From positions 1-53,769 of the forward strand of contig NZ_JACJST010000033.1 in the NCBI RefSeq assembly GCF_014698305.1: DNA of 53,769 nt. The letters run 5' to 3'. The notes beneath the pieces were generated by a model, which had not been told where the DNA came from, did no database searches, and saw nothing but the letters and a program-made list of their open reading frames with translations. Shown piece by piece: positions 1 through 53,769 of the stretch (positions are counted from its first letter, which is position 1; each line of letters opens with the position of its first letter). The DNA comes from Anabaena lutea FACHB-196 (GTDB lineage: Bacteria; Cyanobacteriota; Cyanobacteriia; Cyanobacteriales; Nostocaceae). The position numbers and the translations under genes are program-made.

Positions 1-117
1 ATTTATTTAACATTAATTTCAGAAAAATATTTTAGCGATGCCTGTTTTTAACTTGGCGATCGCACTTTTTTTGCCCCACCTCACAAAATCGCGTTGCTCC
101 CCAGCGACAGTTACTTA

Positions 118-273
118 GTGCTTTATGAGGGTCAAGAATTTCAATTTAACTATACGTGGCAAATGATTATAAATTCAAAAGAAGTATTAAAAGATTTTCT
201 TGTTTATTTTGGTAAAATTTTAATGAATATAGGATCGCATAATACATCTGATAATGATGATATTCCTTTCTAA
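118..273 (+). CDS. Possible small protein with an SSB-like acidic C-terminal tip
   Basis: This is a tentative 51-residue ORF starting at GTG; the frame is open back to a stop at 49-51, so it could also be the tail of a decayed gene. The translation ends in DNDDIPF followed by a stop. That resembles the acidic tip of single-stranded-DNA-binding protein, which recruits repair and replication enzymes. The rest (LYEGQEFQF, then a hydrophobic stretch) is not an OB fold that I recognise. There is no clear Shine-Dalgarno sequence. The tail similarity may be chance, and I do not recognise the family. Confidence 0.22.
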   Translation: MLYEGQEFQFNYTWQMIINSKEVLKDFLVYFGKILMNIGSHNTSDNDDIPF

Positions 274-581
274 AAAATCTCAATAAAAGCGTTTACAGGA
301 TTTACCAATCTAAAAACTTTTTTCATAACTAACTGTTTGAGCTTTTGTCTTTAGACATCTCCAGAAATGAAATATGCGTATCCTAGAACCCTTGTAGAGA
401 AGTGACCTGGGTAGGGATTCTCGGCTCTACATTATTTTTCACCAGATGTCTTGATATTCCCACTTGATTACAGATAAACATATTCCCCTTTCTACCCTTG
501 AAATTTAAAAATAAAAAAACTAATTTTTGTAAACTAAATATGTTGACTCTGTGAAGTTTGTCAGTAAATAGGCTGATTGAC
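274..581. other. AT-rich intergenic stretch
   Basis: No convincing gene, tRNA or strong palindrome is visible here. It separates the doubtful small ORF from the mgtE promoter. Confidence 0.5.
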
Positions 582-609
582 TTGACACAGATTAATACAG
601 TAGTAAAAT
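582..609 (+). promoter_or_regulatory. Sigma-70-type promoter of mgtE
   Basis: A perfect TTGACA (582-587) is followed after 16 bases by TAAAAT (604-609). Transcription would start near 616, giving a 5' leader of about 250 nt before the mgtE ATG. The boxes are read directly; the start point is inferred. Confidence 0.6.
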
Positions 610-615
610 TTCTAA

Positions 616-864
616 ATTAAACAGAAATCAAGGTAGCAAAATCCGTTCTCGTGTAAAGTACTACTAGCAGAGGTATTAGTACCAGACATCTATCCGAGAA
701 AACCATTCTGGGTTAGGATGATAAACTGACAATGCTTTGATTAAATTATCGATATTGAGTTCTTGAGATTTTATGGACAAATGTCCACCAGATGGCAGTA
801 GCAACCTCCTCTAAGCTGGCGAGTTAGTCTCCCAGCGTGGGGGAGACTATAGGAGGTATTTATA
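616..864 (+). promoter_or_regulatory. Structured mgtE leader, candidate Mg2+-responsive RNA switch
   Basis: The roughly 250-nt leader holds several exact inverted repeats. TTCTCG (646-651) pairs with CGAGAA (695-700) and encloses GTACTA (658-663) with TAGTAC (677-682). TGGACA (774-779) pairs with TGTCCA (782-787). Near the start codon, AGTCTCCC (826-833) pairs with GGGAGACT (841-848), and ACCTCCT (804-810) pairs with AGGAGGT (851-857), which is the mgtE ribosome-binding site. A competing helix GCTGG (815-819) with CCAGC (832-836) shares bases with the 826-848 hairpin, so two folds exclude each other. Mg2+ transporter genes elsewhere carry M-box riboswitches, but I do not see the M-box consensus here. 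That this RNA senses Mg2+ is inference. Confidence 0.5.
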
Positions 865-2214
865 ATGCTGACACAAGACGTTCGCAATTCCTTAGACATT
901 GCTGACTTAAACCAATTGAAATGTGATTTAAACTGTTTACAACCTGTGGATGTGGGGGAATACATCTCACAATTACCTGAAAAACAGCGCGCGATCGCAT
1001 TTCGTCTGCTCAACAAAGATCAAGCAATAGATGTATTTGAATATCTACCTACAGAAGTACAAGAAGAACTAATTAATTCTCTCCATGATGTCCAAGTGGT
1101 GCATCTGGTGGAAGAAATGAGTCCTGATGAAAGAGCAGAATTATTTGATGAACTACCAGCAGGAGTAGTTAAACGGCTATTACAACAACTCAGTCCAGAA
1201 CAAAGACAAGCCACAGCCACAATTCTCGGCTATGCAGAAGGAACTGCTGGGCGGGTAATGACAACTGAATATGTGCGGTTGCGACGAGGATTAACTGTAG
1301 GTGAAGCCTTAAGTAAAATCCGCCTTCAAGACGAAGATAAGGAAACAATTTATTACGCCTACGTCACAGATGATAACCGCACTTTAGTCAGTGTTGTTTC
1401 TCTGCGTCAGCTATTATTTACTTTTCCCGATGTCTTAATTAAAGATATTGCTAGTTCCCACGTTGTCAAAGTCAGAACAGAAACCTCACAGGAAGAAGTC
1501 GCCCGCATTATGCAGCGTTATGACTTAATCGCTATGCCTGTAGTTGACAGGGAAGATAGATTAGTCGGTATTATTACGATTGATGATGTCGTCGATATTT
1601 TAGAAGAAGAAGCCACAGAAGATATCCAAAAATTGGCAGGGGTAAGTGGTGATGAAGAAGCTTTATCTCCCGCACACATCACGATTCGGAAACGGTTGCC
1701 TTGGCTATTGGGGATTATGGCATTGTATATTGGTGCTGCCAGTGCGATCGCTCCCTTTCAACAAGTCATTGCTGCTGTACCAGTCCTCGCTGTGATCATG
1801 CCCATATTTTCTAACACAGGCGGAACTGTAGGTATACAAGCCCTCACAGTCACCATTCGCGGTTTAGGTGTGGGTGAAGTCACACCCGAAGATACTCCAA
1901 AAATTCTCCGCAAAGAACTTTTAGCCGGTTTAGGAACTGCCTTAGCTTTGGGGATGACAATGATTTTCCTTTCCTTGATTTGGGCTAAACCCGAAGAACG
2001 ATGGGTAGCTTTGATTGCAGGGGTAGTTATGGCCACAAATACAATGGTAGCTGTTACTCTGGGAACTTTGCTACCAATGGGTTTGAGGCATCTCAAACTA
2101 GATCCAGCTTTAATGAGTGGTCCGTTAGTGACAACACTCCTTGATACAATTGGCTTTTTAACCTTTCTCAGTATGATTTCTATTGCTTTAAAGGTATTTA
2201 ATTTACAACCTTAA
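865..2214 (+). CDS. mgtE: MgtE-family magnesium transporter
   Basis: Inner-membrane Mg2+ channel/transporter of 449 residues, normal length for the family. Residues 1 to about 130 form the helical MgtE N domain, with the motifs LPEKQRAIAFRLL and MSPDERAELFDELP. Two CBS domains follow (about 137-260), ending in IITIDDVVDILEEEATEDI. The C-terminal half (about 280-449) has five membrane segments and carries the conserved pore-region signature NTGGTVGIQALT. In the family, the cytosolic N and CBS domains bind Mg2+ and close the pore. The ATG at 865 has a strong AGGAGG eight bases upstream, which can be masked by an upstream CCTCCT in the leader. The gene stands alone, with a convergent SDR gene downstream. 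Product is nearly certain; regulation by RNA is inferred. Confidence 0.97.
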   Translation: MLTQDVRNSLDIADLNQLKCDLNCLQPVDVGEYISQLPEKQRAIAFRLLNKDQAIDVFEYLPTEVQEELINSLHDVQVVHLVEEMSPDERAELFDELPAGVVKRLLQQLSPEQRQATATILGYAEGTAGRVMTTEYVRLRRGLTVGEALSKIRLQDEDKETIYYAYVTDDNRTLVSVVSLRQLLFTFPDVLIKDIASSHVVKVRTETSQEEVARIMQRYDLIAMPVVDREDRLVGIITIDDVVDILEEEATEDIQKLAGVSGDEEALSPAHITIRKRLPWLLGIMALYIGAASAIAPFQQVIAAVPVLAVIMPIFSNTGGTVGIQALTVTIRGLGVGEVTPEDTPKILRKELLAGLGTALALGMTMIFLSLIWAKPEERWVALIAGVVMATNTMVAVTLGTLLPMGLRHLKLDPALMSGPLVTTLLDTIGFLTFLSMISIALKVFNLQP

Positions 2215-2329
2215 ATTCAGCTATCAGCCTACACAGGTTATTTTTTATCTAGTTTAGGCTGGTAATTGCTCATGTTCTTGCTTCTTGCTTTTTGGCTATT
2301 TCCTAACTAGCAACTTAAGGTTATTTAAA

Positions 2330-3331
2330 TTATTTAATAATACCTTGTTGGCGATACCAATTAACTACATCATGCAGGGTTTCTTGGAAAGGACGGAAAT
2401 TTACACCTAGTTCTTTAATGGCTTTTGTTGACGACAATTCTATCTTGTCGTGCATAATTTTAATGCCTTCTAGAGGAATTACTGATTTTGTCCCTGTGAA
2501 TTTCGCGTAATTATCAGAAAACCAAGCTAAAATCACTGTCAATTGATAGGGAAGTCGCAGTTTAGGCGCAGGAACACCGCTAACTTTGGCTAAGTTGTAG
2601 AAAATATTTTCTAAAGTAGAATATTTTCCAGCGACAATATAGCGCTCACCACTTTTACCCTTTTCTACTGCATTAATCATTGCCTGTGCAACATCACGGG
2701 CATCAACTATACAAGCACCACCGTCAATAATCCCCGGAATTTTTCGTTTCATATAATCCTGCACTAACTGTCCGCTGTTTGTCGGTGCAGTGTCTCTGGG
2801 AGCAAACATCCAACCTGGTAAAATTAAAACAACTGGTAATGAATGCTGTTGTAAAAATTTATAAATTTCTTCTTCAGCTAACACTTTGCTTTTAAAGTAA
2901 AGATTGGTCATGGCTAGGGAATTATTTGGTGTATTTTCATCACCTGGAACACCAGGAAATTTCATTCCCAATGGACCTGATGAACTCACATATATAACTT
3001 TTTTAATGCCATGATTTTCAGCAGTATTCAATAACTTAATCGTCCCTTTGACATTAATATCTTTAAGTATTTGCCAGTGATTACCCGGTTGATAGTATTC
3101 TCGAAAATAAGCGGCTGTATGAAATAAAATATCACATCCTGCTAATTTTGATGCAAAGCTATCAACATCCAACATATCACCTTGAATTAACTCGATATCT
3201 AAGCCCTGAAAAAGTTTAGCTGCTTTTTCTGGAGAACGAACTAAAGCTTTTACTGTATAGCCTTTTTCAACTAATAAACGCACCAAATTATTACCTAGTA
3301 ATCCAGTGCTACCAGTTACAAATGCTTTCAT
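2330..3331 (-). CDS. NAD(P)-dependent epimerase/dihydroflavonol-reductase-like SDR
   Basis: Extended short-chain dehydrogenase/reductase of 333 residues. The Rossmann glycine motif TGSTGLLGNN is at the very N terminus, and the catalytic YFKSK (YxxxK) lies in NLYFKSKVLAEEEI at about residue 157. The ISGSSG-type turn appears as VSSSGPLG. An upstream in-frame ATG exists at 3397, but I chose 3331 because the nucleotide fold begins there and AAGGAAA sits at a good distance. The family reduces or epimerises sugar nucleotides, flavonoid-like ketones or hopanoid-related substrates; the substrate cannot be read from sequence. It is transcribed away from a PadR-type regulator, which may control it. Confidence 0.85.
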   Translation of the reverse strand: MKAFVTGSTGLLGNNLVRLLVEKGYTVKALVRSPEKAAKLFQGLDIELIQGDMLDVDSFASKLAGCDILFHTAAYFREYYQPGNHWQILKDINVKGTIKLLNTAENHGIKKVIYVSSSGPLGMKFPGVPGDENTPNNSLAMTNLYFKSKVLAEEEIYKFLQQHSLPVVLILPGWMFAPRDTAPTNSGQLVQDYMKRKIPGIIDGGACIVDARDVAQAMINAVEKGKSGERYIVAGKYSTLENIFYNLAKVSGVPAPKLRLPYQLTVILAWFSDNYAKFTGTKSVIPLEGIKIMHDKIELSSTKAIKELGVNFRPFQETLHDVVNWYRQQGIIK

Positions 3332-3753
3332 ATTTTCCTTGTTGTTATTTACAATGACGTGGACGGGTAATATCGTTTCACTTGAAGATTGATACAAATG
3401 GACAGACGCACAGACGCGGGAATTCGTTGGTAGCTTTAATTAAGTGAATTGATAGAAGATATCCATCTCAAAATAGTTAAATAGAGTTACAGCAGATTGC
3501 AGATCAATGAGGTACAGAATCAAAATTGAAACCTAGACAGCAAGCCAGTTTTACTCCTGACTCCTGCTGTAAGTGAATTGATAGAAGACTAAGTAGGAAG
3601 GCACAAAAAAACAGAAGTATGTAACGAAAAGTAAATTTAGCTCAAACTCTCTTCCCTTCTGCCTTCTGCCCTCTGCCTCCTGCCTTAAACTTTGTTACAG
3701 TGTGATAACTCTATACCCAACTATATCTTAAAGATATATCTCTGATAAAGATA
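3332..3753. other. Divergent intergenic region with a 19-bp direct repeat
   Basis: This gap separates the divergent SDR and PadR genes. TAAGTGAATTGATAGAAGA occurs twice, at 3441-3459 and 3570-3588, 129 bp apart. Short-period pyrimidine-rich tracts (ACTCCTG at about 3552-3566 and CTTCTGC-like at 3655-3685) are of the kind common in Nostocales. Both promoters should lie here. Confidence 0.6.
3722..3738 (+). promoter_or_regulatory. Palindromic operator upstream of padR
   Basis: TATATCTT (3722-3729), one A, then AAGATATA (3731-3738) is a perfect 8+8 inverted repeat, 15 bp before the padR ATG. PadR proteins commonly repress their own gene through palindromes of this size. It lies where it would block the promoter or the start of transcription. 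Confidence 0.45.
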
Positions 3754-4314
3754 ATGTCAAGAGAAAATAAAAGTAAATACGCGATTCTAGGAATCTTAAG
3801 TTTTGGACCTTTGTCGGGTTATGACATCAAAAAAAAGATTGAACTTAGCACCAGCAACTTCTGGAGTGAGAGTTACGGACAGATTTATCCTATTCTTAAA
3901 CGTTTTGTTGCGGAAGGATTAGCGACTCAATCTATACAAACGCAAGTAGGTAAACCAGATCGTCACGTTTATCAACTTACAGAAAAAGGTATTGAAGAAT
4001 TGCAACGTTGGTTAATAGAACCTATTGAACCGCAGGTAGACAGAATTGAAATTTTGTTAAAATTGTTTTTTGGTAGGCAAATGAGCCTAGCTGATAACAT
4101 TCGTCATGTAGAACAATTCCGGGAATTGCAACAGCAACTACTAAAAAAGTATGTCGGGATTACTGAAGACGTGAAAGCAAAGGGAACAGAGAATCCGAAT
4201 CTTCCCTATTGGTTGATAACTGCTAGTTATAAGCTGTATGTAACTCAGGCACTAATTAGTTGGTGTGATGAAACATTAGTTAAACTGAATCAGATGGCAC
4301 AAAAAAAGTGCTAG
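3754..4314 (+). CDS. PadR-family transcriptional regulator
   Basis: DNA-binding regulator of 186 residues. The N-terminal winged helix (about 1-85) shows the family hallmarks ILGILSFGPLSGYDIKKKIE, SYGQIYPILKRF (recognition helix) and GKPDRHVYQLTEKG (wing). The C-terminal half (about 95-186) is the helical dimerisation domain of the longer, Vir-like PadR subfamily. PadR proteins usually repress detoxification or transport genes and respond to small phenolic or lipophilic ligands; the ligand here is unknown. A palindrome just upstream suggests autoregulation, and the divergent SDR gene is the obvious candidate target. Confidence 0.92.
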   Translation: MSRENKSKYAILGILSFGPLSGYDIKKKIELSTSNFWSESYGQIYPILKRFVAEGLATQSIQTQVGKPDRHVYQLTEKGIEELQRWLIEPIEPQVDRIEILLKLFFGRQMSLADNIRHVEQFRELQQQLLKKYVGITEDVKAKGTENPNLPYWLITASYKLYVTQALISWCDETLVKLNQMAQKKC

Positions 4315-4409
4315 AACACAGGTGTTATCATTGGCACAACATATACAAATTCACAAGCTGTAGAGAAACACTCGGTATCATTCTCTACAACGTCAACTAA
4401 TAGCTATTT

Positions 4410-5414
4410 ATGCCTACGACTACCTGGAACCGTCATCACATTCTTTCTCTCGCTGACTTCACTAGTGCTGAATATAATGCGGTTTTGCAAACAGCGGCCT
4501 CGTTTCAAGAGGTACTATCACGACGCACAAAGAAAGTCCCAACTTTACAGGGACAGGTGGTAGCAAATTTATTTTTTGAACCCTCTACGCGGACTCGTAG
4601 CAGTTTTGAAATTGCGGCCAAAAGACTAAGTGCAGATACATTGAATTTTGCTGCGGCTACATCTTCCATGACGAAGGGAGAGACAATTCTGGATACAGCC
4701 AAGACTTATTTGGCAATGGGAACTGATATTATGGTGATCCGCCATAAGGATGCAGGAGTTCCCCAAGCGATCGCCCAAGAAATGGATCGTTTAGGTGTAA
4801 AAGTGAGTGTTCTCAATGCTGGTGATGGACAACATGAACATCCATCTCAAGGATTACTTGACTTATTTACTATTTCTAGCTTAATTGACTCTGCCCAACC
4901 CCGCATCGAACTATTAGCAGGTAAAAAAATTGCTATTGTTGGGGATATTCTTCATTCTCGTGTAGCCCGTTCTAATATTTGGAGTTTAATTGCCAGTGGT
5001 GCAGAAGTCCATCTAGCCGCACCTCCCACACTATTACCTAAATTCTTTGCTGAATATTTAGGAGCCACAGAAAATTCTCAACGGTTATTTACCCATTGGC
5101 AACTAGAACCAGCTTTGGAAAATGCTGATTTTGTCATGACACTGCGTTTACAAAAAGAACGGATGACAGCCCATTTATTACCAAGTTTAAGAGAATATCA
5201 TCAACTATTTGGCATTACGCGCACCAAGTTAAAACTCTGTAAACCTAACGTTAAAGTTTTACATCCAGGGCCAGTTAACCGGGGTGTAGAAATTAGTTCT
5301 GATTTAATGGATGATCCTGAATTTAGTTTAATTCAATCGCAAGTTACCAGCGGTGTAGCGGTGCGGATGGCGTTGTTGTATTTTATCGGTAGTGGTAAGG
5401 TTTCAGGAATTTAA
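4410..5414 (+). CDS. pyrB: Aspartate carbamoyltransferase catalytic subunit
   Basis: Makes N-carbamoyl-L-aspartate from carbamoyl phosphate and aspartate, the committed step of pyrimidine synthesis. The 334-residue length is typical. The carbamoyl-phosphate loop [12 protein letters not shown] is at about 57-68, [11 protein letters not shown] (HPxQ motif) is in the middle, and the aspartate-domain signature [11 protein letters not shown] is near the C terminus. A lysine follows in [10 protein letters not shown], as expected for the 80s loop. No pyrI or pyrC is adjacent, which is usual for the scattered pyrimidine genes of cyanobacteria. Confidence 0.97.
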
Positions 5415-5566
5415 TAGTTCAAGCCCTTCAGTATAGTTTTCTAACCTAGAGAGCAACTGCTAGATGTGGATTTGAGCAAGTTGCTCCCACTCAAAACTGA
5501 CAGAGAGAAGCATTCCCGTATCCAGGCAAGCTATAATTTTCTTGCGGAGCAACTTTACAAAAATTT

Positions 5567-5890
5567 ATGAGTAATCCACTTGTGCAAGCCTTTTTTGTAG
5601 GCAGAGCAGTAGCTGAAGTGATTAATGAACGGGTAGAGGTCGCTTTGACCGATGCTTTGAGTGAATTGGGCAAATTTGATGCTGAAGCCAGAGAACAGCT
5701 GCGCCAGTTTACAGATGAAGTTATAGCACGAGCTAATCGGGCGGCTGAAGCGGCGCAAACTGGTACAACCACAGGTACTACTCCCACTGGTTCAGGTTCA
5801 GGTGACTTGCAAGCAGATATCGATGAATTACGGGCAGAAATCGCCTTGTTGCGAACTGAAGTGCAAAAATATCGCACCAGTTCAAAATAA
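5567..5890 (+). CDS. Conserved cyanobacterial small protein, DUF6825-like
   Basis: A 107-residue soluble protein. The N-terminal half (MSNPLVQAFFVGRAVAEVI) is a conserved helical segment. It is followed by an amphipathic helix, a flexible Thr/Gly/Ser-rich linker (about 65-80) and a C-terminal coiled coil (about 81-103). From memory this matches a small family found in cyanobacteria and plastids (DUF6825); no biochemical role is known to me. It lies between pyrB and the UbiB-like kinase on the same strand, with gaps large enough for its own promoter. Confidence 0.75.
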   Translation: MSNPLVQAFFVGRAVAEVINERVEVALTDALSELGKFDAEAREQLRQFTDEVIARANRAAEAAQTGTTTGTTPTGSGSGDLQADIDELRAEIALLRTEVQKYRTSSK

Positions 5891-6156
5891 AGGGTAATTG
5901 GGAAAAAGGTAATTGGTCAGAATTTTTACTAGTACACAACGGCTTAACTCAACCAACCATTAAAAATTTCCCAAAAAGCTGGTGTCATCTGCTTTTTTAA
6001 TTTTTAATTCCGAGAAAGCGGTACTAGTCTCCAATCACCAGTCCCCAGTTAACCCTTCATTGGCTTTTGCTCAAAGTTGAGAAAAAAAGTTTAGAACTTA
6101 GAGTGTCTTTTTTTACTGGAGATTCTATTAAAAACCAACGGTACGCGAAAAATAAT

Positions 6157-7842
6157 ATGGAACAAGGTTACTCAGATAAGGCATACCGTTGGAATCGTGA
6201 AAGCTATTCTAGCAAAAGGCGCTTTATAGACATTTGGTCTTTTGTATTGACCTTGATGTTTAAACTTTGGCGCTTTAACAAAGCTTGGAGTTACCCTGGT
6301 GGTGTGACTGAATTGAAACAAGCTGCTAGACGCAAAGCGCAAGCCATCTGGATTAGAAATACGTTTTTGGACTTAGGTCCGACTTTTATTAAAGTAGGGC
6401 AATTGTTTTCTACCCGCGCGGACATCTTCCCTGGTGAATACGTGGAAGAACTATCTAAGCTACAAGATAGAGTACCAGCATTCAGTTATGAGCAAGTAGA
6501 AGCGATTATTGAGCAAGAAGTTGGTAAAAAAATTCCCGAACTATTCCAGAGTTTTGAACCGATTCCCCTAGCTGCTGCTAGTTTGGGGCAAGTTCACAAA
6601 GCTGTGTTGCATTCTGGCGAATCAGTAGTTGTCAAGGTGCAGCGTCCTGGACTGAAGACGTTGTTTGAAATCGATTTGCAAATTCTCAAGGGTATTGCTC
6701 GTTATTTTCAAGGCCATCCCAAATGGGGACGGGGACGAGATTGGATGGGCATTTATGACGAATGTTGTCGCATTCTTTGGGAAGAAATCGATTATCTCAA
6801 TGAAGGTCGGAATGCTGATACTTTTCGCCGCAACTTTCGCGCTTATGACTGGGTAAAGGTGCCACGGGTTTACTGGCGTTATACCACCTCTAGAGTCATT
6901 ACTTTGGAGTATGTTCCGGGGATTAAAGTCAGCCAATATGAAGCTTTAGAAGCTGCGGGTGTAGATAGAAAAGCGATCGCTCGTTATGGCGCTCAAGCTT
7001 ATTTACACCAGCTACTTAATAATGGTTTCTTCCACGCCGATCCTCACCCTGGTAATTTAGCAGTTAGCCCTGATGGAGCTTTGATTTTCTACGATTTCGG
7101 GATGATGGGGCGGATTAAATCCAATGTCCGCGAAGGACTAATGGAAACCCTGTTTGGTATCGCTCAAAAAGATGGCGATCGTGTAGTTCAGTCTCTCATC
7201 GATTTGGGTGCGATCGCACCAACAGACGATATGGGGCCTGTACGACGTTCTGTCCAGTATATGCTGGACAATTTCATGGATAAGCCCTTTGAAAATCAAT
7301 CAGTTGCCGCTATTAGTGAAGACCTTTACCAAATAGCTTACGATCAACCATTTAGATTTCCTGCAACTTTTACCTTTGTGATGCGGGCTTTTTCTACCCT
7401 AGAGGGGGTAGGCAAGGGACTAGATCCAGAATTTAATTTTATGGAAGTTGCCCAGCCCTACGCAATGCAGCTGATTACCGACAACAATAGCTCAGAGGGG
7501 AATAGTTTCTTGAATGAATTAAGTCGTCAAGCAGCGCAAGTCAGTAGTACCGCCTTAGGATTACCACGAAGATTAGAGGATACACTAGATAAACTAGAAC
7601 GTGGAGATATTCGCGTGCGGGTTCGCTCTGTAGAAACAGAACGATTGCTACGCAGGCAGAGTAACATTCAACTAGGAACAAGCTACGCTCTAATAATCAG
7701 TGGATTTACACTTTCCGCTACGATTCTATTAGTGAATCATGAACTATGGTTGGCAATTCTGGCTGGTTTGATAGCAGCAGCAGTCTCAGTCATACTAATT
7801 CGTCTGCTTTTACGCCTCGACCGTTATGATCGTATGTATTAA
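6157..7842 (+). CDS. ABC1/UbiB (AarF)-family atypical kinase
   Basis: Membrane-associated atypical protein kinase-like protein of 561 residues. The family supports isoprenoid-quinone metabolism (UbiB/Coq8) and, in plastids, plastoglobule prenyl lipids. It shows the family KxGQ motif in FIKVGQLFSTR (about 77-87), the alanine-rich nucleotide loop AAASLGQVHKA, the lysine in VVVKVQRP, the catalytic HADPHPGN and the metal-binding FYDFG. Two membrane helices lie at the C terminus (about 515-552). A TTG 90 bp upstream is open in frame, but ATG 6157 begins the usual N terminus. The pphA-like gene starts 18 bp after its stop, so the two are probably cotranscribed. The exact quinone substrate is unknown. 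Confidence 0.93.
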   Translation: MEQGYSDKAYRWNRESYSSKRRFIDIWSFVLTLMFKLWRFNKAWSYPGGVTELKQAARRKAQAIWIRNTFLDLGPTFIKVGQLFSTRADIFPGEYVEELSKLQDRVPAFSYEQVEAIIEQEVGKKIPELFQSFEPIPLAAASLGQVHKAVLHSGESVVVKVQRPGLKTLFEIDLQILKGIARYFQGHPKWGRGRDWMGIYDECCRILWEEIDYLNEGRNADTFRRNFRAYDWVKVPRVYWRYTTSRVITLEYVPGIKVSQYEALEAAGVDRKAIARYGAQAYLHQLLNNGFFHADPHPGNLAVSPDGALIFYDFGMMGRIKSNVREGLMETLFGIAQKDGDRVVQSLIDLGAIAPTDDMGPVRRSVQYMLDNFMDKPFENQSVAAISEDLYQIAYDQPFRFPATFTFVMRAFSTLEGVGKGLDPEFNFMEVAQPYAMQLITDNNSSEGNSFLNELSRQAAQVSSTALGLPRRLEDTLDKLERGDIRVRVRSVETERLLRRQSNIQLGTSYALIISGFTLSATILLVNHELWLAILAGLIAAAVSVILIRLLLRLDRYDRMY

Positions 7843-7860
7843 TTGTTTCCAAAAAAATTT

Positions 7861-8595
7861 ATGAAACTTAACTTTACCGGTTGTACCGATCCGGGACTTA
7901 TTCGTTCTAATAATCAAGATGCTTACCACATAGACCCAGAAGGGCGATTTTTCATAGTTGCTGATGGTATGGGTGGTCATGCAGGAGGTGAAGAAGCTAG
8001 TCGCATTGCTACCCAAGAAATTCAGAATTATTTGGCAGCCAATTGGCAATCTTCCCAATCTGCACAAGAATTATTAGAGCAAGCTTTGTTGGCAGCTAAT
8101 GCAGCTATTTTGCAGGATCAGCAAAATCACCCGGAACGGTCTGACATGGGGACAACGGCTGTAGTCGTACTTTTTCGTTCACCAGAACCGCCTCTGTGCG
8201 CCCACATTGGCGATTCACGACTATACCGGTTTCGTGACTCCCAACTAGAGCAAATTACAGAAGACCATACTTGGATAGCCAGAGCAATCAAAATTGGTGA
8301 TCTCTCTGTCGATGAAGCTAGGTTGCATCCCTATCGCCATGTTTTATCCCGCTGTTTGGGACGTGAAGACGTGCATCATGTTGATGTGCAACCACTAGAA
8401 CTACAAGTTGGCGATCGCTTGTTGCTATGTAGTGATGGACTCACTGAGGAACTCGTTGACCAAAAGATTTCTAGCTACCTCCAAGATACACCAAGACTTG
8501 ACAAAGTAGCCTTCTCTTTAGTTGAAGCTGCTAAGGAAGAAGGTGGTCACGACAACATTACCGTCGTCCTTGTCGCTGTAGAGGAAAATTCTTAA
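7861..8595 (+). CDS. pphA: PP2C-type phosphatase, PphA (PII phosphatase) group
   Basis: Metal-dependent Ser/Thr phosphatase of 244 residues with no extra domains. The metal and phosphate motifs are all present: SNNQDAY, DGMGGHAGGEEAS, MGTTAVVV, HIGDSRLYRF, LCSDGLTEEL and GGHDNITVVLV. Its layout, including the flap region around DHTWIARAIKIG, matches what I remember of cyanobacterial PphA. PphA dephosphorylates the nitrogen regulator PII (GlnB) when 2-oxoglutarate falls. A TTG at 7843 is in frame, but ATG 7861 gives the canonical N terminus. It follows the UbiB gene closely, and a transposon end lies 8 bp past its stop. The PphA assignment is by similarity; the PP2C call is certain. Confidence 0.9.
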   Translation: MKLNFTGCTDPGLIRSNNQDAYHIDPEGRFFIVADGMGGHAGGEEASRIATQEIQNYLAANWQSSQSAQELLEQALLAANAAILQDQQNHPERSDMGTTAVVVLFRSPEPPLCAHIGDSRLYRFRDSQLEQITEDHTWIARAIKIGDLSVDEARLHPYRHVLSRCLGREDVHHVDVQPLELQVGDRLLLCSDGLTEELVDQKISSYLQDTPRLDKVAFSLVEAAKEEGGHDNITVVLVAVEENS

Positions 8596-8603
8596 TTTCA
8601 TGG

Positions 8604-8639
8604 TTGACATACTCACCGGCGTGAACGCACGGGGATTCT
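8604..8639 (-). mobile_element. Right end of an IS200/IS605-type element
   Basis: Just past the tnpB stop, the minus strand reads an imperfect hairpin, CCGTG-CGTT-CACG(C)CGG, then GTGAGTATGTCAA. This is typical of the right end of IS605-group elements in cyanobacteria. In intact elements this segment also forms the 3' end of the TnpB guide RNA. No matching left end was found upstream. The element end lies 8 bp after the pphA stop codon. Confidence 0.6.
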
Positions 8640-9239
8640 TCACGCTTCATTGACAAATACCACCGAAGTGGTTTTACTCCATCTCGACGTGCATTTATAG
8701 TCGTGGCAATGCCCTATCCCGACTCTGTTTATATTTTTTGCAGCATTCTCGTCTCGGTCGTGTTCAGTTCCACAATTTAAACACTGAACTGACCGAATTT
8801 TTAAATCAAGTTTGCCCCATTTGTAACCACACTCAGAACAAACCTGGCTAGTGGGTTCCCATCGGCTTATAACGTGAAAATCTCGGTTAAGTTTCTCAGA
8901 CTTGCCTTCGCACAAAGTTCTAAATTCTCTCCATCCTTGCTGACTAATAGCTCTAGAAAGCTTGCGGTTTTTAACCATTCCTGACACATTCAAATCCTCC
9001 AAAACAATAGCTTGATTTTCACTCACTATTTTGGTAGATAGCTTATGCAAGAAGTCTTTTCTGGTGTCGGTAATTTGATTGTGCAGTTTTGCAATTCTAA
9101 TTCGAGTTATGTTCCTACGTTTTGAGTCCCTGGCTTGACGTGCTAATTTTTTCTGGAGTTTGCGAATTCTCCTGTCTAGATTTGAGTAGTTAGGACTTTC
9201 GGCTTTCGTTCCATCTGACATTACAGCAAAAGTTGTCAT
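8640..9239 (-). pseudogene. tnpB: TnpB (IS200/IS605 family) N-terminally truncated remnant
   Basis: A 199-residue C-terminal half of TnpB, whose full length is about 400. It keeps the RuvC-II glutamate in IVLEDLNVSGM, the zinc ribbon (CSECGYKWG then CLNCGTEHD) and the RuvC-III aspartate in HDRDENAAKNI. Translation begins at TTFAVMSDG, directly after where the RuvC-I GIDLG aspartate should be, and the DNA upstream does not encode it. The nuclease therefore lacks one of three catalytic acids and the whole REC/wedge half, and should be inactive. No tnpA is present. Some nuclease-dead TnpB relatives act as RNA-guided repressors, but those keep their N-terminal half, so decay is the simpler reading. 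Confidence 0.85.
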
Positions 9240-9756
9240 TGGGAATGAGGGAGTGATACCCGTTCCTCGTTCTCAGTCATTGGTTCAATCATGAATATTT
9301 GAAAAATCCAGTAAATATACTCAGCATTTTGTTCAATCTGAGCATTTTTCCTATTTACAAATTGATAAAAATATCTTTAACCTCTAAATTTACCTAACGA
9401 GGCTAAATTTACATAATCTAGAAAATAGACATCTTGCACCTTTCACCCTTGTAAGTCTCAACTGCAACTTGAGTTAATTAAGCCAATCCAGGGAGCGTCC
9501 TGAAGCCCACTTGAGTTGCAACATCGGTTTATTTACCCGAAATACACCTGATCAGACTTGAGTTGTATATTAGTAGCTCTAGGTGCAAAATATCTCAACA
9601 TAAAAACCAATCTTAGGGAACTAGGCGTTTTGTCAAACAATTGTTATCTTTCTTAATACGGATCAACAAATGTCAGGCATATACTGTCCTAAGCATGATC
9701 CCTTTGGCTCTTATGTAAGCAATATCACTTTTACGCGTTGTTTTTTGGTTTTAACT
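9240..9756. other. nblA upstream region with three ACTTGAGTT repeats
   Basis: This 500-bp gap holds ACTTGAGTT at 9467-9475, 9509-9517 and 9556-9564, all in the same orientation and 42 and 47 bp apart. An outer inverted pair, TTGCACCT (9434-9441) and AGGTGCAA (9581-9588), encloses them. nblA in relatives has several promoters, including NtcA-dependent ones; I looked for GTA-N8-TAC and did not find a clear match. The repeats may be regulator sites or a small dispersed element. Confidence 0.45.
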
Positions 9757-9954
9757 ATGAATCAACCAGTTGAGCTTTCCTTAGAACAGCAATTTAACAT
9801 CCGCTCATTTGCTACACAAGTTCAGCACATGAGCCATGAACAAGCCCAAGACTTTTTGGTTAGGCTTTATGAGCAAATGGTGGTGCGGGAGGCAACCTAT
9901 AAAGAACTTCTCAAGCATCAGTGGGGACTAGATCCAGGCTCCACTATGGCATAG
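9757..9954 (+). CDS. nblA: Phycobilisome degradation protein NblA
   Basis: Small adaptor (65 residues) that binds phycobiliproteins and delivers phycobilisomes to Clp protease during nitrogen or sulfur starvation. MNQPVELSLEQQFNIRSF, the central QAQDFLVRLYEQMVVRE and the terminal LLKHQWGLDPGS are the family hallmarks. The open frame extends upstream to 9670, but NblA proteins begin at this ATG and the preceding 29 codons look unrelated. The Shine-Dalgarno sequence is weak. It is monocistronic, with long AT-rich gaps on both sides. Strong induction under nitrogen step-down is known for the family; I cannot identify the control site here with confidence. Confidence 0.95.
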   Translation: MNQPVELSLEQQFNIRSFATQVQHMSHEQAQDFLVRLYEQMVVREATYKELLKHQWGLDPGSTMA

Positions 9955-10450
9955 AGTAAATATTCTTGTGTCGCAGTGGGCGACCTCCTTCTCTTGCTAG
10001 GTTCCAGGGAGGAAAACAGCTGGGGATGCTGGGGCGTCAACTTCGATCAGCGATCGCAACTTCCTTTTATCCAGAAACTTGTCTCAGTAAATTAATTCGC
10101 ATTTTCATCAAACTTTTACGAGTCTTTATATAGAGCCGGTTGTAAGTAGTTCACTCAAATCAATAATTAGCCTTTATATTCGATTGGCCCATTTGACCCA
10201 GCCACAATCATATGATTTGGCTAAATAAACTTTTACGACCTTTTATACATTAAGTGTCTGTACATCTCTAGTATAAATTTCCAGCTTCTATACTGGACTC
10301 ATACTGGATTAGATATTTACTATTCTTCGCTTCCAAGTTTTATATAACTATAATTTCCCAATCTAGAGATATTTTGTTTATAAAAGTTTACTTTTTAGGA
10401 TTAAGTGCTATAAAAATACATATATTTTTTGTAACATAATGAAATTAACT
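9955..10450. other. AT-rich gap between nblA and a kinase gene
   Basis: No gene or RNA that I can support. A HIP1 octamer lies near 10050, and the rest is AT-rich. It lies downstream of both flanking genes, so it should hold their terminators, but no clear hairpin with a T-run was found. Confidence 0.4.
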
Positions 10451-12049
10451 TTAACCAGACAGGTCAAATGGTGAATCGGTATCCATTGCTTCCAGCTTGG
10501 CTAGGATTAGCGGTTTAATCTTTTCATACTCTTTTTTGAGTAACTCCTTACTGTATTGTGCGTCCCCAGATGATGCCAATATCTTGCTCATTTGCAGCCA
10601 CTCTTGCAGTCGCTCACATTGAATGGAAGCAATATTGGAAGGTAGAACATGAGTACAGCGACTGGGTCTCTCTCGTGCAAAGAATAGCAAGCGATAATTA
10701 CCTGTATATTGCAGTAAGCGGACGATCTCCTGGCCAAAGGTGGTTTTGAGATTAATGTAGTAAGGTAACCATTTAGCTCCATGTTTGCGGTTATAGATGA
10801 CTGTAATCCACAACAGCATTGGGTGAGGAAGGGAAATGAAAAGAAATTGATTGTAGCGGGTACAGACTAAGCGCTTGCGAATTTCTTGTTCAGGTAGCAT
10901 TACCCACAAGGCTGGTAAAGCTTCGCCATGATTATAGATAGTTTGGGGAAAAAAAATATCAGCGATTGGTTTATTTGAAGGCCAAGAAGCCAGACGAGCA
11001 ATCTCATCGCTGATGGGGGATATTCGCAGTTCAGTTTTGTTTGTTTTGTCAATTGCTGGGGCTAGGCGCTTTTCAGGTTTTGTCTGTTTTTCAATATTGG
11101 TATGAGTTGTGAAACTTTGATTGACTAAAGGAATATTTTGACTATTCTTTTTACGTATCTTGTCCTCCTGTTCTGCGGCTACTAAGACAGCGAGGATATC
11201 ATTAATACTTTGAGGGCGATCGCTTGCTTTTTTTGCTAAACAACTCATCACCAAATCTTCGACTGGCTTTGGTATTTGTAATGTAGGATTAACTTCAGCA
11301 AATGACAGAGGTTTTTGAAACAGATGAGTTTGATACCATGCTCCAAAAGTCTGAGTCAACGCCATCAGTGGCATTTTACCTGTGAGCATTTCAAACATCA
11401 TCACACCCAAACTATAGATATCCGAGCGATTATCTAATTCTTTACCCTCAATTTGCTCTGGAGAAGAATAAGCGAGAGTACCCAAATAGAATTTCGTCTG
11501 ATCACTATCCGACATGATTAACTTGGCTATGCCAAAGTCTAATACCTTGACTAATTCCCCAAAACTGGCATCTTGAATTACCAGCATATTGCTAGGCTTA
11601 ATATCACGATGGATAATTGGGCAGATTACTCCATCTACGGGGATACCATTATGAGCGCACTGTAAGCCCAGACAAATTTGCCGAGCCATACTGAGGAATC
11701 TAGATATAGGTAGATTTTGGTTGCGGATTACAGTATTTAGGCTTTGTCCTTGCAAGTATTCCATTACGTAGTATGGAGTGTTATTTTCATCTACGCCATA
11801 GTCCATCACGCGGACAATATGAATGCTTTTCTGACCTAGCAAGGCACAGGTTTTTGCTTCTCGCTCAAAACGTTCTTGCAAACGCATTTTTTCGTTTTGC
11901 ATGGATAAGGCGAGAAACTTAATTGCAACGGGTACACCTCCCAACAAAATATCCTTAGCACGATACACCCGTCCCATTGCTCCAGTCCCAATTAGTTCTT
12001 GAAGCTGGTAGCGTTTGCTGAGTAAACGACCAATGTTGGGGTCTGACAT
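10451..12049 (-). CDS. Serine/threonine protein kinase (Hanks type)
   Basis: Soluble eukaryotic-like protein kinase of 532 residues. The kinase domain (about 12-275) is complete: glycine loop LIGTGAMGRVY, lysine in VAIKFLAL, catalytic HRDIKPSNML, DFGIAK and the activation-segment end GTLAYSSPEQ. A low-complexity linker (about 285-330) joins a C-terminal region of about 200 residues that I do not recognise; it has no obvious transmembrane helix. An in-frame ATG at 12073 exists, but ATG 12049 is preceded by GGAG and gives the usual SDPNIGRLLSKRYQL start. The gene is monocistronic and its targets are unknown. Confidence 0.93.
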   Translation of the reverse strand: MSDPNIGRLLSKRYQLQELIGTGAMGRVYRAKDILLGGVPVAIKFLALSMQNEKMRLQERFEREAKTCALLGQKSIHIVRVMDYGVDENNTPYYVMEYLQGQSLNTVIRNQNLPISRFLSMARQICLGLQCAHNGIPVDGVICPIIHRDIKPSNMLVIQDASFGELVKVLDFGIAKLIMSDSDQTKFYLGTLAYSSPEQIEGKELDNRSDIYSLGVMMFEMLTGKMPLMALTQTFGAWYQTHLFQKPLSFAEVNPTLQIPKPVEDLVMSCLAKKASDRPQSINDILAVLVAAEQEDKIRKKNSQNIPLVNQSFTTHTNIEKQTKPEKRLAPAIDKTNKTELRISPISDEIARLASWPSNKPIADIFFPQTIYNHGEALPALWVMLPEQEIRKRLVCTRYNQFLFISLPHPMLLWITVIYNRKHGAKWLPYYINLKTTFGQEIVRLLQYTGNYRLLFFARERPSRCTHVLPSNIASIQCERLQEWLQMSKILASSGDAQYSKELLKKEYEKIKPLILAKLEAMDTDSPFDLSG

Positions 12050-12380
12050 AGATAATTCGACTCCAATGTTCAATAATCGTGGATTAAACCTTGATAGAGG
12101 TCTAATTTTTGCATTTTTCTTTCTTTTAGTAAAAAACCAGTAGGGTGTTAATGGAATTATCCGGCTATTTAAGTATATTCACTCACACAGTTTTGAATAT
12201 TGTCAATATTTTTTTGCTTTAGCAGCTGATTACTTAGAAACTAACTGTCTCATCTCTAGTGCAATTGTCTTTTTTTTACTTTTCTTGGGGTAAATTCAAA
12301 CACTGGAGATTCTGTAGCCCTTTGAGCTAATTTTAATTAACTAAAAATAGACAAGATTCACTTTTCTAGAATCAGGTTCC
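12050..12380. other. AT-rich intergenic region
   Basis: Upstream of the kinase gene and downstream of the minus-strand gene that ends at 12381. No gene, RNA or strong repeat is visible. Confidence 0.4.
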
Positions 12381-12893
12381 CTATGTGGGTTGACGCGCTA
12401 GGCTGGCTTCCATTGTACTGGTTAAAAAATGACCTGCTAGGATACCGCTAGTGAGATAGTAATTATCATCGGAAACCTGGTGTAAGGTTTCAAAACCGCT
12501 ACGACGTTCACGATCGCCCAATACCCAGTAACGCTGTACGATGGTATCTGGACAAATCCAACCTTCACCTTCAACCTGTCCTAAAAGATTGTGCTGGAGT
12601 AAAAAAGTATATTGACGATCGCCATCATGCAGTCTTCCTTTATATTGGCAAGATATTTCTGAGCGATCGCTGCCTGGAAAGACCAACTTTGTGGCCATAG
12701 AAAACCAGTTGTCACGATTCCAAACTACTAAAGTCATGCCCTTAAAGCTGATTGGCATACCATTACGTTCTAACCAACTTCCTTGCATGATCCAGCGTCC
12801 TGGTTCTAATAAAAAAGTGTGAGTCACCGAATATAGTCCTTGTGTTGAACCAATACGTAAAAATAGAGATATATATTTAACATAGTCTACCAA
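12381..12893 (-). CDS. Conserved hypothetical protein, possibly frameshifted at its start
   Basis: About 170 residues, rich in Trp, Tyr and alternating beta pattern (FLLEPGRWIMQGSWLERNG, YTFLLQHNLLGQVEGEGW), which suggests a beta-barrel or lipocalin-like fold. I do not recognise the family. The open frame begins only at TTG 12893. An ATG at 12921 overlaps the anmK stop as ATGA, as expected for a coupled gene, but reads MNNILC and stops. Removing one base from the ATCC after AAT would join it to the main frame as MNNIFADLSLVDYV. So either a one-base frameshift damaged the start or a rare start codon is used. It directly follows anmK on the same strand. Confidence 0.65.
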   Translation of the reverse strand: MVDYVKYISLFLRIGSTQGLYSVTHTFLLEPGRWIMQGSWLERNGMPISFKGMTLVVWNRDNWFSMATKLVFPGSDRSEISCQYKGRLHDGDRQYTFLLQHNLLGQVEGEGWICPDTIVQRYWVLGDRERRSGFETLHQVSDDNYYLTSGILAGHFLTSTMEASLARQPT

Positions 12894-12917
12894 GGATAAA
12901 TCAGCAAAGGATATTGT

Positions 12918-14093
12918 TCATGCAGTACTATTACTGTGAACTTCTCCTAAAAGCACTTCTTGTTCCGCTCCAGTTGCAGCGGGTAAGTTACCAGGAATAC
13001 CTAGTTGTCGCCAGTATGCTAAGACGGCGAAGGCGATCGCTTCTTTAAAAGCCGCACTTAAGCCGACATCATCTGTAGTTAAAACTGGAATTGATGCCAA
13101 TAACAACTCTAACCGATGTTTTAAATAAAGATTTCGACTACCACCGCCACATAATAATACTCTTTGTGGCATTTGTGGTAGAAAGGTTCGATAACTGTGA
13201 ACAATTGAAGCTGCGGTCAGTTCTGTAATTGTCGCCAACACATCTGCGGGGCTGAGTTGGTAAACTTGGGCATCTTGTAAACAATTATTGAAGTATGTGA
13301 CACCAAATAACTCACGCCCAGTAGATTTAGGTGGTGGTAAATGAAAATAATCTTGACTGAGCCATTTTTCTACCAATGGCTGGTAGGGAGTACCACTAGC
13401 TGCCCAGGTTCCGTTTTCATCGTAACTTTTAGCACCATCTGTAAAATGTTGTACAGCTAGATCCAACAAACTATTTCCAGGGCCTGTATCCCAACCAAGA
13501 ATTTGAGAGAGCCAGTTGTCACACCGAGCAGGTATATAAGCAACATTACCAATACCACCAATATTTTGAATACAACGCCCTTCCTGTGGATGACCCAGCA
13601 AATAGGCATCGACTCTAGGAACAAGAGGCGCACCATGTCCACCAGCGGCAATATCAGCCACACGGAAATTACTGATAGTAGTAATACCTGTAAGGCGCGA
13701 AATTAAATCACCACGACCAAGTTGCAAACTATAGCCCAATGAAAGATGGAGAGAAGTTTTCTCCCCATTTATCTGCGGTGGTCGATGGTAAACTGTTTGA
13801 CCGTGGGAGCCGATTAAGGTAGCTGGTGGATGACCAATTTGAATATTTTGGGCGGCTTGGGAAAAAGCTAGAGCGATCGCATCATCTAGTTCTGCTAATT
13901 CTGCCATTGAGATGGCCGCACCAGCGCAAATTGCCAAAATCTTTTCTTGTAGTTCAGCGGGGTAAGAATATGTTTCCCCTGCTACTAATTCAATTTTTAG
14001 ATCCAAATCCGTACCAGAAATCTCTACCAAAGCGGCATCTATGCCATCTACGGAGGTACCACTCATTAAACCGATCACGCGAGTTGGGTGCAT
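12918..14093 (-). CDS. anmK: Anhydro-N-acetylmuramic acid kinase
   Basis: Phosphorylates and opens 1,6-anhydro-MurNAc released from peptidoglycan, giving MurNAc-6-phosphate for cell-wall recycling. The 391-residue length is normal. The ATPase-fold phosphate-1 motif [17 protein letters not shown] is at the N terminus. [37 protein letters not shown] and [10 protein letters not shown] follow, with LLCGGGSRN near the C terminus. A TTG at 14120 is in frame; ATG 14093 fits the family start better. Its stop overlaps an ATG that probably once began the next gene. No murQ is adjacent. Confidence 0.95.
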
Positions 14094-14164
14094 TGGCAGA
14101 GATTTTGATTTAGATTGCAAGAGTAGTTTAATTCATACTCTGGCCGATGTCAAAACCTGCAACA

Positions 14165-14262
14165 CCCTACTTAATTCGTAATTCGTAATAATGCCTACGG
14201 CAGGCTACCGCCAACGTAATTCGTAATAGTGCCTACGGTCCAGCTAGGGATACGTAATTAAG
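14165..14262. repeat. Cluster of TAATTCGTAA and palindromic dispersed repeats
   Basis: TAATTCGTAA-type decamers occur several times, interleaved with two related segments, TGCCTACGGCAGGCTACCGC and TGCCTACGGTCCAGCTAGGG. A similar TTCGGTTCCGCTAGGGATACG lies at about 19558. These are dispersed repeat families of the kind common in Nostocales intergenic DNA; no coding function is seen. Confidence 0.6.
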
Positions 14263-14300
14263 TTTTGTGACGGAGAAGTAGACCCCGACCCAAAACTTGC

Positions 14301-14341
14301 CGGTTATTGAACCGAGGGATTTAAACCCACGGTACTCGGTT
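14301..14341 (-). terminator. Overlapping hairpins after kdpC, possible terminator
   Basis: CGGTT-ATTG-AACCG (14301-14314) overlaps a larger stem, AACCGAG (14310-14316) with CTCGGTT (14335-14341), so only one can form at a time. They lie 12 bp past the leftward kdpC stop. No long T-run follows, so this may be a repeat or processing site rather than a classic terminator. Confidence 0.35.
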
Positions 14342-14352
14342 AAAACTAATTA

Positions 14353-14952
14353 TTAATTTTGGTTACGGTTCACATCTTGTAAATCAAGAGCATAATTTAA
14401 ACGTAAAATATTTACTCCGGGTTCACCAAATATTCCTAAAAACCTGCCATCAGTGTACTTATTAATTAAAGGTATTATATCATCATCTTGGATGCCTCTT
14501 GCCCGCGCTACTCTTGCTAACTGCTGTCGCGCTGCTTTCAAGGAAATATGGGGATCTAAACCAGAACCAGATGTGTAAATTAAATCTGCCAGCGGTTGTA
14601 TATTGTCATCTTGGAATTGAGTGGCTTGCTCCCGAATCCTATTAGTGAGGTCTGGATTACTAGGAGCGAGATTACTAGCTCCAGATATACCCGTTGGCTT
14701 GGCTTTCCTGCCTTGACTATATCTCACTGCACTTGGACGACCCTGAAAATATCGTTCTGATGTAAAAACTTGACCAATCAAAGCCGAACCAATTGGTTGA
14801 TTATCAATGTTTAACATGATGCTACCTTGGGCTGAAAATGGGAAAGCAAACTGACCAATTCCCAGGATTGCCAGAGGATAGATAATTGCTGTTAATAACC
14901 AAAGCAACAGAGTCATCCGTATGGCTCGGATAGCTTCTTGAATAAATACCAT
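14353..14952 (-). CDS. kdpC: Potassium-transporting ATPase subunit C (set 1)
   Basis: KdpC of 199 residues, the small single-span subunit of the high-affinity K+ pump KdpFABC. One N-terminal membrane helix (about 10-32, ending PLAILGIGQFAFPF) leads into the periplasmic domain. Family motifs are IGSALIGQVFTSERYFQGRPS, SGASNLAPSNPDL, ADLIYTSGSGLDPHIS and DGRFLGIFGEPGVNIL-type residues at the end. It starts 94 bp after kdpB. No kdpF- or kdpG-like gene is found in that gap, unlike the second set at 26 kb. Confidence 0.96.
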   Translation of the reverse strand: MVFIQEAIRAIRMTLLLWLLTAIIYPLAILGIGQFAFPFSAQGSIMLNIDNQPIGSALIGQVFTSERYFQGRPSAVRYSQGRKAKPTGISGASNLAPSNPDLTNRIREQATQFQDDNIQPLADLIYTSGSGLDPHISLKAARQQLARVARARGIQDDDIIPLINKYTDGRFLGIFGEPGVNILRLNYALDLQDVNRNQN

Positions 14953-15046
14953 AATTAAATTTTAGTAATTGGTGATTGGTAATTGGTGATAGAATAAGCG
15001 TTTTAATCTTGTTTATCCTTAAATCCTGGAAATCCTGATTCAGACA

Positions 15047-17152
15047 TTAAGCTAACCCTAGCAATGTAATTAGCATATCTAATAATTTAATAGCAATAAA
15101 TGGAGCAATCACACCACCTAATCCATAAATCAAGATATTGCGTTGCAGAAGTTGATTAGCTGTTAAAGGTTTAAATTGTATACCCTTCAATGCCAAAGGA
15201 ATCAAAGCCGGAATAATTAAAGCGTTATAAATCAGTGCCGACAGTACTGCCGAATTAGCACTGGTTAACCTCATAATATTCAAGCTTTCTAGATTAGCAG
15301 CCGTAAAAATCACTGGGATAATGGCAAAATATTTAGCAATATCATTAGCGAGAGAAAATGTCGTTAAAGCTCCACGAGTTATCAACAATTGTTTACCAAT
15401 ACTAATGATATCAATCAACTTAGTGGGGTCAGAGTCCAAATCCACCATATTAGCTGCTTCTTTGGCGGCTTGAGTGCCTGTATTCATGGCCACGCCAACA
15501 TTCGCTTGTGCTAAGGCGGGAGCATCATTTGTCCCGTCTCCTGTCATCGCCACCAGTTTACCCTCAGCTTGTTCCCGTTGAATGACGCTGATTTTCTCTT
15601 CTGGTGTGGCTTCGGCTATGAATTCATCTACTCCAGCCTCTTTAGCAATGACAGCAGCAGTAATGTGGTTGTCTCCAGTCAGCATGACGGTACGCACTCC
15701 CATTCGCCGCACTTGGTCAAACCGTTCGCGGATACCAGGTTTGACAATATCTTTGAGATAAATAACACCGTAAATTTCATTATCTAGGCAAATTGCTAGG
15801 GGTGTACCTCCTTGCTGGGAAACTTGTTCGTAAGCGGTATCTAGTTCTGGGACTATGCGTCCATTGCGGGAAGCGACAAACCCTTTAATTGCTGCAACTG
15901 AGCCTTTCCGTACTTCCCTCCCACCAGGTAAATTAGTGCCACTGATGCGGGTTTTGGCGGAAAATTCTACTCCTTGTGATTTTTTGCGGTCTAAGTCAAA
16001 CTTTGCGCCTAATCTTTCTGCTAGTCGGATGATAGATTTACCTTCTGGAGTATCGTCCAATATACTAGCGGCTAAAGCGATATTGGCAATTTCGGCCATT
16101 GTATGACCGTTGATGGGGATAAATGCTTCTGCCAAACGGTTACCGATAGTGATTGTACCTGTTTTATCTAATACAAGAGTATTAATATCTCCACAGGCTT
16201 CCACAGCCCTTCCTGAAGTAGCAATAACGTTAAATTGGGCGACCCGATCCATACCTGCGATGCCAATAGCGCTGAGTAAACCGCCAATAGTTGTGGGAAT
16301 CAGGGCAACTAACAGGGCAATTAGTGTGGGTACACTGACTGGACTGTTCGCATAATAAGCAAAGGCAGGTATTGTCGCGACCACAAATAAAAATACGAGG
16401 CTGAGAACTGCCAGTAGTACCGTCAAGGCTATTTCATTGGGTGTTTTGCGGCGTTCTGCACCTTCGACTAAGGCAATCATCCGGTCAATAAAGCCTTTAC
16501 CGGGGTCAGCGGTGATGCGGATAATTAATTCATCGGAGATGATGCGAGTACCACCAGTAACGGAACTGGCAACATCTGAACCTGATTCTTTGAGAACTGG
16601 TGCAGATTCCCCAGTAATTGCTGATTCATCCACGGAAGCAACACCCAAAATCACTTCACCATCAGCGGGGATGATATCACCTGCTACGACGTAGACAGTA
16701 TCACCTTGTTTGAGGCTGGTAGAAGAGACTTTTGTAATTGTGCCATCGACGACGATTTTTTTGGCGATGGTTTGTGATTTTGTTGAGCGTAAAGCATCGG
16801 CTTGGGCTTTACCGCGTCCTTCGGCTACAGCTTCCGCAAAATTGGCAAACAAAATGGTGAAGAACAAAATCACTGTGATCAAGCCGTTGAAAAGTGCCGG
16901 GTTTTTTTGGTTAACTGTCCCAAATAGTGGGGGATATATCGTTGCAGCTAGGGTGATGATGGTTCCCACCCAAACCAGAAACATGACAGGATTTTTGATC
17001 ACATATTTGGGATGCAGCTTAACAAAGGTATCCCTAATTGCCCTAGTGTATAGTCCCTGGGTACTTACCCGTGTTTTTTGGCGTTTTTGACGGCGATCGC
17101 TAGGACGAGGACGGGAAGATTTAGGTTTTGGGGTAGTTGCGGCTGGATTCAT
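15047..17152 (-). CDS. kdpB: Potassium-transporting P-type ATPase subunit B (set 1)
   Basis: Catalytic P-type ATPase subunit of the Kdp pump, 701 residues from ATG 17152. It shows the actuator TGES (ITGESAPV), the phosphorylation site DKTGTIT, the nucleotide-domain [10 protein letters not shown] and the hinge [18 protein letters not shown]. The N terminus is basic, as in other cyanobacterial KdpB. In-frame ATGs continue upstream to 17227, but those codons are only a translated heptamer repeat (TNDQLP units), so I place the start after the repeat. No Shine-Dalgarno sequence is present. The gene lies between kdpA and kdpC. It closely resembles the plus-strand KdpB at 23.7 kb. Confidence 0.96.
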
Positions 17153-17160
17153 ATATTTGG

Positions 17161-17314
17161 TCATTGGTAATTGGTCATTGGTAATTGGTAATTGGTCATT
17201 GGTAATTGGTAATTGGTCATTGGTCATTGGTCATTGGTCATTGGTCATTGGTAATTGGTCATTGGTCATTGGTCATTGGTCATTGGTAATTGGTAATTGG
17301 TAATTGGTCATTGG
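17161..17314. repeat. Heptamer tandem array (TMATTGG)22 between kdpA and kdpB
   Basis: Twenty-two uninterrupted copies of a 7-bp unit, TCATTGG or TAATTGG in mixed order, fill the gap between kdpA and kdpB. A pyrimidine-rich tract follows, with CCCCATCTC-type repeats at 17336-17375. On the minus strand the array repeatedly places ATG in frame with kdpB. Similar heptamer repeats are known from Nostocales, where copy number varies between strains. Confidence 0.95.
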
Positions 17315-17388
17315 TCATTTTCTCCGCGTCACCGCGTCCCCGTGTCTCCCCATCTCCCCATCTCCCCATCTCCGTGTCACCGCGTCCC

Positions 17389-19074
17389 CTAACTTCCCGA
17401 AGCTAGTTTAAAACCTTCAGCTATAGGGCCTAAAGCTAAAACTGGGAAGAAAGTCAGTACTCCTAAAATGATGGTTACGCCGGCGGTGACAGTTGTAAAT
17501 AGGAGAGAATCGGTTCTGAGGGTAGCACGGGTTTCTGGTTGTTTCGGTTTGCGGGACATACTATCAGCCAAGAGGAGGATGGCAATAATGGGAATGTAAC
17601 GCCCTACTAAAATGCTGAAACTGGTACTCAAGTTCCACCAGAGAGTGTTGTCCTTTAACCCCTCTAAGCCAGAACCATTATTTGCCGAGGCTGAAGCGTA
17701 TTCATAAACTACTTGAGAAATACCATGAAAGCCTGGGTTGCTGATTCCTGCTAGGGAGATAGGATAGGCTAAAGCTAACGCACTGGGAATCAACACCATC
17801 ATCGGGTGAATCAGCAGCACTACACTGGCGAGGACTATTTCCCGTTTTTCTATTTTGCGCCCGAAAAATTCCGGGGTGCGTCCTACCATTAACCCGGTGA
17901 TAAACATGGTCAGAATTAGGTAAATAAATAAGTATGCTGTGCCTATTCCTTGTCCTCCCCAAATAATTTGGAGAAATAAGTTGAATAAGGTGGAAAATAT
18001 GCCTTGAGGCATGAGGGAATCGTGCATCCCGTTGACAGCACCGCACATGGTAGCAGTAGTTGTGACTGCCCATAGTGCAGTTTCTGCCCAGCCAAATCGC
18101 AGTTCTTTACCTTCTAAGTTCGGTAGTTCTACCCCCAGGTTTTTGTTAATGATGGGATTTCCTTGCAGTTCGCCAACGGTAGTTACCCAAATTAGAATTA
18201 CAAAGATAATAAACACCATCCAAAATAGTAACCAAGCTTGTTTGAGGTTATTGGCGAATATGCCGTAGGTGTAAATTAATGATGTGGGGATAGAAATCAT
18301 GGCGATAATTTCTATTAAGTTAGAAGCGCCATTAGGATTTTCAAAGGGGTGGGCGGAGTTAGCACCAAAAAAACCGCCGCCGTTGTCACCTAACATTTTG
18401 ATGATTTCAAAGGAAGCAACTGGACCTCTAGGTATATACTGAGTTCCTCCCTCTAAGGTTTGGAGAACTAGAGTTTCTTTTAATGTTTGCGGTACACCTA
18501 AGATAATGAGTGCGATCGCACCGATAATAGACAGAGGTAGCAATATTCTGGTTATTCCACGAGTGAGATCCACATAAAAATTCCCTAACTTTCTCCCTGT
18601 CAACCCGCGAATAAAAGCAATTCCTACCGCTAAACCTGTGGCTGCTGAGGTGAACATTAAAAAGCCTAAAGCAGCAGTTTGGCTAAAATAGCTTAAGCTT
18701 GTTTCTCCTACGTAGTGTTGCTGGTCAGTATTAGTCAGAAAAGAAATAGTAGTATGCAGTAAGGTATCCCATTTCATCGCCCCAAAACCGTTAGGATTCC
18801 AGGGTAAAAGTCTCTGAAAAGAGATTAGTAAATATACAGAAATTCCCATGACTAGATTGGTGCATATTACTGCCCGGATATACTGCCAACCTGTCATTTC
18901 ATCTTTTCTGCGGACACCCCCTAGTATATAGAGAATTTTCTCTATTGGGTTCATAATAGGATCAAGCATTGTGCTTTCTCCCAAAAATACACTGGCTATG
19001 TATTTTCCCAATTTGGGAGTAATGAATATGACGATACACAGCGTTAACGCAATTTGTAAAAAACCTTGTCCCAT
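17389..19074 (-). CDS. kdpA: Potassium-transporting ATPase subunit A (set 1)
   Basis: K+-binding channel-like subunit of the Kdp pump, 561 residues with about ten membrane helices. The four pore-loop repeats characteristic of KdpA can be followed in [48 protein letters not shown] and [12 protein letters not shown]. The start [11 protein letters not shown] is the usual family start. It is first in the leftward kdpABC operon and lies 538 bp after the NarL-type regulator gene on the same strand. It resembles the second KdpA at 21.9 kb but has clearly diverged. Confidence 0.97.
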
Positions 19075-19612
19075 TTAGTTTTTACTCAATTAAACTGAAG
19101 TTTTAGCCTGTCAATACTTAGAGATAACAGATGAATGAATTACTCGTAAATTTGATGGTTAAGAATTGGGTGATTGCTCTGAATCACCTCAAGAGAGTAA
19201 ATCTGAATTTACTATTTTCTAGATGTTTCTTGAAGTTGATGTTAAAAATATTTCTATCTTACTCTTATTCATTTTTTCGCTAGTTAGCATTATCTATAGG
19301 ATTCCTATATTTATACAACACATTATCTCTCCTGCCTCTCAAGATATAGAAACCAATGATAACTTTTTTACACTATTACTGGTTTCTAGTATAAGATTAC
19401 ACCCTTTAAAATATCTCATGCCAAACATAACCGAGATTAGCTGATGATTATATTCTATATTTTCGAGTTTTGGTGAATATAATTAGTTATGCCAGGACAT
19501 ATTGCCAGATTAAAGCTGTAAAGTCTAGTACCACAGGTCGTAATTCGTAATATTTCCTTCGGTTCCGCTAGGGATACGTAATTCGTAATTCGTAATTTAA
19601 AGACTATTTCAG
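19075..19612. other. Gap between regulator gene and kdpA1
   Basis: Likely holds the kdpA promoter (minus strand). A TAATTCGTAA/CTAGGGATACG repeat cluster lies at 19538-19600. A plus-strand frame at 19223-19444 encodes a hydrophobic 73-residue peptide without a clear ribosome site; I do not count it as a gene. Confidence 0.45.
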
Positions 19613-20284
19613 TTATAAGGGATTAATTAACTGTTTTTGTAAAGCAACAACAACAGCACTTTGACGATCACCAACTCCTAACTTATGCAGTATTGCATGA
19701 ACATGAACTCTGACAGTTCCATCTGTAATGTAAAGAGTTTCAGCTATTTGATGATTGGTTTTGCCGGCGGCTAGAAGTGTGAGAATTTCTTCTTCTCTGT
19801 GAGTAAGAGGATTAGAGGCTTTTAAAATATTTTCTGACCGGATATTATATGAATCAAATGCAAAAGAAGAACGAATTTCTTTAGTTGCAGTTTCATCCCA
19901 CCAAGATGCTCCAGCAGCTACAGAACGGAGAGCTAAAAGCAATTTTTCAGCGGCAATTCCTTTGAGACAATAGCCTTGAGCGCCCGCTGCAATTAACCGC
20001 GCAATTAGGGATTTTTCAGCATGGGAAGTGAGGACTAAAACTGGCAAATTGGGATATTTTTGTTTAATTTGGTGACAGGCTTCAATTCCCCCGATTCCTG
20101 GTAATCCTATGTCTAAAAGAACAACATTGAGAGGATGCTGGTTTACTAACTCAATAGCTGTTTCACCATCTTCCGCTTCGGCGATAATCTCCAAACCAGT
20201 TTCCTGCTGCAATCGCACACGCAAGCCCAAGCGGAAAAGTTCATCATCCTCAACTAGGAGGATTTTTATTTTGCTAGAAGACAT
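19613..20284 (-). CDS. NarL/FixJ-type response regulator
   Basis: Two-component response regulator of 223 residues. The receiver domain (1 to about 125) has the acidic pair in LLVEDDE, the phosphoacceptor Asp58 in VVLLDIGLPG and the conserved lysine in GYCLKG. The LuxR-type helix-turn-helix (about 155-215) carries NPLTHREEEILTLLAAGKTN and DGTVRVHVHAILHKLGV. The start lies 9 bp after the stop of the upstream histidine kinase, so the two form a pair. Its position between the kinase and kdpABC suggests control of K+ uptake. Kdp operons are usually controlled by an OmpR-type KdpE, so a NarL-type partner would be unusual. This link is inferred from position only. Confidence 0.92.
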   Translation of the reverse strand: MSSSKIKILLVEDDELFRLGLRVRLQQETGLEIIAEAEDGETAIELVNQHPLNVVLLDIGLPGIGGIEACHQIKQKYPNLPVLVLTSHAEKSLIARLIAAGAQGYCLKGIAAEKLLLALRSVAAGASWWDETATKEIRSSFAFDSYNIRSENILKASNPLTHREEEILTLLAAGKTNHQIAETLYITDGTVRVHVHAILHKLGVGDRQSAVVVALQKQLINPL

Positions 20285-20293
20285 CTCATGTAT

Positions 20294-21424
20294 TTAAGAC
20301 TGAAATGGCAAAACAGGGAGCTTGAAACCAAAAATGGCACCATTGGGAACTCTGTTTTCTGCCCATATTATACCGTTATGGGCTTCAATAATTTGCCGAG
20401 ATAAGTAAAGCCCTAATCCAGAACCTTTAGCTTGACGTTGGGAAAGCCCACCGCGATAGCGCAGCGCTCCGTAGGAATCGCTATTTCCTTGGTAAAATCG
20501 TTCAAATAAGTGGGGAAACTGTTCGGGTTGAATACCTGCACCTGTATCTAAAATTTTCACAACTTGATAGGAAGTTTGGGGTTCTAAGACAACTTCGACA
20601 TGATCACCGCGTCGAGAATGGTTGATAGCATTAATGAGAAGATTGCTAAAAACTCGTTGCAGTTGCAAAGCATCGCCATTAACCCAGAGCGATCGCCTCC
20701 AATCGGAGTTACCATAGTTTAAGGATAGATGTATGCGACGATTTGCCGCTAATTCAATCAAAGTAGCCGCTGCCGTTTCTGCTAATATGCTTAAATCCAC
20801 AGGAGCTAAATCTAGTTTTAAGCCTTCAGTATCATTGCGATAGACATCTAACAAAGTTTCTAATAAATCTAGAGAAGTTTCATGACTGCGTGCCATTGTT
20901 GCCAAAACTTTTTGCTGAGTTGGTGAAACTGCACCAAATTTTTCTTGTTGAAAAGCTTTAATAGTTTCAATTGCACCTAAAAGTGGTGTTTTTAAATCGT
21001 GGGTAAGTGTGGAGGCAAAATCCTCTCTTAGTCTTACTAATTGGGCTTGGGATTCGAGTTGAGTTTGAGTAAGTGCAATAGCTTTTTGAGATTTTCGCAA
21101 TCGCTGACTTAAAAATCCTGTGACTATCAACGCCATTGCGGCAATTACTCGACTAGCAATAGTAGAAGCCTGAATGACTTCCCTTACGGGTATCCACACA
21201 TTTAACATGGTTAGAAAAACAGCAACAAATGTTGCGCTTGTTGTTGCCATTCCCCCAAACCAAGAATTTACTAATAAAATTGCTCCACTGTAGAGATATC
21301 CAAAAACATAGTCATTGGGGGTGGAATACTCTAAAATTCCTAGAAAGATAAATATAGTCACAATCAGTAATATTTTACTGATTTGTAAGTTATTGTTTAT
21401 TAATTTATTTTTTAAATATACCAT
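20294..21424 (-). CDS. Membrane sensor histidine kinase
   Basis: Sensor kinase of 376 residues. Hydrophobic segments at about 17-32, 44-75 and 88-106 form a short membrane sensor with little periplasmic sequence, in the style of the KdpD membrane bundle. A coiled coil (about 110-135) leads to the H-box FASTLTHDLKTPLLG with His142. The ATPase part shows NLLINAINHS, DTGAGI and GSGLGLYLSRQI. Between YQGNSD and QAKGSGLGL, in the ATP-lid region, there is an extra segment of about 15 residues (about 315-329) encoded by a palindromic dispersed repeat. It is cotranscribed with the NarL-type regulator. The signal is unknown; K+ or turgor is a guess from the kdp context. Confidence 0.92.
   Translation of the reverse strand: MVYLKNKLINNNLQISKILLIVTIFIFLGILEYSTPNDYVFGYLYSGAILLVNSWFGGMATTSATFVAVFLTMLNVWIPVREVIQASTIASRVIAAMALIVTGFLSQRLRKSQKAIALTQTQLESQAQLVRLREDFASTLTHDLKTPLLGAIETIKAFQQEKFGAVSPTQQKVLATMARSHETSLDLLETLLDVYRNDTEGLKLDLAPVDLSILAETAAATLIELAANRRIHLSLNYGNSDWRRSLWVNGDALQLQRVFSNLLINAINHSRRGDHVEVVLEPQTSYQVVKILDTGAGIQPEQFPHLFERFYQGNSDSYGALRYRGGLSQRQAKGSGLGLYLSRQIIEAHNGIIWAENRVPNGAIFGFKLPVLPFQS
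20438..20482 (-). repeat. Palindromic dispersed repeat inserted in the kinase gene
   Basis: In coding sense it begins GCGATTCCTACGGAGCGCTG and has inverted ends GCGAT and ATCGC. It adds about 15 codons in frame, just before the G2 box of the histidine kinase. The composition (GC-rich, CCTACGG-type core) matches the intergenic repeats at 14.2 kb rather than the surrounding gene. Confidence 0.6.
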
Positions 21425-21894
21425 TTATAAAGCTACCTTTGATTATTTTAACTAAGTATATAGCACTCCTATTTAATTTGTGTTGGACAAGGAGTTTTGT
21501 TTCACGCAGAGGAGGACACTTGCTTGGGCGGGTTCCCCGACTTGTGCAAAGTGTCCATCGCACAGAGAGAATAAATATCAAATACTACTGAATTATATTA
21601 ATAATAGATAAATTATATTAGTTAAATATAGTGTTTACAGAGAATTATATCTAGCGTTTAGATTTATCCTAAACCTGCTAAACACTGATATATATTTCTG
21701 GGTAAACACCTATATATGAAAATAAACGATTTTTATACTCTTGTATTCCTTGTTTTTCTTTCATCAATAATTGATGATATGAATTAATCATCTCAATATC
21801 ACTGTCTGGTAGCGCAAGCCATATCAGGATTAGCAGGATAAACATGATTGATTCTGAAGAAGTTGAAAGATTTTTTGAGGAGTTTTTATAATTC
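21425..21894. other. Shared control region between the divergent kdp systems
   Basis: This 470-bp region lies between the leftward kinase-regulator-kdpABC set and the rightward kdpABC set, so promoters for both should lie here. GGACACTTGC (21514-21523) and GCAAAGTGTCC (21546-21556) form an imperfect inverted repeat around GGGCGGGTTCCCC, a dispersed-repeat type known from Nostoc. The region 21560-21670 is extremely AT-rich. No gene was accepted. Confidence 0.55.
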
Positions 21895-23574
21895 ATGTTA
21901 CAAGGTTGGATGCAAATTGCATTGACATTAATTATTGTCATTGCCACTACTCCTTTTTTAGGGAGATATATAGCTCGTGTTTTTCTAGGAGAAAGAACAC
22001 TGCTCGACTCTGTGTTAAATCCCTTTGAGAGAATAATTTTCTTATTAAGTGGAGTTCGCCCAGAAGATGAAATGACAGGTTGGCAATATGCAAAAGCGGT
22101 GATTTATAGTAATCTTGCTATGGCGATTTTGGTATTTTTGATATTGATGACTCAAGGATTTTTACCGCTAAATCCTACAGAGTTAAAAGCGCCAAGTTGG
22201 GATTTAGCATTACACACTACTCTCTCTTTTTTAACCAACACAGATCAACAGCATTATTCTGGAGAAACAACCTTTAGTTATGCCAGTCAAACCTTTGCTT
22301 TGGGTTTTTTAATGTTTACTTCAGCCGCGACAGGTTTAGCGGTGGGGATTGCCTTTATTCGCGGTTTAACAGGGAGAGGATTAGGTAATTTTTATGGTGA
22401 TTTAACTAAAGCAATTACCCGGATTTTACTACCTATGTCTGTTGTTGGGGGATTATTATTAATCATGGCTGGTGTACCCGAAACCCTTGCAGGAGTGGCA
22501 ACAGCGACAACATTAGAAGGAGCAACACAAGCGATCGCACGTGGACCAGTTGCCCATTATGAGATAATTAAACAAATTGGTGAAAATGGCGGCGGTTTTT
22601 TTGGTGTTAACTCAGCCCACCCCTTTGAAAATCCCAATGGGTTTTCTAATTTATTAGCAACTTGGGCGATGATTTCTATCCCTTCAGCTTTTATTTACAC
22701 CTATGGAGTATTTGCTAATAATCTTAAACAAGCTTGGTTAGTATTTTGGATGGTATTTATCATCTTTGTTTTCTTAGTAGTCATCACAGTAATTGGTGAA
22801 TATCAAGGCAATCCTCTTGTTAATTCTCTATTAGAATCACAGCAACCCAACTTAGAAGGAAAAGAAGTCAGATTTGGTTGGGCGCAAACAGCACTTTGGG
22901 CAGTAATGACAACAGCAACAATGTGTGGTGCTGTCAACGGAATGCACGATTCATTAATGCCTCCTGGAGGATTTTCCACACTCTCAAATATGTTTTTACA
23001 AATTATTTGGGGAGGACAGGGAACCGGCACAGCCTATTTATTTATCTATTTAATTTTGGCAGTATTCCTAACTGGTTTAATGGTAGGACGCACACCAGAA
23101 TTTTTAGGACGCAAAATAGAGAAACAAGAAATAGTTCTTTCCAGCGTAGTTTTATTAGTTCATCCTTTCGCAGTTTTAATTCCTTGGGCGATAGTTTTTG
23201 CCTTTCCCGATACTCTTTCAGGTATTAGTAACCCCGGTTTTCACGGCGTTTCTCAAGTAGTTTATGAATATGCTTCCGCTGCTGCAAATAACGGTTCTGG
23301 TTTTGAAGGTTTAGGAGATAATACCCTGTGGTGGAATCTTAGTACCAGTGTCAGCATTTTAGCCGGTCGTTATATTCCTATCATCGCTTTACTGTTACTA
23401 GCAGATGGTATTTCTAGAAAACAACCAGTTCCCATGACTGCCGGTACTCTCAGAACCGACACTCGTTTATTCACCGGAGTTACAGGTGGAGTAATTTTAA
23501 TTCTTGGGGCGCTAACCTTTTTCCCCGTATTAGTTTTAGGTCCTATTGCTGAATGGTTTTTGATCGGTAAATGA
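21895..23574 (+). CDS. kdpA: Potassium-transporting ATPase subunit A (set 2)
   Basis: Second KdpA, 559 residues, with the same pore-loop signatures as the first: [50 protein letters not shown] and [12 protein letters not shown]. The N terminus [15 protein letters not shown] aligns with that of set 1. It opens the rightward kdpA-kdpB-(F/G-like)-kdpC operon. Two Kdp pumps side by side are known from Anabaena, where one is the major K+-starvation pump. Which set plays that role here cannot be told from sequence. Confidence 0.97.
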
Positions 23575-23666
23575 ACTATATATTTTTTCCTCACGCAGAG
23601 ACGCAGAGGCGCAAAGGAAGAAAGAAATTAGGTTGGAGTTGTGAATTTAAAAGTAACTAAATTTCC

Positions 23667-25733
23667 ATGAAAACTACAAAAACTCGACAAGAACGTAAAC
23701 ATACTCCCAAGGTTAAAAAGACTGGAATTTATTCTAGGGCATTTAAACAAGCATTTGTTAAATTAGACCCACGCAATATGCTAAAAAATCCAGTTATGTT
23801 TTTGGTATGGGTCGGTACAATTATTACAGCATTAGTAACAGTTGAACCTAATCTTTTTGGTGTTACTCCTGGTAATAATCCGCGACTTTTTAACGGTTTA
23901 ATTACCCTAATTCTGTTCTTTACTCTTGTGTTTGCAAATTTTGCGGAAGCTGTTGCTGAAGGAAGAGGAAAAGCGCAAGCTGACTCATTACGGGCGACAA
24001 AATCTGATGTTACAGCCCGAAAACTTCTTCCTGATGGTTCTATTCAAGAAGTTAATTCTACTACGTTGCGTCGTGGTGACCAAATTAAAGTTATAGCTGG
24101 TGATGTTATCCCCGCAGACGGAGAAGTAATTGCTGGGGTAGCTGCTGTTGATGAATCTGCTATTACTGGAGAATCTGCACCAGTATTAAAACAACCGGGA
24201 ACTGATATTGCTAGTTCTGTAACAGGAGGAACTCGCATTAATTCTGATGAATTAACTATTAAAGTAACATCAGATCCAGGTCAAGGTTTTATTGACCGCA
24301 TGATTGCTTTAGTTGAAGGGGCTGCTCGTACTAAAACCCCCAATGAAATTGCTTTAACTGTACTTTTAGCAGTGCTAACTCAAGTTTTTCTAGTAGTAAT
24401 TGCCACTTTACCTACAGTCTCAGTTTATGTTAAGTCACCTGTAAGTATTGCGGTATTAATTGCCTTATTAGTGGCATTAATTCCCACCACAATTGGCGGA
24501 TTATTGAGTGCAATTGGGATTGCAGGGATGGATAGAGTTGCTCAATTTAACGTCATAGCTACTTCTGGAAGGGCTGTAGAAGCCTGTGGAGATATTAACA
24601 CTTTAGTTTTAGATAAAACGGGAACAATTACTTTAGGAAATCGCATGGCAGAGGAATTTATTCCTGTTAAAGGTCATTCCCTAGATGAAGTTGCCCAAAT
24701 TTCTTTAGCATCAAGTGTTTTTGATGAAACTCCTGAAGGAAAATCAATTGTTAAATTAGCCGAATCATTAGGAGCAAAATTAGATTTTAGTTCAAAAAAT
24801 GCGGAGGGAATTGAATTTTCTGCAAAAACCCGTATGAGTGGTATTGATTTACCTAATGGTGTAGAAATTCGCAAAGGTGCTGTAGATGCAATTAAAGGAT
24901 TTGTGCGTTCTCGCAATGGACAATTAACTCCAGAACTTGATGCAGCTTATGAACGGGTTTCTAAATTAGGAGGAACACCATTAGCAGTTTGTAAAGGTGA
25001 TGACATTTACGGTGTAATTTATCTTAAAGATATTATTAAACCAGGGATTAAAGAACGATTTGATCAAATGCGCCGCATGGGAATTAAAACTGTAATGCTG
25101 ACAGGAGATAACCGTCTTACAGCTTCTGTCATTGCCCAAGAAGCAGGTGTAGATGACTTTATTGCGGAAGCAACACCAGAGGATAAAATTGAAGTAATTC
25201 GTAATGAACAAGCTCAAGGAAAATTAGTCGCAATGACTGGAGATGGTACTAATGATGCACCAGCTTTAGCTCAAGCAAATGTAGGTGTGGCAATGAATTC
25301 TGGTACTCAAGCTGCTAAGGAAGCTGCAAATATGGTGGACTTAGATTCTGACCCTACCAAATTAATTGATATCGTCACTATTGGCAAACAATTACTAATT
25401 ACTCGTGGTGCTTTAACAACTTTTTCAATTGCTAATGATGTCGCCAAATACTTTGCAATTATTCCGGCAATTTTCCCTGGTATTGGTGTAAGTGGTTTAA
25501 ATATCATGGGTTTAGCAAGTACCCAATCAGCAGTTTTATCAGCTTTAATTTACAACGCTTTAATTATTCCCGCGTTAATTCCTTTAGCATTAACTGGTGT
25601 GAAATTCCGTCCTCTCACTGCTGACCAACTTCTGCAAAGAAACATCTTTATTTACGGATTAGGTGGCGTGATTGCTCCTTTTATTGCGATCAAAATTATT
25701 GACGTTTTTATTGCATCTGTAGGACTAGCCTAA
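23667..25733 (+). CDS. kdpB: Potassium-transporting P-type ATPase subunit B (set 2)
   Basis: Second KdpB, 688 residues and complete. The actuator has AITGESAPV, the phosphorylation motif [10 protein letters not shown] and the hinge [18 protein letters not shown]. The C-terminal membrane part ends in [18 protein letters not shown]. The start at 23667 follows a 92-bp gap with a CGCAGAGGCGCAAAGG-type dispersed repeat. Unlike the set-1 copy, no heptamer array lies before it. Its third-position bases are richer in A/T than those of the set-1 gene, in keeping with separate histories after an old duplication. Confidence 0.97.
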
Positions 25734-25767
25734 TTAATTTTAGATTTTGGATTTTGGATTTTAAATT

Positions 25768-26010
25768 ATGGAATATTTACCACCGGAAATTTCAGAAGTA
25801 TTTGCATTGGCAATTTCTAAACGAAATCGAGTTCCGCTCAGTCTGTTTTTACTGCTTTGCTTTAACTTATTACTCGCACCAGCAGTACAAGCAGCGACAC
25901 CGATATCAGAATCGCGTTTTTCGGCTTACACAATTACATTATTGGGACTTGTTACCCTGAGTCTTTGTATTTATTTATTTGTTGTGATTTTTCAACCAGA
26001 GAGGTTTTAA
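25768..26010 (+). CDS. KdpF/KdpG-like small membrane subunit
   Basis: An 80-residue membrane protein between kdpB and kdpC. A signal-like hydrophobic segment (about 24-42, ending AVQAATP) is followed by a second helix (about 52-75) ending YLFVVIFQPERF. That end matches the single helix and tail of KdpF (typically LxxPERF), the subunit that stabilises the pump. It is much longer than the ~29-residue KdpF. From memory, Anabaena kdp operons carry a gene called kdpG at this position. I call it KdpF/G-like by position and tail motif. The set-1 operon in this window has no counterpart. Confidence 0.8.
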   Translation: MEYLPPEISEVFALAISKRNRVPLSLFLLLCFNLLLAPAVQAATPISESRFSAYTITLLGLVTLSLCIYLFVVIFQPERF

Positions 26011-26031
26011 TCACTAATTTGTAATTCGTAG

Positions 26032-26059
26032 GTTGGGTTAAGCAACAGCACAACCCAAC
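26032..26059. repeat. Short hairpin repeat between kdpF/G-like gene and kdpC
   Basis: GTTGGGTT (26032-26039) and AACCCAAC (26052-26059) form an 8-bp stem, followed by AAAAAGG. It belongs to the GTAGGTTGGGTT/GTAGGGTGGG hairpin group also seen at 40.9 and 48.6 kb. Within the operon it could attenuate or stabilise the transcript. Confidence 0.6.
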
Positions 26060-26096
26060 AAAAAGGTTAATATTTTTCACCCTGGGAGATTTAAAA

Positions 26097-26714
26097 ATGA
26101 GTCAGAGACATCAAGTTAGTAAGGCGATTCGTTCGACTTTAGTTTTGTGGGTGATAACGGCTTTTATCTATCCATTATTTATGTTGGTTTCGGGACAAGT
26201 TGCTTTTTCTTATCAAGCGAATGGTAGCTTAATTACAAATTCCCAAGGTGTGATTATTGGTTCAGCATTAATCGGTCAACCTTTTACAAGTGAAAGGTAT
26301 TTTTGGAGTCGTCCCAGCACGACTAATTACAGCACAGCAGATCCTAAAAAGGATGAAGCTGGTGTTTTGAAAACTGGAGTATCTGGTGCTAGTAATTTAG
26401 CTCCCAGTAATCCTGCTTTGTTGGAAAGAATTAATGGTAATGAAGGTGAAATTAATCGTTTAAAAAAAGCAGATATCCAACCGACGGCTGATTTAGTTTA
26501 TACTTCTGGCTCTAGTCTTGATCCTCACATTACTCCTGAAGGTGCAAAGGTGCAAATTGCACGCATTGCTAAAGCAAGAGGAATAGAACCACAGCAACTA
26601 GAAACTTTAATCTCTCAAAACACAGATGGGCGTTTTTTAGGTATATTTGGTGAACCTGGAGTTAATGTTTTGAAGTTGAATCTAGCATTAGATTTTTTAA
26701 CGTCTGCGAGTTGA
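26097..26714 (+). CDS. kdpC: Potassium-transporting ATPase subunit C (set 2)
   Basis: Second KdpC, 205 residues, with one N-terminal membrane helix (about 13-35) and a periplasmic domain. Motifs: IGSALIGQPFTSERYFWSRPS, GVSGASNLAPSNPAL, ADLVYTSGSSLDPHIT and DGRFLGIFGEPGVNVL. Compared with set 1 there is a short insertion, DPKKDEAGVL, in the region before GASNLAPSNP; KdpC proteins vary here. A GGGAG lies just upstream of the ATG. It is the last clear pump gene of the operon; the short KdpD lies 4.4 kb further on. Confidence 0.96.
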   Translation: MSQRHQVSKAIRSTLVLWVITAFIYPLFMLVSGQVAFSYQANGSLITNSQGVIIGSALIGQPFTSERYFWSRPSTTNYSTADPKKDEAGVLKTGVSGASNLAPSNPALLERINGNEGEINRLKKADIQPTADLVYTSGSSLDPHITPEGAKVQIARIAKARGIEPQQLETLISQNTDGRFLGIFGEPGVNVLKLNLALDFLTSAS

Positions 26715-26739
26715 ATTAGGATCAATAAGATCAATTTCT

Positions 26740-27000
26740 ATGCTTACAACAGAAAAGATTAAAATATTGATTTGTTTGAACTTTATTACTTGGATGTTAT
26801 TTACGCCTTGCTATTCCTATTTCATATTAGGGTGGTTAAAATATCAAACTTTTTCATTGTCACAAAACCCGATTTTATTACCTAATATTCAAGAAATAAA
26901 ATTGTTTCAACGTGAACGTGGAGGTGTCAGAAGAATAGGAAGAAATGGGATGATAAATATCACAAAGACAAGTTTGGAAAAATTTTTGTACCCCATTTAG
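26740..27000 (+). CDS. Hypothetical small membrane protein
   Basis: An 86-residue ORF 25 bp after kdpC. An N-terminal hydrophobic segment (about 9-32, NFITWMLFTPCYSYFILGWL) is followed by a polar, basic tail with RERGGVRRIGRNG. I do not recognise it. Same-strand position directly after kdpC allows cotranscription. The codon use is AT-rich like its neighbours. It could be a real accessory protein or a chance frame. Confidence 0.4.
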   Translation: MLTTEKIKILICLNFITWMLFTPCYSYFILGWLKYQTFSLSQNPILLPNIQEIKLFQRERGGVRRIGRNGMINITKTSLEKFLYPI

Positions 27001-27032
27001 TAAATCATTTAATTTAAGGAGTAATCCGTTGT

Positions 27033-28376
27033 ATGTGCAGCGGTTTTCCCGATAAACAACAATACCTAAAGTTTTCAGAAGAAAATAACAATTCTGGATT
27101 TATTCAGTCAAATACTCTCCTGAGTAGCCGCTATCGTCTCATAAAAACTATTGGGCAAGGAGGATTTGGCAAAACTTTTCTGGCTGTTGATGAGCAAGAT
27201 GTTAAAAGTAGGCAATTTTTGGATGATTCAGTATCTAGTCTATGTGTCATAAAGCAATTTTTTTCACAACCAGAAACAGACTATTTTCAACAAAAAGCTA
27301 GAGAATTATTTCAGCAAGAGTCTGTGCGTTTAGCAGAACTAGGTCAACATTGTCAAATTCCTCAATTCCTAGATTTCTTTGAGGAAGAAGGTAAGCAATA
27401 TTTAGTCCAGGAATGGGTTGATGGACAAAATTTAGAACAAGAATTAGCTGACTCTGGTCCGTTTAATGAAGTAGAAATTTGCCAGTTACTTGGTGAGTTG
27501 TTACCTTTATTACAGTTTATTCACACTCATCAAGTAATTCATCGGGATATCAAACCTGCTAATATTATTCGTCGCCAAAAAGATGGCAAATTATTTTTAG
27601 TAGATTTTGGTGCTGCTAAATATAATTGGCAAAGTTGGGAAACTGGAACAATTATTGGTAGTGCGGAATATGCTGCACCGGAACAAATTCGAGGTAAAGC
27701 TGTATTTGCCAGCGATCTTTACAGTTTGGGTATTACTTGTCTACATTTATTAACCCAGATGTCGCCTTTTGATTTATATGATTGTAGTGAAGATGTGTGG
27801 ATATGGCAGTCATATTTAATTGAACCGATAAGTCTTTCTTTAGAGAAGATTCTCTGTAAGCTAGTACATCCAGCAACTAAACTACGCTATCACTTTGCAG
27901 CAGAGGCACTAATAGATTTGAATAGTTCATTAGGTAATGCCAAAACTACAAATACAGAGGACTATTTTGAAACTCCTTTTTTTGAGTTGAGTCATCAAAA
28001 AAATTCACCTACTTCTGTAAGTGCGATCGCAGATAATTCTGTTTACTCCAGCACAGTTTTTGATCCTGAAACACAAGATTGGTATTACTTTCCTGCGAGA
28101 ACTGAAGGTGAAGAACTGACGCGAAAAGTAGCAGAGTTTTTAAGTCCTCGTTTAGCGGCTGCGGCGACTGTACCTCCTGTAAAAGAGAGAAAATCAACTG
28201 CTGCTTATAGGAAGAATAAACACAAGTTAAACAGGATGTGCCATATCAGTGTCACTGCGCTCGCTTTTACTATTGCTTGTCTGATTTTAGTCGTTGAATC
28301 AAATTCAATTTCTAGCAAATTGAAAATAGAAATCTCAAAAATTGTTCACCAAGTTCTGAATTTAGAAAGAAATTAA
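27033..28376 (+). CDS. Membrane-anchored serine/threonine protein kinase
   Basis: Hanks-type kinase of 447 residues. The domain (about 32-295) has IGQGGFGKTFLA, the lysine in CVIKQFF, HRDIKPANII, DFGAAKY and GSAEYAAPEQ. This GGFGKTF subtype is common in filamentous cyanobacteria. A linker of about 110 residues leads to one membrane helix (about 409-427), leaving a short tail outside the cytoplasm. It lies between kdpC and the short KdpD, on the same strand. I infer a possible role in K+ or turgor signalling from position alone. A GGAG at 27017-27020 supports the start region. Confidence 0.9.
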   Translation: MCSGFPDKQQYLKFSEENNNSGFIQSNTLLSSRYRLIKTIGQGGFGKTFLAVDEQDVKSRQFLDDSVSSLCVIKQFFSQPETDYFQQKARELFQQESVRLAELGQHCQIPQFLDFFEEEGKQYLVQEWVDGQNLEQELADSGPFNEVEICQLLGELLPLLQFIHTHQVIHRDIKPANIIRRQKDGKLFLVDFGAAKYNWQSWETGTIIGSAEYAAPEQIRGKAVFASDLYSLGITCLHLLTQMSPFDLYDCSEDVWIWQSYLIEPISLSLEKILCKLVHPATKLRYHFAAEALIDLNSSLGNAKTTNTEDYFETPFFELSHQKNSPTSVSAIADNSVYSSTVFDPETQDWYYFPARTEGEELTRKVAEFLSPRLAAAATVPPVKERKSTAAYRKNKHKLNRMCHISVTALAFTIACLILVVESNSISSKLKIEISKIVHQVLNLERN

Positions 28377-28430
28377 AACCCACTTCATAATTGCGGATCT
28401 CATTTGTAATTCGCTATTTATAGCTATGTT

Positions 28431-28763
28431 ATGAACTTCAATAACTTTCATCTTCAGCCTACTTTTTCTATTGGTATTGTCCCTCAGCCTAGTCAGGCTA
28501 AATCTGTAAATCATCCTGAACCATATATTGGTTATCTGGCAGTATCTTTTGTAAGTTTGGCAATTATTGGCCTGAGTTTAGGATGCTTTTTAAGGTATAG
28601 AAATTGCCAAAAACAGGCTCGTCTGCCTTCAAGAGAAATAATCCACCAAATTGAGCTATTAAATAATAGCCAAAAGCGAGTACCTGATATCGCTCAAAAA
28701 ATGACTATTGAAAGAAGACAGCAAATAGAGATTTTAGAAAAAATCTGGAAGAAGTCTTCTTAG
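28431..28763 (+). CDS. Hypothetical single-span membrane protein
   Basis: A 110-residue ORF with one membrane helix (about 32-54, YLAVSFVSLAIIGLSLGCFL) followed by a basic tail, including RREQ-like residues and a predicted coiled coil (about 68-105). It begins 54 bp after the kinase stop. No family recognised. The helix-plus-coil pattern makes it a more believable gene than most small frames here, and it may partner the kinase before it. Confidence 0.45.
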   Translation: MNFNNFHLQPTFSIGIVPQPSQAKSVNHPEPYIGYLAVSFVSLAIIGLSLGCFLRYRNCQKQARLPSREIIHQIELLNNSQKRVPDIAQKMTIERRQQIEILEKIWKKSS

Positions 28764-28796
28764 CAGTAAGTAAATTTTTGTCTACATAAACCAGGT

Positions 28797-29110
28797 GTGA
28801 GGAAAATCAAAATGTCTCATTTATTTTGCAAAAATTCAGTGTTAATTTCCGTGAGTTTAATGACTACTTTGTTAGTATCAATTAAGGAAATTGATAGCGT
28901 CAACGCTGAGGTTGATCAGCCATTAACTAATCAAAAACAAGTAGCAACAATAATGCTTTCATTCCATATCACATTGAAGGCTTTTATAAATATCGTCTCA
29001 GCGACAATATTTCTATCACTCCAGGAATAATTTGGTTAACAAATCCTGGTCAAAGTTCCAACAATGATGATGCAATAATTGGCACATTCAGAACCACTTT
29101 TAAATTTTAA
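28797..29110 (+). pseudogene. Collapsed OprB-type outer-membrane porin remnant
   Basis: The frame from 28797 encodes a signal peptide (KNSVLISVSLMTTLLVSI then SVNAEVDQ). At about 28960 a different frame takes over and encodes IEGFYKYRLSDNISITPG and GTFRTTFKF to a stop at 29110. This is the last beta strands of a cyanobacterial SLH/OprB porin, which are normally about 500 residues or more. So about 90% of the gene, including the SLH domain and most of the barrel, has been deleted, leaving both ends joined out of frame. Such porins carry ions and iron in cyanobacteria. It is not expected to work. Confidence 0.75.
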
Positions 29111-29166
29111 AAGTTACAAGAAAGTGTAATTTTTTTCAACTTCACGTGAAATAATCAAAGGCAATT

Positions 29167-30603
29167 ATGAAATCAAAAGAAACTATCTTTGTAATTCCCA
29201 CTCATAGACTGAGAGATGTAGCTGAAACTATCGAGAAATATGATGAGAATTTCTGGGTAAACGGACACGCAATCAAAATGATCGTTTTTGATGATTCAAC
29301 TCTTGGTAATTACGAAAAATACTACCAACTTTTAGAGCAAACGAAGACTGTCAACGATCTATATTATGTTGGACCTCATGAAAAAGAGCAGTTTATTACT
29401 TTTTTAAATGAAAGACTACGCGATCGCAAATTGGAATCACTTGTTAAAAACTTATTTCGACCTAGTTATGGTGGCAATCGTAACTTCACATTAATGTACA
29501 CTCTTGGGCATTTTATGGTCAGTGCAGATGATGATATGCGACCTTATGCTTTGATGGAAACTAAACCAGAATCTTTATCAAGTTCCGAAATATGTCGAGG
29601 TAAATTAGTCAAACCTAATGACGAAGGATTTGTCCATAAATCTTTTGATTTACTCACTGCTTTTGGTGATGTTCTTGGTCAAAAAGCCAGTCATGTACCA
29701 GAGAATTTCGAGACAGGAGAATTTCTTGTTGATACAGCAATGGATTTAGAAACTAATGCCACAATGGGTTACTTTCGCGAAAATAGTCTTTTCTTAAAAG
29801 AAGGAACGGTATTAAATAATGCTGTTGTCAAAATTGCCCAAACATTTCGCACAGGAACTAACGATATTGATACCATTGATTTCGTGAATATGTATCTTCA
29901 TGATGAAACTCAAATCAGTCCCAATGACTTGAATGATTTTTATATTCTCACCAATTTTAGACCAGTAATTACTAACAAAAACTGGAGAATGGATTGCGGA
30001 GTCGCAGGATATGATAATCGCTTGGGTTTACCACCCTTTTTCCCAACCAGACTCAGGTTTGAGGATTATATCTATAGGTTATGGATACAGCAAGAAGGTA
30101 TTGTCGCTGCACACGTTGATGCTGTCCAAAATCATATTAGAAATAACTATATGCGTAATCCTCTAGCAAGTGAGATATTTAATGAGGAAATATGTAACCT
30201 GCTGAAAAAGAAAATTAAGAACAGTGTTTATGAGCTTAGTGATCTGGGAATAAAATTTCATTACTCAGGGGAAGTAACCTTACTGGACTCTGAGGAAATT
30301 TTGGAAAAAATCTCAGCAATACATACTCAGGTAATCAAAGCTTCAGAATCTACTCAAAATGAAGAACGTAAACAATCTCTCGAACTATTTGCTAATAATT
30401 TATCAAGAGTATTCTATGGATTTGAGCCAGACTTTTTTCAACAGAACGTTTCCAGAATTATCGATGATGTCATTAGTCAATTTCATGGTTCTCTAGAAAT
30501 TTGGACGACGCTGGTTGAAATCTGTTATTTATATAAAGATAAGAAAAATTTGCCACAAATTAAAGTCAAAAATCAGAAACTAAAGTCTAGAAATGGAATA
30601 TAG
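29167..30603 (+). CDS. Glycosyltransferase-like protein (GT-A pattern)
   Basis: A 478-residue soluble protein. The N terminus IFVIPTHRLRDVAETIEKYD followed by KMIVFDDST resembles the first strands of a GT-A sugar-nucleotide fold. MVSADDDMRPY (about 119-129) has the DxD-type metal motif. A later RFEDYIYRLWIQQEG could supply the catalytic acid. The C-terminal third (about 335-478) is helical and unassigned. I do not recognise a named family, so the substrate is unknown. It lies in the accessory stretch between kdpC and kdpD, after the porin remnant, and its neighbours show no polysaccharide gene cluster. Confidence 0.6.
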   Translation: MKSKETIFVIPTHRLRDVAETIEKYDENFWVNGHAIKMIVFDDSTLGNYEKYYQLLEQTKTVNDLYYVGPHEKEQFITFLNERLRDRKLESLVKNLFRPSYGGNRNFTLMYTLGHFMVSADDDMRPYALMETKPESLSSSEICRGKLVKPNDEGFVHKSFDLLTAFGDVLGQKASHVPENFETGEFLVDTAMDLETNATMGYFRENSLFLKEGTVLNNAVVKIAQTFRTGTNDIDTIDFVNMYLHDETQISPNDLNDFYILTNFRPVITNKNWRMDCGVAGYDNRLGLPPFFPTRLRFEDYIYRLWIQQEGIVAAHVDAVQNHIRNNYMRNPLASEIFNEEICNLLKKKIKNSVYELSDLGIKFHYSGEVTLLDSEEILEKISAIHTQVIKASESTQNEERKQSLELFANNLSRVFYGFEPDFFQQNVSRIIDDVISQFHGSLEIWTTLVEICYLYKDKKNLPQIKVKNQKLKSRNGI

Positions 30604-30820
30604 ATATCTAAAATAATCGCTCAAGTTGCTTGTTATTCATTTTTGAGGTTTTTCTAGTCTGTAGGGTGCATCAGACACAATAGCAATAGAGAAAACTTTA
30701 AGTCTGGTTATGAACCCGATTATAACAACCCAGATAAAGGGCATTTACCAACTTTTGAAAGAGGCTATAATTTTCAGTACAGTTTTGATGCTACCTTAGC
30801 CCAATGTGGCTTATGTAAAT

Positions 30821-31090
30821 ATGAAAGTACCAAATCAAAGAGACAAAGATAATTTTCTCTACCCCCGCAGTTGCTACTATGGTCAAGTTAAGCCACAAAA
30901 CCTAGTATTTAATGCCAACCTACAAATATTTTCTCAAAAAGTTGCTTACATAACTGCCTTAGAAACAGGTGGTAAACTCTCTCCAGAGGAAGCCTATGAC
31001 CAGATTGAAACACTTTGGAAAGAATTGAAAAGCAGTAAAAAAGAACTTGGGCTTGGGATAGAATTAAATAAACACTCTGGTGGGTTGTAA
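30821..31090 (+). CDS. Conserved cyanobacterial small protein, DUF7219-like
   Basis: An 89-residue soluble protein. DKDNFLYPRSCYYGQVKPQN and ALETGGKLSPEEAYDQI, followed by WKELKSSKKELGLG, match from memory a small family confined to cyanobacteria (DUF7219); its function is unknown. A GTG at 30806 is an alternative start. Codon use is normal. It is the last gene before the KdpD-like sensor, on the same strand and 73 bp away. In the gap before it (30604-30820) no gene was accepted. Confidence 0.75.
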   Translation: MKVPNQRDKDNFLYPRSCYYGQVKPQNLVFNANLQIFSQKVAYITALETGGKLSPEEAYDQIETLWKELKSSKKELGLGIELNKHSGGL

Positions 31091-31163
31091 ATAAAAATAA
31101 TTCTTTAGGAGCTTTTTAGTATCAAACACAAGTAAGATAATTGTTATGAACTAACAAACATTG

Positions 31164-32294
31164 ATGATCTTCATGATTCATCCCAATAACCTATCCCCTG
31201 ACAGTTCTTATATCCGCACAGCCAGACGAGGAAAGCATAAGATATTCATTGGTATGGCTCCCGGTGTGGGTAAAACTTATAAAATGCTGGAGGAAGCACA
31301 TCAACTTAAACAAGAAGGGATTGATGTTGTTATTGGTGTTTTGGAAACTCATGGACGCAAAGACACGGCTGCAAAAGCTATGGGATTGGAGGTAATTCCT
31401 AAAAAAGCCATTATTCACAAGAATATCAACCTCCAAGAAATGGATACGGAGGCAATTTTGGCACGCTCTCCCCAACTGGTTTTAGTTGATGAATTGGCTC
31501 ATACAAATATACCCGGTTCTCTGAGAGAAAAACGTTATCAGGATGTAGAAGTAATTTTAGCAGCCGGCATAGATGTTTACTCTACTGTCAACATTCAACA
31601 TTTGGAAAGTTTGAATGATTTAGTAGCCAGAATTACGGGTGTTGTGGTGCGAGAACGCATTCCCGATATTCTCCTAGATGAAGCTGATGCTGTTGTTGTT
31701 ATTGATGTCACTCCAGAAACTTTAGAAGAGCGTCTGCGGGAAGGTAAAATCTATGCTAATGATAAAATTGAGCAATCTTTAGAAAACTTTTTTCAGCGTC
31801 GTAACCTGATTGCTTTGCGGGAATTGGCGTTAAGAGAAGTAGCTGATACTGTTGAGGAAGAAGCAAATACTTCAACTAATACTGGACACAGTTGTAATAT
31901 CCATGAACGAGTTTTAGTATGTGTATCTACTTATCCAAATTCAATTCAATTATTGCGTCGTGGGGCGCGGATTGCCAGTTATATGAATGCCAGGTTGTAT
32001 ACTGTATTCATTGCAGATCCTGAACGGTTTCTCACCAAAGAAGAAAGTTTACATATTCATACTTGCGAGAAACTATGCCAAGAATTTGGTGGTGAATTTA
32101 TCCACGTAAAAAGTAATAATGTTCCTCAAGCAATTGCCCAAGTTGCTGCAACTCATCATATCACCCAAATAGTTATTGGTGAAAGTCAGCAACCTCGATG
32201 GAAAAGATTTTTTAAAGGTTCTTTTACGCAACGATTGATGGAGTTAATCAGAGATCAAAAAATAGATTTACATATTATTGCTACTGAAAAATAA
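31164..32294 (+). CDS. kdpD: Short KdpD: N-terminal sensor domain plus USP domain, no kinase
   Basis: A 376-residue protein matching only the cytosolic N-terminal half of sensor kinase KdpD. The KdpD domain (about 22-235) has the Walker A IGMAPGVGKTYKML and the Walker B-like LVLVDELAHTNIPG, then STVNIQHLESLND. A universal-stress-protein domain follows (about 248-375, ending IVIGESQQPRWKRFFKG). The membrane bundle and histidine kinase are absent, and the frame ends cleanly, so this is a natural form rather than a break. Similar short KdpD proteins are known in Anabaena. In full-length KdpD this part binds ATP and c-di-AMP. Here it may act with a separate kinase, such as the one at 20.3-21.4 kb. 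Confidence 0.92.
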   Translation: MIFMIHPNNLSPDSSYIRTARRGKHKIFIGMAPGVGKTYKMLEEAHQLKQEGIDVVIGVLETHGRKDTAAKAMGLEVIPKKAIIHKNINLQEMDTEAILARSPQLVLVDELAHTNIPGSLREKRYQDVEVILAAGIDVYSTVNIQHLESLNDLVARITGVVVRERIPDILLDEADAVVVIDVTPETLEERLREGKIYANDKIEQSLENFFQRRNLIALRELALREVADTVEEEANTSTNTGHSCNIHERVLVCVSTYPNSIQLLRRGARIASYMNARLYTVFIADPERFLTKEESLHIHTCEKLCQEFGGEFIHVKSNNVPQAIAQVAATHHITQIVIGESQQPRWKRFFKGSFTQRLMELIRDQKIDLHIIATEK

Positions 32295-32411
32295 TTTTGT
32301 TTCGCAGACACCCGGAGGGTAGTTTCCCGTAACGTAGGAACAAAGGACAAGATATATTCACTTCCATAAATGAATTCAGGGGCTTGTATCCTTTTTGAAT
32401 TTTGAATTTTT

Positions 32412-33713
32412 CTATTCCTTGTCATTATTTTTTTTGACTTTGGATATCCAACCTTGGTATTTATGCAAAATTTCTCTATAAGGAATATCGTCTGCAAATA
32501 CGGACTCAAATATAGGTGGTAAGAAAGTTTTGGGAAAGATTTGATGGAGAATTTTGGCTAAGGTATTGCGAATAATAAATTCAGTAAATAAATGCTTGGA
32601 AGTAGGGAAGGAATAATCGCTTAACTCTCTTAAAGCAAAAGCATCAGGTTGACGACGCAAGCTATATTCTGTTAATGATTGTGCTAAATTATCAGCATAT
32701 TCATCTAAAATTTTATCAAAAATTAGCACATCTTCCAAAGCTGAATTGCACCCTTGTCCAATGGAAGGAGAAACTGCATGAGCAGCATCACCAATTAACA
32801 ATACACTATCTCCTAAATGATAGGGGTTACAGCGCACTGTTAAAACTCTCGATATCGGCCTTTTAGCAAATTCTTCTGCTTCAAATGCTGGCATTAATTG
32901 CCCAATAATTGGGAAATTATCTTGAAAGAATTTCTGCACTTCTTCAGCATTTGCGAGTTGTTCAATGGGATTCTTAGCATATGGAAAAAGGATGACTCCG
33001 TTCATGTTTCCATCTATTTGATGTAGCATGAGTATGGAGATACCATTATTTATTCGCCAAGCGTGAACTTTCCGTTTTTGTAAATCAATTCCTGGTATTT
33101 GATCTGGATTGGGAAGAAAAATAGATTTATAAGCATTGGGAACGTAATTTTGTTCAAATTGAAAATTATCCGTATTGAGAAAGGCTTCTCGGACTACAGA
33201 ACGCGCTCCGTCAGCACCAATTAGTAAGTCATAATTGCTAGTAAATTCTGTTATATTATTTGAGGATGTACTTTGGGAAAATTTAATTGTTTTGTTTGCC
33301 AAATCTATTTCTGTACATTGACAATCAAAGTGAATATTAATGCGGCTGTTATCATATTTTTCGACTAATTTCTCTAAAATGACAGTTGCTAGATTAGTTC
33401 TATCTAGGGTAATAAGAGGTATTTTTCTCTTGATAACTTGAGTTTTGCCGTTCTTTCCATGCAGAATTGAACCTTGTATTTCTAAGCTTACGGCTTTAAC
33501 TGCTTCCTCTAGTCCGGGAATTTGACGTAAAGCATTCATTCCTCTTGCACCAAGGGAAATGGGAAAGGTGCGGGTTTTGTCAAAGGGAATTCCACGGGGA
33601 TCGCTACGACGTTCATAAATATCAATTTGGTATTGGTGATGACGACGTAGTAGATAATGAGCTAGAAGAAGTCCGCTAGGGCCAGCACCGATAATTGCAA
33701 CTTTGTTAGCCAT
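32412..33713 (-). CDS. FAD-dependent monooxygenase (aromatic hydroxylase type)
   Basis: Flavoprotein of 433 residues in the kynurenine 3-monooxygenase/PHBH class. The FAD-binding GxGxxG is in VAIIGAGPSGLLLAHYL (residues 5-21). The second flavin motif, LIGADGARSVVR, is mid-protein, and the GD motif VLLIGDAAHAVSPSIGQG binds the ribityl chain. The substrate cannot be read from the sequence. It starts 12 bp after priA on the same strand and is probably cotranscribed, although the roles seem unrelated. Its 3' end faces the kdpD-like gene, with 117 bp between. Confidence 0.88.
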   Translation of the reverse strand: MANKVAIIGAGPSGLLLAHYLLRRHHQYQIDIYERRSDPRGIPFDKTRTFPISLGARGMNALRQIPGLEEAVKAVSLEIQGSILHGKNGKTQVIKRKIPLITLDRTNLATVILEKLVEKYDNSRINIHFDCQCTEIDLANKTIKFSQSTSSNNITEFTSNYDLLIGADGARSVVREAFLNTDNFQFEQNYVPNAYKSIFLPNPDQIPGIDLQKRKVHAWRINNGISILMLHQIDGNMNGVILFPYAKNPIEQLANAEEVQKFFQDNFPIIGQLMPAFEAEEFAKRPISRVLTVRCNPYHLGDSVLLIGDAAHAVSPSIGQGCNSALEDVLIFDKILDEYADNLAQSLTEYSLRRQPDAFALRELSDYSFPTSKHLFTEFIIRNTLAKILHQIFPKTFLPPIFESVFADDIPYREILHKYQGWISKVKKNNDKE

Positions 33714-33725
33714 GATTTTTGATGT

Positions 33726-36245
33726 TTACATAATATTGATAGGATCTACATCAATCGTTAAGCTGACTGAGGAAGGACAAAGCGCCCTGACTTCTTGCCA
33801 ATCTGGTAAATTGGGTAATGCATCGGGGGCAAATTTTAGTAATATCTGCCAGCGATAACGATTAGCTACTCGTAAAATATTAGCTGGTGCTGGCCCCAAT
33901 ATTTCAAATCCTTCTGTATCATTGAAATTTGTAGCTATAATTTGGGCTGTATTTTGGACTTGAATGGGGTCAAGACTACTCAAGCGCAACAAGATTAATC
34001 TACCATAAGGCGGATAATTAAGTGCTTGTCTTTGCTCTAATTCTGCATTAGAGAAAGATTGATAATCATGGCTTTTAACTGCTTCAATTACTGGATGTTC
34101 TGGGGTGTAGGTTTGCACGATTACCCTACCGGGATCTTCTCCTCTTCCCGCACGTCCCGCAACTTGGGTTAAGGTTTGAAATGTGCGTTCATTGGCGCGA
34201 TAGTCTGATAAATGTAGTAAACCATCAGCAGCGACTACACCAACAAGGGTAACTTGGGGTAAGTCTAAACCTTTGGTGAGCATTTGTGTTCCCACTAATA
34301 AATCTGCTTCTTTGTTCGCAAATTGGGTGAGTAAGTTACGATGTGAACCTTTGTTGCGAGTGGTGTCGCTATCAAAGCGAATTAATTTAAGAGCAGGAAA
34401 TTGGCGGTTTAATTCCTGTGCTACTCGCTGAGTTCCACTCCCAAAGAACTTTAAATAGGGGGAACTGCATTCTGGACAATGTGGCGGGTGCGATCGCCCA
34501 TAATTACAATAATGACACCTTAATAATTGCGGCGCACCCTCTTCTACATGGTGATAGGACAGAGAAACATCACAATTTGGACATTCCAGGACATAACCAC
34601 AACTGCGACAAGAAACAAAGGTGCTATGTCCCCGACGATGAATAAATAAAATTCCCTGTTGTTTTTTCTCTTGTAGCTGTTCTAAAGCTTCTTGTAGGGA
34701 TCTACTAAAAATAGACCGATTTCCCTCCTGTAACTCCCGACGCATATCCACGATTTCCACAGGTGGTAACGGACGAGAATTGATGCGTTCAGGAAGTGAA
34801 AGATATTGGGAGGTGGGGAGGTGGGGAGGTGGGGAGGTGTTCTCTGCTTTAACAGAAATCCAACTTTCCAAAGAAGGAGTCGCGGAACCTAAAATGAGGG
34901 GACAATTTTCTAATTCAGCCCGCCATTGTGCGACAGTGCGGGCGTGGTAGGTGGGAATGGGGGAATCTTGTTTAAAGCTGCTGTCGTGTTCTTCATCCAA
35001 GATAATTAAACCCAAGTTGGGTAAAGGAGCGAAAATGGCGCTGCGAGTCCCAATTACTACTTGAGCTTCTCCCGTGAACATTTGTCGCCAAGTGTCGTAG
35101 CGTTCACCGTCGGAGAGGGCGCTGTGATAAACCTGGACTCTGTTTCCAAATCGGGCGCGAAAACGATCTGTGAGTTGGGGTGTGAGTCCAATTTCTGGAA
35201 CCAATACCAAAGCAGATTTACCTTGGTTGAGGAGAGGTGCGATCGCTTGCAAATATACTTCTGTTTTCCCTGAACCTGTTACCCCATGTAATAAAACTTG
35301 AGCAAATCCATTTAAAGATTGTATTAATTCTAGGGCGCTAGTTTGAGCATTTGTTAAAGATTTTGCTTGATCCCCAGCCATGAGGGGACTTTGTTCTCTG
35401 CGTAATATTTCTCGTTCTTCAATTACTATATAGCTCTTTTCTACCAAAGCTTTGAGGATAGAAGTACTGGCGCTACAAATTTGTAATAATTCACTTTGCC
35501 ATAATTCTCCACCTTGTCGTCGTAGCACTTCCACAATTTCTCTTTGACGGGGCGTTAAATCTCGGTCATTATTTTCTATCAGTGTTACCGCTTTTTGTAG
35601 TTTGGGTTGATTTTGTCGTGGCGGTTCTAGGTAGTTTTCTGCTAATCCCAAGCGGATTAATTCACGAGTTCCCCGATAGGAAGATTTAACTTTTTGTTGA
35701 ATATAGTAATAACTGTAGTCACCTGTAGGGGTTTTTTGTAAGAGTTGTAAAACTTGTTGCGCTGTGGGTGACATGAACACAGAAGTATTGTTAGAGACAT
35801 CTTGATCTTTTCCTAAAGATGTCAGACGCAGACGACGTTGAGATCGCCCTAATAATCCTGGTGGTAGAGCCACCCGAATTACTTGAATTAGAGGTGTATA
35901 GTAATAAGCGGCGATGCGATTGAGTAGTTCCCAATAAGTGCTAGGGAAAAATCTTTTGCTGACTACATCTTCTACTTCCCGAATTTTGTCTGCTGGTAGA
36001 TCAACATTAGGCTGTGTCAGTAAGCGAATTGCGATCGCTCCTACCTGTTGTGTCCCAAAGGGAACAGTCAAAATATCCCCTGGTTTTATTTCTAACTGGG
36101 GTGGTATTTTGTATGTATATAAGTCTGAGCTTCCTGGACAATCTACGAGTACTTCAATCCATCCATAAACAGTTGTTTTTGACTGGTAGGACTCCCCCGG
36201 TTCAGCTACGGCTACAGAAGATAATTTTACGCTCTTAATATACAT
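33726..36245 (-). CDS. priA: Primosomal replication-restart helicase PriA
   Basis: 3'-to-5' DNA helicase that reloads the replisome at stalled forks; 839 residues. The N-terminal DNA-binding domain (about 18-110) is followed by a winged helix. The helicase motifs are HGVTGSGKTEVYL (Walker A), ILDEEHDSSFKQ (DEEH) and LGSATPSLESW. The zinc-binding insert has CRSCGYVLECPNC and CHYCNYGRSHPPHCPEC. ATG 36245 is chosen; an in-frame GTG at 36278 is possible. A short Pro-rich segment after motif III (SPPPHLPTS) is encoded by a four-copy octamer repeat. The monooxygenase gene follows 12 bp downstream. Confidence 0.96.
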   Translation of the reverse strand: MYIKSVKLSSVAVAEPGESYQSKTTVYGWIEVLVDCPGSSDLYTYKIPPQLEIKPGDILTVPFGTQQVGAIAIRLLTQPNVDLPADKIREVEDVVSKRFFPSTYWELLNRIAAYYYTPLIQVIRVALPPGLLGRSQRRLRLTSLGKDQDVSNNTSVFMSPTAQQVLQLLQKTPTGDYSYYYIQQKVKSSYRGTRELIRLGLAENYLEPPRQNQPKLQKAVTLIENNDRDLTPRQREIVEVLRRQGGELWQSELLQICSASTSILKALVEKSYIVIEEREILRREQSPLMAGDQAKSLTNAQTSALELIQSLNGFAQVLLHGVTGSGKTEVYLQAIAPLLNQGKSALVLVPEIGLTPQLTDRFRARFGNRVQVYHSALSDGERYDTWRQMFTGEAQVVIGTRSAIFAPLPNLGLIILDEEHDSSFKQDSPIPTYHARTVAQWRAELENCPLILGSATPSLESWISVKAENTSPPPHLPTSQYLSLPERINSRPLPPVEIVDMRRELQEGNRSIFSRSLQEALEQLQEKKQQGILFIHRRGHSTFVSCRSCGYVLECPNCDVSLSYHHVEEGAPQLLRCHYCNYGRSHPPHCPECSSPYLKFFGSGTQRVAQELNRQFPALKLIRFDSDTTRNKGSHRNLLTQFANKEADLLVGTQMLTKGLDLPQVTLVGVVAADGLLHLSDYRANERTFQTLTQVAGRAGRGEDPGRVIVQTYTPEHPVIEAVKSHDYQSFSNAELEQRQALNYPPYGRLILLRLSSLDPIQVQNTAQIIATNFNDTEGFEILGPAPANILRVANRYRWQILLKFAPDALPNLPDWQEVRALCPSSVSLTIDVDPINIM
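34808..34839. repeat. Octamer repeat (GGGAGGTG)4 inside priA
   Basis: Four perfect tandem copies. Read on the minus strand they encode a Pro/His-rich segment in PriA between the LGSATPS motif and SLPERINSRPLPP. Unit length 8 is not a multiple of 3, so a change of copy number would shift the frame. Confidence 0.85.
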
Positions 36246-37027
36246 GATTATCGACTTTTTAGACAGATATTTGCTCACATACCTGGATCAAATTAACCAA
36301 GCTTCACTTAATTTTAACTTGTTAGATTACTACAAGCAAACGGTATTTCGCAATACTTTTATTACCAATCATACTTGATAAGTTTTAACTGGTGTAATCT
36401 ACTAGACAAATTAATTTCCACAGTACGTGCAATAAATATTTAATGCTAATTACACAAATGACATCCTCTTAGATATTAAAGAATCAATTGCTTAACTACG
36501 AAATAGGGAATACTATTTTTTCCGCCCATTGATAGATATTCAATATTTCGGCTATATGAGATGCTTTTATACAATTAATATTTTCCGGATTTTCATTCAG
36601 CATTTTCGTAATTTGTATCATTTGCTAGACTTACACTTCCATCGTTAACCCTACTAAAAATATAGAAAAATACATGAAAATTTAAGCTCTAGGGTTCTTT
36701 AGATGGAATTTTTATATTTGTTAAGGTTGAGAATGTTTGAGAGGGGTTTGACATATTTGGTGATTAAGAAAAAAATGAGGAATATGTCTGCTGGTACTCT
36801 GAGAAGATGGTATTTTGGGTGCAAAGCCCATATAGCTTGTATCTAAACATAACCGAAAAACATGACATACAGGTACAGATTTTCGTTCCAAATCAGGAAT
36901 TCTTGAGAAGATTGTATTTGTCTAGGTAAATGGATGTATTTATCTCTTAAGAAAAACTACCAATCCTCAAACGAGCATCTGTCACTAATTTATGTACCAA
37001 ACAAAGCAACAATCCCTAAAGGAAACT
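36246..37027. other. Long AT-rich intergenic region upstream of the sigma factor gene
   Basis: About 780 bp between divergent priA and the sigma factor gene, very AT-rich and without an acceptable ORF. A TTGACA at about 36746 has no convincing -10 box at the right distance. Long upstream regions with several promoters are common for group 2 sigma genes. Confidence 0.45.
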
Positions 37028-38161
37028 ATGAATCTTGCTGAATTGGGAACAATGGAAATACTGGAGAACGCGGCTGATAATGAAGAACCATCACTAGATA
37101 GTTTAGAGGCAGTAGTATTTGAAGACTCTTCAATTGTAGAAAATTTGGAGTCAGATGAACGCGATGGTGATGAGATGGCAGCCGCTCGTCCTTCGGGATA
37201 CAATAAAACCGAACATGACGATGCTGTTGGCGCGTTTTTTAAAGAAATGGCGCGTTATCCTCTCTTAAAACCTGATGAGGAGGTAGAGTTAGCGCGACGA
37301 GTTAGGTTTTTAGAAGAAGTAAAAGACTTACAAGCTGCTTTGGAATTAGAACTAGGACAGGAACCGAGCAAAAGCGAAGTAGCCGCCAAGTTTGACATGA
37401 CAGAGAAACAACTGGAAAGTCGCTTGTATCAAGGAAGAGTAGCGAAGCGGAAAATGATTCGCTCGAATCTGAGGTTAGTGGTATCTATCGCCAAGCGTTA
37501 TCTCAACCGGGGAGTTCCTTTTCTAGATTTGATTCAGGAAGGCGCAATGGGGTTAAATCGCGCCGCAGAAAAGTTTGACCCTGATAAAGGCTATAAGTTC
37601 TCTACTTATGCTTATTGGTGGATTAGACAGGCGATTACACGAGCGATCGCTAATGATGCCCGCACTATCCGCCTACCAATCCATATTGTTGAAAAACTTA
37701 ACAAACTTAAAAAAGCCCAAAGAGAACTCAAGCAAAAACTTGCTCGCAACCCCTCGGAAGCCGAAATGGCAGAATCTTTGGAAATTAGCGTTCAACAACT
37801 GCGTCAACTCCAACAACTGCGCCGTCAAGCATTATCCCTCAATCACCGCGTCGGTAAGGAAGAAGACACCGAATTAATGGACTTGCTGGAAGATGAGGAT
37901 AACCAATCTCCAGAAGCCAAAATGAATGAAAACATGATGCGTCAGGAGATTTGGGAAGTCTTAGGTGATGTCCTCACTCCACGGGAAAAAGACGTAATTT
38001 CTCTGCGCTATGGACTGACAACCAGCGAACCCTGCACTTTGGAAGAAGTTGGGAATATGTTTAATCTTTCCCGTGAACGAGTGCGTCAAATTCAAAGTAA
38101 AGCCATGCGAAAATTACGCCGTCCCCACATTGCTAAACGTTTAAAAGGTTGGTTGATATAA
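37028..38161 (+). CDS. Group 2 sigma-70 factor (SigC-like)
   Basis: Alternative RNA polymerase sigma factor of the primary-like group, 377 residues. Region 1.2 reads DAVGAFFKEMARYPLLKPDE; region 2 has NLRLVVSIAKRYLNRGVPFL and FSTYAYWWIRQAITRAI. Region 3 follows, and region 4 has TLEEVGNMFNLSRERVRQIQ. The acidic N-terminal extension is short compared with SigA. The KEMARYPLL version of region 1.2 recalls SigC, but I am not certain of the subgroup. ATG 37028 is preceded by AAGGA at good spacing; an upstream ATG at 36992 lacks one. Group 2 sigmas redirect transcription in stress, dark or nitrogen/carbon changes. It is monocistronic. Confidence 0.95.
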   Translation: MNLAELGTMEILENAADNEEPSLDSLEAVVFEDSSIVENLESDERDGDEMAAARPSGYNKTEHDDAVGAFFKEMARYPLLKPDEEVELARRVRFLEEVKDLQAALELELGQEPSKSEVAAKFDMTEKQLESRLYQGRVAKRKMIRSNLRLVVSIAKRYLNRGVPFLDLIQEGAMGLNRAAEKFDPDKGYKFSTYAYWWIRQAITRAIANDARTIRLPIHIVEKLNKLKKAQRELKQKLARNPSEAEMAESLEISVQQLRQLQQLRRQALSLNHRVGKEEDTELMDLLEDEDNQSPEAKMNENMMRQEIWEVLGDVLTPREKDVISLRYGLTTSEPCTLEEVGNMFNLSRERVRQIQSKAMRKLRRPHIAKRLKGWLI

Positions 38162-38578
38162 GTCATTAGTCATTAGTCATTGGTCGTACCATTTTGGATT
38201 TTAGATTTGGGATTTTGGATTGTGAAAGACTTACTGGATATGTTTTTCAGATTTCCATTTGTCCGATTCTTTTTTCAAATTGGTATCAGTTGTGATTAGT
38301 TAGGATTTGCTGAGAAAGTCTTTTCGTGGAGGTAGGTGACAGGTGACAGGTGACAGGTGACAGTTTCAAGAGTTGGATGGGAACGATTTTTCCTTTGAGT
38401 AGGAATTAAATGCAAGGTTTTTCAGTTTCCACCTCGTAAAAGCTTGCACTTTTTTTTACCGGAAAACGGCTCAAACCCTTTACCTGCAAACTTTTCATAT
38501 TTATTAAGCAAGCCCTAGTTAAGAAAATTTACGCACTTAACTATAAACTATGGACTATCGACTATGAACTAAAGACTA
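38162..38578. other. Repeat-rich gap between sigma factor and acetyltransferase genes
   Basis: Three short tandem repeat types occur: AGTCATT at 38161-38182, AGGTGAC x4 at 38334-38361, and ACTNNNN heptamers at 38540-38581. TTTTGGATTTTAGATTTGGG-like tracts also occur. No gene seen. Confidence 0.6.
38334..38361. repeat. Heptamer repeat (AGGTGAC)4
   Basis: Four perfect tandem copies of a 7-bp unit, typical of Nostocales intergenic short tandem repeats. Confidence 0.9.
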
Positions 38579-38581
38579 ATG
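38540..38581. repeat. Degenerate ACTNNNN heptamer array running into a start codon
   Basis: Six units: ACTATAA, ACTATGG, ACTATCG, ACTATGA, ACTAAAG, ACTAATG. The final unit supplies the ATG of the acetyltransferase gene, so the repeat forms the immediate leader where a ribosome site would be expected. Confidence 0.75.
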
Positions 38582-39073
38582 ACTTCTCATAGCAATTTAA
38601 TTGTCAGGTTTGCTGAACCCAGTGATTGCACTACACTGTTTGCATTAATTCAGGCGCTGGCAGAATACGAAAAATTATCTCATGCTGTCACTGGCAATGC
38701 TCTATTACTGAAGGAGCATTTATTTGGCTCACCAAAATATATAGAGGCGATTTTAGTAGAATCTGCGGGTCAAGCTGTGGGATTTGCCCTATTCTTTCAC
38801 AATTATTCTACATTTCTGACTAAGCCAGGAATTTATCTAGAAGATTTATTTGTTCTCCCAGAATTTCGCCGCCAAGGTATTGGTAAAGCACTTCTAACTA
38901 AATTAGCCAAAATAGCTATAGAACGGGATTGTGGGCGCTTAGAGTGGAGTGTTTTGGACTGGAATGTCTCAGCACAAGCATTTTACCGCAGTATGGGAGC
39001 AGATATTTTAGATGATTGGCGAATTTGTCGTGTTACTGAAGAGGCAATAAAAAAGTTAGCAGATAAAGGATGA
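38579..39073 (+). CDS. GNAT-family N-acetyltransferase (SSAT-like)
   Basis: Acetyl-CoA-dependent N-acetyltransferase of 164 residues. The acetyl-CoA-binding motif is FRRQGIGKALLTKLAK (about 98-113), preceded by the GIYLEDLFVLPE strand and followed by the RLEWSVLDWNVSAQAFYRSM segment. The last two features and the EYEKLSHAV start are typical of diamine/thialysine acetyltransferases, so a polyamine or amino-acid amine may be the substrate. The start codon lies within a heptamer repeat and has no Shine-Dalgarno sequence. Confidence 0.9.
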   Translation: MTSHSNLIVRFAEPSDCTTLFALIQALAEYEKLSHAVTGNALLLKEHLFGSPKYIEAILVESAGQAVGFALFFHNYSTFLTKPGIYLEDLFVLPEFRRQGIGKALLTKLAKIAIERDCGRLEWSVLDWNVSAQAFYRSMGADILDDWRICRVTEEAIKKLADKG

Positions 39074-39460
<387 letters not shown>

Positions 39461-39502
39461 GACACGCTGTCGTTTGACACAAGCAACTGCTCAACTCACA
39501 AT
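39461..39502 (+). promoter_or_regulatory. petJ promoter with palindromic operator
   Basis: GACA-CGC-TGTC (39461-39471) is a palindrome followed by GTTTGACAC (39472-39480). The TTGACA inside this (39474-39479) can serve as the -35 box, with CACAAT (39497-39502) as a weak -10 box at 17 bp. An operator touching the -35 box suits repression. In Synechocystis, petJ is repressed by the BlaI-type regulator PetR when copper is present; that this site is a PetR box is inference. A near copy lies before the TonB receptor gene at 41221. Confidence 0.55.
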
Positions 39503-39551
39503 TATAAGGGAGATTTGACAGAATTAGCCGTTGTTGTAGAGAGAACACGAC

Positions 39552-39875
39552 ATGAAAAAGATAATTTCAGTATTACTGTTAGGCATAGCTATCTTCACTT
39601 TTGCCTTCAGTAGTCCAGCTTTGGCAGATGGAGCTACAGTATTTAGTGCTAACTGTGCTTCTTGTCACGCAGGTGGTAAGAATTTGGTTAACGCTGCTAA
39701 AAGCCTCAAGAAGGCGGATTTGGAAAAGTACGATATGTACTCAGCAGAGGCAATTATTGCCCAAGTTACAAACGGTAAAGGTGCTATGCCTGCTTTCAAG
39801 GGTCGTTTAAAACCAGCCGAGATTGACGATGTAGCTGCTTACGTATTTGAACAAGCTGGGAAAGATTGGAAGTAA
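39552..39875 (+). CDS. petJ: Cytochrome c6 (c553)
   Basis: Soluble thylakoid-lumen electron carrier between cytochrome b6f and photosystem I or the oxidase; it replaces plastocyanin when copper is scarce. The 107-residue precursor has a signal peptide (1 to about 25, ending SSPALADG). The mature part has the haem site [10 protein letters not shown], and the axial Met in [27 protein letters not shown] is the usual C terminus. Its promoter carries a palindrome suited to repressor control, and a hairpin terminator follows at 39907, so it is monocistronic. Confidence 0.97.
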
Positions 39876-39906
39876 TCCCATATCTAAGGTGATTAACTAA
39901 TAATTT

Positions 39907-39932
39907 GCGGGGCTATTTGTCCCGCTAATTTT
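39907..39932 (+). terminator. Rho-independent terminator of petJ
   Basis: GCGGG (39907-39911) and CCCGC (39921-39925), extendable inward, followed by TAATTTTTG. It lies 31 bp after the petJ stop. Confidence 0.65.
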
Positions 39933-39963
39933 TGTAATTCTGAAATTATCAAAGGAGATGTGT

Positions 39964-40881
39964 ATGACTTATTTCTGGCGATTAATTTTCAGTGTAATTA
40001 TAGCTTTTACTCTAGCTTTTTTAACCCCAAGTGCAAATTCATTACTTCTTGCGAACACCCAAATTCCCGCCCGTGATTTTTTAAAATTGGGTGTAAACCA
40101 AATGCAGCAAGGTAATTACCAATCAGCAATTGAGAATTTGACTTTGGCGATTCAAATGCAGAGTAACTTGAGTGCAGCTTATAGCGATCGCTGTTTGGCA
40201 TATCTACAGCTACAAGATTACCATGCTGCGATCGCAGATTGTACCCAAGCACTAAATTTAGCACCTGATAACTCCCAAGCTTATCTCAACCGGGGACTAG
40301 CACACTACAGACAAGGGAATTATCCCAATGCTATTGCTGATTACAATCAAGTAATTGCCCTAACACCAGCTAATTTTCGCGCTCACTACAACCGAGGGAT
40401 AGCCTTTGCAGAGGAAGGTAATTACTCCCAAGCGATCATTGATTATAACCTGGCATTAACTCAAATTTCCCCCACTAACACGCTACTGTTAGCAGATATA
40501 TACAATGACAGAGGTTTAGCTAATTTAGAGTTGCAAAATCTAGCAGCGGCTATGAAGGATTTTAATTTAGCAATTCACTTCAACGCTGAAGATGATAGAG
40601 CATATTTTAACCGAGCTTGTGCCTGTGAGCGTAGCGGTGATATCCTGGGAGCAATGCATGACTTTTCCCAAGTTATCAGGCTGAAACCCAGTAATGCACT
40701 AGCTTACGTTAATCGGGGAGTAGCCAACTATAACTTAGGGTATTATCAAAGAGCGATCGCTGATTTACAAAAAGCATCAGCATACTTTGAACAGCAAAAA
40801 GAAACATTGGCCTCCAAGAAAACCTTATATTTGCTGAAAACTGTTCAACAAGAAATCTCATCAGTCATGGAAATTGCTTAA
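39964..40881 (+). CDS. Exported tetratricopeptide-repeat protein
   Basis: A 305-residue TPR protein. The N-terminal hydrophobic segment (about 3-24) looks like a signal peptide or anchor, so the repeats probably face the lumen or periplasm. About six TPR units follow (from about 38 to 285), with typical W/Y-G-Y-A-F-P spacing, for example LKLGVNQMQQGNYQSAIENL and AYLNRGLAHYRQGNYPNAIA. AAAGGAG at 39951-39957 touches the upstream ATG at 39958 but is six bases from ATG 39964, so the latter is chosen. TPRs mediate protein binding; the partner is unknown. Confidence 0.88.
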   Translation: MTYFWRLIFSVIIAFTLAFLTPSANSLLLANTQIPARDFLKLGVNQMQQGNYQSAIENLTLAIQMQSNLSAAYSDRCLAYLQLQDYHAAIADCTQALNLAPDNSQAYLNRGLAHYRQGNYPNAIADYNQVIALTPANFRAHYNRGIAFAEEGNYSQAIIDYNLALTQISPTNTLLLADIYNDRGLANLELQNLAAAMKDFNLAIHFNAEDDRAYFNRACACERSGDILGAMHDFSQVIRLKPSNALAYVNRGVANYNLGYYQRAIADLQKASAYFEQQKETLASKKTLYLLKTVQQEISSVMEIA

Positions 40882-40899
40882 TTTTTGAAATATACGTAG

Positions 40900-40916
40900 G
40901 GTGGGCATTGCCCACC
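40900..40916. repeat. GGTGGGC hairpin repeat
   Basis: GGTGGGC and GCCCACC form a 7-bp stem with a 3-base loop, flanked by CGTAG on both sides. It is a dispersed hairpin of the same group as at 26.0 and 48.6 kb and may terminate the TPR gene transcript. Confidence 0.65.
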
Positions 40917-40942
40917 GTAGCAATGGTGAGACTTAAAATTTT

Positions 40943-41146
40943 ATGGCTACGCCACGCAAGCTATCAAATATCATTTACGATTCCTATAGTAGTCAAACTT
41001 GCTCTAATTGTGGTGAGAAAAAATCATCGCTGTCACTATCTCAACGGGTATTCCAATGTGATGACTGCGATATTGAAGTGACAATTCTCGAACCCATACC
41101 CCAGGAAAGTATCGCTGTCACTATCTCAACGGGTATTCCAATGTGA
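40943..41146 (+). pseudogene. TnpB zinc-ribbon fragment of a decayed IS element
   Basis: The 67-residue frame encodes only the treble-clef zinc ribbon of a TnpB/IS891-type transposase: YSSQTCSNCGEKKSSLSLSQ then VFQCDDC. The RuvC-III DRDxNAA that normally follows is missing. After the second CxxC pair the frame runs into an 85-bp tandem duplication, and the protein no longer resembles anything. The sequence type differs from the larger TnpB remnant at 8.6 kb, so these are two separate old insertions. Confidence 0.75.
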
Positions 41147-41195
41147 TGACTGCGATATTGAAGTGACAATTCTCGAACCCATACCCCAGGAAAGT
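41026..41195. repeat. Exact 85-bp tandem duplication
   Basis: 41026-41110 and 41111-41195 are identical end to end, starting ATCGCTGTCACTATCTCAAC. The duplication covers the TnpB zinc-ribbon remnant and ends 25 bp before the TonB receptor operator. Perfect identity implies a recent event. Confidence 0.95.
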
Positions 41196-41220
41196 TCTGA
41201 GTATTGATGAATTCAAGTAT

Positions 41221-41263
41221 GACAGCTTGTCTTTTGACAGTATTTGTATTAACAGTAGAGAAT
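41221..41263 (+). promoter_or_regulatory. TonB-receptor promoter with petJ-like operator
   Basis: GACA-GCT-TGTC (41221-41231) followed by TTTTGACAG (41232-41240) matches the petJ operator as GACANNNTGTCNTTTGACA. TTGACA (41234-41239) can be the -35 box, and GAGAAT (41258-41263) a weak -10 box 18 bp away. The site lies 65 bp before the receptor ATG, compared with 72 bp for petJ. Confidence 0.5.
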
Positions 41264-41304
41264 CGCAAATACTATTTGTTTTTACCGGGTGTGAGTTCAG
41301 AAAT

Positions 41305-43365
41305 ATGAATAAGAATTTGTTTTTCCTGCCAGTTTCTTTATTGAGCTTACTGGTAGCATTTCCTGCTGTAGCTTCTGAAAATGAAAATCAAAAAACCTCA
41401 ATAAATTCAGATATTCCTAGTTTAAGTGAAATTGAACTACCCGCCACAAATGCTGAATTATTAACTCAACAACCAGCATCAACTGAAGTTAAGGAAGACA
41501 CTCAGCCAGAAGCAGATATATCCATAGAAACAATTGGACAAAAAGACCCTTTACCTGAATCTACTCCTACTTATGTAATTGAAAAAGAAGAAATTCAAAA
41601 ACAGGGTGCAACCAGCGTTGCTGATATTTTGAAAAGAATGCCAGGTTTTGCTATCAATGATGTCGGACATGGTGCAGATATTCACACAGGTACATATTAC
41701 CGGGGTGCATCAATTAACCAATCTGTATTTCTGATTAATGGTAGACCAATTAATAGTAATATCAATACATATCATGGTGCAACTGACTTAAATAGTATTC
41801 CTATAGAATCTATAGAAAGAGTTGAGTTGTATAGTGGGGCTGCTTCCTCTTTATATGGTTCATCGGCTTTTGGGGGAGTTGTTAACATCATTACTAAAGA
41901 AGGTGATGGTAAACCTAAATTAAATGCTAGTGCAGAATTTGGCTCATTGAATTTAAATAATCAACAGATAACTTATGGTGGTTCATCTGGTGCAGTCAAG
42001 TACAACTTTAGCTTTGAAAGATACTTTATCGATAACCGTTATCGTGTACCTGTAGGAGCAGCAAACCGTGATGCTGAAGGATTTTTATCCAATGCAGATA
42101 CAGCTACAAGCACTTATTTTGGCAGCATTGGTGTAGATTTAGATCCCAAAAATTCGGTCAATTTAGATGTAACTGCACTAAGTAGTCGTCGAGGTTTAAT
42201 TTATTTCGGTTTTCCATTACAAAAAGACCGACTTGATCATGATGGTTTAAATATTGGTTTATCTTGGAAAACTCGACTTGGTAAGGGAGAAAACTCTAAT
42301 TTAACAACTTCTATTGGTTATAACCAAGATTACTTTAGCACTTATGGTCCGACCGCAGGCACATTTTACCGCACCGGAATTTTAGATACTCAACAAATTA
42401 CAGCCAGAGTAGATCATGATTGGAAACTTGGCCCTAATAATCAGTTGCGTTGGGGTTTAGATTTAAAAAATACTAACTTAAATGGGGATGTTTTTAGTAC
42501 AGCACCTAATAGAATTGCCAACAATGAAAAAGAAAATCGCAGCCTCTTAAATACAGCTTTATTTGCTGTCAATACTTGGAATATTAGCGATGTTTTTCAA
42601 GTTGATTTAGGGCTAAGACAAAGCTTTGATGAGCAGTTTGGTAATTATCTTAACCCTAGTTTTGGCTTACGTTATGCTGTGAATCCAGCCGTTGCTGTGC
42701 GTGGAAGTTGGGCCGGAGCGCAGCGCAATCCAGGTTTAGATCAGTTATATGTTTATGATACTGTTCATGCTTGGCAACCAAACCCAGATTTAAAACCAGA
42801 AACTGGTTCTGCTTGGACTGCGGGAGTGGATGTGAGATTGTCTAATAATTTGCTGGGACAGTTTACATATTTTGGCAGTAGTTTAGATAATCGGTTAGGA
42901 GTAATTAGTGGAAGATGGGAAAATATAGGCTTAGTCGATACCAATGGTTTAGAAGCAGCATTGCAATTAAAAATTGCTCGTGAATGGTCAACTTTTCTCA
43001 ACTACACTTATACAGATGCCCAAATTAAAACTGGAACTGAAAAAGGATTACAATTAGGGTTAATTCCTTACTCTTTACTTCAAGCTGGAATTGGTTATGA
43101 AAAGGCGGGATGGCAGGCTAATATGTATGTGACTTACAATAGTGGTTCCCGTCGCTCTGTTTTCACCAATACTGCTGGTGGTGATAAAAATACAGACTTC
43201 TCAGCGTCTTTTGTAAATTTAGATTTGAGTGGTCGAATTCCTGTCAGTAAAAATTTGGGGTTGATTATTTATTTGGAAAATTTACTCGGTGAGCAATATG
43301 AGCGAGTTAATCGTATTTATAGTCCTGGGTTTACTTTTCGAGTAGGTTTAACTGCAAATATCTAA
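41305..43365 (+). CDS. TonB-dependent outer-membrane receptor
   Basis: TonB-dependent transporter of 686 residues. The signal peptide is 1 to about 22 (LLSLLVAFPAVAS), and ETIGQKDPLPE may hold the TonB box region. The plug domain (about 85-190) has ADILKRMPGFAIND, YRGASINQSVFLING and YGSSAFGGVVNIITKEG. A 22-strand-type barrel ends in YSPGFTFRVGLTANI with the required aromatic terminal pattern. There is no full AMIN domain between signal and plug. ATG 41305 is chosen over the open start at 41227. These importers usually carry iron chelates, cobalamin or copper. A shared operator with petJ suggests a metal-limitation role. A strong terminator follows. Confidence 0.93.
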   Translation: MNKNLFFLPVSLLSLLVAFPAVASENENQKTSINSDIPSLSEIELPATNAELLTQQPASTEVKEDTQPEADISIETIGQKDPLPESTPTYVIEKEEIQKQGATSVADILKRMPGFAINDVGHGADIHTGTYYRGASINQSVFLINGRPINSNINTYHGATDLNSIPIESIERVELYSGAASSLYGSSAFGGVVNIITKEGDGKPKLNASAEFGSLNLNNQQITYGGSSGAVKYNFSFERYFIDNRYRVPVGAANRDAEGFLSNADTATSTYFGSIGVDLDPKNSVNLDVTALSSRRGLIYFGFPLQKDRLDHDGLNIGLSWKTRLGKGENSNLTTSIGYNQDYFSTYGPTAGTFYRTGILDTQQITARVDHDWKLGPNNQLRWGLDLKNTNLNGDVFSTAPNRIANNEKENRSLLNTALFAVNTWNISDVFQVDLGLRQSFDEQFGNYLNPSFGLRYAVNPAVAVRGSWAGAQRNPGLDQLYVYDTVHAWQPNPDLKPETGSAWTAGVDVRLSNNLLGQFTYFGSSLDNRLGVISGRWENIGLVDTNGLEAALQLKIAREWSTFLNYTYTDAQIKTGTEKGLQLGLIPYSLLQAGIGYEKAGWQANMYVTYNSGSRRSVFTNTAGGDKNTDFSASFVNLDLSGRIPVSKNLGLIIYLENLLGEQYERVNRIYSPGFTFRVGLTANI

Positions 43366-43387
43366 TTTCTCCTCCATCAAAAGCAGC

Positions 43388-43420
43388 AGATACCCGAATT
43401 TTTAGAGAAGTCGGGTATCT
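43388..43420 (+). terminator. Hairpin terminator after the TonB receptor gene
   Basis: AGATACCCGA (43388-43397) and TCGGGTATCT (43411-43420) form a perfect 10-bp stem, then GATTATTTAA. It separates the receptor gene from the permease gene, so cotranscription of the two is unlikely without read-through. Confidence 0.65.
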
Positions 43421-43493
43421 GATTATTTAATGTAGCGTTGACAATCTGCTAAAGTATCTGCTAATTGATAGGCTGGTTTTAGTAGGAAGCGAC

Positions 43494-44390
43494 GTGACCA
43501 TTACAAAACGCCAATTACCTAATTTTTTCAAATTCAGTAAAAATCCTAGCCTTTCTCAGCGATTAATGCTGATTGGGTTAGGAATTACTCTGTTTTTCAT
43601 CTTTTTAGCCTTCTTCGCACCCGTATTTCAGGCTTGGGGATGGCTACAAAATCCTAAAGAATTTCTCTCTAACCCCATTCACGAAGCACCCTCAGCTAAA
43701 CATTGGTTTGGGACAAGTCGCTTGGGTTATGATGTATTTTCCCGAACTGTATTTGGTGTCCAAGCCGCACTGCAAGTAGTGATTTTGGCAACGGCGCTAA
43801 GTATGGTGATTGGTGTACCGTTGGGGATGGTGAGTGGCTATCTGGGTGGAAGATTAGATAAAATATTGCTGTTTCTCATGGATAGCATTTACACCCTACC
43901 AGGATTATTACTTTCCGTCACACTGGCATTTGTGGTAGGGAGAGGAATCTTGAATGCTGCGATCGCTATTAGTATCGCCTACATACCCCAATATTATCGC
44001 GTTGTTCGCAACCACACCGTCAGCGTCAAAACCGAAGTCTACATCGAAGCCGCGCAAGCAATGGGCGCTTCTACCTGGGTGATATTATCCCGCTATCTAT
44101 TTTTTAATGTCATTCAAAGCGTACCCGTCCTCTTTACTCTCAACGCCGCAGATGCCATATTAGTTTTAGGCGGTTTAGGATTTTTGGGTTTAGGATTACC
44201 AGAAGAAGTCCCCGAATGGGGATACGATTTAAAACAAGCCCTCGAAGCACTACCCACAGGCATTTGGTGGACTACTCTTTTCCCTGGTTCAGCGATGACA
44301 TTCCTTGTGGTAGGGTTATCACTACTTGGTGAAGGGTTAAACGAATTTGTCAATCCCCGTCTGAGAAGAGAAAATAGTATTCGCAAGTAG
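43494..44390 (+). CDS. DppC/NikC-type ABC transporter permease
   Basis: Inner-membrane permease of the peptide/nickel (Dpp/Opp) class, 298 residues. An N-terminal helix (about 26-48) is followed by the loop HWFGTSRLGYDVFSRTVFG, typical of DppC. Four or more helices follow, with the EAA loop EAAQAMGASTWVILSRYLF facing the ATPase. It starts at GTG 43494, backed by AGGA seven bases upstream. No partner permease, binding protein or ATPase lies in the window. Substrates in this class include peptides, nickel and some metallophores. Position after a TonB receptor suggests a possible joint uptake route, but a terminator lies between them. Confidence 0.9.
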   Translation: MTITKRQLPNFFKFSKNPSLSQRLMLIGLGITLFFIFLAFFAPVFQAWGWLQNPKEFLSNPIHEAPSAKHWFGTSRLGYDVFSRTVFGVQAALQVVILATALSMVIGVPLGMVSGYLGGRLDKILLFLMDSIYTLPGLLLSVTLAFVVGRGILNAAIAISIAYIPQYYRVVRNHTVSVKTEVYIEAAQAMGASTWVILSRYLFFNVIQSVPVLFTLNAADAILVLGGLGFLGLGLPEEVPEWGYDLKQALEALPTGIWWTTLFPGSAMTFLVVGLSLLGEGLNEFVNPRLRRENSIRK

Positions 44391-44455
44391 AGGGAGAAAA
44401 ACCCGGTTCTTGCTAGTCACGTAAGAATAGACAACTAACAAACTGAGAGATTCGT

Positions 44456-44617
44456 GTGAAAGATAACATTTCTTTAATTGCTGCTGCTGCTGGTGGGTTA
44501 ATGCTTTCTGTTGCCCTTTCTGGGATTTTAAGAGGTACACCAGTCACCGAGTGGGAACAGGTAAGCAATAGTTCCTACCGAGTTGCTAATGTGCAAATGA
44601 TTAGTAACCACAAATGA
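44456..44617 (+). CDS. Small single-span membrane protein
   Basis: A 53-residue ORF starting at GTG, with GAGAG a few bases upstream. It encodes KDNISLIAAAAGGLMLSVAL, a hydrophobic helix (about 5-24), then a polar tail with VTEWEQVSNSSYRVANVQMI. It may be membrane-anchored or exported. It lies 65 bp after the permease gene. I do not recognise the family. Normal codon use and a coherent helix-plus-tail layout make it plausible. Confidence 0.45.
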   Translation: MKDNISLIAAAAGGLMLSVALSGILRGTPVTEWEQVSNSSYRVANVQMISNHK

Positions 44618-44699
44618 ATAGGGATTATTGGCATCCACAAAACCCAAGTTACATTTTTTTCTGCGTACCTGTAAACTATTTTCTCTCAAATATCCCTTT

Positions 44700-47294
44700 T
44701 TAATTGATACCTGCTAGTTGCAGCAGGTTTAATAAATTTTTACTATTGATGAATATATCTTCAGTAAAGTTTTGAGGATAAATAAAATGATGAAGATGCC
44801 AACCAGGGAGAGTTTCACCTGTTAAATAATAGTAATCTAAACCTACTAAATTACTAATCCACCAATAGCAATGATAAACGTAATTTGGTGAAAATAACTC
44901 AATAACTTGAGTTCCCGGTTGGCAAAAGACCAAATTCGTTAAACCGCTACCATGAGGAGAAATAATGACTTCAGCTTGAGAGAATAAAGCAGCTTGTTCT
45001 AATACAGACATTGATTCTAAAATTACTGTTTCAAATCCATAATCTTCAAGTAAATTTAAAATTTCCTCTTCATTTAACAGTCTTCGACTTTTAGCAAGTT
45101 TCCTAGTAATATAAATTCGCTTTTGCGGAGATGTCAATTTGATATATTCTGGTTTCAGAAACTGCTGCTTTAAAAAATCACAAGTCCACTTTGGCATCCA
45201 TGCTACACAACCTGGAAAAGAAGGAACAATTAACTTAGTTGCTTGGATGTGATGAATTTTCTTAATATTAATTTGTTTATCTTCGGGAATTTCTAGTACA
45301 TTTAAAGTTTCTTTTTGAAACGGTAAACGATTATCAACTATAAAGTAATCAATTTCACTAAAATTTATGCCTTTTATTCTTAATAATTCCCATCTGGGTA
45401 AAACATCCAACATCCAATGAAAATAAATGTTGTTTGCAAGTCCAGCTAAAACAGCTACAGTTCCTTCAAGCAAATGAATTGGAGGTAATTTTTGGACAGA
45501 AAATACAGCGTGTTGACTCGGATTTTTATCAGGATGATTAGGGCTTAAAATCGGAAAATCAGGAGAAATATCAGCTAAAAAATGGGATTCATCCGTCATA
45601 ATTGCTGATTGAGTTTGATCTGAACTTAACCAAAATCTGCCTTGAGGAATTGTCGCTACAAATGAAGATGGTAATTTAACTATACTACCAAATCTAAAAC
45701 TAAAATGTATGGAATTATCTAAAGATTTTGGATAATTTAAACTGACATCAATTTCTGGATAAATTTCTACATAATTAGATTGTCCCAAAAGATAATTTTG
45801 TACCCAGTCTTGAGTCGATTCATAAAAATGAGCAGGAGGAGAAATCGGTTGAATTTGGGATAAATCAAGATTTTCAATTAATGTTTTTGTTTTTTCTTGA
45901 TGAATAACGTTGATTAATGTTTCTACAAAAGCAGTAATATCTGAGTGAGTTTCTATAGCTTTTTTTAAAAAATCAATACCCTCTTCTAACTGATTATTTT
46001 TCGCTAAAATAAAACCTAAATAAGCCAAAGTTATAGGAGAATTCGGCTCTTTTTGTAGTTGCTGTTTTAAAATACTAATTGCTTCTTTTATATTCCCACT
46101 TCTAAACAATGCCATTCCTAGTAGGTAATATGATTCAATAAAATTAGGATTAATTGCAATTACTTTTTTTAAGTAAATAATCGCTTGTTGATAATTCTCT
46201 AATTTTAACCAACATTGACTCATTACATAATAAATGTCTTCATGATTATCAATATTCATAATCTTGCTTAACAAAGCCATTGATTCTGTTATTTGATTTT
46301 GCTCTAACAGAATTTTGCTTAATGCTAAGGAGATATCTAAATTTTGTGGATCTATTTCCACAGCTTCCTGGAGTAGTTTATCAGCAATTTCAGGATATTT
46401 AAAATAGATGGTTTGACTTAAATAAAAATACAAGTCACTTTTCTGATTGTGAGGATTATTTATTAAATTTATAAATTCAATTCCCTTTATGTTAGTATTA
46501 CTTAATGTTATTTTTTTAGATTTTAAAATATTTATTAAATCTTGAGCAAATTGACAATCAAGTTGAATAGCTTTGTCTAGATATTCAATTCCTTGATCAA
46601 AATTTCCTATCTGAATCAATGCTAAAGCTAAATCACCATAAGCAGGTGCATAGTCTGCTTGCATTTGGATAGATTTTGCCAAATAATTAATAGCTAAATC
46701 CCACTCTTGAAGGTGGGTATAACAAATGCCAATTTGATAGTATATTAAATTATTTTCTCTACCTAATGAAAGTATATTATGATAGCATTTAATTGCCAAC
46801 TCAAAGTTTTCTAGCTTATACCATATATGGGCTTGATTAAGATAAGCATCAACCGCATCAGGTTGAATTTGAATAACAGTTTGCCAATGTTCAATCGCTG
46901 TGTCTAAATCTCCCTGCATAGCCACAGCATGACCTAAATTATAGTAAACTTCAGCGTTATTGTTGTCCCACTCTAAAATCGCTTCATAAATTCGTTGAGC
47001 TAGTTCAGGTTTGTGTACAGATAAATATTGATGGGCTGTATTGTTTAATATTTCAATAAATTCTTGTAAATCCTGTTCTTGTAAATCAAAATTTGTGTTT
47101 GTGAAAGTCGATAACCAAATTGATTGAGCTTGAGATTCATTTCCTTGTAATAACCAAGATAATCCTAAATACCAATAGAAAGAAACTAAATCAGGAGCCA
47201 AATCAATACATTTTTCATGGAGGCTGATAGCTGCTGAGAAATTTCCTTCTTGCAGATTTAAATCAGCATTATGTTTAAGATGATTAATATCCAT
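44700..47294 (-). CDS. TPR protein fused to a GT61-family glycosyltransferase
   Basis: An 864-residue, probably cytosolic protein. About 12 TPR units occupy residues 1 to about 470, for example YYNLGHAVAMQGDLDTAIEH and PAYGDLALALIQIGNFDQGI. The C-terminal domain (about 500-860) is a GT61/DUF563 glycosyltransferase, with NNIYFHWMLDVLPRWELLR, the QKRIYITRKLAKSRRLLNEE segment, and ISPHGSGLTNLVFCQPGTQV. Such fusions are common in cyanobacteria, and the TPRs may recruit an acceptor protein or complex. The donor sugar is unknown. The gene is alone, convergent with the small ORF at 44.6 kb. Confidence 0.88.
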   Translation of the reverse strand: MDINHLKHNADLNLQEGNFSAAISLHEKCIDLAPDLVSFYWYLGLSWLLQGNESQAQSIWLSTFTNTNFDLQEQDLQEFIEILNNTAHQYLSVHKPELAQRIYEAILEWDNNNAEVYYNLGHAVAMQGDLDTAIEHWQTVIQIQPDAVDAYLNQAHIWYKLENFELAIKCYHNILSLGRENNLIYYQIGICYTHLQEWDLAINYLAKSIQMQADYAPAYGDLALALIQIGNFDQGIEYLDKAIQLDCQFAQDLINILKSKKITLSNTNIKGIEFINLINNPHNQKSDLYFYLSQTIYFKYPEIADKLLQEAVEIDPQNLDISLALSKILLEQNQITESMALLSKIMNIDNHEDIYYVMSQCWLKLENYQQAIIYLKKVIAINPNFIESYYLLGMALFRSGNIKEAISILKQQLQKEPNSPITLAYLGFILAKNNQLEEGIDFLKKAIETHSDITAFVETLINVIHQEKTKTLIENLDLSQIQPISPPAHFYESTQDWVQNYLLGQSNYVEIYPEIDVSLNYPKSLDNSIHFSFRFGSIVKLPSSFVATIPQGRFWLSSDQTQSAIMTDESHFLADISPDFPILSPNHPDKNPSQHAVFSVQKLPPIHLLEGTVAVLAGLANNIYFHWMLDVLPRWELLRIKGINFSEIDYFIVDNRLPFQKETLNVLEIPEDKQINIKKIHHIQATKLIVPSFPGCVAWMPKWTCDFLKQQFLKPEYIKLTSPQKRIYITRKLAKSRRLLNEEEILNLLEDYGFETVILESMSVLEQAALFSQAEVIISPHGSGLTNLVFCQPGTQVIELFSPNYVYHCYWWISNLVGLDYYYLTGETLPGWHLHHFIYPQNFTEDIFINSKNLLNLLQLAGIN

Positions 47295-47624
47295 TTATTT
47301 AACTATATAAGAATAATATTTGATTTTTTTGTTCACGTAGCTTGGCGTTAACCAAAGTGGCCTGCACTCTGCGCTGAAAAAACTTATAGCATTTCCTAGT
47401 CTAATGAAGTACAAAATTATCTGCGTTTAATTATTACTGTTTGTACCTCATGACAATGGGAATTGCTATAGCCCTCTTCTGTCACTTTGCTGATCAAAAA
47501 AACTCTCCGCTTCAGCCCTAGTCATAAGTATATCTCTAGCAACCAGCGAAGCTAACCACCAGACACGATATGATTGGTATGATTTTTTGGTTTTATCTAA
47601 AATAAAGATTTGGGAATCAGCCTT
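47295..47624. other. Divergent gap between the TPR-GT61 and ROK genes
   Basis: Upstream of both flanking genes and presumably carrying both promoters. No gene, RNA or conserved operator recognised. Confidence 0.4.
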
Positions 47625-48539
47625 GTGCAGCAAGTAATTGGTATTGATTTGGGGGGAACAGCGATTAAGCTGGGGCGTTTTACAGCAGATGGTACTTGTT
47701 TACAATCTTTAACGGTAGCAACTCCCCAACCTGCAACACCGACAGCGGTAATGATGCAGATGGTAGATGCGATAGCTACGCTGACCGAAGGTATCGCTCA
47801 AATTGACCCAGATAATCAAACTATAGCTATAGGTGTGGGAACTCCTGGCCCTGCTGACGCAACTGGACGCATTGCTAAAGTTGCCATTAACCTCTCTGGA
47901 TGGCATGATGTTCCCTTAGCAGATTGGTTAGAAGCCAAAACTGGTAAACCAACCATCCTCGCTAATGATGCTAACTGTGCAGGGTTGGGGGAAGCTTGGT
48001 TAGGTGCCGGTCGTCACTTTCAAAATCTGATTCTCCTGACTTTAGGGACTGGGGTTGGTGGTGCAATTATTCTCGATGGTAAATTGTTTGTCGGACATCA
48101 AGGCGCAGCCGGAGAATTAGGTTTAATCACCTTAAATCCTCATGGGTCAATGTGTAATAGTGGTAATCAAGGTTCTTTAGAACAGTATGCGTCGGTGACA
48201 GCTATTCGTCGCCGTACTGGTAAAGAACCAGCAGAATTAGGCGCACTTGCTCAAGCTGGAGATGCTGAAGCTTTGAGTTTTTGGCAAGAATATGGCAGAG
48301 ACTTGGGAATTGGTTTAACGAGTTTAATTTATGTACTTACACCACAAGCAATTATTATTGGTGGTGGTATCAGTGCTAGTTTTGACTTTTTTTTACCAGC
48401 TGTGCAGGCAGAAATTGAAAAGCGGGTTTTACCTACATCGCGTCTAGGTTTACAAATTTTGCCCGCAGAACTTGGTAACTCAGCAGGAATGGCAGGTGCA
48501 GCTAAATTAGCAATGACATTGTCTGCGGTTAAAAGCTGA
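47625..48539 (+). CDS. ROK-family sugar kinase (glucokinase-like)
   Basis: ATP-dependent sugar kinase of 304 residues. The phosphate-1 loop VIGIDLGGTAIKLGRF is at the N terminus. GVGTPGPAD and NDANCAGLGEAWLGAG (catalytic Asp) follow, then LTLGTGVGGAIILDG and GELGLITLN. The ROK zinc motif is altered: CNSGNQGSLE has Ser where classical CxCGxxGCxE has the second and third Cys, so zinc is probably not bound there. Glucose is the likely substrate. GTG 47625 is chosen as the start; TTG 47610 is in frame. The 3' end lies within a tandem repeat shared with the end of the convergent DUF3370 gene. Confidence 0.92.
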   Translation: MQQVIGIDLGGTAIKLGRFTADGTCLQSLTVATPQPATPTAVMMQMVDAIATLTEGIAQIDPDNQTIAIGVGTPGPADATGRIAKVAINLSGWHDVPLADWLEAKTGKPTILANDANCAGLGEAWLGAGRHFQNLILLTLGTGVGGAIILDGKLFVGHQGAAGELGLITLNPHGSMCNSGNQGSLEQYASVTAIRRRTGKEPAELGALAQAGDAEALSFWQEYGRDLGIGLTSLIYVLTPQAIIIGGGISASFDFFLPAVQAEIEKRVLPTSRLGLQILPAELGNSAGMAGAAKLAMTLSAVKS

Positions 48540-48760
48540 TAATTTCACTTATTTTCAGGTTGAGTAGGGTGGGTTAAGACGGTAGTCCGTAACCCACCAT
48601 AAATAATCTCCTCTTTAAAATTGTCTAAAGCTGATAATTTCACTTAATTTTCAGGTCGAGTAGGGTGGGTTAAGACGGTAGTCCGTAACCCACCATAAAT
48701 AATCTCCTCTTTAAAATTGTCTGCGGTTAAAAGCTGATAATTTTACTTATTTTCAGCTTG
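48518..48760. repeat. Tandem triplication between convergent gene ends, with hairpins
   Basis: Units begin at 48518, 48621 and 48716 with ATTGTCT. Units 1 and 2 (103 and 95 bp) are nearly identical; unit 3 is partial. The first unit starts in the last codons of the ROK gene and the third ends in the last codons of the DUF3370 gene. Each full unit holds GGTGGGTTA...TAACCCACC (48568-48598 and 48664-48694), a likely two-way terminator. Confidence 0.9.
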
Positions 48761-50110
48761 AGTTGAAACAGTTAAAACTTGAGGTGGTGAAGCATCTGGA
48801 GGATAGAGAAAGTCTACTTCTACTAAAGAGCGATCGCCTGACTTCATATTTAATGATACTAATGGTTTCCCTTGTTGACCTCTGGTTTGCACTAAATGTA
48901 CAAATTCAGTTTTTGGTTTACCTTGGTCATCTTGATAACGTACTCGCACTGTTCCTCGAAAGAAGACTTGACGCGCTGCTGTGGTGAAAAAGCGTAGTCC
49001 TGATTTATTCAACTGATCTTCTTTGATGGGAGTTTGCACCGACACAGTTACAGTTTGCTGTTTTTGAGTTGTATTGTATAAAGGCAACCTGAGACTATAC
49101 TGAATTCCATAATTGCCATGAGCGCGATAAGCCGTATCAGGATAGCGGACTAACATAGATGCGCTTTGAATTTGACCAGTACCAAACGTGCCACCATGCA
49201 GTGTGCTTAAAGGGTAAGAAAAAGCTTGACCGGGTTGAGGAATTGTCAAATAATTAACTTTAGGATTATCGACTAAGAGCGATCGCCATTGAGAACCACT
49301 CGCTACACCTGCTACCCTTCCATAAATTCTTGGTTTACCAGTTTCTTCAAGGGGAGTTGGGACTTTATCTCTGGGTGTAGATAATTCACCGTTATCTAAT
49401 AAATTTTGCCACTCTGCTAAATTTGGCGCACGTTCACTACCATCAGCACTTGTCTGTGCAAACATAGCTAAACTAGCTGCATAAACAGTTCCATTACTCG
49501 ACAAGCGCATAAATGTAGATCGACCATTCAGTGGCGGTGTCAATCCTTGCACGGGAATTGGTAGATTTAATAACATCTGACTTTCCCCTGGAGGAATAAC
49601 AATTTGAGCCGGGAAAATTGCTTGTCTTCTTCCTCTTAGCACATCAGACATCACCCGACTACCAGGGCCTGCAAAAACTGTACCTGCATTATTGGGCAGA
49701 AAAGAATCTAACTGAATAAATGGTGCATCTGGTTGACTTAAATAACTTGCTGCTTGCAATATATTGACTTTCACTGGTTTAGCACCAGGGTTATGCAACA
49801 TTATTCCCTGGTAAAGAGAACGTAAATTTTCCGGTGGTTCTGCTTTGGCAACATGATGAGCAAAGATATCAAACCTTCCCCGAAAAGGAAAATTTAAATG
49901 TGCCGTTGGTACTTTTTTCCCATTTCCTGGAAAGGTAGAAAGTAAAATTCCTTCTTTTAAAACCAATTCTGGGCTATTGCTATTAAATACTGGCACATTA
50001 TCTAACTGCCCTGGTAAAGGACGAACTTCTTGTGGTTGTACCACTTCTTCCGGTGGTGGTGTGGCTGGAGTTGCTTGCGCGAGAGTCAAACCGAGTAATA
50101 GTGGCAACAT
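48743..50110 (-). CDS. DUF3370 family exported protein
   Basis: A 455-residue protein with a short signal peptide (MLPLLLGLTLAQATPATPPP) and a mature part starting at about 16. The VRPLPGQLDNVPVFNSNSPE opening and NFPFRGRFDIFAHHVAKAE are typical of DUF3370, a family found in cyanobacteria, from memory. The mature region is beta-rich, with no enzymatic motif that I can see. It probably acts in the periplasm or at the cell surface. The neighbouring pyroglutamyl-peptidase-like gene ends 39 bp upstream on the same strand, so they may be cotranscribed. The last codons are part of the triplicated repeat. Confidence 0.88.
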   Translation of the reverse strand: MLPLLLGLTLAQATPATPPPEEVVQPQEVRPLPGQLDNVPVFNSNSPELVLKEGILLSTFPGNGKKVPTAHLNFPFRGRFDIFAHHVAKAEPPENLRSLYQGIMLHNPGAKPVKVNILQAASYLSQPDAPFIQLDSFLPNNAGTVFAGPGSRVMSDVLRGRRQAIFPAQIVIPPGESQMLLNLPIPVQGLTPPLNGRSTFMRLSSNGTVYAASLAMFAQTSADGSERAPNLAEWQNLLDNGELSTPRDKVPTPLEETGKPRIYGRVAGVASGSQWRSLLVDNPKVNYLTIPQPGQAFSYPLSTLHGGTFGTGQIQSASMLVRYPDTAYRAHGNYGIQYSLRLPLYNTTQKQQTVTVSVQTPIKEDQLNKSGLRFFTTAARQVFFRGTVRVRYQDDQGKPKTEFVHLVQTRGQQGKPLVSLNMKSGDRSLVEVDFLYPPDASPPQVLTVSTQAENK

Positions 50111-50149
50111 AATACAGAGGAAAATTTTTCTAAAAAGACGCTGACAACC

Positions 50150-50713
50150 CTACACAAGTGCCAGTTGATTAATGATTAAAACAAAATCAGCAAGAATGCC
50201 TATCAAATTTTCTTGATTCAAAATTGGAACATGAACAAAGATGCAAGGAATGGGGAGTTGAGATTGACTCAGGTAGTCCAACACTGAATGATAAAGACCT
50301 TCGCACACAAATTTACCACAGTCATAGCTAATCTCAACTGCCTTTGTCCCAGCTACTAATTGTTCAACATCAACAGTAGTTTGCAAAGTTGTTTGCCAAA
50401 AACTTTCTGCACAATCTAGAGATGAGATATCCGTAGACTGTACAGACACGATACGAGCAATGACTTCGATACTTAATTGTGTACGACTTGCTGCCATGCC
50501 ACAACAAATAACGTAATCTGGTTTAAGTTCATTGATTTTGGCAATGACGCGAGAACTAGCAAGCTGAACATCTACAGGTAGTCGGCGCAAAAAAAATAAA
50601 TCATGAGGGAGACAAGCCATTTTGGCTAATTCGAGTAACAAATCATCAGAAGAATTTGACTGTTGTTCACTCAGCCAAGTGTCAAAAGAAGTTAATAGTA
50701 TTTTTTTCTGCAT
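50150..50713 (-). CDS. Pyroglutamyl-peptidase I (C15)-like protein
   Basis: A 187-residue protein related to cysteine peptidase family C15, which removes N-terminal pyroglutamate. The triad is recognisable: a glutamate in QLSIEVIARI after CCGMAASRT, the nucleophile Cys in SYDCGKFVCEGLYHSVL and the histidine in CIFVHVPIL. Compared with classical enzymes it is shorter, and the N-terminal substrate loop (normally GFxPFxxxxxNPS) reads TSFDTWLSEQQSNSSDD, so specificity may differ. It lies upstream of the DUF3370 gene and diverges from hisH. Confidence 0.78.
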   Translation of the reverse strand: MQKKILLTSFDTWLSEQQSNSSDDLLLELAKMACLPHDLFFLRRLPVDVQLASSRVIAKINELKPDYVICCGMAASRTQLSIEVIARIVSVQSTDISSLDCAESFWQTTLQTTVDVEQLVAGTKAVEISYDCGKFVCEGLYHSVLDYLSQSQLPIPCIFVHVPILNQENLIGILADFVLIINQLALV

Positions 50714-50782
50714 AATAAATATTAATTAGAATTAGAATATAAATGAAATGCCCTCCCTAATAAATTTACAAGGAGCAGGTAA

Positions 50783-51418
50783 ATGCCAGTAATTGCAGTC
50801 GTAGATTACGATATGGGAAATTTGCACTCAGTCTGCAAAGGTTTAGAAAAAGCTGGGGCAACTCCTAAAGTAACTTATTCTGCCAAGGAATTAGAACAAG
50901 CAGATGCAATAGTTCTGCCAGGAGTGGGAGCATTTGATCCCGCAGTGCAACATCTACGATCGCGTAGTTTAGAACAACCGATTAAAGATGCGATCGCATC
51001 TGGTAAACCTTTCTTAGGCATTTGTCTAGGACTGCAAATTTTGTTTGAATACAGCGACGAAGGGACTCAACCAGGACTAGGAATTGTGCGCGGAAAAGTG
51101 CGGAGATTTCGCTCAGAACCAAGTATTGCTATTCCCCACATGGGTTGGAATCAACTGCAACTTACTCAGCCAAAAAGCATTTTGTGGGAACATTTACCTT
51201 CCCAACCTTGGGTTTATTTTGTCCATTCCTACTATGTTGACCCCATTGATCCGCAAATTAAAGCAGCAACAGTCACTCATGGTAATCAAACTGTCACAGC
51301 TGCTATTGCTTATGAAAACCTCATGGCAGTCCAATTTCATCCCGAAAAATCCTCTAATATAGGATTGCAAGTTTTATCTAATTTTGTGGCTCAAGTCCGC
51401 GAAAAGATTCCTGCTTAA
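50783..51418 (+). CDS. hisH: Imidazole glycerol phosphate synthase glutaminase subunit
   Basis: Glutamine amidotransferase subunit that supplies ammonia to HisF in histidine synthesis; 211 residues, normal length. The N terminus IAVVDYDMGNLHSVCKGLEK and the oxyanion strand VLPGVGAFD are typical. The nucleophile elbow FLGICLGLQILFE holds the catalytic Cys, and the His-Glu pair is in AVQFHPEKSS. An AAGGAG lies six bases before the ATG. hisF is not adjacent, as usual in cyanobacteria. Confidence 0.97.
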   Translation: MPVIAVVDYDMGNLHSVCKGLEKAGATPKVTYSAKELEQADAIVLPGVGAFDPAVQHLRSRSLEQPIKDAIASGKPFLGICLGLQILFEYSDEGTQPGLGIVRGKVRRFRSEPSIAIPHMGWNQLQLTQPKSILWEHLPSQPWVYFVHSYYVDPIDPQIKAATVTHGNQTVTAAIAYENLMAVQFHPEKSSNIGLQVLSNFVAQVREKIPA

Positions 51419-51481
51419 TAAAAATTTGCAATTTTATTAGTTGTCTAAAACTCACAACCAATGACCAAAGACTAATAGCTA

Positions 51482-52042
51482 ATGAGTCTGAGAATTTACG
51501 GGAATCGACTGCTTAAAACTTTACCAGGGCAAGAAACCAGACCTACCAGTGCGCGAGTACGGGGGGCAGTTTTTAATATTTGGCAAGGGAAAATTGATGG
51601 TTGTTGCTGGCTGGATTTGTGCGCCGGTAGCGGTTCAATGGGGGCAGAGGCTTTATGTAGGGGAGCTAGATTGGTCGTAGGAATTGAACAATCTAGTAAA
51701 GCCTGTGCAATGATCAAACAAAACTGGCAGTTAGTAGCTAATAACGACCAAAAATTTGAGGTATTGCGAGGAAATGTACTCCAGCAGTTAAAAAACTTAT
51801 CTGGTAAGCAATTTGACAAAATCTATTTTGATCCGCCCTATGCCAGTGGGTTATATCAGCCAGTTTTAGAAGCGATCTCTCATTATCAAATTTTAGATCC
51901 TGATGGAGAAATAGCCGTTGAACATCGTCCTCAAGCTTGGGAACCACCACAAATCCCTAATTGGCAAATCTCCCATCAAAAAGTTTATGGCAATACAGCG
52001 CTAACTTTTTACAGAACTATGGAATTAGAAGAGATGGAGTGA
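51482..52042 (+). CDS. rsmD: 16S rRNA (guanine966-N2)-methyltransferase
   Basis: RsmD-type SAM-dependent methyltransferase that modifies G966 of 16S rRNA; 186 residues. RIYGNRLLKTLPGQETRPTS and RVRGAVFNIW form the RNA-binding start. The SAM loop is WLDLCAGSGSMGAEALCRGA, and the catalytic DPPY motif is in IYFDPPYASGLYQ. The start lies in a short ACTAATAGCTAATG repeat-like leader with no Shine-Dalgarno sequence, 63 bp after hisH. Family membership is clear; rRNA target is by family knowledge. Confidence 0.94.
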   Translation: MSLRIYGNRLLKTLPGQETRPTSARVRGAVFNIWQGKIDGCCWLDLCAGSGSMGAEALCRGARLVVGIEQSSKACAMIKQNWQLVANNDQKFEVLRGNVLQQLKNLSGKQFDKIYFDPPYASGLYQPVLEAISHYQILDPDGEIAVEHRPQAWEPPQIPNWQISHQKVYGNTALTFYRTMELEEME

Positions 52043-52124
52043 TGGGGTACTAGGTTGATAGGATTCCAATTCTTTCTAACTCCCCACCACTCACAACTCA
52101 GGACTCAATACTCAGCACTCAGCT

Positions 52125-52238
52125 TTAGCCTCCCAATTCGTTGGGGCGCTTATATTGCCTATAAGCAGCATAAAACAGTCCGCTAAGGGTGACGAAAATC
52201 AGACCCAACACAATACCTGAGAGCAGGGGTTCAACCAC
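52125..52238 (-). CDS. petG: Cytochrome b6f complex subunit 5 (PetG)
   Basis: A 37-residue single-helix subunit of the cytochrome b6f complex, needed for its assembly. The translation [20 protein letters not shown] followed by [16 protein letters not shown] matches PetG end to end. The start is GTG 52236-52238, with AGGAG seven bases upstream, which settles the start. The gene is monocistronic and divergent from the cytM-like gene, with 209 bp between them. Confidence 0.96.
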
Positions 52239-52447
52239 TGTAAATCTCCTCTTTGCAATTATTCAACATTCGTTTCCTGTTTTTGATTTTACCAAATCCA
52301 GCATCAATCCCGCGCCCTATGATGTTTTTGGAATCTAAATACTATATAAAAATCATTATCTGTACTTGCAGACACAATCAAGAACTTTTAAGCTATGTGT
52401 AGGAAACGAAAAGTTTTTTGTACACCTAGACTGTAACAGCAACCCTT

Positions 52448-52822
52448 TTGGATAACCAGCTTACCAAACCTGAATCAAAGTTTCAGTGGATCGTTTTGTC
52501 GGCTTTGGCGATACTCATAGTAATCCCTTTGACCATTCTTGGTGTTCAGATGGCTCAAGCCTCCGATCCATATGTCAAGAATGTCCTATCGCTGATAGGA
52601 AACCCCCGACAGGGAAAGGCTATCTTTCAAATCAACTGTGCTGGATGTCACGGTTTAGAAGCAGATGGACTAGTAGGTCCAAGCTTACAAGCTGTCCCCA
52701 AGCGTAAATCTCGATATGGGTTAATTCACCAAGTGATTAGTGGTGAAACACCTCCTATGCCAAAATTCCAGCCCAGCGCCCAAGAAATGGCAGACCTTTT
52801 GAGCTATTTGGAACGTCTTTGA
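52448..52822 (+). CDS. cytM: Membrane-anchored c-type cytochrome (CytM-like)
   Basis: Monohaem cytochrome c of 124 residues. An N-terminal helix (about 14-37, FQWIVLSALAILIVIPLTIL) is likely an uncleaved anchor. The haem site is CAGCH in INCAGCHGLEADGLVGPSL, and the axial Met is in TPPMPKFQPS. The layout and MADLLSYLERL end match cytochrome cM, a cyanobacterial protein linked to tuning photosynthesis against respiration. The start is TTG, with no Shine-Dalgarno sequence and no ATG nearby, so the exact start is uncertain. It diverges from petG. Confidence 0.85.
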   Translation: MDNQLTKPESKFQWIVLSALAILIVIPLTILGVQMAQASDPYVKNVLSLIGNPRQGKAIFQINCAGCHGLEADGLVGPSLQAVPKRKSRYGLIHQVISGETPPMPKFQPSAQEMADLLSYLERL

Positions 52823-53041
52823 ATGTTAGTACAAATTAACAATGATAATCAGAAAAATGCTTTCATACCACTATCAGTCCTGACAGATGGAATGTTGAAT
52901 TTTTAATTTGGAATTAGAAAACTTTGCTTTTAGACTTTTTTGAAAGCCGAGGAGCGTGGAGTTAACGCACCTGTGCTAATTTTCAGCGCTCCTTTACACC
53001 TTAGTTTATATTAATCTGCATTTTGAATTGCAGTAATAGGT

Positions 53042-53512
53042 TTAACTTAGTTTGAGCGTACATTCAAGAATCAATTTTTGATTCACCAAGGAATAAGGTT
53101 GAATTTTTAATGCTTGTTGAAAAGCTTCGATAGCTTCACTATACTTTCCCAGTGCTGCATAACACAACCCCATACCGTGAAGTGCGCCAAAATGCACTGG
53201 ATTTAACTCGACAACCATCTGGCAGTCATCTAGCGATTTTTTATAATTGCCTATACTATAGTAGAGAAAAGCTCTTCGATTCCAAGCTTCAGCGAAATCT
53301 GCTTGTATGCTTATCAATTCAGTTAGTATTTTTTCAGCGGATATCATCTCCCCTGCATCAATCAACTTTTGACTGTGGTCAATTTTTTCCAGTCCATATA
53401 TACCTTTTTGCTGAAACCAAAGCCGCCAAATTTTTCGAGTCGCTTGCTCACGGACTATAGAATCAGGATTTTTCAAGTCGTCAAGTAGGGAATTGATAGA
53501 TAAAGAATCCAT
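53042..53512 (-). CDS. Small tetratricopeptide-repeat protein
   Basis: A 156-residue soluble protein. The N-terminal third (LLDDLKNPDSIVREQATRKI) resembles a HEAT-type helix pair. Two to three TPR units follow (about 60-150), such as AWNRRAFLYYSIGNYKKSLD and LHGMGLCYAALGKYSEAIEA. It is probably a protein-binding module; no partner is evident. It lies alone between the cytM-like gene and an rRNA operon end. An ATG at 53512 is the only good start. Confidence 0.82.
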   Translation of the reverse strand: MDSLSINSLLDDLKNPDSIVREQATRKIWRLWFQQKGIYGLEKIDHSQKLIDAGEMISAEKILTELISIQADFAEAWNRRAFLYYSIGNYKKSLDDCQMVVELNPVHFGALHGMGLCYAALGKYSEAIEAFQQALKIQPYSLVNQKLILECTLKLS

Positions 53513-53658
53513 GAATTTCAGATAGGTAGGTTTATCTTAGGAACAACTTTTGCACAAGATTATCTCCTAAGATGGACGTAAAGTCATCCTTGAATTCTCT
53601 TAAGTTAATTAAGAATTTTTCGTGCTATGTTTTGCTGGGAATAAAAGTGAGAATGTTA

Positions 53659-53698
53659 AAAAACAAAACCCCCCCGGTGTGAAGGGGGAGGGGGGTTT
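53659..53698 (-). terminator. Rho-independent terminator of the rRNA operon
   Basis: On the minus strand AAACCCCCC pairs with GGGGGGTTT around a C-rich, TTCACACC-bearing middle, then runs into TTTTGTTTTTT. A strong GC stem with a T-run about 12 bp after the 5S rRNA end fits the end of an rrn operon. Confidence 0.85.
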
Positions 53699-53710
53699 GT
53701 GGTAAGAATA

Positions 53711-53769
53711 GACCTGGCATCGAGCTATTTTGGCGTGGGGCAACCCCCAGACTATCGTTGCCGCAACAG
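53711..53769 (-). rRNA. rrf: 5S ribosomal RNA, 3' half (cut by the window edge)
   Basis: On the minus strand the last 59 bases end AAAATAGCTCGATGCCAGGT(C), the conserved 3' end of cyanobacterial 5S rRNA. The CGGCAACGATAGTC segment is the matching internal part. The other half, and presumably 23S and 16S rRNA, lie beyond the right edge. Confidence 0.9.

Follow-up and report, generated by a model that had tools for sequence, protein, structure and literature searches.

Why does the gene for a TonB-dependent receptor in Anabaena lutea FACHB-196 share a near-identical upstream element with petJ, the gene for cytochrome c6, and what does this imply for the regulation and substrate of the receptor? 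The original prediction was that both genes belong to a copper- or metal-limitation regulon. We analyzed the locus within a 53,769-nt stretch of contig NZ_JACJST010000033.1 (the window) and across related genomes. The data lead us to think that, at low copper, PetR probably turns on a set of copper-acquisition genes to which this receptor belongs.

Three genes of the forward strand are concerned. The first, petJ (39552..39875, +), encodes a 107-aa cytochrome c6 that scores 151.7 bits against NCBIfam model NF045930 (Cytc6PetJCyano; cut-off 135). Next comes a gene for a 307-aa TPR-repeat protein (39958..40881, +), and then the receptor gene (41305..43365, +), whose 686-aa product has the Pfam domains Plug and TonB_dep_Rec_b-barrel and is a predicted importer of copper or a copper chelate. 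The open reading frame listing opens the receptor frame earlier, at TTG 41227. The order petJ–TPR–receptor was found again at locus L042, there in one row with petR.

Two matching sites upstream of petJ and the receptor gene

The core sites, at 39461–39479 (GACACGCTGTCGTTTGACA) before petJ and 41221–41239 (GACAGCTTGTCTTTTGACA) before the receptor gene, both match GACANNNTGTCNTTTGACA with zero mismatches, exactly where the original prediction had placed them. Taken together with the preceding AAGTTT and AAGTAT, respectively, they form putative petJ-type PetR operators at 39455..39479 (+) and 41215..41239 (+). The gap from operator end to start codon is 72 bp for petJ (ATG 39552) and 65 bp for the receptor (ATG 41305), reproducing the predicted 65–72 bp. 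When two mismatches were allowed, these were the only two matches to GACANNNTGTCNTTTGACA in the window; across 100 shuffled versions, matches averaged 0.20, and one version had at least two. Sites before six gene families (n = 76, of which 69 non-redundant) yield a consensus, AAGTWTGACANNNTGTCTTTTGACA, that is wider than the pattern originally proposed.

Both operators end in TTGACA (39474–39479, the final six bases of the petJ operator, and 41234–41239 for the receptor), a candidate –35 box in each case. Among receptor orthologues (32 non-redundant sequences), an A/T-rich hexamer resembling AANAAT lies 18 bp 3' of TTGACA. In building this logo, loci without an exact site were given the sequence of a neighbouring locus, and those copies drop out of the non-redundant 32. 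The hexamer at 18 bp fits an overlap of the operator with the –35 box, which is plausible. In the window, the hexamer at the same distance is GAGAAT (41258..41263, +), which by eye resembles a –10 element weakly. Thus, of the promoter overlap originally suggested, TTGACA is present at both sites and the spacing recurs among orthologues, with a weak –10 in the window itself.

Several other elements lie nearby. A further TTTGACAG at 39514–39521, in the interval that separates the petJ operator from the start codon, could be a half-site or a promoter element. A short tandem repeat of CTGACTC occupies 39232–39265, 5' of petJ; repeats of this kind are common in Nostocales. The TPR and receptor genes are separated by sequence in which a direct repeat of ∼84 bp with a period of 85 spans 41026–41109 and 41111–41194, and the frame at 40944–41220 resembles what we take, on sight, to be the broken zinc-ribbon end of a transposase (SQRVFQCDDCDIEVT). 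From the repeat and the transposase-like remnant, it seems that remnants of mobile elements were inserted ahead of the receptor promoter.

Distribution of the operator across genomes

Because petJ and the receptor gene are near each other, a local duplication would have been easy, and the likeness of the two sites might reflect a recent copy of one promoter, or chance. In the 6.06-Mb genome, GACANNNTGTCNTTTGACA is matched exactly at three places and with one mismatch at a fourth (contig 12), and the reversed pattern at none. The exact matches precede petJ, the window receptor and a gene for a DsbD_2/ferric-reductase-like membrane protein. This third site sits on another contig (contig 25), 101 bp 5' of the gene for a 409-residue protein with DsbD_2 and Ferric_reduct domains, which is followed by a gene for a 213-residue protein without a family. 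Within the order, 77 of 195 genomes contain an exact match, against one match in total for the reversed control. A longer form, TGACANNNTGTCTTTTGACA, was found with at most one mismatch in 129 of the 195 (control, 7 matches). In a draw of genomes from the phylum, 41 of 244 match exactly and the control gave none; two of these 41, G419 and G545, lie outside the order.

Conservation was also assessed at orthologous genes collected without reference to the motif. Receptor homologues were gathered by protein profile, and the best 80 of 185 relatives, nearly all from Nostocales genera, were scanned from 350 bp before the gene to 60 bp inside it. The exact site is present in 69 of the 80 and a site with at most one mismatch in 77, mostly 58–79 bp before the start, and the best match of the reversed control has at least four mismatches at every locus. 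The operator is absent from L197 and L200, and L177 has two mismatches. For petJ, we used 38 genes identified by protein similarity in these loci, each with at least 120 bp of upstream sequence. None lacks a site: two are exact, 33 have one mismatch and three have two, against at least four in the control; the final base is mostly G or T. At L066 and L067, two exact operators lie 73 bp apart before petJ, and the same spacing repeats in G562 and G564, two more genomes of that genus. The site is thus conserved upstream of both genes in Nostocales (38/38 for petJ within two mismatches; 77/80 for the receptor within one), as the original prediction called for. The genome survey, together with the conservation at receptor orthologues and petJ, refutes chance or local copying, to which we assign a negligible probability.

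PetR and the plastocyanin/cytochrome c6 switch

Under copper shortage, Synechocystis PetR acts as a repressor of petE and an activator of petJ (PMC7896320, PMC13421787); PetP is a membrane protease, activated by copper, that eliminates PetR once the metal is available (PMC7896320, PMC13421787, PMC12292863). In the PetRP pair of Synechocystis sp. PCC 6803, PetR is of the BlaI/CopY type and PetP is a BlaR-type protease; here, too, a PetR homologue is encoded, next to a candidate PetP-like protease. PetR, a 139-aa protein encoded on contig 37, is the single match to PF03965 (BlaI/CopY family) in the genome (E = 1.7e-30, over the cut-off), and a gene for a 277-aa PetP-like metalloprotease starts immediately after petR. 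The latter scores 25.1 bits against PF05569 (cut-off 31) and 26.1 bits against PF01435 (cut-off 20.3).

Plastocyanin genes allowed the two known PetR targets to be compared. The petE promoter of this genome carries TATGACAGATTGTCATA. In a sample of 31 petE loci (this genome plus the best 30 of a 60-genome search), the core GACANNNTGTC occurs within 300 bp of petE in 29, starting 69–82 bp upstream, and the reversed control in none of the 31. The original prediction had suggested a search at petE, and there the core is conserved. All 29 cores form the palindrome TAYGACANNNTGTCRTA, without a third half-site. Comparison of petE and petJ sites therefore shows a common core, with the third half-site as the difference, and in the genomes examined this core is common to both PetRP targets. 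A search of the A. lutea genome itself for the palindrome, allowing one mismatch, found one real place versus six control places, so its uniqueness there says little and the weight falls on the 31-locus survey.

The location and distribution of petR point in the same direction. The gene adjoins operator-bearing petJ in L014, L042, L052 and L063, operator-bearing receptor genes in L108, L110 and L111, operator-bearing PepSY_TM genes in L091, L092 and L114, and an operator-bearing DsbD_2 gene in L109. PetR was found in 125 of 129 operator-bearing genomes versus 26 of 66 operator-less genomes (Fisher p = 1.6e-19, with kinship ignored), where the genome lists were transcribed by hand and an operator was counted at one mismatch or fewer. 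Thus, 26 of the 151 PetR-bearing genomes have no operator at this threshold. The four operator-bearing genomes without a PetR match are G066, which is 71% complete, and G127, G167 and G180, which belong to one genus.

These four genomes bear on whether a regulator other than PetR reads the sites, such that the sharing between petE and petJ would reflect overlapping control. They favour that idea, and PetR binding at these sites is a prediction. But PF03965 is matched only once in this genome, petR both adjoins and co-occurs with operator-bearing genes, and both known PetR targets, petE and petJ, carry the core. Control by another regulator is consequently very unlikely.

We therefore return to PetR. 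In our model, the two window sites would bind PetR, the BlaI/CopY-type protein that governs the choice between plastocyanin and cytochrome c6. With copper present, the PetP protease would destroy PetR. With copper short, PetR would persist, repress petE from the plain palindrome TAYGACANNNTGTCRTA, and activate petJ-type promoters, in which the GACANNNTGTC core is followed immediately by a third half-site, TTTTGACA, with the –35 box. Since the receptor gene carries a petJ-type site, it is expected to be expressed at low copper alongside cytochrome c6. On the sequence evidence, the window receptor very likely belongs to a PetR copper-limitation regulon. This agrees with the original placement of petJ and the receptor in one such regulon, which is strongly supported by site conservation, the petE palindrome, the neighbourhood and co-occurrence of petR, and the majority of those operator-bearing genes that could be identified. 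One part of the proposal fails: petJ was said to be derepressed via PetR, a term that does not fit, since Synechocystis PetR activates petJ at low copper (PMC7896320, PMC13421787).

The receptor and the genes that share its operator

The window receptor scores over the cut-off for PF07715 (plug) and PF00593 (barrel); the genome holds one other PF00593 match. None of the curated receptor families shown reached its cut-off, the B12-receptor and CirA models scoring best, and identity as a B12 receptor or a named siderophore receptor was rejected on this ground. The top NCBIfam match is TIGR01779 (B12 receptor), at 155.7 bits. In a profile search of the PDB, the nearest solved relatives are CirA and BtuB, with catecholate and haem receptors also present. 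The receptor thus resembles BtuB both in its best curated match and among its best solved relatives. Its cargo could then be a complex of some other metal (vitamin B12/cobalt, zinc or nickel), with copper control being indirect. An operator-bearing gene of the All3515 type, a family of zinc acquisition, in one genome also fits such a role. However, the B12 score is far under the cut-off of 599.7, and we regard this reading as quite improbable.

Two known copper receptors were also compared. CrtA (PDB 9rvq) was last of the 40 PDB profile matches (E = 3e-6, in the plug region alone), and OprC did not appear in this list of 40 (threshold E = 1e-5). The receptor was accordingly not assigned by sequence to OprC, for lack of a PDB profile match, nor to the CrtA cluster, given the weak, last-place plug match. 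In an alignment of 44 receptor homologues, three His residues (127, 157 and 488) are invariant and two more (312 and 371) occur in 43 of the sequences; no Cys or Met is conserved at 85% or more. A structure model (pTM 0.74, mean pLDDT 71.1) serves for the general fold alone. From our reading of its strand pattern, His 312 and 488 would lie on the extracellular side and His 127 and 157 in the plug. When the model was searched with Foldseek, OprC appeared from rank 36 of the 50 matches listed, with B12 and siderophore receptors higher.

CrtA (BfrG) of Bordetella (PDB 9RVQ/9RVX) is described as a copper-responsive TonB-dependent transporter of chelated Cu(II) (PMC12914433). CrtA and the window receptor both have conserved His and no conserved Cys or Met, and PepSY_TM and TonB/ExbB genes are associated both with CrtA and with the present operator set (PMC12914433). 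CrtA differs in having two conserved His and CruR-type control, versus five His and predicted PetR-type control for the window receptor. Directly behind the window receptor, the translations of open reading frames that we read include no PepSY_TM gene; operator-bearing PepSY_TM genes occur elsewhere. By analogy, the window receptor may work like CrtA without belonging to its cluster. The copper site of OprC, the Pseudomonas aeruginosa copper receptor, uses Cys, Met and His. OprC has the same overall fold as the window receptor, an unspecific likeness, and its Cys/Met/His ligands differ from a family without conserved Cys or Met. IacT (All4026), the Anabaena sp. PCC 7120 receptor that the original prediction offered as a precedent, has been linked to both iron and copper and classed as ViuA-like, and its transcript was seen at copper limitation and not at iron limitation (PMC2771747). 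The window receptor differs from this ViuA-like class (PMC2771747) in being closest to the B12-receptor and CirA models, although below their cut-offs. A published iacT primer (PMC10878165) had no match in 217 family genomes, a set that therefore probably does not include PCC 7120.

To see which genes share the operator, we merged identical contexts of the exact matches into 105 distinct ones. The first genes are petJ (33), DsbD_2 proteins (15), receptors (13), small His-rich secreted proteins (8), GLTT-repeat proteins (7), PepSY_TM proteins (5), ThiF-like proteins (3), the family-less DsbD_2 partner (2), and TPR, MbnP, All3515-type and porin genes (1 each). Four of the 13 receptors were assigned by script and nine, with N-terminal offsets, by hand from open reading frame clusters. 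The gene behind L043 and the ThiF-like genes behind L089/L090 were presumptively named on sight. In the remaining 15 contexts no gene class is clear: some lie at contig ends or in ambiguous places, and the others are isolated cases with an ExbB-like gene, a P-type ATPase gene 608 bp off, DUF2231 genes and a non-ribosomal peptide synthetase (NRPS) gene.

Several of these associations extend further downstream. At L054 2702–4804 (G056), MbnP and MbnH genes, both over their cut-offs, lie directly 3' of a petJ-type operator, and NCBIfam describes MbnP as a copper-binding protein. TonB-like genes are found 3' of the receptor in L046 and L110. A cydA-like gene, coding for a copper-free terminal oxidase, comes after the DsbD_2 pair in L057 and L058. 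The motif HCxGMC is invariant in 13 aligned DsbD_2 members; a structure model of the DsbD_2 protein was poor (mean pLDDT 63.7) and was set aside.

Some further loci were recorded in passing. The GLTT-repeat protein, behind operators of L033, L045, L095, L096 and L101, is small, and in most of the copies inspected its tail is rich in His. Slr0601 and Slr0602 are PetRP-controlled. In L109, an operator at 6021 on the reverse strand lies ∼400 bp before two DUF2231 genes, which are followed by genes for cytochrome c oxidase, a copper enzyme. At L233 (G152, contig 37), two operators 100 bp apart (13054 and 13154; one exact, one with a single mismatch) precede a gene for an NRPS at least 2227 aa long. 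An MFS gene lies downstream of it, and a gene on the opposite strand presumably resembles the L089 porin, judging on sight from its first residues. L233 is possibly a PetR-controlled metallophore cluster.

The same gene list bears on a second substrate. The receptor could be under PetR and yet import iron, as a siderophore or haem complex, paying for the switch from plastocyanin to a cytochrome c6 that contains haem iron. Catecholate and haem receptors are among its nearest solved relatives, and iron systems, too, make use of PepSY_TM and Ferric_reduct domains. Elsewhere, moreover, the one operator-bearing porin gene matches a model named iron uptake porin, and two of the 13 receptors are FhuA-type (22% identity to the window receptor), with an RhtX-like siderophore transporter gene 3' of the FhuA-type receptor in L112 (the neighbour in L055 falls in the same cluster). 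On the other hand, MbnP/MbnH and the small His-rich secreted proteins of the regulon suit copper better, and the receptor falls under every siderophore and haem cut-off shown. Iron import is an unlikely reading. For the window receptor, we infer that copper is the likely substrate; together with the products of the other operator-bearing genes, it would most likely move copper through the outer membrane, either as free metal or as a chelate.

The regulator is a known one, and its predicted regulon is wider and differently aimed than described. According to a commentary, the Synechocystis PetRP regulon consists of four proteins, plastocyanin and cytochrome c6 included (PMC7896320), and a 2023 review states that PetRP has no downstream copper-homeostasis response (PMC10141476). 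Unlike in that regulon, the sites found here also precede the receptor and DsbD_2 genes and, elsewhere, further metal genes. No publication that places a receptor in the PetR regulon turned up in the literature searched; the primary PetRP paper lay outside that search and may already show the box or some of these targets. A broader view, for which we see the chances as evenly balanced, is that PetRP is the order's main copper-starvation system, that the architecture around the core sets the sign (the palindrome represses, a fused third half-site activates), and that the activated set is a copper-scavenging pathway. Such a pathway would comprise the outer-membrane receptor, periplasmic His-rich and MbnP/MbnH proteins, and, in the inner membrane, PepSY_TM and DsbD_2/ferric-reductase fusion proteins that would reduce Cu(II); in one genome, a non-ribosomal copper chelator is possibly part of it.

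How copper passes the cyanobacterial outer membrane is an unsettled question; the route given in a 2025 review is diffusion through porin-like proteins (PMC12292863). If PetR controls the receptor, then a regulated, specific entry route for copper exists, and the precision of the operator allows the whole regulon to be listed computationally. The PetRP commentary calls it unknown how one PetR represses petE yet activates petJ (PMC7896320). Control of the receptor by PetR would offer a simple rule for both.
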